Assembly: GCA_947311115.1 (NCBI GenBank)
Contig: CAMZKE010000079.1
Location: forward strand, 1 to 38,365
Direction: 5' to 3'
Length of the DNA: 38,365 nt
From: an uncultured Bacteroidales bacterium
GTDB lineage: Bacteria; Bacteroidota; Bacteroidia; Bacteroidales; JAFGXI01
The notes beneath the pieces were generated by a model. That model was given only the letters and a program-made list of their open reading frames with translations. It searched no databases and was not told the origin of the DNA. Shown here piece after piece: positions 1-38,365 of this stretch. The first letter of the stretch is position 1. Each line of letters starts with the position of its first letter. The position numbers and the translations under genes are program-made.

Positions 1-12
1 AAACCATGCCGC

Positions 13-56
13 TGTATATGAATACTGCAAATGGTTTGCAACGAAGTATCAGGAAA
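13..56 (+). repeat. Intergenic repeat block B, copy 1
   Basis: About 46 bases that match 13144-13190 with roughly eight differences. The core is a small hairpin, TGCAA / TTGCA around a 5-nt loop. In both places the block lies next to a strong hairpin (81-102 here, 13193-13223 there). No coding potential. I do not know the family; it looks like a dispersed intergenic element. Confidence 0.6.
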
Positions 57-80
57 AGAAAAATGTATATTGAAAAATAT

Positions 81-102
81 AATCACCCAAAATTGGGTGA
101 TT
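81..102. terminator. Perfect 10-bp inverted repeat, terminator-like
   Basis: AATCACCCAA / TTGGGTGATT with a 2-nt AA loop. Read on the minus strand it is followed by ATATTTTTC, a weak T-tract; on the plus strand by TTTGGGTTTT. No gene ends beside it within the window, so the transcript it would stop is not clear. Bases 103-280 hold no gene that I can see apart from repeat block A at 160-177. Confidence 0.4.
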
Positions 103-159
103 TGGGTTTTGTGATAACCGTTTGTTTATAAACAGATTATAAATAGTATTATTGAATTC

Positions 160-177
160 TATGAATAATGCGGGTTA
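160..177 (-). repeat. Intergenic repeat block A, inverted copy
   Basis: TATGAATAATGCGGGTTA here is the exact reverse complement of 13085-13102. Together with block B it suggests a composite intergenic element found at least twice. A weaker resemblance to the sequence just upstream of block A (attgaattNtatgaat) is seen near 10645-10662. Confidence 0.55.
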
Positions 178-280
178 TAATGGTTTTTATGTGTTTTGCG
201 TATAGCAAGGTTGTAGAACACTAAATTTACGTTTTCGCTAAACAAATTATTTTGTAAAACTTACAAGGATAAAAAATAAA

Positions 281-311
281 AAGGACAACTTATATTTAAT
301 AAGTTGTCCTT
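281..311 (-). terminator. Rho-independent terminator of the tRNA-Arg pair
   Basis: A 13-bp perfect stem (AAGGACAACTTAT / ATAAGTTGTCCTT) with a 5-nt loop, followed on the minus strand by a T-rich tail (TTTTTATTTTTTAT). It lies 6 nt downstream of the 3' end of tRNA-Arg(ACG). Confidence 0.85.
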
Positions 312-316
312 AAAAG

Positions 317-389
317 TGAACCTGGAGGGATTCGAACCCCCAACCTCCTCGGCCGTAACGAGGTGCACTATCCGTTATGCTACAGGTCC
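317..389 (-). tRNA. tRNA-Arg (anticodon ACG)
   Basis: A 73-nt cloverleaf on the minus strand. The acceptor GGACCTG pairs with CAGGTTC with one G-T wobble, the anticodon stem CCTCG / CGAGG encloses loop TTACGGC (anticodon ACG), and the T-loop is TTCGAAT. The discriminator base is A and CCA is not encoded. A34 is expected to be edited to inosine so that it can read CGN codons. It follows tRNA-Arg(TCT) and probably shares its promoter. Confidence 0.95.
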
Positions 390-396
390 TTCAAAA

Positions 397-416
397 AAGG
401 GCTACTAAAAGCCCTT
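397..416 (-). terminator. Hairpin plus T-tract between the two tRNA-Arg genes
   Basis: AAGGGCT / AGCCCTT, 7 bp with a 6-nt loop, followed on the minus strand by TTTTTT. It has the form of a weak intrinsic terminator after tRNA-Arg(TCT), but tRNA-Arg(ACG) begins only 7 nt further on with no room for its own promoter. It may be leaky, or may be a processing site. Confidence 0.5.
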
Positions 417-420
417 AAAG

Positions 421-494
421 TGATTCGGCTGGGACTCGAACCCAGAACCTATGCCTTAGAAGGGCATTGCTCTATCCAGTTGAGCTACCAAACC
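421..494 (-). tRNA. tRNA-Arg (anticodon TCT)
   Basis: A 74-nt cloverleaf on the minus strand. Acceptor GGTTTGG pairs with CCGAATC (two wobbles), anticodon stem ATGCC / GGCAT encloses CTTCTAA (anticodon TCT, reading AGA/AGG), T-stem CTGGG / CCCAG, discriminator A. CCA is not encoded. It is the first gene of a two-tRNA unit with a full promoter 18 nt upstream. Confidence 0.95.
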
Positions 495-511
495 ATCCCT
501 TTTTGAGCGTG

Positions 512-543
512 CAAAGATAACTAAATTTATTTTATTTCTCAAA
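512..543 (-). promoter_or_regulatory. Bacteroidota-type promoter for the tRNA-Arg pair
   Basis: On the minus strand the -33 element TTTG (540-543) is followed after 20 nt by the -7 element TATCTTTG (512-519). This matches the known Bacteroidota consensus TTTG-N~19-TAnnTTTG. Transcription would start just upstream of tRNA-Arg(TCT). Confidence 0.8.
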
Positions 544-708
544 ACATATTTAAAGAATAACAGGGCAGACTGATACTTTTTATATTAACAACTATAAAAT
601 TACTTGATTTATCCCACATATTCATTCAATTTAGTAAAATGAAGTTAATTTATTTTTTATATTGGCACATTGTTTGTAATTTAGACGCGTTTTAAATTAC
701 ATAACAAA

Positions 709-1836
709 ATGTCATATACAAGAGAACAAATATTAGAAACTCTGGGCAAAGTACGTTATCCTGAAAAAAACAGCGATATAGTGTCGTTGAATATGGTTAG
801 CGACTTACTTGTAGAAGGAAAAAAAATTAGCTTTACGCTAATATTTCCTAATACAAACAGCCCTTTTGAAAAGTCCTTAGTAAAGGCTTGCGAAGCTACA
901 ATAAAAGCTTTAGCAGGAGCTGATGCTGAAATAAATATTAAAACAGCAGGCAAAGTAGCGGTAGCTCCAATGGGTGGTGAACCGGAAAAACCTTTAAAAA
1001 CTGTAAAAAATATTATTGCTGTAGCATCAGGTAAAGGTGGTGTTGGTAAATCAACCGTATCGGTAAATTTGGCAGTTGCACTTGCTAAAACCGGGGCTAA
1101 AGTTGCCATTTTAGATGCTGATATTTACGGGCCATCAATTCCAAAAATGTTTAAAGCAGAGGATATGCGTCCGGGAATTGAAAAAATTAACGGAAAAGAT
1201 ACAATTATCCCTGTTGAAAATTATGGTGTAAAAATGTTATCTATTGGATTTTTTGTAAATCCTGAAGATGCTCTTATTTGGAGAGGCTCAATGGCAACAA
1301 ATGCACTAAAACAACTTATTAACGATGCACAATGGGGTGATTTAGATTTTATGATTTTAGATTTACCTCCGGGAACTGGCGATATACATTTAACAATGGT
1401 ACAAACTATTCCTGTAACAGGAGCTATTATTGTTAGTACACCTCAAGATGTTGCTATTGCAGATGCAATAAAAGGAATAAGTATGTTTAAAAACGAGACT
1501 ATTAACGTACCATTACTTGGTTTTGTTGAAAATATGTCTTGGTTTACACCGGAAGAGTTACCTGATAACAAATATTATTTATTTGGTAAAGAGGGTGTTA
1601 AAAAATTAGCAGAAGAAAGAAATATTAGGTTACTTGGTCAAATTCCTATTGTGCAAAGCATTAGAGAAGGTGGCGATAATGGCGAACCTGCTGCATTAGA
1701 TGAAAACTCGGTAACAGGTAAAGCATTTAAAGATTTAGCAGCTAATGTAGTAGAAGCTGTTGAATTAAGAAATGCAACAATGGAAGAAACAACAAAGGTT
1801 GAGATTGACCCTAACGCTGGTTGTTCAACTCATTAA
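709..1836 (+). CDS. mrp: Mrp/ApbC (NBP35-type) P-loop ATPase, iron-sulfur carrier
   Basis: A 375-residue cytosolic ATPase of the Mrp/NBP35 family, which carries and delivers Fe-S clusters to apo-proteins. An N-terminal MIP18/DUF59-like domain (about residues 5-80) is joined by a linker to a SIMIBI ATPase domain with a deviant Walker A, SGKGGVGKS, at about 107-115. The motif DADIYGPS and the DLPPGTGD Walker B/switch follow. The segment that carries the CxxC cluster ligands in E. coli ApbC (after the VENM motif) here reads SWFTPEELPDNKYYLFG and has no cysteine; the only Cys near the end is in the C-terminal GCSTH. I recall this as a common Bacteroidota variant. Single gene, followed by its own terminator at 1857-1888. 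Identification is very secure; the cluster-binding mode is not. Confidence 0.96.
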   Translation: MSYTREQILETLGKVRYPEKNSDIVSLNMVSDLLVEGKKISFTLIFPNTNSPFEKSLVKACEATIKALAGADAEINIKTAGKVAVAPMGGEPEKPLKTVKNIIAVASGKGGVGKSTVSVNLAVALAKTGAKVAILDADIYGPSIPKMFKAEDMRPGIEKINGKDTIIPVENYGVKMLSIGFFVNPEDALIWRGSMATNALKQLINDAQWGDLDFMILDLPPGTGDIHLTMVQTIPVTGAIIVSTPQDVAIADAIKGISMFKNETINVPLLGFVENMSWFTPEELPDNKYYLFGKEGVKKLAEERNIRLLGQIPIVQSIREGGDNGEPAALDENSVTGKAFKDLAANVVEAVELRNATMEETTKVEIDPNAGCSTH

Positions 1837-1856
1837 ATTATATTAGTTAATGTAAT

Positions 1857-1888
1857 AAAAATACCATACTTATTAGTATGGTATTTTT
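1857..1888 (+). terminator. Terminator after mrp
   Basis: ATACCATAC / GTATGGTAT (9 bp, extended by four A-T pairs), loop TTATTA, then a run of T. It separates mrp from the secreted-protein pair that starts at 1916. Confidence 0.85.
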
Positions 1889-1915
1889 TTTGTACTTTTA
1901 TTAAAAATTAATAAT

Positions 1916-2251
1916 ATGAGAACATTAATAACAATTACAGCACTATTATTTTCGGTAATGATAGTAAATGCACAAAAAATTTATTCGGTTGATTATGAAA
2001 GTCAAGCAGATGTTAAAGTTTATGTAGTAAAATATGAATCGCAGTGCGATTTAAAAGTCTATAAAGTCGATTACGAGAGCCAAGCAAGTGGAAATGATGG
2101 TAAATGGTTTTTTGTAAAATACGAAAGTCAGGCCGATAAAAAAGTTTACTTTGTTGACTATGAAAGCCAAGCTGATTTGAAAATATTTTTTGTTGATTAC
2201 GAAAGTCAAGCCGGTTGGAAAAATAATTCTAAAAAGCAGTTAATGTACTAA
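1916..2251 (+). CDS. Secreted septoil-knot (DUF6150-like) repeat protein
   Basis: 111 residues. Residues 1-19 form a Sec signal peptide ending ...VNA|Q. The mature part is almost entirely a short repeat whose core is Y-E-S-Q, at residues 27-30, 40-43, 53-56, 69-72, 82-85 and 95-98, each followed by A/C-D/G and a hydrophobic strand such as KVYxV. The spacing is 13 residues, with one longer step of 16 at the insert SGNDGKW. This pattern fits what I recall of the DUF6150 / '7(1) septoil knot' family, small secreted Bacteroidota proteins of unknown role; a profile search would settle it. The next gene starts 5 nt after the stop, so the two are probably co-transcribed and may work together. One Cys (residue 44) replaces Ala in the second repeat. 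Confidence 0.8.
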   Translation: MRTLITITALLFSVMIVNAQKIYSVDYESQADVKVYVVKYESQCDLKVYKVDYESQASGNDGKWFFVKYESQADKKVYFVDYESQADLKIFFVDYESQAGWKNNSKKQLMY

Positions 2252-2256
2252 CATTA

Positions 2257-3420
2257 ATGATAAAGCAGGCTATAATATTACTACTATTGGTGACAGGTGG
2301 GTCAATTTTGGGGCAATCTTTTTCAAAAAAATATATTACATATCGTAGCAGGTTTAGAGAAGATTTTCTAACAAAAATTGATAATCCACGCGAAAAAGGA
2401 AATTTTATTCCAATTGAAAATATTACAACAATAGAACAGCCTATTTATGCCGATGAAACATGGTATTTGGGCTTCTATTTAGGTGTTTTAGCAACTGAAT
2501 ATAAAATTAGACAACTCAATAATAATAAAATAGAGGCTAAAGAAACCATTAATGAAATAAATAATATTTTAACTACAATTGATAGACTTGATAGTGTTGC
2601 AGAAACATTTTGGGGTAAACCTCCTAAATTAAATGGCTTTTTTATTCGTGAGGATGTTACAAAAATCCATAACCCAATGAGTCAAGACCAAGTATGGAGC
2701 TTGTACTATGGTTTTAGATTAGTTAAAGAATTTGTTGATGATACAATAATTGTACAACATACTAAAGAAATAACCAAACGTATTTTATATGCACTTTATC
2801 CGATAGTAAAAGAAAAAAAGTATAAAAATAAGCGTAGGTGGAGTATTGTATCTCCTGATAAAAAGCTTGTTCAGAAAAACGTTGAAATATCAGTATCAAA
2901 ATATGCATTTGCACAAATAGCAAGTTTTATTGTTGACAGTAATTTATTTCCAAAAGGTTCTGAAAATGCTTGGGCAAGATTTTTATTTTCGGCAAGTAGA
3001 GCCAGATTATATCATAATTTGATAATGAAAAAGCATACCCATTTGTATAATTCGTATGGAGTTACAAATTTAACATTACTTGCTATTCCTAAAAAAGCAT
3101 TAAAATATAGTTTAAAAAGTGAAGCAAAACTTACAAAGTATTTTCCTAAAGGTGCATTTGCTCATTTTCCACTAACCGCATCACTTTTATATGGCGGTAA
3201 AGTTCCGCATAATAAGGAGTTTTACTATAAAATACTCGATTCTGCCCCAATGGAAGGACCAAATTTTAAAGCTATATCACCATGGAATACATTAAGTCTT
3301 ATTGCTTGTCCGTGGCAAGACAAATCTAATGGTAGGTTTAATGGATTAGACTATTTATTACTTCATAATTTAGTTGAATTGTATTTTTACAAACAATCTA
3401 CTTTAAATCAAGCTCATTAA
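2257..3420 (+). CDS. Secreted protein of unknown function, helix-rich
   Basis: 387 residues with a signal peptide (about 1-19, ...ILG|Q). I do not recognise the family. It has aromatic-rich helical segments in two related stretches: around 55-85 (ITTIEQP then ETWYLGFYLGVLA) and around 130-160 (VTKIHNP then QVWSLYYGFRLV). This hints at an alpha/alpha-toroid or repeat fold, which is inference only. It starts 5 nt after the septoil-knot gene, so the two likely form one transcript. Its 3' end overlaps the convergent E2 gene by 23 nt (3398-3420), and no terminator fits between them. Confidence 0.75.
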   Translation: MIKQAIILLLLVTGGSILGQSFSKKYITYRSRFREDFLTKIDNPREKGNFIPIENITTIEQPIYADETWYLGFYLGVLATEYKIRQLNNNKIEAKETINEINNILTTIDRLDSVAETFWGKPPKLNGFFIREDVTKIHNPMSQDQVWSLYYGFRLVKEFVDDTIIVQHTKEITKRILYALYPIVKEKKYKNKRRWSIVSPDKKLVQKNVEISVSKYAFAQIASFIVDSNLFPKGSENAWARFLFSASRARLYHNLIMKKHTHLYNSYGVTNLTLLAIPKKALKYSLKSEAKLTKYFPKGAFAHFPLTASLLYGGKVPHNKEFYYKILDSAPMEGPNFKAISPWNTLSLIACPWQDKSNGRFNGLDYLLLHNLVELYFYKQSTLNQAH

Positions 3421-4729
3421 AACTTTCTAAATAATCTGATATTCGTTTTAAAAACATACCACCCAAAGCACCATCAACAGCTCTATGGTCGTATGATAGC
3501 GACATTATCATTTTATTTCTAATGCCAATTGTATCGCCTGTTGGAGTCTCAATTACCGACACTTGTTTTTTTATTGCTCCTATTCCTAATATTGCAACTT
3601 CCGGCTGATTTATTATTGGAGTTCCAAAAATATTATCGAACCCTCCATAATTAGTAATTGTAAATGTTCCGCCTTGAATTTCATCAGGTTGAAGTTTGTT
3701 ATTTCTGGCTCTATTTGCTAGGTCGTTAACATTTTTTGCAAGACCTGATAAGTTTTGTTTGTCAGCATCTTTAATTACAGGAACAATTAAATTACCATCA
3801 GGTAGGGCGGTTGCCATTCCTATATTTATATGCTTTTTCATTAAAATATTTTCACCATCGATAGATATATTTATCATAGGAAAATCTTTTATTGCCTTTG
3901 CTACTGCCTCAATAAATATTGGTGTAAAAGTTATTTTTTCGCTGTGTAGTGCAAAAAACTTTTCTTTATTTCTATTTCTCCAATTTACAATATTTGTTAA
4001 ATCGGTTTCTACAGCCGACATTACGTGAGCTGATGTTCGTATTGAATTAAGCATATGCTTAGAAATAAGCTGACGAACTCTATCCATTTTTATAATATCC
4101 ACATCATCGGTTTGTGAAATAGACTGTGGTTTATTTATGGTAATATTTTCTTTTTTAAGCTCAATAATTTTTTCTTGTTGTTTAGTTTCAGGCGATTCTA
4201 AAAATAATAAAATATCACGCTTAGTAATCCTGTTATTTAAACCTGTAGCTTTTATTGAATTTAATTCTTTTAAACTAATTCTTTCTTGTTTTATAATATT
4301 TCTAGCAAGAGGTGAAATAAAACTACCTGTTTCTGTTTTATAAGGGATATCATCAGCATTTACTATTGTTGCATCTATATCTAATTTTTCTTCTTCCGTT
4401 TTATGTCTATCAAATTCTAAAGGCTCAGTATTTACTAATTTAGTCTCCGGTATTTCATCTATTGTGGAATTACTAGTTTCTTCATCACCCTCTTTTTGAA
4501 GATACATAATTGTTTCACCAACTTTAACAGTATCGTCTTCTGTAAATAATATTTCGCCTATAATACCATCTTCAGGAGCAGTAATTTCACTATCGACTTT
4601 ATCAGTAGCAATTTCTACTAAAATATCATCTTCGCTTACCTTATCGCCTGTATTTACTAATAATTTTATTATTGTTGCCTCAACAACACCTTCGCCCATT
4701 GCCGGAAGAATTATATCAATTTTTGTCAT
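3398..4729 (-). CDS. Dihydrolipoyl acyltransferase, E2 of a 2-oxoacid dehydrogenase complex
   Basis: 443 residues, the E2 core of a pyruvate, 2-oxoglutarate or branched-chain 2-oxoacid dehydrogenase. One lipoyl domain (1-80) has the lipoylated lysine in TDKVDS (K44). After an acidic linker comes the peripheral subunit-binding domain (about 137-178, starting ISPLARN). The catalytic acyltransferase domain (about 213-443) ends with SYDHRAVDG, active-site His415 and Asp419. Substrate cannot be fixed from sequence alone, and E1 is not in the window. The E3 partner lpdA lies 2.4 kb away and the lipoate ligase lplA further on. It is transcribed divergently from nothing close: the acyl-CoA dehydrogenase upstream is on the same strand with an 82-nt gap that holds a -7-like element. 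Confidence 0.93.
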   Translation of the reverse strand: MTKIDIILPAMGEGVVEATIIKLLVNTGDKVSEDDILVEIATDKVDSEITAPEDGIIGEILFTEDDTVKVGETIMYLQKEGDEETSNSTIDEIPETKLVNTEPLEFDRHKTEEEKLDIDATIVNADDIPYKTETGSFISPLARNIIKQERISLKELNSIKATGLNNRITKRDILLFLESPETKQQEKIIELKKENITINKPQSISQTDDVDIIKMDRVRQLISKHMLNSIRTSAHVMSAVETDLTNIVNWRNRNKEKFFALHSEKITFTPIFIEAVAKAIKDFPMINISIDGENILMKKHINIGMATALPDGNLIVPVIKDADKQNLSGLAKNVNDLANRARNNKLQPDEIQGGTFTITNYGGFDNIFGTPIINQPEVAILGIGAIKKQVSVIETPTGDTIGIRNKMIMSLSYDHRAVDGALGGMFLKRISDYLESFNELDLK

Positions 4730-4758
4730 CGCTATTTTTATTCAATCTAAATAATATG

Positions 4759-4766
4759 CAAATATA
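4759..4766 (-). promoter_or_regulatory. -7 promoter element before the E2 gene
   Basis: TATATTTG on the minus strand fits TAnnTTTG. A TTTA, not TTTG, lies 17 nt further upstream (4784-4787). It is 30 nt before the E2 start. Confidence 0.45.
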
Positions 4767-4811
4767 CGCTATTTATTCTAAAATAAAAATATGATGAGGG
4801 CTAAACCAAAC

Positions 4812-5990
4812 CTATTTAAAAGCAGCAATACCTGTAATATCGAAACCTGTAATTAACAAATGAATATCGTGTGTACCTTCATAAGTTATAACTGATTCTA
4901 AATTAATCATATGTCGCATTATTGGATATTCGCCTGATATTCCCATTGCACCTAGTATTTGACGAGATTCGCGAGCTACTTTCAATGCCATTTCAACATT
5001 ATTACGTTTACACATCGATATTTGCGAAGGAGTTACTTTTCCTGCATCTTTTAATGCTCCCATACGCCAAGCCATAAGCTGAGCTTTTGTTATTTCTGTT
5101 AAAATTTCAGCTAGTTTTTTCTGGTTTAGCTGAAACGATGCAATTGGTTTATTAAACTGTTTACGCTCTAATGCGTAGTTTAAAGCAGTATCGTAACAAT
5201 CTGATGCTGCACCAATTACACCCCAAGCAATACCGTAACGTGCCGAGTTTAGGCACATCATAGGGCCTTTTAAACCTTTTATATTTGGTAAAATATTTTC
5301 TTTTGGGATTTTTACATCATCAAAAACCAATTCGCCTGTAACCGATGCACGCAACGACCATTTGTTATGTGTTTCAGGAGCCGAAAAACCTTTCATTCCT
5401 TTTTCAACAATAATACCACGTACAATACCCTCATCATCTTTTGCCCAAACAATTGCTATATCGGCAATAGGTGAGTTTGTAATCCACATTTTAGCACCGT
5501 TAAGCAAATAATATTCGCCTTTATCGGTAAGTTTTGTTTCCATACTACCCGGGTCAGAACCATGATTTGGCTCTGTTAAACCAAATGCACCAATAAGCTC
5601 ACCTTTAGCTAATTTAGGTAAATATTTTTGTCGTTGCTCCTCGTTTCCAAACTCAAAAATTGGATACATTACAAGCGACGATTGTACCGATGCAACCGAA
5701 CGAATACCGGAATCGCCACGTTCTAATTCTTGCATTATTACACCGTAAGCTGTAAAATCTAATCCGGCAGCACCGTATTTTTCGGGTATATACGGACCAA
5801 AAGCACCAAGTTCGCCAAGCTCCTTTATAATAAATTCCGGAAATTTATGTTCGTGATTATATTTATCAATAACAGGTTTTAAACGACGGTTCACCCATTC
5901 TCTAACAGACTGGCGTACGAGTTTATGCTCATCAGTAAGTAAATCGTCAACATTAAAATAATCGGGGTTTTTATATGCTGTGTAATCCAT
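4812..5990 (-). CDS. gcdH: Glutaryl-CoA dehydrogenase (acyl-CoA dehydrogenase family)
   Basis: 392 residues, full length for the family. An FAD enzyme that oxidises and decarboxylates glutaryl-CoA to crotonyl-CoA in lysine/tryptophan degradation. Glutaryl-CoA dehydrogenase hallmarks: GLTEPNHGSDPGSM, WITNSPIAD, SLRASVTGE, NSARYGIAWGV and the C-terminal ITYEGTHDIH. The catalytic base would be Glu371 of YEGTH. Arg97 in GIRSVASVQSS matches the arginine that binds the distal carboxylate of glutaryl-CoA and separates this enzyme from plain acyl-CoA dehydrogenases. It sits alone, upstream of the E2 gene on the same strand; no glutaconyl-CoA or lysine-pathway genes are near. Confidence 0.92.
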   Translation of the reverse strand: MDYTAYKNPDYFNVDDLLTDEHKLVRQSVREWVNRRLKPVIDKYNHEHKFPEFIIKELGELGAFGPYIPEKYGAAGLDFTAYGVIMQELERGDSGIRSVASVQSSLVMYPIFEFGNEEQRQKYLPKLAKGELIGAFGLTEPNHGSDPGSMETKLTDKGEYYLLNGAKMWITNSPIADIAIVWAKDDEGIVRGIIVEKGMKGFSAPETHNKWSLRASVTGELVFDDVKIPKENILPNIKGLKGPMMCLNSARYGIAWGVIGAASDCYDTALNYALERKQFNKPIASFQLNQKKLAEILTEITKAQLMAWRMGALKDAGKVTPSQISMCKRNNVEMALKVARESRQILGAMGISGEYPIMRHMINLESVITYEGTHDIHLLITGFDITGIAAFK

Positions 5991-6137
5991 TTTGCTATAT
6001 TTTTATTTAGGGCTAAAAATATACAATTTATCGTAAAAATCATTTTATTAGTGAATACATTTTACTACTTTGCACAAAAATTTAAATATATTTATTGCAG
6101 AAAACTATTTCGGTAGTGGCAAATTAAACTAAAAAAA

Positions 6138-6938
6138 ATGAAAACAATTTATTTAATTGCAAGTATGTTGCTTATAAGCACAATAAATTTTGCACAGGAA
6201 TTTACTAAAACAACAAGAGAAGTAACTAGTTTTAATTCAATAAAACTAGAATGTTCGGCTGATATTTATGTTACGCAAGGAAACGAAATATCTGTGGTAG
6301 TTGAAACTGAAGCAAAAAATCAAGATAAAGTAAAAACAATAGTAAAGGCAAATACTTTAATTATTGATATTGATGCCAAATTTTTTAAATCTAAACGATT
6401 AAATGTTTACGTAACGGTTAAAGATTTATCGCAAGTAAAAAATAATGGCTCAGGTGATTTTGAATTTAAAACTCCATTAAAAACAATTGATTTTTTATAC
6501 ACAGGAAATGGTTCGGGTGACTTTGAAATAAATAAAATTATTACAAATAAATTTATTGCAAATATAAACGGTTCGGGCGATTGTGAAATATCTGGCGATA
6601 TTAAAGAGATATATGTTGAACTAAATGGTTCGGGCGATGTTGAAGCTGAAAATATAAATCTGATAAATTGTAATATTATAATGAATGGTTCGGGCGATGT
6701 TGAGCTTAAAGGTATGTCTAAAAATATTAAAATTAAACAAACCGGTTCTGGCGATTTTGAGGGTGATAAATTTTCGGTATTAAATGCAATTGTTGTTAAA
6801 ACAGGTTCGGGCGATGCCGATTTAAATGTTAAAAATGATATTAACCTAACAAGTACAGGTTCTGGTAGCTTTAATTTAAAAGGAAATCCTGCAAAACGAA
6901 GCATTAATGTTACCGGAAGTGGTAGTTTTAACGAATAA
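6138..6938 (+). CDS. Secreted GIN-domain (DUF2807) beta-helix protein
   Basis: 266 residues with signal peptide 1-19 (...INFA|Q). It belongs to the 'head GIN domain' family (DUF2807), annotated as a putative autotransporter adhesin head but of unproven function. From about residue 97 to the end it is a regular ladder of GSGD or GSGS turns, nine in all (seven GSGD, then two GSGS), each followed by a beta strand such as FEFK or VELK about 20-25 residues apart. This is the pattern of a right-handed beta-helix. The codon repetition also leaves a long open antisense frame, which is an artefact. A weak promoter-like TACTTTG lies at 6066-6072. It stands alone between divergent gcdH and lpdA. Confidence 0.88.
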   Translation: MKTIYLIASMLLISTINFAQEFTKTTREVTSFNSIKLECSADIYVTQGNEISVVVETEAKNQDKVKTIVKANTLIIDIDAKFFKSKRLNVYVTVKDLSQVKNNGSGDFEFKTPLKTIDFLYTGNGSGDFEINKIITNKFIANINGSGDCEISGDIKEIYVELNGSGDVEAENINLINCNIIMNGSGDVELKGMSKNIKIKQTGSGDFEGDKFSVLNAIVVKTGSGDADLNVKNDINLTSTGSGSFNLKGNPAKRSINVTGSGSFNE

Positions 6939-7146
6939 AAGCATTTTAAACCTAAACTAAGCGATTCTAAACTTTGAAAATCACAAATCATTTGGCACTA
7001 AAATCATTTGCAAAATTTTTCACATACCAATTAGGTAAACTCAAAATTTACAAAAATATTTTAGCACCAAAGCATTCATAATTTTCTTTATTTAGAATCA
7101 CTCAATTTAGATTAAAGTAAATATTACAAAAGTTTTTTTAAATATA

Positions 7147-7154
7147 TATTTTTG
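7147..7154 (+). promoter_or_regulatory. -7 promoter element before lpdA
   Basis: TATTTTTG fits TAnnTTTG and lies 22 nt before the lpdA ATG. No TTTG is at the right upstream distance. The rest of 6939-7176 is AT-rich with no gene. Confidence 0.4.
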
Positions 7155-7176
7155 CCAAAAATAAATACCTTATAAA

Positions 7177-8565
7177 ATGAATTACGATTTAATAGTAATA
7201 GGAAGTGGTCCCGGAGGATATGTGGCTGCAATACGTGCATCACAATTAGGATTAAAAACAGCAGTTGTTGAACGTGCCGAATTGGGCGGAATTTGCTTAA
7301 ATTGGGGTTGTATTCCAACAAAGGCATTGTTAAAATCGGCTCAGGTTTATGAATATATTAAGCATTCTGAAGATTACGGAATAACTGTAGAGGGTGAAAT
7401 TAAAGCAGATTTTACTAAAATTGTAGAACGAAGTAGAAATGTAGCAGCCGGAATGAGTAAAGGTATTCAGTTTTTATTTAAAAAGAATAAAATTGATGTT
7501 ATTACAGGTTTTGGTAAACTTAAAAACAATCAAACTGTTATTGTTGATAATAATGGTGAGCTTACAGAATATACCGCCAAACATATAATGCTTGCGACCG
7601 GAGCAAGAGCAAAGGAATTGCCAAATATTAAAATTGATAACGAAAAAATTATTGGCTATCGTAAAGCTCTTACATTAGAAAAATTACCTGAAAGTATGGT
7701 AATTATCGGCTCTGGTGCTATTGGTAGCGAGTTTGCATATTTTTATAATGCAATGGGTGTAAAAGTTACTCTTGTTGAGTTTATGCCAACTATTGTACCA
7801 AACGAAGATGAAGATGTGGCAAAACAACTTGGGCGTTCGTTTAAAAAGGCGAAAATGAAAGTTATGGTAGGTACTTCAGTTAAAAGTGTTGATACATCCG
7901 GCAATTTATGTAAGGTTGTTGTTGAAAATAAAAAAGGTGAAGAAACTATTGAGGCAGAAATAGTTTTATCAGCAGTTGGAGTTCAACCAAATTTAGAAAA
8001 TATTGGTATTGAAGAGTTAGGTATTGAACTTGAAAAAGGCAAAGTTAAGGTTGACTATTATTATTGTACAAACATTGAAAATATTTATGCTATTGGCGAT
8101 ATTGTTCATGGGCCATCGCTTGCTCACGTATCGTCGGCCGAAGGTATTACTTGCGTAGAAAAAATTGCGGGTATGGAAGTAGAACCAGTTGATTATAAAA
8201 ATATACCGGGTTGTACATATACTTCGCCCGAAGTGGCATCGGTAGGAATGACCGAAAAAATGGCTATTGAAGCAGGTTACGAAATTAAAGTAGGTAAGTT
8301 TCCATTTACTGCATCGGGTAAAGCAAGTGCAGCCGGAACTAAAGATGGTTTTGTAAAACTAATTTTTGATGCAAAATATGGCGAGCTTCTTGGTGGACAT
8401 ATGGTAGGTGCTAATGTTACTGAAATGATTGCTGAAATTGTTGCTATTCGTAAACTTGAAACAACAGGACACGATTTAATTAAAACAATTCACCCGCATC
8501 CAACAATGAGTGAGGCAATTATGGAAGCTGCCGCAGCTGCTTACGATGAGGTTATACATATTTAA
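7177..8565 (+). CDS. lpdA: Dihydrolipoyl dehydrogenase (E3)
   Basis: 462 residues, standard length. This flavoprotein reoxidises dihydrolipoyl groups of E2 enzymes and GcvH, passing electrons to NAD+. The N-terminal FAD-binding GSGPGGYVAA (9-18) is followed by the redox disulfide GGICLNWGCIPTK (Cys40, Cys45). A second dinucleotide fold is at VIIGSGAIGSEFA, the second FAD contact at YAIGDI, and the catalytic His-Glu pair in HPHPTMSE (His441, Glu446) near the C-terminus. It would serve the E2 encoded at 3398-4729 and the glycine cleavage H protein at 37084-37464. The stop codon is directly followed by the palindromic element at 8569-8676. Confidence 0.97.
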   Translation: MNYDLIVIGSGPGGYVAAIRASQLGLKTAVVERAELGGICLNWGCIPTKALLKSAQVYEYIKHSEDYGITVEGEIKADFTKIVERSRNVAAGMSKGIQFLFKKNKIDVITGFGKLKNNQTVIVDNNGELTEYTAKHIMLATGARAKELPNIKIDNEKIIGYRKALTLEKLPESMVIIGSGAIGSEFAYFYNAMGVKVTLVEFMPTIVPNEDEDVAKQLGRSFKKAKMKVMVGTSVKSVDTSGNLCKVVVENKKGEETIEAEIVLSAVGVQPNLENIGIEELGIELEKGKVKVDYYYCTNIENIYAIGDIVHGPSLAHVSSAEGITCVEKIAGMEVEPVDYKNIPGCTYTSPEVASVGMTEKMAIEAGYEIKVGKFPFTASGKASAAGTKDGFVKLIFDAKYGELLGGHMVGANVTEMIAEIVAIRKLETTGHDLIKTIHPHPTMSEAIMEAAAAAYDEVIHI

Positions 8566-8568
8566 AGC

Positions 8569-8676
8569 TTATCCTTATTCGCCGGACGGGCGACTCTATT
8601 TTGCCTTGTGTATAAAACCTAACAGGTTTTAAAAACCTGTTAGGTTTATTTAAAATAGAAGGAAACAAACGGATAA
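8569..8676. repeat. Nested palindromic intergenic element
   Basis: Layered inverted repeats: an outer TTATCC (8569-8574) / GGATAA (8671-8676), a short hairpin TCGCC / GGCGA at 8579-8593, a CTATTTT / AAAATAG pair (about 8596-8602 and 8653-8659), and at the centre a perfect 33-nt palindrome (8615-8647, arms AAACCTAACAGGTTTT, 1-nt centre). It begins 3 nt after the lpdA stop. The central palindrome could act as a bidirectional terminator, but no T-tract follows it. I recall similar AACCTAACAGG palindromes as frequent in Bacteroidota genomes. Confidence 0.6.
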
Positions 8677-8750
8677 TTATAATTTATTAGGTATTACAAT
8701 TTTACATCAGATTTTGTAAAACTAATTGAACTATTTTTGCTAAACTCTTT

Positions 8751-9890
8751 TTAGTTCAAACCAAACTTATTTTTTAGTGGATTTGCATATATACCTAATA
8801 AAATAGTTTTAATTTCAGAATCTTTAAATTCTATTTCGTCAATTATTTTATCGGTATATTTTATAAAAGTATTTTTTTGCTCGGTAGTGTATTCCGAAGA
8901 ATATTTATCAGAATTATTTAATAAATCGAAAGCAATATAATTATTAGGCCATAATTTATAGTTTGTATAAAACTGTTTATCAAGCTCATTAACAACAACA
9001 TCAACAATTTCGTTATTTGGCAAGTTGGAATTTTTAATTTTATCTAAAATAGCGTTAATATTTTTACCAAAACTAATATGAATACGACCTTTAAAAGTTG
9101 TAAAACCGGCCATAACCGATTTCATATCTTCGTTATCATATTTTTGATATTCTACATGTTTTGAAATGTAAATTTCACGTGTTTTAGATTTTGCACAGCT
9201 CTCAAACTCATACGAAATAGTAACAGGTACGATGTTTAATTCACGTAAGGCTTGAATAAAATCTTTGCGATTTCCGATAAGCATTTTAATTAGCCCTTGC
9301 TGAGTTTTATCGTTACCATCTTTTGTTCTACCATCGCGTTGAGCTATCCATAATGATTCGTTTTCGTTTGTTATTAGGTTTCTAATATACTCCGAATGCA
9401 AAATTGCATTTCTATACATTTGTATTTTAGACCCTCCCCTAATAAGGGTAAACATTTTATTAAGCTTGGCTAAATCAATAAATAATTGATCTGTCATTAA
9501 ATTATCGCCAACAGTTATTTGTGTTGTTTGTAAATTATTTTCGGTAAATACAGCTTGCATTAAAGCTGAATCTAATACTATATCTCTATGATTTGCAATT
9601 AGTAAATGAGCAAAATTATTAACATCTTTAATGTTTTCTAGTCCGCTGTAGGTAAGTCCGTTGGTAGTTGATTCAATAATTTTTAATACCATACGGAGTG
9701 CAAAGTTTTTTTGAAATTCATGTATAGTTTTAAAACTTCTTAAAATATTGGCAACCTCGTCAGTAGATTTATTGGGGTATAACATTTTACATAATTGAGG
9801 AAAACTTTTGTGCTCAATTATTCTATTTACGGCAGCTGGTAGTTCTTTGTCAGTATATGGTCTTAATTTATCAAAATTGTTCTCAATCAT
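8751..9890 (-). CDS. Glycerophospholipid acyltransferase-family protein (PlsB/PlsC-like)
   Basis: 379 residues, probably a cytoplasmic-face lipid acyltransferase. The best motif is ANHRDIVLDSALM at about 99-111. It resembles acyltransferase motif I (HX4D), but His101 and Asp107 are separated by five residues, not four, with another Asp at 103. Further on, IAQRDGRTKDGND resembles the substrate-binding EGGRS/T block, and VPVTISYEFE the final PVxI block. I recall such HRD-type proteins as common in Bacteroidota and annotated as 1-acyl-glycerol-3-phosphate acyltransferases; the acceptor cannot be told here. No membrane helix is obvious. Single gene; the helical-protein gene upstream ends in its own terminator (9951-9981). 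Confidence 0.75.
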   Translation of the reverse strand: MIENNFDKLRPYTDKELPAAVNRIIEHKSFPQLCKMLYPNKSTDEVANILRSFKTIHEFQKNFALRMVLKIIESTTNGLTYSGLENIKDVNNFAHLLIANHRDIVLDSALMQAVFTENNLQTTQITVGDNLMTDQLFIDLAKLNKMFTLIRGGSKIQMYRNAILHSEYIRNLITNENESLWIAQRDGRTKDGNDKTQQGLIKMLIGNRKDFIQALRELNIVPVTISYEFESCAKSKTREIYISKHVEYQKYDNEDMKSVMAGFTTFKGRIHISFGKNINAILDKIKNSNLPNNEIVDVVVNELDKQFYTNYKLWPNNYIAFDLLNNSDKYSSEYTTEQKNTFIKYTDKIIDEIEFKDSEIKTILLGIYANPLKNKFGLN

Positions 9891-9950
9891 AAAAAAATTT
9901 TTTACAAATATAAATTTTATTTATTTTGTATAGTGTTTTAATATAATACA

Positions 9951-9981
9951 AAAAGCCGTATCAATATTGAAACGGCCTTTT
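9951..9981 (-). terminator. Terminator after the 179-residue gene
   Basis: GCCGT / ACGGC flanking an inner TCA-ATAT-TGA pairing with one A-A mismatch; A- and T-runs lie on either side (9951-9954, 9978-9981), so it may work in either direction. It lies between two minus-strand genes. Confidence 0.7.
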
Positions 9982-9998
9982 GTTATAAGTAATTTGTA

Positions 9999-10538
9999 TT
10001 AGCAAAATACCGATTTCTTTTGTTCAGGCTCTTCGCCTTTTAATTCTGCAAGAATTTCTTTAGCATTTTTCTTAATGTAGTAAGTAGTGTAATAATTAAA
10101 GTTTTCTTCTATTAACTTTATTATTTCTTCTTTTCTTGTTTCGTCTAGTTTAGCGTAATTACCAAGTAGCTTTATACAATAAATCTTTAAAAATGCTTGA
10201 CGTGTTTCGTCTTGTATAATTTTAATTAAAAAGTCTTTCAACTCAAAAACATTAATATCAGTTAATGAGAACATTTCAATAAAACTACCTAATTGGCTAT
10301 CGTTTTCCATTACAAGTAGTGCAGAAATAATATCTTCAAGATATTCTTCTATCTCCTCAGGTCTATCAATACCAATTTCTTTAACAATTAGTGCAGCGTG
10401 TTGCGAAATATATTCGTCATCAGCTAACGAAACTGCAACAAGTCTACTCAATAAGTCGCTATCAGACTTTGTAAGTTCAGAAATTTCTTCAATTTTATCC
10501 TTATTTACGTATCTAAGCTCTTCTTTTAAATCTATCAT
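9999..10538 (-). CDS. Small all-helical protein, HEAT/ARM-repeat-like, unknown function
   Basis: 179 residues, no signal peptide, no membrane segment, acidic. I do not recognise a named family. Amphipathic helices pair in a HEAT-like way: SRLVAVSLADDEYISQHAALIVKEI-type helices near 31-55, and DETRQAFLKIYCIKLLGNYA near 110-128. A scaffold role is a guess. It ends in a charged tail and terminal Phe-Cys. It has a -7 element (TAACTTTG, 10567-10574) about 28 nt upstream and a terminator downstream, so it is monocistronic. Confidence 0.7.
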   Translation of the reverse strand: MIDLKEELRYVNKDKIEEISELTKSDSDLLSRLVAVSLADDEYISQHAALIVKEIGIDRPEEIEEYLEDIISALLVMENDSQLGSFIEMFSLTDINVFELKDFLIKIIQDETRQAFLKIYCIKLLGNYAKLDETRKEEIIKLIEENFNYYTTYYIKKNAKEILAELKGEEPEQKKSVFC

Positions 10539-10566
10539 GATAAATATGTTTTAATCTGTTCGACTG

Positions 10567-10595
10567 CAAAGTTAATATTTACTTTTAGGTTTAAA
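10567..10595 (-). promoter_or_regulatory. Promoter of the 179-residue helical-protein gene
   Basis: Minus strand: TTTA (10592-10595), 17-nt spacer, TAACTTTG (10567-10574). The -7 element fits TAnnTTTG; the -33 differs by one base from TTTG. Confidence 0.5.
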
Positions 10596-10791
10596 AAATC
10601 ATTTTTAATAAAATAACTTAAAAGCAATATTTATTTCAAAATATTATTGAATTATATGAATTTTTTGGGAGATTAAGCTTGTTATACTGTGAAAACAAAG
10701 TATATATATATTACGATAAATTACAGTTAGCTTAATAATGCAACTAAATACTTTAATTTGTAGTATATATATAAACACTTTATTAATAAAA

Positions 10792-13011
10792 ATGCTTAAA
10801 AGAATTTTATACAATATATATCATTTTTTTCCTACTCAAATAATATTGAATTATCTTAAAAATAATAAAGTTCTTTTAGTTTTTTGGATATTATTATTTG
10901 GGTTTATAAACGGATTTATTGCAAAAAGCTATGGTTCTAAGGCTTTATTTTTGGCTCCCGAATATTTAAACCAAACAAATTATTTATCGTTTTTATTATA
11001 TGGAATAAGTTTTGGTATTTTTACTACGTCGTTTCATATATCGTCCTATATTATTGATGGTTATCAATTTCCTTTTATGGTAACATTGTCTCGACCATTT
11101 ATTAAATTTAGTATTAATAATTCGCTGTTCCCTATAGCATTTATGATAAATTTTATGATAAATTCATATAATTTTCAAATTAATTATGAGCTTAATAGTT
11201 TAACAATAATTATATTAAACTTAGGAAGTTTTATATTAGGGTTTTTACTATTTTTTTTAATACCATTTACTTATTTTTTTTCTACAAACAAATTTTTAAA
11301 TAGATTTTTTAGAACGGTCGAAAAAAATATTGTGAATAAAAAAATAGCCAGCCCAATTAAAAAAGTTTTAGAAAAAGATAAAAAGTGGAAAGAGCGAAAT
11401 ACTTTAAAAGATAATGTTAGTCGTTGGAAAATACGTTCGTATTTTATTTTTCCATTTAGAATTAGACGTTCGCGTGAATTTGCACATTACAGTAATGAAT
11501 ATATTCAAAAAATATTACATCAAAATAATTTTAACGCAAGTATTTTTTCGTTGGTTATACTAGCATTAATTTTTGTGTTAGGTATTAAAATTGAAAACGA
11601 ATATTTTGTAATACCGGCGGCTGCCAGTATTTTACTATTATTTACTCAGTTTGTTTTTATTTACAGTATATTTCAGTCTGTATTTAAAGAATGGTCGTTA
11701 GTTGCGGTAATAATTTTATTATTTGGTGTTAATCAGCTATCTAAAAACGATATTATAGGTTCAATAAAAATAGCTTATGGAATAAAATACACAAATGAGA
11801 AGTTAAATTTTGAGGAATATAATCTTAAAAATGAAATTGCTGATTATAATAATGAATTAGCAGCCTTACAAAATTGGAAGACTAAAACAGGAAAGAAAAA
11901 ACCAAAAATTATTTTTGTAAATGCAGGAGGCGGTGGACTTAAAATGACTTTGTGGACATATTATTCCTTATCGGTTTTAGATAGTTTAACAAAGCATAAG
12001 TTTACTAAATTAGTACGTCTTATTTCCGGAGCATCGGGAGGTGTGATTGGGGCTGCATATTTTCGTGAATTATACAGACAGCGATTAACCAACAATAGTG
12101 TGAATTTATTAGCCTCAGCTAGACTTAACACTCTTTCAAAAGATATTCTAAATCCTGTTTTGCAAAGCTTATCAACAAAAGATATTTTACTTAGTATTAA
12201 TCCGTTTAGAAAAAAAACTAAATTTGTGAAAGACCGTGCTTATCAATTTGAGAAATACATAAACCTAAATACTTTTGGAGATTTAAACCATACATTAAAT
12301 TTTTATAGAGAGTATGAAGAAAATATAGATATCCCAAAGTTAATAATCTCGCCAACAATACTTAGTACAGGGCAAAGAATTTTAATATCGCCATCAAATA
12401 TTTCTTATATGGTAACGCAATCATATACAGGCTTGTCAAAAGACAAAAACAACTCGTTTGAGTTTAGGAAATTGTATAAAAATTTTAATGCTGATAGTTT
12501 AAGTTTTTTATCAGCATTACGTATGAATGCTACTTTTCCATACATAAGTCCAACTGTTACTTTGCCTGGCACACCTAGTTACAAAATTGTTGATGCTGCT
12601 TTTATCGATAATTATGGATTATCAACATCGTTAAAATATTTAACTGTTTTTAAAAAGTGGATAAAAGAAAATACATCAGGGGTAATTTTTGTACAAATAA
12701 CAGAAGAAGAAATAAATTACAAACAAGATTATTCAATTATTGATGAATTTGTTGAGCCGTTTACAAGTTCGTTTAAAAACATATTTAACATTCAACTATA
12801 TAATAATGAGAAAATTGTTGATGCTACAAAAGATATTTTTGGTAATAATATTCATTTTATAAATCTTACCCTCGAACGAAGCAAATTACCTATTTCACTT
12901 AATTGGCATTTAACTCCAAAAGAAAAAGAAATGATTTACAATTCTATAAATTCAGAAGAAAACCAAAAAAGTATTGCTCTAATTAAAGAGTTGATAGCAA
13001 CGCAGAAATAA
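10792..13011 (+). CDS. Membrane-anchored patatin-like phospholipase
   Basis: I place the start at the ATG at 10792 (MLKRILYN..., 739 residues), because family members as I recall them open with a short basic stretch; an in-frame ATG at 10738 would add 18 residues. The N-terminal half has about six hydrophobic segments (in the longer numbering near 46-62, 84-104, 155-182, 268-283, 289-310, 320-334). The C-terminal half is a patatin domain: glycine-rich oxyanion loop NAGGGGLK at 395-402, nucleophile elbow SGASGG with Ser433, and the Asp of the dyad in VDAAFIDNYG (Asp619, DAA in place of DGG/DGA). Likely a lipid acyl hydrolase at the inner membrane; substrate unknown. No operon partner: neighbours are divergent and convergent. 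Confidence 0.88.
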   Translation: MLKRILYNIYHFFPTQIILNYLKNNKVLLVFWILLFGFINGFIAKSYGSKALFLAPEYLNQTNYLSFLLYGISFGIFTTSFHISSYIIDGYQFPFMVTLSRPFIKFSINNSLFPIAFMINFMINSYNFQINYELNSLTIIILNLGSFILGFLLFFLIPFTYFFSTNKFLNRFFRTVEKNIVNKKIASPIKKVLEKDKKWKERNTLKDNVSRWKIRSYFIFPFRIRRSREFAHYSNEYIQKILHQNNFNASIFSLVILALIFVLGIKIENEYFVIPAAASILLLFTQFVFIYSIFQSVFKEWSLVAVIILLFGVNQLSKNDIIGSIKIAYGIKYTNEKLNFEEYNLKNEIADYNNELAALQNWKTKTGKKKPKIIFVNAGGGGLKMTLWTYYSLSVLDSLTKHKFTKLVRLISGASGGVIGAAYFRELYRQRLTNNSVNLLASARLNTLSKDILNPVLQSLSTKDILLSINPFRKKTKFVKDRAYQFEKYINLNTFGDLNHTLNFYREYEENIDIPKLIISPTILSTGQRILISPSNISYMVTQSYTGLSKDKNNSFEFRKLYKNFNADSLSFLSALRMNATFPYISPTVTLPGTPSYKIVDAAFIDNYGLSTSLKYLTVFKKWIKENTSGVIFVQITEEEINYKQDYSIIDEFVEPFTSSFKNIFNIQLYNNEKIVDATKDIFGNNIHFINLTLERSKLPISLNWHLTPKEKEMIYNSINSEENQKSIALIKELIATQK

Positions 13012-13084
13012 CTTATTATACCAAATTAACACTAAATACGTTATATAAATCATTTCTATTTTTCTTTATAACTTACTTTGATAT

Positions 13085-13102
13085 TAACCCGCATTATTCA
13101 TA
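13085..13102 (+). repeat. Intergenic repeat block A, direct copy
   Basis: TAACCCGCATTATTCATA, identical to the reverse complement of 160-177. It is followed about 40 nt later by block B (13144-13190), so here the two blocks form one composite unit in the gap between two convergent genes. Confidence 0.55.
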
Positions 13103-13143
13103 CGTTTTTCTTTTTTCTGAAACGAAGCAACAAAGCGTGAATT

Positions 13144-13190
13144 TGTATATGAATATTGCAAGTGGTTTGCAACAATGTATTAGGTAAACA
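13144..13190 (+). repeat. Intergenic repeat block B, copy 2
   Basis: It matches 13-56 with about eight differences and contains the mini-hairpin TTGCAA-GTGGT-TTGCAA. It abuts the terminator of the minus-strand gene that ends at 13247. Confidence 0.6.
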
Positions 13191-13192
13191 AA

Positions 13193-13223
13193 AAGCTGAA
13201 TTACAATGCGTGTAATTCAGCTT
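13193..13223 (-). terminator. Terminator of the T9SS propeller-protein gene
   Basis: A perfect 13-bp stem AAGCTGAATTACA / TGTAATTCAGCTT with a 5-nt loop, followed on the minus strand by TTTTTGTTT. It lies 24 nt after the stop of the gene at 13247-14767. Confidence 0.85.
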
Positions 13224-13246
13224 AAAACAACCTACTATTTATATAT

Positions 13247-14767
13247 TTATTTTTTAATAAATTTAATTGCTTTATCATTTACTTTTACATAATATAGTCC
13301 ATTTTGTATATTTTCTACGTTTACGTTATAACTTGTTTTGTTAGTTTCAAATTGCTTAACTGTTTTTCCTGTAATATCAACTATATAAATTTTTGTTTGT
13401 TTGCCGTTAAGTTGTAGTGTAAAGTTTCCATTGTTTGGGTTAGGATATAATAACAATTTAGGCAACAAACTAGCATCATTAACATTAGTAACAGACTCTA
13501 CTGTAATTGTAAAGGTGCAAGTACTTGTGTTTCCTGCTTTGTCAGTTACTATCCAATCTATACTAGTTGTACCTAAATTAAGAACTGCATCAGATAGGGT
13601 ATTTAATAAGTTAAAGTTATTATATACCGAATCTACTTCGCAATTATCGTAAACCATATCAGGATTAAATTCATTGCCTTGTACAGTGTATTGTTGTGTA
13701 CCTGTATTTGCAACTACAGTAATACTATTAACACAACTAATAGTTGGGTTTATATTATCTTCAATAATAACATTTTGTGTTGCTTCAACAGTATCGCCAT
13801 TGTTACAAAACATCCAGTTTATTGTATGTGTTCCTTGCTCAGTGTATGTTAATGGGTTGTTTGTAACACCATAAATGGTATCTGAATTACTTGTTGTAGT
13901 TATTGGGGTTTCTACGGTTGCCGAACATTCTGCGTAAATGTCTTGTAAAACGGGTTGATTAATAATTGTAGCAGTTGCTCCAATATCAATTTGGTAAATT
14001 GAATCAGCATCGTTATTCGATACCCATAAATATTGCCCGTCAAATGTTAAACCGTTTGGATAAACACCACCGGGAGCATTAATCACTTTTCGTTCAATCA
14101 TTGTTTCGGTATTTATTTCGTGAATAAGTTGTGTATAGTTATCTGTAATCCAAATATAATTACCTTGATTAACAATTCCTGTAGGATATGCCAAACCGTT
14201 TGGGAAATTACTTATTATTTCACCTTTTATATTAGCTTTTCTTGTTAAATCGCCATCAATACTTGGCGATGCTGCACGTGCATCGTTATACCATATATTA
14301 TTATTAAAGATATCTACACTTGTAGGATATGTTTGTTCGGTTATATTTAAAAATATTGTGCTGTCAACTACACCTGTAGTACGGTTTATTTTTTCTATTT
14401 TTTTATTTTCATTATCAAGAACCCAGAAATTTGTGCCATCAAAAGTTAACCCATAAGGTCTTTTAATATCTATTGCTATTGAATCTATAACTTCGCCCGA
14501 ACTTGGATTTAATCCGTAAAGAAAATACTCGGCATAACCTTCTACCCAAATTAAGTTTCCATCAAAAGCAATATCGGCAATATACTCTACAGGCGATGGT
14601 ATAACATTTACAATTGTAGTTGTTGTTATTTCTGAGTTTGATTTTTCAAAATTTGTAAGGTGGTTTTGTTTTGTATTTGTAGGGAAACCCATTTGGTCGA
14701 TATACTGAGCATTAAGCACTCCCACTAAGCTTAGTAAAATTACGGTTATTAGTCTAATTTTTTTCAT
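13247..14767 (-). CDS. Secreted beta-propeller protein with HYR-like domain and T9SS type A sorting domain
   Basis: 506 residues. Signal peptide 1-20. A propeller of NHL/YVTN type spans about 60-265, with repeated blades of the form GLTFDGTNFWV, GNYIWITDN and GLTFDGQYLWVS. Next come a short linker with a partial repeat (about 270-336) and an HYR-like Ig domain (about 338-424, ISCVNSITVVAN ... WIVTDKAGNTSTC). The C-terminal about 70 residues (from 437, LLLYPNPNNGNFT) are a type A T9SS sorting domain ending in basic KFIKK, so the protein should cross the outer membrane by the PorSS machinery and be anchored or released. Function of the propeller is unknown. Single gene with its own terminator. 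Confidence 0.88.
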   Translation of the reverse strand: MKKIRLITVILLSLVGVLNAQYIDQMGFPTNTKQNHLTNFEKSNSEITTTTIVNVIPSPVEYIADIAFDGNLIWVEGYAEYFLYGLNPSSGEVIDSIAIDIKRPYGLTFDGTNFWVLDNENKKIEKINRTTGVVDSTIFLNITEQTYPTSVDIFNNNIWYNDARAASPSIDGDLTRKANIKGEIISNFPNGLAYPTGIVNQGNYIWITDNYTQLIHEINTETMIERKVINAPGGVYPNGLTFDGQYLWVSNNDADSIYQIDIGATATIINQPVLQDIYAECSATVETPITTTSNSDTIYGVTNNPLTYTEQGTHTINWMFCNNGDTVEATQNVIIEDNINPTISCVNSITVVANTGTQQYTVQGNEFNPDMVYDNCEVDSVYNNFNLLNTLSDAVLNLGTTSIDWIVTDKAGNTSTCTFTITVESVTNVNDASLLPKLLLYPNPNNGNFTLQLNGKQTKIYIVDITGKTVKQFETNKTSYNVNVENIQNGLYYVKVNDKAIKFIKK

Positions 14768-14899
14768 GATACAGTTGTTTTTGTTTTATAGTGTAAAATT
14801 ATAACTATAAACAGCTGATTACATGAGTAAATTTTTATATACTTATTAGTGGGTATTTAGCGTAAATGCAGTATATGTAATGGGTATTATATGTCATTG

Positions 14900-16156
14900 T
14901 CAGTAATTTGTAGTAGACAACTTAAGAAAATTGTTTCTAAGCATATTTAAAGCGGTAAGTGTTGCACGACGTATATTACGTCCTCTATCTTCTCCAAAAA
15001 GGTGTTTTTCGGCAATTAACTTATCTTTATTTGCAACACAAATCCATGTAGTACCAACAGGCTTCTCATCTGTACCGCCATCAGGACCGGCGATACCAGA
15101 TACCGATATTGCATAATCAGTATTAAATGTATTTAGTAAACCTGTACACATTTCCTCAACAGTTTGTTTACTTACAGCACCATAAGTATTGATGGTTTGT
15201 TCTTTTACATTTAATATTTTGTGTTTTATTTCGTTTGAATAAGCAATAACGCTTCCCTTGTATATTGCTGAACTACCGGGTATGCTAGTTATTAACGCTG
15301 ATATATTTCCTCCTGTACAACTCTCAGCTGTTGCCATAGTTTTGTTTTGTAATTTTAGTAATTTATATACAGCCAATTCTATCTTTTCTTCATCAAAACC
15401 ATAAACTGCTTCGGGTATTATTTTTTGTAATTTTTGTATTTCAGTTTCAATTAATGATAATAAATTTGTTCTATCTTTTCCTCTTGCGGTTAAACGTAAT
15501 CTAACAATTCCGGGTTGAGGTAAATATGCAAGCTTTATTTCTAATGGTAAACTATCTTCCCATAATTCAATTTTCTCAGCCAAATGTGATTCAGGAATAC
15601 CTTGAGTCATTACAGTTTTATGTACAATTTCTTCAGTAATAAAGTTTTCTTTAATAAATGGGATAAATCTTTCTGTAATAATATGCTTCATCTCAAAAGG
15701 TACACCGGGTATAGAAATGTATACTTTTTTATTTTGTTTAAAAAGCATTCCCGGAGCTGTTCCTACTTTGTTAAAAAGCACTTCGCAATTTTTAGGAACA
15801 TAAGCTTGCTTACTATTTAAATCGTTCATTGTTATACCTCGCCCTGCTAACAGACTTTCAACATGATTATAAACATCTTTATTGAAAACAAGTTCGGTAT
15901 TAAAATATTTTGCTAAAATTAATTTAGTAATATCGTCTTTTGTTGGCCCTAATCCCCCTGTAAGTATTATTATATCGGCACGATTCTCTGCTTGTTTTAT
16001 TGAGTTTACTATGGCATTAGCATCATCTGATGTGGTTGTTATTTGCACGACAGAAACGCCTACCTTATTTAATTCTTTTGCAATAAATGCAGAGTTTGAA
16101 TCTACTATCTGACCTATTAATATTTCATCTCCAATGGTAATAATTTCTGCTTTCAT
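14900..16156 (-). CDS. cinA: CinA-family nicotinamide-nucleotide amidohydrolase
   Basis: 418 residues, full-length two-domain CinA. The N-terminal MoCF/COG1058 domain (about 1-170) begins EIITIGDEILIGQ and carries the LTGGLGPTKDD loop. The C-terminal amidase (PncC) domain (about 260-415) has TAESCTGG (Glu278, Ser279, Cys280), IPGSSAIYKGSVIAYSN and VSGIAGPDGGTDEKPVGT. The C-terminal domain deamidates nicotinamide mononucleotide in pyridine-nucleotide salvage; the N-terminal domain is an ADP-ribose pyrophosphatase in characterised relatives. The 'competence/damage-inducible' name is historical. It has a -7-like TAATTTTG at 16179-16186, 23 nt upstream. Confidence 0.96.
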   Translation of the reverse strand: MKAEIITIGDEILIGQIVDSNSAFIAKELNKVGVSVVQITTTSDDANAIVNSIKQAENRADIIILTGGLGPTKDDITKLILAKYFNTELVFNKDVYNHVESLLAGRGITMNDLNSKQAYVPKNCEVLFNKVGTAPGMLFKQNKKVYISIPGVPFEMKHIITERFIPFIKENFITEEIVHKTVMTQGIPESHLAEKIELWEDSLPLEIKLAYLPQPGIVRLRLTARGKDRTNLLSLIETEIQKLQKIIPEAVYGFDEEKIELAVYKLLKLQNKTMATAESCTGGNISALITSIPGSSAIYKGSVIAYSNEIKHKILNVKEQTINTYGAVSKQTVEEMCTGLLNTFNTDYAISVSGIAGPDGGTDEKPVGTTWICVANKDKLIAEKHLFGEDRGRNIRRATLTALNMLRNNFLKLSTTNY

Positions 16157-16178
16157 ATTTAAAAATATATTTGAAATG

Positions 16179-16186
16179 CAAAATTA
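16179..16186 (-). promoter_or_regulatory. -7 promoter element before cinA
   Basis: TAATTTTG on the minus strand fits TAnnTTTG; the only TTTA upstream (16202-16205) is at a short spacing of 15 nt. Confidence 0.35.
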
Positions 16187-16251
16187 TTATTATTTACTTA
16201 TTAAATATTAGAAAATTTAAATAATATGTTATATTTATAGAATAAAACGTA

Positions 16252-17109
16252 TTATTCCTTTTCTTTGATAAGTAATTTAATATCTCTATCTAGTAGTTTA
16301 TCCGGACGTTTTTTGTTAATCATATGCCAATCAAAATAATATATTTGACCATCATCAGCACCCAAGAAAATTTTATAAACTCTTGCTTTTTTCATTGTTT
16401 CCATTGGTCCAACTTTATGAAAAAATACAGCGTCTTTTTGCCTTGCATTTATTACATTAGCAAGTTCTTCTTGATTAACAAATTTAAATTTATAAGGATA
16501 AATCTTTTTAAATTTACTTTCAGTGTTTAAATCATTACTTAAGTTTTCCTTCATTAAATATAGTGTTTTATTTTTCATTGAAGGAGTATGTTTTTTGTAA
16601 TAAGCCACAATATTTGTAACTTTTACATTCGGATTATCTTTTGTTAGCTTTATATGATTTTGCATAAAATGCAAAATTGGGCCTAGTTTGTATGAGTAGT
16701 ATTCTTCTTCAATATTTCTATATGAAAGAGGAAATGTTACAAGTTGCGGCATATCGCTAGTGGTTTTATAATCTTTTCCACCAAGCGAAAGACAAATAAA
16801 TGCATATTTTGCTTTTGTTTTATCCTTTTTAAACAACACATCGTCAAGTGTTATAAACGAATATTTTGAATCTTTACGCATTTTATCATAATCTTGAACC
16901 GAGATGTAATCATACTCCGTGATATTCCACTCACGTTTCATAGCATCTTTAATCTCAAAATTATAGGTAGACATAGGATTTGGCTCTAAAACAACCATTG
17001 TTTTTGTTTTTGCAAATGCCTCTAAATATTCTTTTTTTGCAACTTCTCTTTGTGCAAATGTTGCTGATACAAACAAAATAACAGCTATAAATGATAATAC
17101 TTTTTTCAT
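16252..17109 (-). CDS. Secreted or periplasmic protein of unknown function
   Basis: 285 residues with a clear signal peptide (MKKVLSFIAVILFVSATFA|Q). I do not recognise the family. The mature part is mixed alpha/beta and rich in Lys and Tyr, with an early strand TKTMVVLEPNP and later KYAFICLSLGGKDY, and no obvious catalytic motif. The C-terminal end is basic and polar with no T9SS sorting domain, so it is probably periplasmic. No promoter element stands out. The gap to cinA (95 nt) is AT-rich. Confidence 0.7.
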   Translation of the reverse strand: MKKVLSFIAVILFVSATFAQREVAKKEYLEAFAKTKTMVVLEPNPMSTYNFEIKDAMKREWNITEYDYISVQDYDKMRKDSKYSFITLDDVLFKKDKTKAKYAFICLSLGGKDYKTTSDMPQLVTFPLSYRNIEEEYYSYKLGPILHFMQNHIKLTKDNPNVKVTNIVAYYKKHTPSMKNKTLYLMKENLSNDLNTESKFKKIYPYKFKFVNQEELANVINARQKDAVFFHKVGPMETMKKARVYKIFLGADDGQIYYFDWHMINKKRPDKLLDRDIKLLIKEKE

Positions 17110-17203
17110 TGTTATAATAATTTAGTTCAGCTATAAATATAATAATTTATTGTTATATTGAAAAATATATATGGTTAAATATGCTAAGTTAGGTCAAAAA
17201 CTA

Positions 17204-18025
17204 CTAATTATGAACACATAATACAGGAATCGGTGAATTATTAACCATTTGTTGTGCGTACTTACCTAGCCATAAGTTTGAAGTATTTTCTGTTTGTTCG
17301 GTCATTATTGTTATAAGCTCTGCATTTATTTCTTTTGCATAATCAATAGTAATATCAGTTATATTTTTACCGTATAAGTCTTTTTTTATATATGTAATGT
17401 TTCTGGAGTCTAAATATTCATAAACTTGTTGACTATATTGATCTAATTTAGCAATTATTTTTGGCCTATTAGTTTCCCGAACGGTAACAACATGTATAGT
17501 TGCATTACAAAGTTTAGCCAATTTTGTAGTTACTTTTAACTTTTTTCTTGTTTCTTTTGAAATATCAATAGGCATTACAATATTATTAATTCCTATACGA
17601 AGAAAACCGTTTCTAATTGTCATTACATTACACTCGGCATTTGAAACAACTTTATACGCATTACTCCCAATCCAAAAAGCTTCAAATCCACTAACGCCAT
17701 GGCTACCCATAACAATAAGGTCGGTATCATCGTATTTTGCCTGATTAGAAATCTCTTTATAAACTTTTCCTTCTCGCAACTTATAATCGAAAGGAACTTG
17801 TATTTTATCTTTATATTTTTCTATTAATATTTCAAAAAATGTTTCCGGCGAATACTGCTCTTTATTGCTAAACTCTTTAAAGTATAATGGAACATCTTGT
17901 TTTATTCCTTTACTTATATGAATCATACGAAGTTTAGCTCCTGTTTTATTGGCAATAACAATTGCATGCTCCAAGGCATTAATTGAATCGCTAGAAAAGT
18001 CTATTGGTACTAAAATTCGTTTCAT
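17204..18025 (-). CDS. Universal stress protein with tandem UspA domains
   Basis: 273 residues, two UspA folds. The first (1-140) has VPIDFSSDS at the start and a complete ATP-binding motif G-2X-G-9X-G-S at Gly107/Gly110/Gly120-Ser121 (MGSHGVSG ... IGSN). The second (about 145-273) begins VMPIDIS but has lost most of the glycine motif (ITIMTEQTEN ... WLGKYAQ), so probably only the first domain binds ATP. Cytosolic; role in stress physiology inferred from the family. It lies 38 nt after threonine aldolase and is probably the last gene of the minus-strand run from 23345. Confidence 0.9.
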   Translation of the reverse strand: MKRILVPIDFSSDSINALEHAIVIANKTGAKLRMIHISKGIKQDVPLYFKEFSNKEQYSPETFFEILIEKYKDKIQVPFDYKLREGKVYKEISNQAKYDDTDLIVMGSHGVSGFEAFWIGSNAYKVVSNAECNVMTIRNGFLRIGINNIVMPIDISKETRKKLKVTTKLAKLCNATIHVVTVRETNRPKIIAKLDQYSQQVYEYLDSRNITYIKKDLYGKNITDITIDYAKEINAELITIMTEQTENTSNLWLGKYAQQMVNNSPIPVLCVHN

Positions 18026-18063
18026 GTGCGTAAAAATAATAAATATTTCTTATTAATCGTTAT

Positions 18064-19092
18064 TTATTGTTTATCAATTAACAAATTAATGAGATTTATA
18101 AATTTATCTACATCATCTTTTGTATTATCAAATGAAAGCATGAAACGTACTTCAGATTTTTCTTCGTCCCAAAAATAGAAAGGGGTTTCTTTTTGTAATT
18201 TAAGAGCTAATTCTCGTGGTAAAATAGCAAAAATTCCGTTTGCCTCAACTTTTTGAGTTATTTTAACTTGTTTAATATCAATTAATTTTGAGTAAAGATA
18301 TTGTGCTATTTTGTTAGCTTGTTTGGCATTTTCTTTCCATAAATTATTTGTTAGTAATGCTTCAAATTGTACCGAAATAAACCGCATTTTAGATGCTAAT
18401 TGCATAGCTTGTTTTCTAAAATATTTGAAATTAACCGATAACTCTTTGTCAAAAAATATTACAGCCTCACCAAAAAGTAAACCATTTTTTGTGCCTCCAA
18501 ACGAAAGAATATCAACACCTACATTTTTTGTAAATTCTACAAATTCAAGGTTCAATGCTACTGCTGCATTAGATATTCTTGCTCCATCCATGTGTAAAAG
18601 CAAGTTATTTTGTTTTGCATAAGCCGAAATTTCTTTAATTTCATCAACTGTGTATAAAGTACCAAGCTCTGTTGGTTGTGTTATAGATATTATTTTTGGT
18701 TGTGCAAAATGCTCATCATCAACTCGGTGCATATATTTTTTTATACCATCAACGGTAATTTTGCCATCTGTTGTAGAAATTGTTAGCAGTTTACAACCTG
18801 TTGATTGTTCCGGAGCTCCTGTTTCGTCAACATTTATATGTGCAACATCGGCACAAATTATGGCATTAAAACTATTTGTAACTGTTTTTAAACTTAAAAC
18901 ATTTGCTCCTGTACCACTGTAAACAAAATATACATCAATATCGCTTCCAAATATTTCTTTAAATTTATTTACGGCTCGTTCAGTATATACATCATTACCA
19001 TAAGAGCTTGCATGGTCAATGTTAGCTTTAGTTATAGCTTCAATAATATTTTCATGTGCCCCTGAATAATTATCACTTGCAAATCCTTTCAT
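18064..19092 (-). CDS. ltaE: L-threonine aldolase (low specificity), PLP-dependent
   Basis: 342 residues, fold type I PLP enzyme that splits L-threonine or allo-threonine to glycine and acetaldehyde. The family opening DNYSGAHENI, the PLP-stacking His85 (ADVAHINVDE), Asp169 and Arg172 (LHMDGARISN), and the Schiff-base lysine in LSFGGTKNGL (Lys202) are all present. The glycine it makes could feed the glycine cleavage system, whose H protein is encoded at 37084. Its ATG overlaps the stop of the upstream lipid-kinase gene by one base (TAATG), which suggests translational coupling. The beta-eliminating lyase label is the broader alternative. Confidence 0.93.
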   Translation of the reverse strand: MKGFASDNYSGAHENIIEAITKANIDHASSYGNDVYTERAVNKFKEIFGSDIDVYFVYSGTGANVLSLKTVTNSFNAIICADVAHINVDETGAPEQSTGCKLLTISTTDGKITVDGIKKYMHRVDDEHFAQPKIISITQPTELGTLYTVDEIKEISAYAKQNNLLLHMDGARISNAAVALNLEFVEFTKNVGVDILSFGGTKNGLLFGEAVIFFDKELSVNFKYFRKQAMQLASKMRFISVQFEALLTNNLWKENAKQANKIAQYLYSKLIDIKQVKITQKVEANGIFAILPRELALKLQKETPFYFWDEEKSEVRFMLSFDNTKDDVDKFINLINLLIDKQ

Positions 19093-19955
19093 TATATTAT
19101 AATTTTTAATGAGTGTGGAATAATGTTAATTTCTATTTTATCTGAAAAAACAACCGGCTCGCCATCAATATGAGCCAAAATTTTACCGTTTTGTTCAATA
19201 ATAATACTCTTTGCTTTGTATGATTTCGCAATTTTTAATTTATCAATTTTTTTGGTAAAAAGTTTATATGCCAGCTTTGGTGCCGATATTAATGGGAATT
19301 TTTTGAGCGTCGTAATATTTAATTTACCATCGTTCATTGATGCTGTTGGAGCAATATATGCATTATTACCAAATTGCGAACCATTTGCAATGCTTAGTAA
19401 AAATACCTCATCATTAATTTTATTTTCATCAATAGTTAAATTTATTTTTTGTGATTTGTATTTTTTAAATTCTTTTGATGTAATTTTAATATACGATGAA
19501 AATCCGCGTTTTCCATACTTGGCAAATTTATGTGCTATAAGAGCATCGAACCCAATACCTGCTACATTTATAAAAAAAGTATTATTAATACTTGCGGTAT
19601 CTATTGTTAAAACATTAAAATTATTTATGTTTAATATGGCATCTTTTATTTTTAAAGGAATTTGTAAATGTCTAGCCAAACCGTTTCCAGAGCCTGTTGG
19701 AATTATTCCAAAAGCAGTATTTGAATTTATTAAAGCTTGACCAACTTCATTAACCGAACCATCGCCACCTACAACAACTATTGCATCAAAATTAGCAGAA
19801 TATTGTTTTGTTAATTCAATAGCATGTTTTGCGTACTCAGTGTATTTTATAGTGTAATTAATGTTTTTCGCACTATATTTTACAAGCATTTTTTCTATTA
19901 TTTTCTGCCTTCCAACTCCCGAAATAGGATTTATAATATATAGAACTTTTTTCAT
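19092..19955 (-). CDS. Diacylglycerol kinase-family lipid kinase (YegS/DgkB-like)
   Basis: 287 residues, catalytic domain of DAG/sphingosine-type kinases. The N-terminus VLYIINPISGVGR is the phosphate loop; VVVGGDGSVNEV (GGDG at 63-66) is the nucleotide-binding signature; IIPTGSGNGLARHL follows at 84-97; and the C-terminal IDGEPV returns to the active site. Such enzymes phosphorylate diacylglycerol or related lipids at the inner face of the membrane. It overlaps the upstream LtaS-like gene by 4 nt (ATGA) and the downstream aldolase by 1 nt. The coupling to an LtaS-like enzyme makes diacylglycerol the most likely substrate; that is inference. Confidence 0.9.
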   Translation of the reverse strand: MKKVLYIINPISGVGRQKIIEKMLVKYSAKNINYTIKYTEYAKHAIELTKQYSANFDAIVVVGGDGSVNEVGQALINSNTAFGIIPTGSGNGLARHLQIPLKIKDAILNINNFNVLTIDTASINNTFFINVAGIGFDALIAHKFAKYGKRGFSSYIKITSKEFKKYKSQKINLTIDENKINDEVFLLSIANGSQFGNNAYIAPTASMNDGKLNITTLKKFPLISAPKLAYKLFTKKIDKLKIAKSYKAKSIIIEQNGKILAHIDGEPVVFSDKIEINIIPHSLKIII

Positions 19956-21850
19956 CTATTGTTTAATGTTTCAACTGTCATTTTGTTGTTAATTAACGAA
20001 TAGTTATATGTTTGAATTATTGCTTTTATTTTGTTTTTCATTTTTTCTTCTTGTTTAATTTTTTCTTTTATTAAATTATGATGAAACATACTATCGGTAC
20101 GTAAATTATATAAACCAACTCCTTCCTCACCACTAAAAAGGTATGTGTAATCGTTTTGTATTAACTGATAAATACCTGATATATAATTTACTGCAAAATG
20201 TTGCTTACCACTTATTGCTGAGTTGCCTAAGGAGTAAAATGTTTTTTTATAATGTAAATAATCTAAAATAGTAGGCATTATATCTATCTGTTGAATAATA
20301 TTTTTTGTTTCGCCTCTTAACGAGCTATCAGGTGTAAAAAAGAAAACAGGTATGCAAAATTGCCCAACTTGATTCCAATAATAATACGAATTTGCCATAG
20401 ACATATGGTCAGCTGTTAAAGCAAAAATTGTGTTTTTATACCAATTTGTTTTTTTTGCTGTATCAAAGAATTTACGAAGCGAATAATCGGCATATTCAAC
20501 AGCACGATGAATAGGCAACTCACCCTCTTTAAATTTATCTTTATATTTTTCGGGTACATTGTACGGGTGGTGCGATGATAGAGTAAAAACAGATGTAATA
20601 AACGGTTGTTTAAAACTACTCATTTTTTTAGAAAAATATTGTAAAAAAGGCTCATCGTAAATGCCCCATTTTCCGTCGTAATCATCATCATTATTGTATT
20701 CATTTTTTCCAAAATAATCGTCAAAACCTGATAAATATGCAAAATTATCAAACCCCATTGTTCCATTTTTACCTCCATGAAAAAAAGCACTGTAATATCC
20801 TTCTTGTTTCAATATTTTTGGTAATCCCGTTATTTCGTTTGTTGAATATAATGAAGTTATAAATGGTTGGTCGCTTAAACTCGGAATACTAGAAATTATA
20901 GCAGGCATTCCCTGCATAGATGTTTTTCCATTAGCATAACTATGTAATGTGTAATAACTTACACCTATTAAGCTATCTAAAAAAGGAGTGTAGGGTTTGT
21001 TATTATAAAATCCGGTGTAGTTGTTTCCAAAACTTTCTAAAATTATAATTACTACATTTTTTTTATTAAAAACTGTATCCGAAGTAAATTGTTTTATAGG
21101 ATTAATGTATTTTTTAAGTTCGTTGGAGTTAAAATATTTTTTTTCTTTTAATCCTTTATGATTTACAGTTCTTATTATTGAAAAAGGAGTATTAATTATA
21201 AGTGGTATATTTTGTGTTTTTATATATTTTGCAAATCCATTAATTGCCAATGGTCTTAAACCAAAACCACGAATTAAAAATGCTGATAAAGTAACTATAC
21301 CAATCATCACAATAAGCCTGTAAACGGCAATTTGCAAATTTAAATTCTTATTAAAAGTAAATTCTTTTTTAGGATAAAATTTAATTAGTGAAAAAACAAA
21401 TACAAACCATAATAATATAATATACCAAAAATCTTTAATAAATTGAGGTAAAATCATGGCAGTATCATCACCTAAAAATATAAGGCTAAAAACATCGAAA
21501 GTTGTACGTTTATTTGTGAATTTAAAGTATTCTATATCAATAAAATTGGCAAATAATATAATAGCATTTACTATAAAAAATAAATATTTAATAAAAGTTT
21601 GGTATTTCTTGTTAGAAATAAAATTGAATGGTAAAATACTTAAAATAATAAATATTAAATTAAAGAGTAAAATTGCACTTACATCGTAAACTGTACCAAA
21701 AGAAAATATTTTTAAAAATTCAAAGAAGCTGTTTTCTTGAAAAGATATATAATTAAAACTCAAAAAAATTAACCTGCTGAGTTGAAAAAGGATTAACAAC
21801 AATGTAATTCTTTTTATTAGTACAATTATATGATTTAGGTATGTTTTCAC
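19952..21850 (-). CDS. LtaS-like membrane sulfatase-fold phosphoglycerol transferase
   Basis: 632 residues. About five transmembrane helices in the first 200 residues (near 12-33, 56-76, 88-108, 140-157, 176-195) precede a periplasmic alkaline-phosphatase/sulfatase domain (about 265-590). Metal and catalytic residues of the LtaS type can be seen: Glu272 (VIIILESFG), the probable nucleophile Thr310 (ANGKTSMQGMP), FFHGG at 357-361, SSHHPYNVP at 425-433 and Asp481-His482 (ALTADHMSM). LtaS enzymes move phosphoglycerol from phosphatidylglycerol to an acceptor and leave diacylglycerol; a phosphoethanolamine transferase is the other option. A Gram-negative makes no classical lipoteichoic acid, so the acceptor is unknown. 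Confidence 0.9.
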   Translation of the reverse strand: MKTYLNHIIVLIKRITLLLILFQLSRLIFLSFNYISFQENSFFEFLKIFSFGTVYDVSAILLFNLIFIILSILPFNFISNKKYQTFIKYLFFIVNAIILFANFIDIEYFKFTNKRTTFDVFSLIFLGDDTAMILPQFIKDFWYIILLWFVFVFSLIKFYPKKEFTFNKNLNLQIAVYRLIVMIGIVTLSAFLIRGFGLRPLAINGFAKYIKTQNIPLIINTPFSIIRTVNHKGLKEKKYFNSNELKKYINPIKQFTSDTVFNKKNVVIIILESFGNNYTGFYNNKPYTPFLDSLIGVSYYTLHSYANGKTSMQGMPAIISSIPSLSDQPFITSLYSTNEITGLPKILKQEGYYSAFFHGGKNGTMGFDNFAYLSGFDDYFGKNEYNNDDDYDGKWGIYDEPFLQYFSKKMSSFKQPFITSVFTLSSHHPYNVPEKYKDKFKEGELPIHRAVEYADYSLRKFFDTAKKTNWYKNTIFALTADHMSMANSYYYWNQVGQFCIPVFFFTPDSSLRGETKNIIQQIDIMPTILDYLHYKKTFYSLGNSAISGKQHFAVNYISGIYQLIQNDYTYLFSGEEGVGLYNLRTDSMFHHNLIKEKIKQEEKMKNKIKAIIQTYNYSLINNKMTVETLNNR

Positions 21851-21900
21851 ATTGTAAAATTACTTAATTCAAGTTAGATTATGTAATTAATAATTGAGAA

Positions 21901-22866
21901 TTAGTAATTTTTTAGCTTTCGTGATAAAACTTTTTTACAAGAACTAACAATATTTGTAGCTTTTAAGCCATATTTTACCATTAATTCATTTGGGTTTCCA
22001 CTTTCTCCAAAACTGTCGTTTACTCCAACAAACTCTATTGGCACCGGATAGTTTTGCGATAAAACTTCGGCAACAACACTTCCTAAACCTCCTATAATTT
22101 GATGTTCTTCGGCTGTAACCACAGCTCCGGTTTGTTTTGCCGATTCAATTAATAAAGTTTTATCAATAGGTTTTATTGTATGAATATTTATAACTTGTGC
22201 ACTTATATTTTGTTTCGTTAGTTCTTTTGCTGCTTCTAAAGCTTCCCAAACCATATGTCCTGTTGCTATTATTGTTACATCGGTTCCCTCTGTAAATATT
22301 TGTCCTTTACCTATTTTAAATTCTAAGTTTTTTGGTGTAAAATTTGGCATTGGTTCGCGTCCAAAACGCAAATACACAGGGCTATTTATTTGTGTAACTG
22401 CAGCAAAAACAGCATTATAAGTTTGGTTTGCATCACAAGGCGAAAGCACTGTCATATTGGGTAATGCACGCATTATAGCAATATCTTCTAAAGCTTGATG
22501 TGTAGCACCATCAGCACCAACAGATATACCTGCGTGTGCTCCACCAATTATTACATGTAAATTATTATAGCAAAGTGATATACGTATTTGGTCGGTGGCA
22601 CGTAATGCTGCAAAAACCCCGTAAGTTGAGAAAAAGGGGATTTTACCACCAAGAGCTAATCCGGCAGCAGCAGCAACTATATTTTGTTCGGCAATACCAA
22701 ACGAAAAAAATCTTTCAGGAAATTCATCGGCAAAAATGTTCATACTAACCGATGAGGTTATATCTGCACCAATACCTATTATATTAGTGTTTTGTTTGGC
22801 AATATCTCGTAAGCCTTCGCCAAAACCTATGCGAGTTGCTTTATTTTCATTTTTTTCTAACTTCAT
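21901..22866 (-). CDS. Transketolase, C-terminal half (split transketolase subunit)
   Basis: 321 residues covering the pyrimidine-binding and C-terminal domains only. The catalytic Glu for thiamine diphosphate lies in FSFGIAEQN (Glu60), followed by AAAAGLALGGK and the later AGISVGADGATHQALEDIA. The C-terminal domain (about 190-315) includes VTAEEHQIIGGLGS. Split transketolases need a partner with the thiamine-pyrophosphate-binding half, usually encoded next to it. That half is not in this window, and the gene upstream is a lipoprotein overlapping by 4 nt (ATGA). The pentose-phosphate role is from the family. A DXS-like or pyruvate dehydrogenase beta-like role is less likely. Confidence 0.92.
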   Translation of the reverse strand: MKLEKNENKATRIGFGEGLRDIAKQNTNIIGIGADITSSVSMNIFADEFPERFFSFGIAEQNIVAAAAGLALGGKIPFFSTYGVFAALRATDQIRISLCYNNLHVIIGGAHAGISVGADGATHQALEDIAIMRALPNMTVLSPCDANQTYNAVFAAVTQINSPVYLRFGREPMPNFTPKNLEFKIGKGQIFTEGTDVTIIATGHMVWEALEAAKELTKQNISAQVINIHTIKPIDKTLLIESAKQTGAVVTAEEHQIIGGLGSVVAEVLSQNYPVPIEFVGVNDSFGESGNPNELMVKYGLKATNIVSSCKKVLSRKLKNY

Positions 22867-23345
22867 TTTGTGTAATCGCTTACAATTATCAATGGTGTAG
22901 TTCCAATATTACTTTTGTTATATGCTCGGTCGAAAACATAAAAATTTAATTTTAATGTATCGTAACCCAATAATTTAAAATCATCAATATAAAATTTGGT
23001 TTTTATTGAGCCTTTTATTAACTTATTTCTGCCTTCCGGTTCGTAATATGGTATTTTATATTCGTAAGGAACAGCTAATTCTGCAGGTTTCAATGTATCG
23101 TTCTCCATATAATATAGAGTGAAAATAATATTCTTAACCGTGTCCTTATCATAAAAACAAATATCGCCATCGCCATCAATAAATTTTATACTTAAATTTA
23201 AATAATCGGTACCAAAAGTTTTATCGGTTAATAACTCTATACTTTCGTAACTAACTTCTGGGATAGGTGAAAAATCATTGTATTTTTTACAAGAAAAAAA
23301 CACAATTATTATTGATAAAATTAATATAATTGAAAATCTATTCAT
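22863..23345 (-). CDS. Small lipoprotein of unknown function
   Basis: 160 residues. The N-terminus is a lipoprotein signal with lipobox VFFSC, lipidated Cys19, followed by KK. The mature part is beta-rich with a GDGDI stretch and the pattern LNLSIKFIDGDGDICFYDKD, common in Bacteroidota surface lipoproteins with Ig-like folds; no family can be named with confidence. It is the first gene of the minus-strand run, and its stop overlaps the transketolase start by 4 nt, so it seems to be co-translated with an unrelated cytosolic enzyme. Confidence 0.78.
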   Translation of the reverse strand: MNRFSIILILSIIIVFFSCKKYNDFSPIPEVSYESIELLTDKTFGTDYLNLSIKFIDGDGDICFYDKDTVKNIIFTLYYMENDTLKPAELAVPYEYKIPYYEPEGRNKLIKGSIKTKFYIDDFKLLGYDTLKLNFYVFDRAYNKSNIGTTPLIIVSDYTK

Positions 23346-23415
23346 TAAATTTTTTATGATGAGTAAAATTAATAAAATTTATTTAGAAATTAGATTTTTA
23401 TTTTTTAAACTAATT

Positions 23416-24339
23416 TTAGAATCTATATCCTAAATTAAAACTCACATTCCAATCAAATATTACATCACCTTTATTATATTCGGGGTTTATAAGTTTTTCA
23501 TTTAATACGTATCCTGCTCCGACACCTGCATGTACTGTAATATTTATATGTTTTTTTGATTGAATTGAAACTCCGTTTTGAAATCGGAGTGAACCATAAT
23601 CAATATCGTTACGTGAAATATACATAAATTCAGGACCTAAATAGTATCTAATAGTATTTACGCCTAAATATAAGTTTCCAAAATTGTAATTGTGTGATTT
23701 ATTTTTCCCTGTATAAAACTTAAATGCTAATCCTGTTTGATAATATTCCATGTTAAATGTAAAACTAAAAGGAATATACAATCCAAGTTTTTCAGACGTA
23801 GTTATATATTCATACGAAACACCAAAGCCTTTCCAAAACAGAAGTAGAGGCATTGTTGAAACAAGATGATGACTCAATTTGTATTCTAAACCGGGAGAAA
23901 CAGTTTTAGTTATGTTCGATTTGTTTTTTTCGCCAATAACAATTTTCAATAATTTTAATACTTTTTTTCCCTTTAAAGTGTCGGCAATAAAAACTTTAAG
24001 TCTAGGTGTAAATGTTTTCTTTTTTATATTTCCTAATAATTTATTTTCTACACATTCTTCATATTGGCACTTAATAACAATTTGCTTGCTGTTGGTTGAG
24101 TAACTAATATCTGCCGGAATAATTTCATCAATATTTAGTTTAGAAATTTTAATTAAGTTATTATTTCTATAATAATTAACAGTTAAAAAACCTTTGTCAA
24201 AATCTATATCTACTTTAGGGTTAAGCAAGTTATTGATATCAGAAATAATTTGTTCTGTTTCTTCAATTTCTTGAGAGTAGGTCGTGATTGTAGAAATACA
24301 AATTACATAAAAAAATATGCCTAGCTTTAAATAATTCAT
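23416..24339 (-). CDS. Outer-membrane beta-barrel-like protein of unknown function
   Basis: I place the start at 24339 (MNYLKLGIFFYV..., 307 residues), because it gives a signal peptide ending ...TTYS|Q and sits about 24 nt after a -7 element (TATATTTG, 24363-24370). The longer frame to 24420 would run through a terminator hairpin. Residues 20-150 look globular; about 150-307 alternate short strands of hydrophobic and aromatic residues (GLAFKFYTG, NLYLGVNTIRYYLG) and the chain ends in Phe (NLGYRF), the usual C-terminal signal of outer-membrane barrels. No family recognised. Confidence 0.72.
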   Translation of the reverse strand: MNYLKLGIFFYVICISTITTYSQEIEETEQIISDINNLLNPKVDIDFDKGFLTVNYYRNNNLIKISKLNIDEIIPADISYSTNSKQIVIKCQYEECVENKLLGNIKKKTFTPRLKVFIADTLKGKKVLKLLKIVIGEKNKSNITKTVSPGLEYKLSHHLVSTMPLLLFWKGFGVSYEYITTSEKLGLYIPFSFTFNMEYYQTGLAFKFYTGKNKSHNYNFGNLYLGVNTIRYYLGPEFMYISRNDIDYGSLRFQNGVSIQSKKHINITVHAGVGAGYVLNEKLINPEYNKGDVIFDWNVSFNLGYRF

Positions 24340-24362
24340 TAGGTTGTTTTTAGTTTCTGGAA

Positions 24363-24370
24363 CAAATATA
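24363..24370 (-). promoter_or_regulatory. -7 promoter element of the barrel-protein gene
   Basis: TATATTTG on the minus strand fits TAnnTTTG, with TTTT 17 nt further upstream inside the tail of the preceding terminator. The leader would be only about 15 nt. Confidence 0.45.
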
Positions 24371-24383
24371 CAAAGTTTTTTGT

Positions 24384-24445
24384 AAAAAAAAGTCCTCCAA
24401 ACTGAGAATCTGGAGGACAACTAACCCATGAGAAAAATTATATTT
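24384..24445 (-). ncRNA. Possible small RNA (about 60 nt), promoter-to-terminator unit
   Basis: A strong promoter (24452-24483) is followed after about 30 nt by a clean terminator hairpin (24392-24418) with eight U residues. The transcript would be about 60 nt with no ORF beyond ATG-GGT-TAG near 24430. The barrel gene downstream has its own -7 element after the terminator, so the unit looks independent and not only a leader. I cannot match it to a named RNA family. Ends are estimated. Alternative: an attenuated leader of the gene at 23416-24339. Confidence 0.5.
24392..24418 (-). terminator. Rho-independent terminator
   Basis: GTCCTCCA / TGGAGGAC, 8 bp with an 11-nt loop, then eight T on the minus strand. 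It ends the short unit that starts near 24445. Confidence 0.85.
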
Positions 24446-24451
24446 GCATCA

Positions 24452-24483
24452 CAAAGGTAGTATATATACAACCAAAAGTCAAA
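24452..24483 (-). promoter_or_regulatory. Full Bacteroidota promoter upstream of the possible small RNA
   Basis: Minus strand: TTTG (24480-24483), 20-nt spacer, TACCTTTG (24452-24459). It is as good a match to the consensus as the tRNA promoters in this window, yet it points into a stretch with no real gene. Confidence 0.75.
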
Positions 24484-24517
24484 TAAATAGCATTTATATT
24501 TTGTTAAATTATAAAAA

Positions 24518-24590
24518 AATGAATTTAATTGCCGTAAGCAAACTAGGTATTATTATGTCCAAGAGGGAAATTAGACCTAAACAAATTAAA
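24518..24590 (+). repeat. Double-hairpin repeat family C, internally deleted copy
   Basis: 73 nt. The left end (AATGAAT), first hairpin (TTGC-CGTAA-GCAA) and right end (AAACAAATTAAA) match the 97-nt copies at 37551 and 38247, but about 25 nt of the middle are missing. The right end overlaps the 3' end of the SpoU methyltransferase gene, whose stop codon (24586-24588) lies inside the terminal ATTAAA. Confidence 0.65.
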
Positions 24591-25083
24591 GCATTTGCCT
24601 ATAATACTCAAACAAAGAAACAGCTAATGCATGCGAAACATTCATCGATTTTGTATTACCGGGCATAGGTATATGAATAAAATTTTGGCAAAATTTAATC
24701 ATTTCTGAGCTTATACCGGATTTTTCATTTCCTACAATAAAAGCTGTTTTTTTATTAAAAGAGTACTCGTAAATACTTTTCGAATTATTTATGGTGTCAA
24801 TTCCTACAAAAGTATAATTTTTAAAAATATCTGATTTTAGTTCGTTATAATCAGTAAATTTAAAATCTACATTATTATAAGCCGAAGATGAACTTCGCTT
24901 TATTTTGGTTTGATTTGGAATAATTTTATTAATAAGAAAAAGTTTTTTTGCTCCAATATTATCTGTCAAACGAATTAAACTTCCAATATTTTCAGGTGTA
25001 GAAATATTTTCAGCAATAATAATTATATCATTAATTATTGATTTATCACCAAAAAATTTATTTGCTTGTATAGTTTTGCTCAT
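24586..25083 (-). CDS. TrmH/SpoU-family RNA 2'-O-methyltransferase
   Basis: 165 residues, a minimal SPOUT methyltransferase without an N-terminal substrate domain. The three motifs are present: N32 and R38 in PENIGSLIRLTDNIGA, VGNEKSGIS (117-125), and IPMPGNTKSMNVSHALAVSLFEY (138-160), which make the AdoMet-binding trefoil knot. It should 2'-O-methylate a tRNA or rRNA ribose; size suggests a TrmL-like or short TrmH-like enzyme, but the target cannot be told. It lies downstream of tig with a terminator in between. Its stop codon is within the end of a dispersed repeat (24518-24590), so the last residues may have been altered by the insertion. Confidence 0.88.
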   Translation of the reverse strand: MSKTIQANKFFGDKSIINDIIIIAENISTPENIGSLIRLTDNIGAKKLFLINKIIPNQTKIKRSSSSAYNNVDFKFTDYNELKSDIFKNYTFVGIDTINNSKSIYEYSFNKKTAFIVGNEKSGISSEMIKFCQNFIHIPMPGNTKSMNVSHALAVSLFEYYRQML

Positions 25084-25098
25084 CGATTAAAAATAAAA

Positions 25099-25123
25099 AA
25101 GGTCGGCAATAATTGCCGACCTT
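25099..25123 (-). terminator. Terminator after tig
   Basis: AAGGTCGGCAA / TTGCCGACCTT, 11 bp perfect, loop TAA, followed on the minus strand by TTTTTTATTT. It lies 23 nt after the tig stop. Confidence 0.9.
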
Positions 25124-25146
25124 CAAATATATAAATTAATTATTAT

Positions 25147-26511
25147 TTATTTAAAAAGCTCATTAAATTCTTCTGCTGTAACTTCTTTTGTATCTAATTT
25201 AACTGCCGATTTAATTGCTTCTAAAGATTTCTCCTCTAATTTAGTTTCAAAAAGGTTTCTTCTTTCTTCGGGCTTTTCAACAATTTCTTTAGCATACTGT
25301 GTTAATTGCTCTTCAGGTATTTGCATTGCACCATAATACTGTTGAAATTGTGCATTTATTTGAGCTTTAGCAGCATCAAGTAAATCATTATCATCTACTT
25401 TAATATCGTTATCAGAAGCAACTTGCTCCTTAATTAATTGCCAACGTAGGTCTTTCATAAATAATGGAAAGTCTGCGTCTAATTTCTCATCAGAAAGTTT
25501 TTCCTGAGTATTAGTCGCTCTTAACCATTCCTTTAAGAAAGTTTCAGGTAGATCAAATTTAACTTTTTCAATTAATTTTTCTTTAGCATCTAATCCAAAC
25601 TTATAATTCGATTGAGGTATAAAAGAATTTTTAATTGCTTCAGCTATTTTAGTTTTAAATTCTTCTTCCGATTTTACACTGTCTTTTCCAAAAATCTTAT
25701 CCCAAAGTTCTTGATTATTTTCAGCAGGAACCCATTCTTTAATTGCTGAAATTGTGAAATTATAGTTACAATCTATATCCTCAGGTTTTAACTCTTCTTT
25801 CTTTTGTTTTAATAAACCTGCTATTTCATACTCGTTTTCGAACGATTTTTTAGGATTAAAAGTAATTGTGTCATTTATTTCCTTGCCTAAAAATAATTTC
25901 TTTTGTTCTTCATCTTTAAACGATGTCATTAATATTGATGTTGCTTCGGCTGATATACCACCTTCAATTATTTTTCCTTTTTCGTCAGATTGAGCAATAT
26001 CACCGGTAATCATATTCGATTCAACAACTTTTTTAGACTCTACATATTCACCTGAAGTTTGTTGGTAATTCTTTAATTGAGCATCAATATCTTTATCTTC
26101 TACTCTTAACTCGTAGTTTGTAAATTTATCTTTTTTTGAAAGTTTTACTTCTATACTTGGAGCAACAGCTATTTTGTAAACAAATTCATAAGTATCTTGC
26201 TCTCCCCAATTAATAGGCTTTTGCTCTTCGTTATACGGTAATGGTTCGCCAAGAATTTTATCGTCTGTTTCTTGTAAGTATTTTGATATTGATTCAGAAA
26301 TAAGCTTGTTCATTTCTTCAACTAAAACCGAAGTATAGTACTTCTTTTTTATAAGTCCGAAAGGTACTTTTCCATGTCTAAAACCATCAATACTTGCTTT
26401 GTTTTTGTAATCTTTTAATACTTTGATTACTTTTTCATCGTAATCAGACTTTTCAACAGTTATAGTTATTGAATAGTTTAAAGCATCAATTTCATTCTTA
26501 GTTACGTTCAT
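25147..26511 (-). CDS. tig: Trigger factor, ribosome-associated chaperone
   Basis: I use the ATG at 26511 (MNVTKNEIDAL..., 454 residues), because homologs begin MNV/MNIT; an in-frame ATG at 26529 would add six residues. The N-terminal ribosome-binding domain (about 1-115) includes the signature SIDGFRHGKVPFGLIKKKY (FRxGxxP). A divergent middle PPIase-like domain (about 150-245) and a long helical C-terminal domain (about 270-450) follow. It meets nascent chains at the exit tunnel. It follows tRNA-Leu and its terminator on the same strand, with its own terminator downstream. Confidence 0.95.
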   Translation of the reverse strand: MNVTKNEIDALNYSITITVEKSDYDEKVIKVLKDYKNKASIDGFRHGKVPFGLIKKKYYTSVLVEEMNKLISESISKYLQETDDKILGEPLPYNEEQKPINWGEQDTYEFVYKIAVAPSIEVKLSKKDKFTNYELRVEDKDIDAQLKNYQQTSGEYVESKKVVESNMITGDIAQSDEKGKIIEGGISAEATSILMTSFKDEEQKKLFLGKEINDTITFNPKKSFENEYEIAGLLKQKKEELKPEDIDCNYNFTISAIKEWVPAENNQELWDKIFGKDSVKSEEEFKTKIAEAIKNSFIPQSNYKFGLDAKEKLIEKVKFDLPETFLKEWLRATNTQEKLSDEKLDADFPLFMKDLRWQLIKEQVASDNDIKVDDNDLLDAAKAQINAQFQQYYGAMQIPEEQLTQYAKEIVEKPEERRNLFETKLEEKSLEAIKSAVKLDTKEVTAEEFNELFK

Positions 26512-26545
26512 TACCAGATATTTAAGCAATTAAAAAAAATTAAAA

Positions 26546-26574
26546 AAAACCGTTTTGGAATCCAAAACGGTTTT
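26546..26574 (-). terminator. Terminator of tRNA-Leu
   Basis: AAAACCGTTTTGG / CCAAAACGGTTTT, a perfect 13-bp stem with a 3-nt loop, followed on the minus strand by TTTTAATTTTTTTTAA. It lies 7 nt after the tRNA and 35 nt before the tig start. Confidence 0.92.
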
Positions 26575-26581
26575 CATTTTG

Positions 26582-26663
26582 TACGGGTGAAGGGACTCGA
26601 ACCCCCATGCCGCGAAGCACTAGATCCTAAGTCTAGCGTGTCTACCAATTTCACCACACCCGC
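26582..26663 (-). tRNA. tRNA-Leu (anticodon TAG)
   Basis: An 82-nt class II tRNA on the minus strand. Acceptor GCGGGTG pairs with CACCCGT (G-T at the first pair), anticodon stem CTAGA / TCTAG encloses CTTAGGA (anticodon TAG), with a long variable arm (TGCTTCGCGGCA) as expected for leucine. T-loop TTCGAGT, discriminator A, CCA not encoded. Confidence 0.96.
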
Positions 26664-26674
26664 AAAATGGACTG

Positions 26675-26703
26675 CAAAGGTACTAATTTTTTTGAAAAAC
26701 AAA
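26675..26703 (-). promoter_or_regulatory. Promoter of tRNA-Leu
   Basis: Minus strand: TTTG (26700-26703), 17-nt spacer, TACCTTTG (26675-26682), then 11 nt to the tRNA 5' end. It fits the Bacteroidota consensus. Confidence 0.75.
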
Positions 26704-26797
26704 ATATTTTTCAAAAATATTTTATTAAATTTCGTAATTACATTTATGAATAGTATCTTAGCTCTTTGAAATTAAACAATAACATAAAATAAAAACA

Positions 26798-28924
26798 ATG
26801 AAAGTTATTACCCTAACATTAATTTTTCTACTTGTTTCTGCATCTTTGTTTTCTCAAGATGTTGTTAATAAAACAAAAGCAGACAGTAATAAGGTTTTAT
26901 GGAATGCTGTTCTTGCGAAAGAAGGTGATTTAATAGGCGACACTGCTATTAAAAGTGAATGTAAAGCTCAGTGGGCAAACGAGGTAGTGAAATTTAGTTC
27001 TCAATTTTCAAAAACCGATAAATCGGCTCAAGAAGTACTTGGAACACCTAATGTATTACCTATTGGAGGCGAATCGAATATGGCTTGGTCGGTAAAATCA
27101 AAAAATGGCAAAGAGGTTAGTGGAACAGCATTTATAAGAGTTTCTTATAAAAACCCAGCCAGAATTAGCCAGGTTGCAATTGCCCAAAGTTATAACCCCG
27201 GTGCAATAACTAAAGTTACTATTTTTGGACCAGACAAGGAAGAATTAAAAATTTATGAAGGAACTCCAAAAGCCGAAGGAACAAAAGGTAAAATGATGAA
27301 TATCTTTTTAGATAAACCTACCGAATTTTATGTAACCCAGGTTGAAATACAATTAGACCCTGTGGCCGTTCCGGGAGAAAATCAGATTGATGCTATCGGA
27401 ATTGCAGAATGTTCTGACTCGGTTATAGCAAAAATTAATGTAATACCCAATATAAAATGGGATTCAGAACCTATAAATTTAGGAGATAACATTAATTCGA
27501 TATACGCTGAAGATGCACCTATGATTTCTCCTGATGGAAAATATATTTATTTTGTACGAAAATTTCATCCTGAAAACATTGGAGGTTACAACGATGAAAC
27601 AGATATATGGTATTCTGCCGTAGATAAAAATAATAATTGGCGACCTGCAAAAAATATTGGCGAACCTCTAAATAATAAAAAAAATAACTTTGTACAATCT
27701 ATCACTCCTGATGGTAATGCTTTATTACTTGCAAATGTTTATTTAAAAAATGGGCAAATGACAGCGGGTGTTTCTTTCACTTATCGTACTCGTACAGGTT
27801 GGGCATTTCCCGAGAAACAAACAATTGATGGCTTTATTAATTATAATAAATATGCTAATTATTATTTAACTAATGATGGTAAGGCATTAATTATGGCTAT
27901 TGAAATGAAAGATACTTATGGCGGACTTGACTTATATGTTAGTTTCAAAAAAGGTGAAAACAGATGGTCTAAACCTCAGAATTTAGGCCCTACAATCAAT
28001 ACTAGACAAAACGATTACAGTCCGTTTTTAGCTGCTGATGGTGTTACATTATTTTATTCTACATCTGGCTTTGCCGGTTATGGTCAAGCCGATATATATA
28101 GTACTACTCGTGAAGATGATACTTGGAAAAAATGGACAGAACCACAAAATTTAGGTGAAGGTATAAATACACCGGGTGCCGATTCTAAATATAATATTCC
28201 GGCTTCTGGAGAGTATGCATATTACGCTTCTACACATAAATCAAAGGGTAAGTCAGATATTTTTAAGATTAAATTACCTCAAAAAGTAAAGCCAAACCCG
28301 GTAGTTTTAATAACAGGAGTTGTACGTAACGATAAAACAAATCAACCTGTTGATGCAAGAATTATTGTTGAAGAACTCCCAGGTGGTGAAGAAGTTGCTA
28401 TTGCACGAACAGACCCTAAAACAGGTAGGTTTAAAATTATTTTACCTGCTGGTAAAAAATATGGTTTCCGTGCTGTTGGACTTGGGTTCTTCGAAGTAAA
28501 TAAAAATATTGATTTAACAGATATTGATGAATACACCGAAATTGAAGAAGACGCTATGCGATTAGCTCCAATTGAAGTTGGACAGGTTGTAAGATTAAAT
28601 AACATATTCTTTGAAACAGCAAAAGCTACTCTTAAACCGGAATCTTTTCCTGAACTAGATAGAACTATAGATTTCTTAAACAACAATCCGACAATGGAAG
28701 TTGAAATTGCTGGTCATACCGACTCTGATGGTTCAGAGGTATTAAACCAGAAACTATCGCAAGCAAGAGCTCAGTCGGTAGCAAATTATTTAATTGAGCA
28801 TGGAATAAAATCAGAAAGATTAATTGTTCATGGTTATGGTGAAAGTCGCCCTATTGCTTTTAACACAACACCTGAAGGGAAAGCTCAAAACAGACGAGTA
28901 GAATTTAAAGTACTTAAAAAATAA
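26798..28924 (+). CDS. PD40 beta-propeller / OmpA-family outer-membrane protein
   Basis: 708 residues. Signal peptide 1-19 (...SLFS|Q). An N-terminal beta-sandwich-like domain (about 50-210) holds MAWSVKSKNG and VTIFGPDKEEL. PD40/WD40-like blades lie at about 240-495 (APMISPDGKYIYFVR, DYSPFLAADGVTLFYST, SGEYAYYAST), then a carboxypeptidase-regulatory-like Ig domain at about 505-575. The C-terminal OmpA domain (about 597-708) has FFETAKATLKPES, AGHTDSDGS and NQKLSQARAQSV, so it should hold peptidoglycan. The layout recalls PorE of the type IX secretion system, but the N-terminal TPR and lipobox of PorE are missing. A terminator at 29036 follows, beyond a decayed repeat C copy. Confidence 0.88.
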   Translation: MKVITLTLIFLLVSASLFSQDVVNKTKADSNKVLWNAVLAKEGDLIGDTAIKSECKAQWANEVVKFSSQFSKTDKSAQEVLGTPNVLPIGGESNMAWSVKSKNGKEVSGTAFIRVSYKNPARISQVAIAQSYNPGAITKVTIFGPDKEELKIYEGTPKAEGTKGKMMNIFLDKPTEFYVTQVEIQLDPVAVPGENQIDAIGIAECSDSVIAKINVIPNIKWDSEPINLGDNINSIYAEDAPMISPDGKYIYFVRKFHPENIGGYNDETDIWYSAVDKNNNWRPAKNIGEPLNNKKNNFVQSITPDGNALLLANVYLKNGQMTAGVSFTYRTRTGWAFPEKQTIDGFINYNKYANYYLTNDGKALIMAIEMKDTYGGLDLYVSFKKGENRWSKPQNLGPTINTRQNDYSPFLAADGVTLFYSTSGFAGYGQADIYSTTREDDTWKKWTEPQNLGEGINTPGADSKYNIPASGEYAYYASTHKSKGKSDIFKIKLPQKVKPNPVVLITGVVRNDKTNQPVDARIIVEELPGGEEVAIARTDPKTGRFKIILPAGKKYGFRAVGLGFFEVNKNIDLTDIDEYTEIEEDAMRLAPIEVGQVVRLNNIFFETAKATLKPESFPELDRTIDFLNNNPTMEVEIAGHTDSDGSEVLNQKLSQARAQSVANYLIEHGIKSERLIVHGYGESRPIAFNTTPEGKAQNRRVEFKVLKK

Positions 28925-28926
28925 AT

Positions 28927-29020
28927 AATGACTCTCCTCACCGAAAGTGAATGATGTATCATTATGGAAAACAATATTTAATACGCTCAAGTACAGGGAA
29001 TTTATCCCAAACAAATTAAA
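28927..29020 (+). repeat. Double-hairpin repeat family C, diverged copy
   Basis: 94 nt starting 3 nt after the stop of the PD40/OmpA gene. It aligns end to end with the 97-nt copies: AATGACTCTCCTCACCG at the left, TATCATTATGGAAAAC in the middle, and CCCAAACAAATTAAA at the right. The first hairpin is kept in altered form (TCAC-CGAAA-GTGA), which shows compensating changes; the second is lost. Confidence 0.7.
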
Positions 29021-29035
29021 GCATAGAGAGAAAAG

Positions 29036-29057
29036 AAAGGCCGAAAGGCCTTTTTTT
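29036..29057 (+). terminator. Terminator after the PD40/OmpA gene
   Basis: AAAGGCC-GAAA-GGCCTTT with a GAAA tetraloop and a run of seven T. Confidence 0.88.
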
Positions 29058-29113
29058 GTCATTTTTTTTGATAAAATATAAAATATCGGTGCTTATATAT
29101 ACGAGTTTGTAGC

Positions 29114-29121
29114 TATCTTTG
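29114..29121 (+). promoter_or_regulatory. -7 promoter element of the endonuclease gene
   Basis: TATCTTTG, an exact TAnnTTTG, 15 nt before the ATG; no TTTG at the expected -33 distance. The leader would be very short. Confidence 0.45.
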
Positions 29122-29136
29122 TAAAAAATATTAAAT

Positions 29137-30186
29137 ATGAGAAAAATTACCTTACTATTAATTATACTTTCATTTTTTGTAAACGCTCAAATACCTAACG
29201 GCTATTACGACGATGCACAAGGTTTAACAGGCGAAAATTTACGAACAGCCTTATACAATATAATTAAAGACCATACATCAAGAAGTTATTCGCAATTATG
29301 GTCAGATTTTGAAAGTACAGATAAAAAACCAAATGGAAAAGTTTGGGATATGTACTCAACTAAAAATGATGGAACTTTTGCATACGAATATACTTTTGGT
29401 TCAGACCAGTGTGGCACATATTCAGGTGAAGGTTCTTGCTATAACAGAGAACACTCTTTTCCAAAAAGCTGGTTTGATGAAGATGCGCCAATGTACACCG
29501 ATTTGTTCCATCTTTATCCTACCGATGGAACTGTAAATGGAAAAAGAAGTAATTACCCGTATGGCGAAACAAATAGCCCTTCATGGACATCAACAAACGG
29601 AAGTAAAAAAGGAGCTTGTTCCTATCCCGGATATACAGGTACCATTTTTGAACCTATTGATGAGTTTAAAGGCGATTTTGCACGTACATATTTTTATATG
29701 GTTACCAGATATAAAAATATAGTAGCAAGTTGGAGTAGTGATATGCTAAGTGGCGATAATTTATCCGGATGGGCTACAAATATGCTTGTAGATTGGGCAG
29801 AACAAGATCCTGTGAGTCAAAAAGAATTAGATAGAAATAATGCAGTTTATAATATTCAGCACAACAGAAATCCTTTTATAGACCACCCTGAATATATTTG
29901 TTATATATGGACAGGTTGCGAGTCTGCTATTGCAAAAACAGGTACAAATGTTGCTATTAGCATATATCCAAATCCTGCAAAAGGTAACTTAACAATAACA
30001 TATAACTCTGTAAATAAAAAAAATACAGTTGCTACAATTCATAATTTGTTGGGTGCAAAAATTCAAGAAATTGAACTACACCAAAACACAAATAAGTTAA
30101 ATATTGAAACTTATAATAAAGGTATTTATTTTATAAAAATAAATAATCCGGAAAATACAATAATAAAAAAGTTTGTAGTAAAATAA
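29137..30186 (+). CDS. Secreted endonuclease I-family nuclease with T9SS type A sorting domain
   Basis: 349 residues. Signal peptide 1-18. The nuclease domain (about 20-265) has the ββα-metal motif of the EndA/NucM/Vvn family: NREHSFPKSW with general base His106, then DLFHLYPTDGTVNGKRSNYPYG with the metal-binding Asn134, and FKGDFARTYFYMVTRY, WAEQDPVSQKE and NAVYNIQHNRNPFIDHPEY. It cleaves DNA and perhaps RNA without sequence preference, outside the cell. The last about 75 residues (from ISIYPNPAKGNLTI) are a type A T9SS sorting domain. Likely role in scavenging or in clearing extracellular DNA. Its terminator (30206-30236) comes right before lplA. Confidence 0.93.
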   Translation: MRKITLLLIILSFFVNAQIPNGYYDDAQGLTGENLRTALYNIIKDHTSRSYSQLWSDFESTDKKPNGKVWDMYSTKNDGTFAYEYTFGSDQCGTYSGEGSCYNREHSFPKSWFDEDAPMYTDLFHLYPTDGTVNGKRSNYPYGETNSPSWTSTNGSKKGACSYPGYTGTIFEPIDEFKGDFARTYFYMVTRYKNIVASWSSDMLSGDNLSGWATNMLVDWAEQDPVSQKELDRNNAVYNIQHNRNPFIDHPEYICYIWTGCESAIAKTGTNVAISIYPNPAKGNLTITYNSVNKKNTVATIHNLLGAKIQEIELHQNTNKLNIETYNKGIYFIKINNPENTIIKKFVVK

Positions 30187-30205
30187 ATAATTTAACAGTA
30201 TATTT

Positions 30206-30236
30206 AAGCCTCTGTTGATATAAACAGGGGCTTTTT
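30206..30236 (+). terminator. Terminator after the endonuclease gene, abutting the lplA start
   Basis: AAGCCTCTGTT / AACAGGGGCTT, 11 bp with one T-G wobble and a 6-nt loop, then five T. The T-tract ends 3 nt before the ATG of lplA at 30240. Confidence 0.85.
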
Positions 30237-30239
30237 ATT

Positions 30240-31190
30240 ATGAATATTTTAAACATAAAAAGTAATAACATATTTTTCTTTCTTGCACTTGAAGAATACC
30301 TTATAAAAAACACTAACGATGATTGGTTTTTCTTATGGAGTTCTGATAATTGTGTTGTATGTGGGAAACATCAAAATATTTATGAGGAAATAAACCTTCA
30401 TTATATTATTGATAACAATATTAAGTTAGCTAGGAGATTAAGTGGTGGTGGAACAGTTTTTCAAGATAAAGGAAACTTAAATTTTACATTTATATTAAAT
30501 AAAGAAAATGGGAAACAGATTGATTTTAAAAAACATATAGAGCCAATATATAAATATATTAAATCGCTAAATATAGATGTAGAATACAGTAAAAGAAACG
30601 ATTTGTTTATTGATAATAAAAAAATTTCGGGTAATGCCGAACATGTGTACAAAAATAGAGTTTTACATCACGGCACATTATTATTTAATTCTGATTTAAG
30701 TAAGTTAAATGAGGTGCTTAAGGTAAAAGGTAAATATAAAAGTAAATCGGTAAAATCGGTAAGAAAAAACGTAACTAACATAAATAATTACACAAACAAT
30801 ATCAATTTTAATGATTTTAAAATAGGTCTTAATAATTATGTAAAAGATTTTTTTAATATAGATGAATATTATTTGCTTGATAATGATATTATAAATAGAG
30901 TAAAAGTGTTGGCTAAAAATAAATACAAGACACATGAATGGATATTTAATTACACTTCAAATTTTAAATATTCAGGCATAATTAATTCGGAAAAACTACA
31001 AACTACTTTTAATTTACATATAAAAAAAGGAAAAATAGTTGATTGTAATTTTAATAATTATACAAAGCTAAATAAGTACTTTATAGGAAAAGAATATAAG
31101 ATTGATAGTATCTTAACTATTATTATTGATAATAATTTATCTGAAATATTAAAAATAAATCCTAAAGAATTACTATATTGCTTTTTTTAG
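30240..31190 (+). CDS. lplA: Lipoate-protein ligase A
   Basis: 316 residues with both the catalytic domain (about 1-240) and the C-terminal accessory domain. It activates lipoate with ATP and attaches it to lipoyl lysines. RRLSGGGTVF (65-74) and the catalytic-lysine motif KKISGNAEHV (Lys128) mark the family, with HHGTLLF at 143-149. Its targets are probably the E2 at 3398-4729 (Lys44) and GcvH at 37084-37464 (Lys63). The start agrees with homologs, which open with a short strand and then the LALEEYL helix. No RBS is visible between the terminator upstream and the ATG. The next gene begins 2 nt after its stop. Confidence 0.94.
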   Translation: MNILNIKSNNIFFFLALEEYLIKNTNDDWFFLWSSDNCVVCGKHQNIYEEINLHYIIDNNIKLARRLSGGGTVFQDKGNLNFTFILNKENGKQIDFKKHIEPIYKYIKSLNIDVEYSKRNDLFIDNKKISGNAEHVYKNRVLHHGTLLFNSDLSKLNEVLKVKGKYKSKSVKSVRKNVTNINNYTNNINFNDFKIGLNNYVKDFFNIDEYYLLDNDIINRVKVLAKNKYKTHEWIFNYTSNFKYSGIINSEKLQTTFNLHIKKGKIVDCNFNNYTKLNKYFIGKEYKIDSILTIIIDNNLSEILKINPKELLYCFF

Positions 31191-31192
31191 CG

Positions 31193-32185
31193 ATGAAAAA
31201 AACTTTATACATATTATTTGCACTTGTTAACATAAACTTATTTTCACAGGTAGAGGCTAAGTTATCGAATAATAATTTAAAATACGACAGTTTATATATT
31301 GAAAATGTTTCAGATAAGTTAGCAATTAGAATTTATAATATATGGAAAGCTACCGAGTTGAAATTAACCGAATTAGAAACAAACAAATCTTTACTTTTAA
31401 AGCCTAATAGCTCAATGAATATTGGCTTAGGGTTTAATTACAAATGGCTAGGATTAGGTGTAGCTGTAGGAATGCCTTTTGTAAACAACGACGATAGTAT
31501 TTATGGCAAAACTAAACGTTTCGACTTTCAGCTAAACCTATATGGCAGAACAATGGGGGCTGATATATATTTTCAAAGGTATAAAGGTTTTTATTTAAGC
31601 AACCCAAAAAATTTGGTTAATTGGGATAAAAAAGCATACCCAATTTTAGAAGATATGCAAGTTATTAGTGCCGGGGCATCAGTATATTATTTCTTTAACA
31701 ATAAACGTTTTTCGTATCGAGCCGCATTTGTTAGAAACGAAATACAGAAAAAAGGTCAAGGAAGTATGGTTTTAGGTGTATATTATGGTTTAAACTCTGC
31801 TTTCGATAATACAGGTTTTGTAAGTAACGAACTAAAAGATAGTTTAAAAACTGATTTTGATATCTATTCTTTCACTTCAAATAATTTCGGAATTTCTTTC
31901 GGATATACTTTCACTTTTGTTATTGCAAAACATTTTTTTATAAATCTTTCACTAGTTCCGGGTATTGGAGGCGTTAAAACTAATATAAAAACAAGTGAAA
32001 AAACTAACGGATTAAAACCCAAGTTGGCTGTGCGATATATAACCAGATTTGCCTTAGGTTACGAGCATAAAAATTTTTACCTTGGACTAACAGCATATTC
32101 AACAGGGTCAAGTTACGAGTATAGTTATATAAAAATTGAACCAAAAACAGGAAATGTTAAACTATTTTTTGGAAAAAGATTTTAA
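31193..32185 (+). CDS. DUF4421 outer-membrane protein
   Basis: I use the ATG at 31193 (330 residues), 2 nt after the lplA stop; it gives a normal signal peptide (MKKTLYILFALVNINLFS|Q), while the in-frame ATG at 31178 overlaps lplA by 13 nt and spoils it. The pattern matches what I recall of DUF4421: an early YIENVSDKLAIRIYN, then alternating strands such as NIGLGFNYKWLGLGVAVG, DFQLNLYGRTMGADIYFQRYKGFYL and RFSYRAAFVRNEIQKKGQGSM, closing with Phe (FFGKRF). It is probably an outer-membrane beta-barrel; no function is known. The tight spacing to lplA suggests co-transcription without a clear functional link. Confidence 0.85.
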   Translation: MKKTLYILFALVNINLFSQVEAKLSNNNLKYDSLYIENVSDKLAIRIYNIWKATELKLTELETNKSLLLKPNSSMNIGLGFNYKWLGLGVAVGMPFVNNDDSIYGKTKRFDFQLNLYGRTMGADIYFQRYKGFYLSNPKNLVNWDKKAYPILEDMQVISAGASVYYFFNNKRFSYRAAFVRNEIQKKGQGSMVLGVYYGLNSAFDNTGFVSNELKDSLKTDFDIYSFTSNNFGISFGYTFTFVIAKHFFINLSLVPGIGGVKTNIKTSEKTNGLKPKLAVRYITRFALGYEHKNFYLGLTAYSTGSSYEYSYIKIEPKTGNVKLFFGKRF

Positions 32186-32345
32186 AATGCTCTATATATA
32201 ATATAGGTTAAATCACGTATTTTATATTTAATTGGCAACCATTTAGTTAATTATTCGTCATTACATTAAATTATTTAATCTTCTGTTTTTGATGTTTTAT
32301 ACAATGTTTTTTTGTACTGATAAATAAATTAGCACTACATTAACT

Positions 32346-32375
32346 TTTAAAAACAGATAATTATTACTAAGTTTG
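32346..32375 (+). promoter_or_regulatory. Promoter of the small secreted-protein gene
   Basis: TTTA (32346-32349), 18-nt spacer, TAAGTTTG (32368-32375), an exact TAnnTTTG; the -33 differs by one base. The leader would be about 20 nt. Confidence 0.5.
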
Positions 32376-32402
32376 TTACATAACCTTTTAAATTAATATC
32401 CT

Positions 32403-32810
32403 ATGCAAAAATTATTTATTTCTTTAAGCTTGTTGTTTGTCACATTAACAGGGTTTTCACAAAAAATTACCATTACTGATTTTAGTTCGCAACAATGGAC
32501 AAATGTATATGAAGACGAAAGCATGCAAATCTTCTATAAATATGCAGATAACTCAGCAGTATCAGAAAATGGAAGAAGTTTTATTCTATTTAAAATTAAG
32601 AATAAAACTAGTAATACACTTACAATAAATGCGAGTGTTATATCTGAGTACAACAATGTTAATCAAAGTTTTTCTAACGAAAAAACAATAAAAATTGAAG
32701 CTAACGGAACTCTTGAAGGAAAAACTACAGGTGATGGTAATATCAGATTACCATATGAAAAATTTAAAGAACACGATAAAACTTTGAAAAGTGTGAAAAT
32801 AGATTTTTAA
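32403..32810 (+). CDS. Small secreted beta-rich protein of unknown function
   Basis: 135 residues with signal peptide (1-19, ...LTGFS|Q). The mature part alternates beta strands in an Ig-like or FN3-like way (SFILFKIKNKTSNTLTINASV, then TIKIEANGTLEGKTT). No family can be named. It starts 27 nt before the giant adhesin gene, and no terminator lies between, so the two are probably co-transcribed; it could be an accessory of that protein. Confidence 0.72.
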   Translation: MQKLFISLSLLFVTLTGFSQKITITDFSSQQWTNVYEDESMQIFYKYADNSAVSENGRSFILFKIKNKTSNTLTINASVISEYNNVNQSFSNEKTIKIEANGTLEGKTTGDGNIRLPYEKFKEHDKTLKSVKIDF

Positions 32811-32837
32811 TACCCTAACTACCTAAACTACCCCACT

Positions 32838-35800
32838 ATGAAAAATATATTTGTAATATTATTATTTTTATTCAGCATATCCAATATCTATTCTCAAGCA
32901 TATTGGAATAATGTATCTGTTTCACCTCTCGAGATTTGTTTAGGTGATTGTGTTGACCCATTTTCTGATGGCGGCAATGCTACTATTCTAATGAATAACG
33001 ATTTTAATAGCGGTTCTATCGGTTCCGGTTGGTCTTCAAATTCTGCACAATTCGATAATCCTTGTACTTCAACCGGTGATAATTGGGATGGAACCACATA
33101 TTTATGGGTTGGACCCGCTGCTTCTTTCCCCAGAGATTTAACAACTGTTGGTTTTAATGTTACTTCAGCATGTCAAATTTGTTTCGATTTTAAAATGGCA
33201 ACTCAAGGAAATAGTTCACCTTGCGAAGGACCTGATGAAGCAGACGAAGGAGTTTCATTACAATGGAATAGTAATGATGGAACGGGCTGGCACGATATTA
33301 CTTATTTTTGTCCTGATGGAAATGAATATTCATCGAATAATGGGCAGGGTGGAAGCGGAGGTTATTCCGGACCATTCTTAGTATGGGATAATTATTGTTA
33401 CAATGTTCCTGCTGCCGCTGCAGGAAATAACACTCAATTTCAATGGCATCAAAACCTAGTTACAGATAATGATTACGACCATTGGGGAATAGATAATGTT
33501 TTTATTAATTGCCCACAACCAAACGTATCCATAACTTGGAACGATAGTAATAATGGTGACTTTTATTGGGATGCAGACCCACCTCAACAATGTCCTACAC
33601 AAAACACAACCTATACAGCTACTATTGATGATGGCATAGGTTCTGATGTAGCAACATTTGATGTTATAGTATATCAGCCACCAACATTAGATATTCAAGG
33701 TTTAGCTCCTGCGTATTGCATGGCACAATCAGCTGTTGCTATGACAGGCTTACCTGCAGGCGGAACATTTTCCGGACCCGGAGTAACGGGTAACCAATTT
33801 GACCCTGCAACTGCAGGATTAGGAAATCATACAATTACTTATGATTGGGATCAACTTGATTCGCAAGGCAACGTATTATGTTCGTTCAGTACCACAACAA
33901 CTGTTATTGTTAATAATGGCCCAACAGCCGATTTTACTGTTGTAACACCATTATGTACAGGTACAAACACTACTATTACTTACACAGGTACAGGTTCATC
34001 ATCGGCTAGCTATTCTTGGAACTGGGGAGGCTTGGGAGTAACTCCGGGTACAGGACAAGGCCCCCATACAGGAACTGCTGCAGCCGGAACATATACTATA
34101 AGTTTACAAGTAACAGAAAATGGATGTACAGGAAACCCTGTTTCTCATGATATAGTATTTAATTCATATCCTACTGCTAATGCAGGTGTCAATGATGATA
34201 TATGTGGATTAACATACACTATGGATGCAACACCAAGTATTGGTACAGGTACATGGTCTCAAACAGCAGGAACCGGAACAAGTACTTTTACAACACCAAC
34301 TTCTGCTAATTCAGATGTAACAGTTACAACATACGGAACATACACTTTTCAATGGGAAGAAAACTCTAATACTTGTATTGATAACGATGATGTTGATATA
34401 ACATTTTGGGAAATACCTGTTCCTAATGCAGGAACCGATGATGCAATTTGTGGGCTAAATTATACTTTAGCTGCTATACCAACAGTTGGCACAGGAACAT
34501 GGACTGCCAACCCATCAACAGGAGTTAGTTTTTCTAATATACACTCAGCTACATCTGATGTTTCAGTATCTACAGAAGGTATATACACCTTTACATGGAC
34601 AGAAGAAAACGGACAATGTATAGCATCTGATGATGTTGTAATTGAGTTTATTGAAATCCCTGTTGCAAATGCCGGCTCCACGAATATAGATGTTTGTGGA
34701 CCTGATTACACAATGACAGCTATACCTAGTGTAGGTACAGGAACATGGACAGCAAATCCAACTACTGCTAATTTTACAAATGTGAATAATGCAACTTCGG
34801 GAGTTTCTGTAAGTGCCTATGGAAGTTATAATTTTACTTGGACAGAAGCAAATCAAATATGCACTGATAATCAGACAGTAACAATAAATTTCTATGAAAT
34901 ACCAACACCTAATGCAGGTGTTGATGATGTTGTTTGTGGACCTGATTATACGTTAAACGCAACAGCTTCGGTAGGAACAGGTGTGTGGACTACAACAAAC
35001 GGTGCAGCTACAATATCTAATCCTAATCAAGCAAGTTCAAATACAACTGTTAATTCTTATGGAACATATACATACACTTGGACAGAAAATAATAATGGTT
35101 GTATCACTTCCGATGATGTAGATATTACGTATTATCAAATTCCAACTTCAGATTTTTCTGCATCAATAATTAACTGTTTTGAAGATAATTCAACAGTAAC
35201 ATATAATGGTAATGCAAGTTCATCAGCAACTTATACTTGGGATTGGGATTCAGGAAATGCAACACCGGGAAACGGACAAGGTCCTCATAACGTAAATTGG
35301 TCGGTTGCTAATACTTATACAATAAGTTTACAAGTTACCGAAAACGGATGTCAATCTCCAATTACTACTCACGATGTAATTAATCCTGAATTACTAACAT
35401 CAACAGCAAGTTCAACAGATATTTTATGTTTTGGTGATGCAAACGGAACATTAACAGCTACCCATAATGGAGGAACTTTTCCATATTCAGTTTTATGGAG
35501 CAATGGAGAAACAACATTAAATGTTGATAGTTTAAATGGTGGTAATTATCAGGTTAGCATTACTGACGGTATGGGTTGTACAACAACTTCAATAGCGGTT
35601 ATAAACGAGCCTACAAAATTAGAATTATCTCCAATAGAAAATTTCTTTGTATGTAATGGGGCTTCTGTAAATGCTCAAGCAAATGTAACAGGCGGAACAC
35701 CAAGTTATATATATTATTGGGACGATGTTCAATCATCAAATTCTTCTTTCACAGAACACCCGGTAATTGCTAATTCAACACATTGTGTAAAAGTTGTTGA

Positions 35801-36899
35801 CCAAAATAATTGTGCAGATAGTCTGTGTTTTAATATTTCGGTAAGCGAACCTGTTGTTTTACAATTATATGCAAATACCGATAGTGTTTGTCCTAACGAC
35901 CCTATTCTTGTAACAGCAAGTATTTCGGGAGGTATTGGTCCTCCATATATGGTAACAGATTATAATACTGGCGATGTAGTATCGCCTCCATATATAATAA
36001 ATCCTACGGAAAATGGAGAAATAATTATGGTTGTTGAAGATGGTTGTGGTTCAAGAGACACAAGTTCGGTAAAAGTAAATTTATATCCTTTACCACCAAA
36101 TAATTTTGAATCTGATATTCAATCAGGATGTCAGCCATTACCTGTATCGTTTATAGAAACAAATAATGTAAGCGGAAATACTTACATTTGGGACTTTGGT
36201 GATAATTCAACAGATAACTTATCATTATCAAAAAATCCTATACATATTTATAATATACCAGGAGTTTTTGATGTAACATTAACTGTAACTTCAGATAAAG
36301 GTTGTAAAAATATACATACTATTCCTAGTTATATAAGTGTTTATCCTAAACCTATTGCTAAATTTCTTTTTGAACCAAAAGTTGCTACTATAGTGAAGCC
36401 AACAGTAACATTCGAAAATTTATCAACTTTAATAAATTCTGCATTATGGGATTTTGATGATGGCGATTCATCTTCATTAATAAATCCTACACATAAGTTC
36501 CCAAATATGTATCCGGGTGAATATAATGTTAAATTAATAGCAATGTCCGTTTATGGATGTAAAGATACAGCTACATCATTAGTACCTGTTAAACCGGTGC
36601 CAACACTTTATGCACCAACTGCATTTTCTCCTGATAAAGATAGAATAAACGATAATTTCTTTGTTACCGGTACAGGTATCGACCCTGAACAATTTACCCT
36701 TAAAGTATATGATAGATGGGGTGAGGTAATATGGGAATCTCATACATTTAATGTTGATGAAGGTAAATCTGATGAATGGAATGGTGTTGCTAAAAATAAT
36801 AAAGTTTGCCAAAATGGTGTATATACTTGGGTGGCAATTTATATTGATGTCGAAGGAAATCAACAAGAATTTTCCGGCACTATTTCGTTAATAAAGTAA
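32838..36899 (+). CDS. Giant cell-surface protein with PKD and SprB repeats, T9SS type B sorting domain
   Basis: 1353 residues. Signal peptide 1-19. The first 230 residues include a MAM-like/jellyroll domain (about 50-215, ICFDFKMATQG ... HWGIDNVFINC). Then come two PKD-like units with WDWDSG or WNWGG and the phrase TYTISLQVTENGC (about 360-445 and 770-845) that flank four copies of a repeat of about 80 residues opening NAGxxDxxCGxxYT and closing with YTFTWTE (starts near 448, 524, 607 and 688). A SprB repeat (about 855-930), further Ig-like domains, two PKD domains (about 1097-1245) and the type B sorting domain (about 1254-1353, PTAFSPDKDRIND ... YDRWGEVIWES) follow. It is probably a T9SS-exported adhesin or gliding-type filament; ligand unknown. 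Ends at the terminator at 36961. Confidence 0.93.
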   Translation: MKNIFVILLFLFSISNIYSQAYWNNVSVSPLEICLGDCVDPFSDGGNATILMNNDFNSGSIGSGWSSNSAQFDNPCTSTGDNWDGTTYLWVGPAASFPRDLTTVGFNVTSACQICFDFKMATQGNSSPCEGPDEADEGVSLQWNSNDGTGWHDITYFCPDGNEYSSNNGQGGSGGYSGPFLVWDNYCYNVPAAAAGNNTQFQWHQNLVTDNDYDHWGIDNVFINCPQPNVSITWNDSNNGDFYWDADPPQQCPTQNTTYTATIDDGIGSDVATFDVIVYQPPTLDIQGLAPAYCMAQSAVAMTGLPAGGTFSGPGVTGNQFDPATAGLGNHTITYDWDQLDSQGNVLCSFSTTTTVIVNNGPTADFTVVTPLCTGTNTTITYTGTGSSSASYSWNWGGLGVTPGTGQGPHTGTAAAGTYTISLQVTENGCTGNPVSHDIVFNSYPTANAGVNDDICGLTYTMDATPSIGTGTWSQTAGTGTSTFTTPTSANSDVTVTTYGTYTFQWEENSNTCIDNDDVDITFWEIPVPNAGTDDAICGLNYTLAAIPTVGTGTWTANPSTGVSFSNIHSATSDVSVSTEGIYTFTWTEENGQCIASDDVVIEFIEIPVANAGSTNIDVCGPDYTMTAIPSVGTGTWTANPTTANFTNVNNATSGVSVSAYGSYNFTWTEANQICTDNQTVTINFYEIPTPNAGVDDVVCGPDYTLNATASVGTGVWTTTNGAATISNPNQASSNTTVNSYGTYTYTWTENNNGCITSDDVDITYYQIPTSDFSASIINCFEDNSTVTYNGNASSSATYTWDWDSGNATPGNGQGPHNVNWSVANTYTISLQVTENGCQSPITTHDVINPELLTSTASSTDILCFGDANGTLTATHNGGTFPYSVLWSNGETTLNVDSLNGGNYQVSITDGMGCTTTSIAVINEPTKLELSPIENFFVCNGASVNAQANVTGGTPSYIYYWDDVQSSNSSFTEHPVIANSTHCVKVVDQNNCADSLCFNISVSEPVVLQLYANTDSVCPNDPILVTASISGGIGPPYMVTDYNTGDVVSPPYIINPTENGEIIMVVEDGCGSRDTSSVKVNLYPLPPNNFESDIQSGCQPLPVSFIETNNVSGNTYIWDFGDNSTDNLSLSKNPIHIYNIPGVFDVTLTVTSDKGCKNIHTIPSYISVYPKPIAKFLFEPKVATIVKPTVTFENLSTLINSALWDFDDGDSSSLINPTHKFPNMYPGEYNVKLIAMSVYGCKDTATSLVPVKPVPTLYAPTAFSPDKDRINDNFFVTGTGIDPEQFTLKVYDRWGEVIWESHTFNVDEGKSDEWNGVAKNNKVCQNGVYTWVAIYIDVEGNQQEFSGTISLIK

Positions 36900-36960
36900 T
36901 TTAAAAATAACCGATAATGAACATAAAGAAACAGGAAATGTGACAGTGATATACTAATAA

Positions 36961-36991
36961 AAAAAAAGCCTGAATTATTTCAGGCTTTTTT
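36961..36991 (+). terminator. Terminator after the giant surface-protein gene
   Basis: AAAAAGCCTGAA / TTCAGGCTTTTT with a 4-nt loop; 14 or so pairs counting the A-T flank. Confidence 0.88.
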
Positions 36992-37083
36992 ATGCTAAAA
37001 AATATGCTAAAAAATAGCTTTTAAAAAAGAAATAATTTATACTTTCGTGAAGAAAATAATTAATAATTAAAAAACGAATTATA

Positions 37084-37464
37084 ATGAATATTCCGGCAGA
37101 TTTAAAATACACAAAAGACCACGAGTGGGTAAAAATTGATGGTGATACAGCTATTGTTGGTATTACAGACTTTGCTCAAGGCGAATTAGGTGATGTAGTT
37201 TTTGTTGAGATAGAAACTGAAGGCGAAACTTTAGAAAAAGAAGAAACTTTTGGAACAATTGAAGCTGTTAAAACAGTATCTGACATGTTTATGCCTATTT
37301 CAGGTGAAGTTGTTGAGATAAACGAAAAATTGGAAGATTCTCCAGAAGTAGTAAATCAAGACCCATACGGAGATGGTTGGATGATTAAAATTAAAGTTTC
37401 TAACGCTGATGAGGCTAACGAATTAATGTCGGCTGATGATTACAAAAATCAGATTGAAGGATAA
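37084..37464 (+). CDS. gcvH: Glycine cleavage system H protein
   Basis: 126 residues, standard length. This lipoyl carrier shuttles the aminomethyl group from P protein to T protein and is reoxidised by dihydrolipoyl dehydrogenase. The opening KYTKDHEWV, ITDFAQGELGDVVFVE and the lipoyl-lysine motif TIEAVKTVSD (Lys63) are diagnostic; the end NPYGDGWM is kept as DPYGDGWMIKIK. P and T proteins are not in the window. It is followed by a truncated and then a full copy of repeat family C and by the terminator at 37661. lplA and lpdA in the same window would service it. Confidence 0.97.
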   Translation: MNIPADLKYTKDHEWVKIDGDTAIVGITDFAQGELGDVVFVEIETEGETLEKEETFGTIEAVKTVSDMFMPISGEVVEINEKLEDSPEVVNQDPYGDGWMIKIKVSNADEANELMSADDYKNQIEG

Positions 37465-37478
37465 AAATATTTTGTATA

Positions 37479-37544
37479 AATGAACCCCCTTGTCATAGGC
37501 GAACTAGGTATTGTTATAGAATAAATATTTAATGCTAGAAGGGG
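37479..37544 (+). repeat. Double-hairpin repeat family C, truncated copy
   Basis: AATGAACCCCCTTGTC at the left with GAACTAGGTATTGTTATAGAATA in the middle resembles the left and middle of the 97-nt copies and the copy at 24518. The right end is missing; the full copy at 37551 follows 6 nt later, so the full copy may have inserted into or next to it. Confidence 0.5.
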
Positions 37545-37550
37545 CAGAAA

Positions 37551-37647
37551 AATGAATCTCCTCGCCGCAAGCGGACGAGGTATCGTTTTGGAATACTATT
37601 CTTTTATACGTCCCAAGGGACGGGGAATTAAACCCAAACAGATTAAA
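37551..37647 (+). repeat. Double-hairpin repeat family C, full copy 1
   Basis: 97 nt, identical to 38247-38343. First hairpin: CCTCG-CCGC-AA-GCGG-CGAGG with one bulged A. Second hairpin: CGTCCC-AA-GGGACG. The ends are roughly inverted (TGAATCTCC at the left, TTTAATCTG on the opposite strand at the right). No ORF. It lies between gcvH and its terminator, so it should be transcribed with gcvH. Confidence 0.9.
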
Positions 37648-37660
37648 CTCTAATAGATTA

Positions 37661-37688
37661 AAATAACCACCAAGGTGGTTATTTTTTT
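37661..37688 (+). terminator. Terminator between gcvH and ssb
   Basis: AAATAACCACC / GGTGGTTATTT, a perfect 11-bp stem with an AA loop, then four more T. Confidence 0.9.
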
Positions 37689-37744
37689 GCGTTTACGTTA
37701 AATAATTGTACATTTATACTTGATTAACATTTAAAACAAAAATT

Positions 37745-38167
37745 ATGGTAAATAAAGTAGTATTAATTGGAAATGTTGGAAAAGACCCAGAAGTACGTTA
37801 TTTAGATAACGATACAGCAGTAGCATCTTTTTCTTTAGCAACATCGGAAAATTATAAAGATAAAAACGGTGAATGGCAAACAAAAACAGAATGGCACAAT
37901 ATAGTTGCTTGGAGAAACACAGCTAAATATGTAGAAAATAGAGTTAAAAAAGGCTTACAATTATATGTTGAAGGCAAACTTACAACAAGAAGTTGGGACG
38001 ATAAAGATGGTAATAAAAGATATACTACCGAAATTGTTGCACATACTATTAGACTGTTAGGTAAACGTGAGGATACAGGTGACTCTACAGTAACTCCTGA
38101 ACCTACTACAAAAGTAGCAGATGCTCCTGTTATTAAAGATACTCCAGATGATGATTTGCCATTTTAA
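37745..38167 (+). CDS. ssb: Single-stranded DNA-binding protein
   Basis: 140 residues. The OB-fold (about 1-105) opens VNKVVLIGNVGKDPEVR and includes SLATSENYKDKNGEW, TEWHNIVAW and LYVEGKLTTRSWDDKDGNKRY. A short linker leads to the acidic tip DDDLPF, which binds partner proteins of replication and repair. Length and tail are normal for a chromosomal SSB. The gene is bracketed by identical 97-nt repeats (37551-37647 and 38247-38343), about 600 nt apart in the same orientation. No terminator is visible right after it. Confidence 0.97.
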   Translation: MVNKVVLIGNVGKDPEVRYLDNDTAVASFSLATSENYKDKNGEWQTKTEWHNIVAWRNTAKYVENRVKKGLQLYVEGKLTTRSWDDKDGNKRYTTEIVAHTIRLLGKREDTGDSTVTPEPTTKVADAPVIKDTPDDDLPF

Positions 38168-38246
38168 CTAGTGGACTTATAGATATTAGTATAATAGATT
38201 TATTCTTTCAAGTTATACGAAAATAAGCTTTCTTGGAGAGTGATTT

Positions 38247-38343
38247 AATGAATCTCCTCGCCGCAAGCGGACGAGGTATCGTTTTGGAATACTATTCTTT
38301 TATACGTCCCAAGGGACGGGGAATTAAACCCAAACAGATTAAA
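38247..38343 (+). repeat. Double-hairpin repeat family C, full copy 2
   Basis: 97/97 identical to 37551-37647, same orientation, 80 nt after the ssb stop. The flanks do not match (T then A on either side versus A then C in the other copy), which fixes the element's ends. Confidence 0.9.
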
Positions 38344-38365
38344 ATTTATCTTGATAATTGGTAAG

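Follow-up and report, generated by a model that had tools for sequence, protein, structure and literature searches.

Near one end of the window (the whole stretch of DNA that was analysed, 38,365 nt), a 140-aa ssb gene is bracketed by two 97-nt repeats at positions 37551–37647 and 38247–38343. The initial annotation had described these repeats as identical, equally oriented and set in differing flanks. Identity and orientation were confirmed, with a spacing of 696 nt and ssb lying between the copies, and flank comparison confirmed that their surroundings differ. In each repeat, six of the 97 nt (ATTAAA, or TTTAAT on the minus strand) are target sequence and the mobile unit is 91 nt, a length too small for a transposase gene. 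On the minus strand, which is the IS orientation of copy 1 (left end, LE, at 37641; right end, RE, at 37551), the sequence reads TTTAAT, then an LE (TTTAATCTGTTTGGGTTTAATTCCCCGTCCCTTGGGACG) with a hairpin, a short spacer and an RE with a bulged-T hairpin. The features of the locus are as follows.

37551–37641, minus strand: young copy 1 of the 91-nt PATE/MITE, identical to the genome-wide consensus
37642–37647, minus strand: target site TTTAAT flanking copy 1 on the left, outside the mobile unit; near-invariant in 75 insertions with differing outer flanks
37609–37622, minus strand: LE hairpin of copy 1, CGTCC-CTTG-GGACG, from sequence and fold; positioned as in LE hairpins of IS200-type ISs
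37624–37632, minus strand: putative LE guide region of copy 1, TTTAATTCC (minus strand), located on the 5′ side of the LE hairpin; in parental ISs, its counterpart base and the target covary
37560–37580, minus strand: RE hairpin of copy 1, CCTCG-(bulged T)-CCG-CTTG-CGG-CGAGG, from sequence and fold; the same bulged-T hairpin is present in the IS right ends of genomes G009 and G210
37579–37584, minus strand: putative RE guide region of copy 1, GATACC; in parental ISs it covaries with the cleavage site at the RE
37551–37556, minus strand: predicted RE cleavage site of copy 1, TTCATT, the element terminus; right boundary in 75 copies
38247–38337, minus strand: young copy 2 of the 91-nt PATE/MITE, identical to copy 1
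38338–38343, minus strand: target site TTTAAT of copy 2, from left-flank conservation in own-genome insertions
37745–38167, plus strand: ssb, 140 aa, bracketed by both copies; an ORF with ssb homologues

The two termini of the element are unlike each other (CTGTTTGGG... versus ...GATTCATT), with palindromes near the ends and no terminal inverted repeats. The "roughly inverted ends" noted initially are therefore not a defining feature, as the ends are dissimilar, the fixed TTTAAT is present on one side only and there is no duplication.

Other features of the window were also recorded. The gcvH and ssb genes are adjacent here (36900–38365) and lie on different contigs with other neighbors in the same-genus genome G001 (L318, L323, L031); this synteny break coincides with an insertion, and no link between the altered gene order and the repeats was seen. 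A 1353-aa ORF at 32838–36899, which is probably a modular surface protein, contains repeats of ~82 codons at 34199–34995 (spacing 246/246/240 nt), and repeats of 57/60 nt are found at 6433–6820 within the ORF at 6138–6938.

Copy number and age of the repeat family

The genome (G000) is represented by a draft assembly of 3.53 Mb in 163 contigs and belongs to Bacteroidales by its closest relatives. The repeat was found at 40 places with 99–100% identity over 96–97 nt, both ssb copies included. The terminal 25-mer gave 120 matches at ≤3 mismatches in the assembly (a reversed-pattern control gave 0), and a profile search of 1.34 Mb also yielded 120 copies and none in the reversed sequence; the 1.34 Mb comprised 80 stretches chosen around copies together with the window, which biases per-base copy numbers upwards. 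The end of the window contig overlaps the start of contig C122 by ~127 nt across copy 2, and the match at C122:10–106 is copy 2 counted a second time; copy 2 itself is real and has its own flanks. The genome carries about 120 copies (one double-counted), with dozens at 99–100% identity. The recent spread of a mobile two-hairpin element, proposed initially from the two ssb copies, is thus supported by a genome-wide search with more than 100 sites.

In the profile search, 74 of the 120 copies reached at least 95 of 110 bits and were classed as young, and the rest formed a continuous decay series, old and young copies representing waves. Three decayed copies are located in the window:

37480–37550, minus strand: decayed older family copy that directly abuts copy 1 (profile 22.7 bits; no match in the reversed window)
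28928–29019, minus strand: decayed family copy (profile 57.1 bits)
24520–24588, minus strand: strongly decayed family copy (profile 18.0 bits; no match in the reversed window)

One young copy was found inside an ORF of at least 300 nt, the others being intergenic. An exact LE match was not found in viral contigs, and a weak 45-nt match in a Pseudomonas syringae plasmid (E 5e-3), near which no transposase is annotated, was taken as chance.

A second, unrelated repeat family of ~215 nt has near-perfect inverted ends (TTAACCCGCATTATTCATG ... CATGAATAATCCGGGTTA) and looks like a classical MITE. The 1.34 Mb contained more than 40 matches to it at 83–100%; they often lie at the ends of contigs, as at the start of the window, and copies of it at C87 and C20 contain insertions of the putatively IS200-derived element. 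Sites of the ~215-nt family are:

Window 5–104
Window 13144–13194
L225:5389–5606
L220:6603–6821

Target site and element boundaries

Across 75 own-genome insertions, six positions of the left flank are a near-invariant TTTAAT (1.7–2.0 bits, with at most three exceptions per position), and the right flank is free (<0.6 bit). An empty site was identified within the genome by comparing the copy on C11 with C49, in which TTTAAT is uninterrupted, with no target duplication; further empty counterparts of insertions exist and are more diverged than C49. Three nested insertions (C62, C159 and the window) have the young copy placed exactly between TTTAAT and an older element, which in the window is 37480–37550. 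Insertions at C36:22341, C46:12192 and C150:~20720 are placed exactly in the loop of strong, terminator-like, near-perfect hairpins. As a general target preference for hairpins or terminators, no difference was found relative to 971 unoccupied intergenic TTTAAT sites (MFE p 0.78). In genome G307, an IS interrupts a reading frame that, when rejoined at the predicted points, reads by eye as a lipoprotein signal peptide. Because of the flanks, the empty site, the split hairpins, the nested insertions and the G307 junction, the mobile unit was defined as 91 nt and the preceding six bases as its target. Classical MITE features, i.e. inverted termini and target duplication, are absent from the own-genome insertions.

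The orientation of the copies follows third-position GC skew (43/64, p 0.008; 33/48 when collapsed per stretch), and coding direction shows no orientation bias (32/64). A first, cruder skew test gave a borderline result (45/74, p 0.08). The test uses contig fragments and assumes that the G-rich strand is the leading strand; if this holds, the bias fits insertion into the lagging-strand template. As evidence, the skew is supportive, not decisive.

The ssb gene is a bystander, and its two flanking copies are ordinary insertions. Recombination between them is possible in principle; we saw no evidence for loss, duplication or regulation of ssb by the repeats.

Related full-length ISs and covariation of their guides

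Among the 99 genomes searched, nine others gave matches to the repeat, and several of these matches were to diverged relatives of the complete layout. Full-length ISs of the form LE-tnpA-RE with these ends occur in other Bacteroidota. In G009, a complete IS200-type element has the reverse complement of the 3′ half of the repeat as its left end, and its tnpA is followed by a bulged-T right-end hairpin. G210 contains five full-length IS copies, with TTTAAT followed by CTCTTTGGGTAAATTCCCCGCCGCTTGCGGCG as the LE and GATACCCCGTCCGCTTGCGGCGGGGAGATTCATT as the RE; the corresponding own-genome ends are TTTAAT followed by CTGTTTGGGTTTAATTCCCCGTCCCTTGGGACG and GATACCTCGTCCGCTTGCGGCGAGGAGATTCATT. TnpA searches, with the G009 protein as a query and then that of G210, retrieved further ISs in the order (15 genomes) and in the phylum sample (nine genomes), and the same LE-tnpA-RE plan was found in ISs of ~20 further genomes, some of them decayed. 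Most IS ends follow a common pattern, T(T/C)TAAT, C.....(A/G)TTCC-hairpin, tnpA, and (G/A)ATACC-hairpin-...TT(C/T)ATT, with the element beginning after the first six bases. The repeat is that end pattern with a short spacer in place of tnpA. The protein of the parental ISs matches the IS200/IS605 transposase family NF033573 with 123 bits (E 6e-36), well over the cut-off of 55, and over the DDHVHFL motif it aligns to solved IS200/IS605 transposases, including ISHp608 (PDB 2a6m). Ends homologous to those of full-length IS200/IS605 ISs, as found in G210, G307, G009 and others, point to a Y1 (HUH) type transposase as the probable mover, as had been suggested at the outset. The accompanying REP/BIME identity was wrong, since the repeat corresponds to the fused ends of an IS200/IS605-family IS.

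The base of the RE guide and the base at the cleavage site covary across the IS genomes (G-C 8, A-T 8, A-C 1, G-T 0; Fisher p 4e-4), with the counts being partly linked by descent and not fully independent. The A-C exception is a single G771 copy, and the other copies in that genome are A-T. At the LE, the guide base is G only with the target TCTAAT (six genomes) and is A otherwise, with T at that target position. The LE targets of a few loci, such as L199, L203, L204, L210, L213 and L303, were read by eye as TTTAAT, the pattern script having misread them. In the TnpA tree, RE types alternate between close relatives (L203 versus L202/L210), as do LE types (L195 versus L207, L196 versus L201 and L206 versus L299), which indicates that guide/site switches were repeated and do not reflect one inherited state. 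This compensatory covariation (C:G to T:A) in the parental ISs suggests that the guides 5′ of the hairpins match the cleavage sites. The rule of paired guide and site is known from structural work on IS608 and its engineering.

Mobilization and alternative origins

With high confidence, we regard the repeat as a transposase-less derivative (MITE or "homogeneous PATE") of an IS200/IS605-family element of the IS200 group that is presumably moved in trans as single-stranded DNA, the ssb copies being ordinary insertions of it. By analogy with the biochemistry of IS608 and ISDra2, TnpA_IS200 (an HUH enzyme with a single catalytic Tyr), acting in trans, would bind both hairpins, and the guides 5′ of each hairpin would base-pair with the cleavage sites. 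The element would then be excised in single-stranded form and integrate 3′ of a further TTTAAT without duplicating the target, the lagging-strand template being the probable recipient.

The recent burst was presumably driven by the cognate TnpA_IS200. The G000 assembly lacks an intact TnpA of this clade, and none was found in G003 and G093, both of which contain related short elements. The three Pfam Y1_Tnp matches in the own genome lie on C81 (a truncated IS200 tnpA), C146 (a RAYT-like gene) and C28 (a Y1 domain inside a longer protein, described below). A full IS was also sought through RE copies that had no listed LE (C123, C133, C159, C75, C143 and others), and all those checked were the short element. 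The parent IS may simply be unassembled, since multi-copy ISs break assemblies; in G210, some IS ends are located at contig ends. The derivation is countered by the fact that parent and derivative with near-identical ends were not seen together in one genome, and no short derivative was found in G210, which harbors the full IS. It is conceivable, albeit unlikely, that the burst was driven by an unrelated host Y1 protein such as the RAYT-like protein of C146, with an ends-only lineage outliving its parent IS and kept by a captured or domesticated transposase.

Mobilization of a REP/BIME element by a RAYT, the origin originally favored, would account for the two hairpins, the intergenic placing and Y1-type mobility, and Bacteroidetes subclass 2.6 RAYTs have been described with "atypical" flanking structures and copies elsewhere in the genome (PMC6006769). 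A RAYT-like gene indeed exists on C146 (L112:1294–1884; NF047646, 62 bits, below the 80-bit cut-off). However, this sole full-length RAYT-like gene has no copy of the repeat adjacent to it or on its 20-kb contig, contrary to the expectation of a RAYT with a matching repeat, and its YIHLNP and NHFH motifs fit subclass 2.1, which is given as lacking REPs (PMC6006769). Moreover, the ends of the repeat match full ISs with an NF033573 transposase, there is no unpaired GTAG/CGTC tag (CGTC occurs only inside the LE stem), and the 91-nt unit contains two palindromes that differ from each other rather than a palindrome of 20–40 nt. We therefore consider this origin very improbable.

Further Y1-like sequences were encountered in these searches. 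The Y1-like domain of C28 (L113, G000:C28:18420–18623) lies within a long protein of restriction-modification/methylase type, beside a repeated GHAPL peptide, and Y1 matches in similarly long frames are present in G001, G003, G089 and G093. Several short Y1 proteins (L168, L178, L187 (G093), L172 and L173) carry a YI.NQ..HH motif like that of subclass 1.2, whose members are described as lacking typical terminal structures; their genes sit among repeated hairpins, e.g. AAGTCCCGTTAGGGACAAAAT or ACCGCGTAGCGGTT.

A structured non-coding RNA or a regulatory cassette (a terminator module, for instance) that gene conversion had spread would be in agreement with the intergenic location of the copies and with the plus strand of the repeat folding better than shuffled sequences (z −2.8). 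An Rfam search of the window returned three tRNAs only, and no family matched the repeat. The precise insertion after TTTAAT in unrelated flanks, the empty site and the ends shared with an IS also speak against such an RNA or cassette. A conserved place by orthologous genes across species, which would have favored it, was not seen (ssb of the same-genus G001 has other neighbors and no copy), and this explanation has almost no likelihood. An assembly artefact at ssb, which might be suspected because the contig ends 22 nt past copy 2 and overlaps C122, is the least credible of all, given that the flanks of the copies differ, that they are two among many across many contigs and that contig breaks are expected at repeats.

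The preferred reading, a transposase-less IS200-group derivative, can be compared with several known systems. Homogeneous PATEs (palindrome-associated transposable elements) of Haloquadratum walsbyi have near-end palindromes and IS605-type-like ends and lack terminal inverted repeats, target duplication and transposase capacity; some families are expanded with >90% identity, and nearly all IS200-type transposases of that organism are pseudogenes (PMC3119063). Like homogeneous PATEs, the element described here is short and transposase-free, with palindromes near its termini and no target duplication. On all points testable here its sequence agrees with the PATE definition (PMC3119063), and it would thus be a PATE family of a known kind. 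For the occurrence of PATEs alongside disrupted IS200 transposases, Haloquadratum provides a precedent (PMC3119063). In contrast to the Haloquadratum PATEs, our element is bacterial (Bacteroidales), 91 nt long and apparently derived from an IS200-group (tnpA-only) element, with a documented TTTAAT target and guide covariation.

IS608 inserts 3′ of TTAC, which is retained in the left flank; the insertion relies on base-pairing to a guide that lies 5′ of the hairpin foot (PMC5934647). IS608 and ISDra2 (PMC5934647) share with our element the subterminal LE and RE hairpins, the (here predicted) guides 5′ of the hairpin foot, the cleavage site at the RE and insertion 3′ of a short, fixed target that remains in the left flank (TTAC and TTGAT in their case). 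Unlike IS608, which carries tnpA and tnpB, our element has no gene and uses TTTAAT, and the parental ISs seen here are tnpA-only. Fused IS200/IS605 ends without a transposase have also been described as a PATE-like IS605 ends-only sequence of Halanaerobium hydrogeniformans, present in one copy there versus >100 here (PMC7290912). REP/BIME elements with RAYTs are likewise high-copy intergenic hairpins tied to Y1 transposases (PMC3733652, PMC6006769), but here there is no repeat-flanked RAYT and no unpaired tag, the two ends are dissimilar and the target is fixed as in IS200.

In summary, the element accounts for the many identical repeats in this genome. It is a well-resolved case, from a bacterium, of an IS200/IS605 ends-only element at high copy number, with its target, boundaries, empty site, nesting and age series. 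In the parental ISs, target and cleavage sites appear to have been re-programmed naturally and more than once, through paired changes of guide and site.
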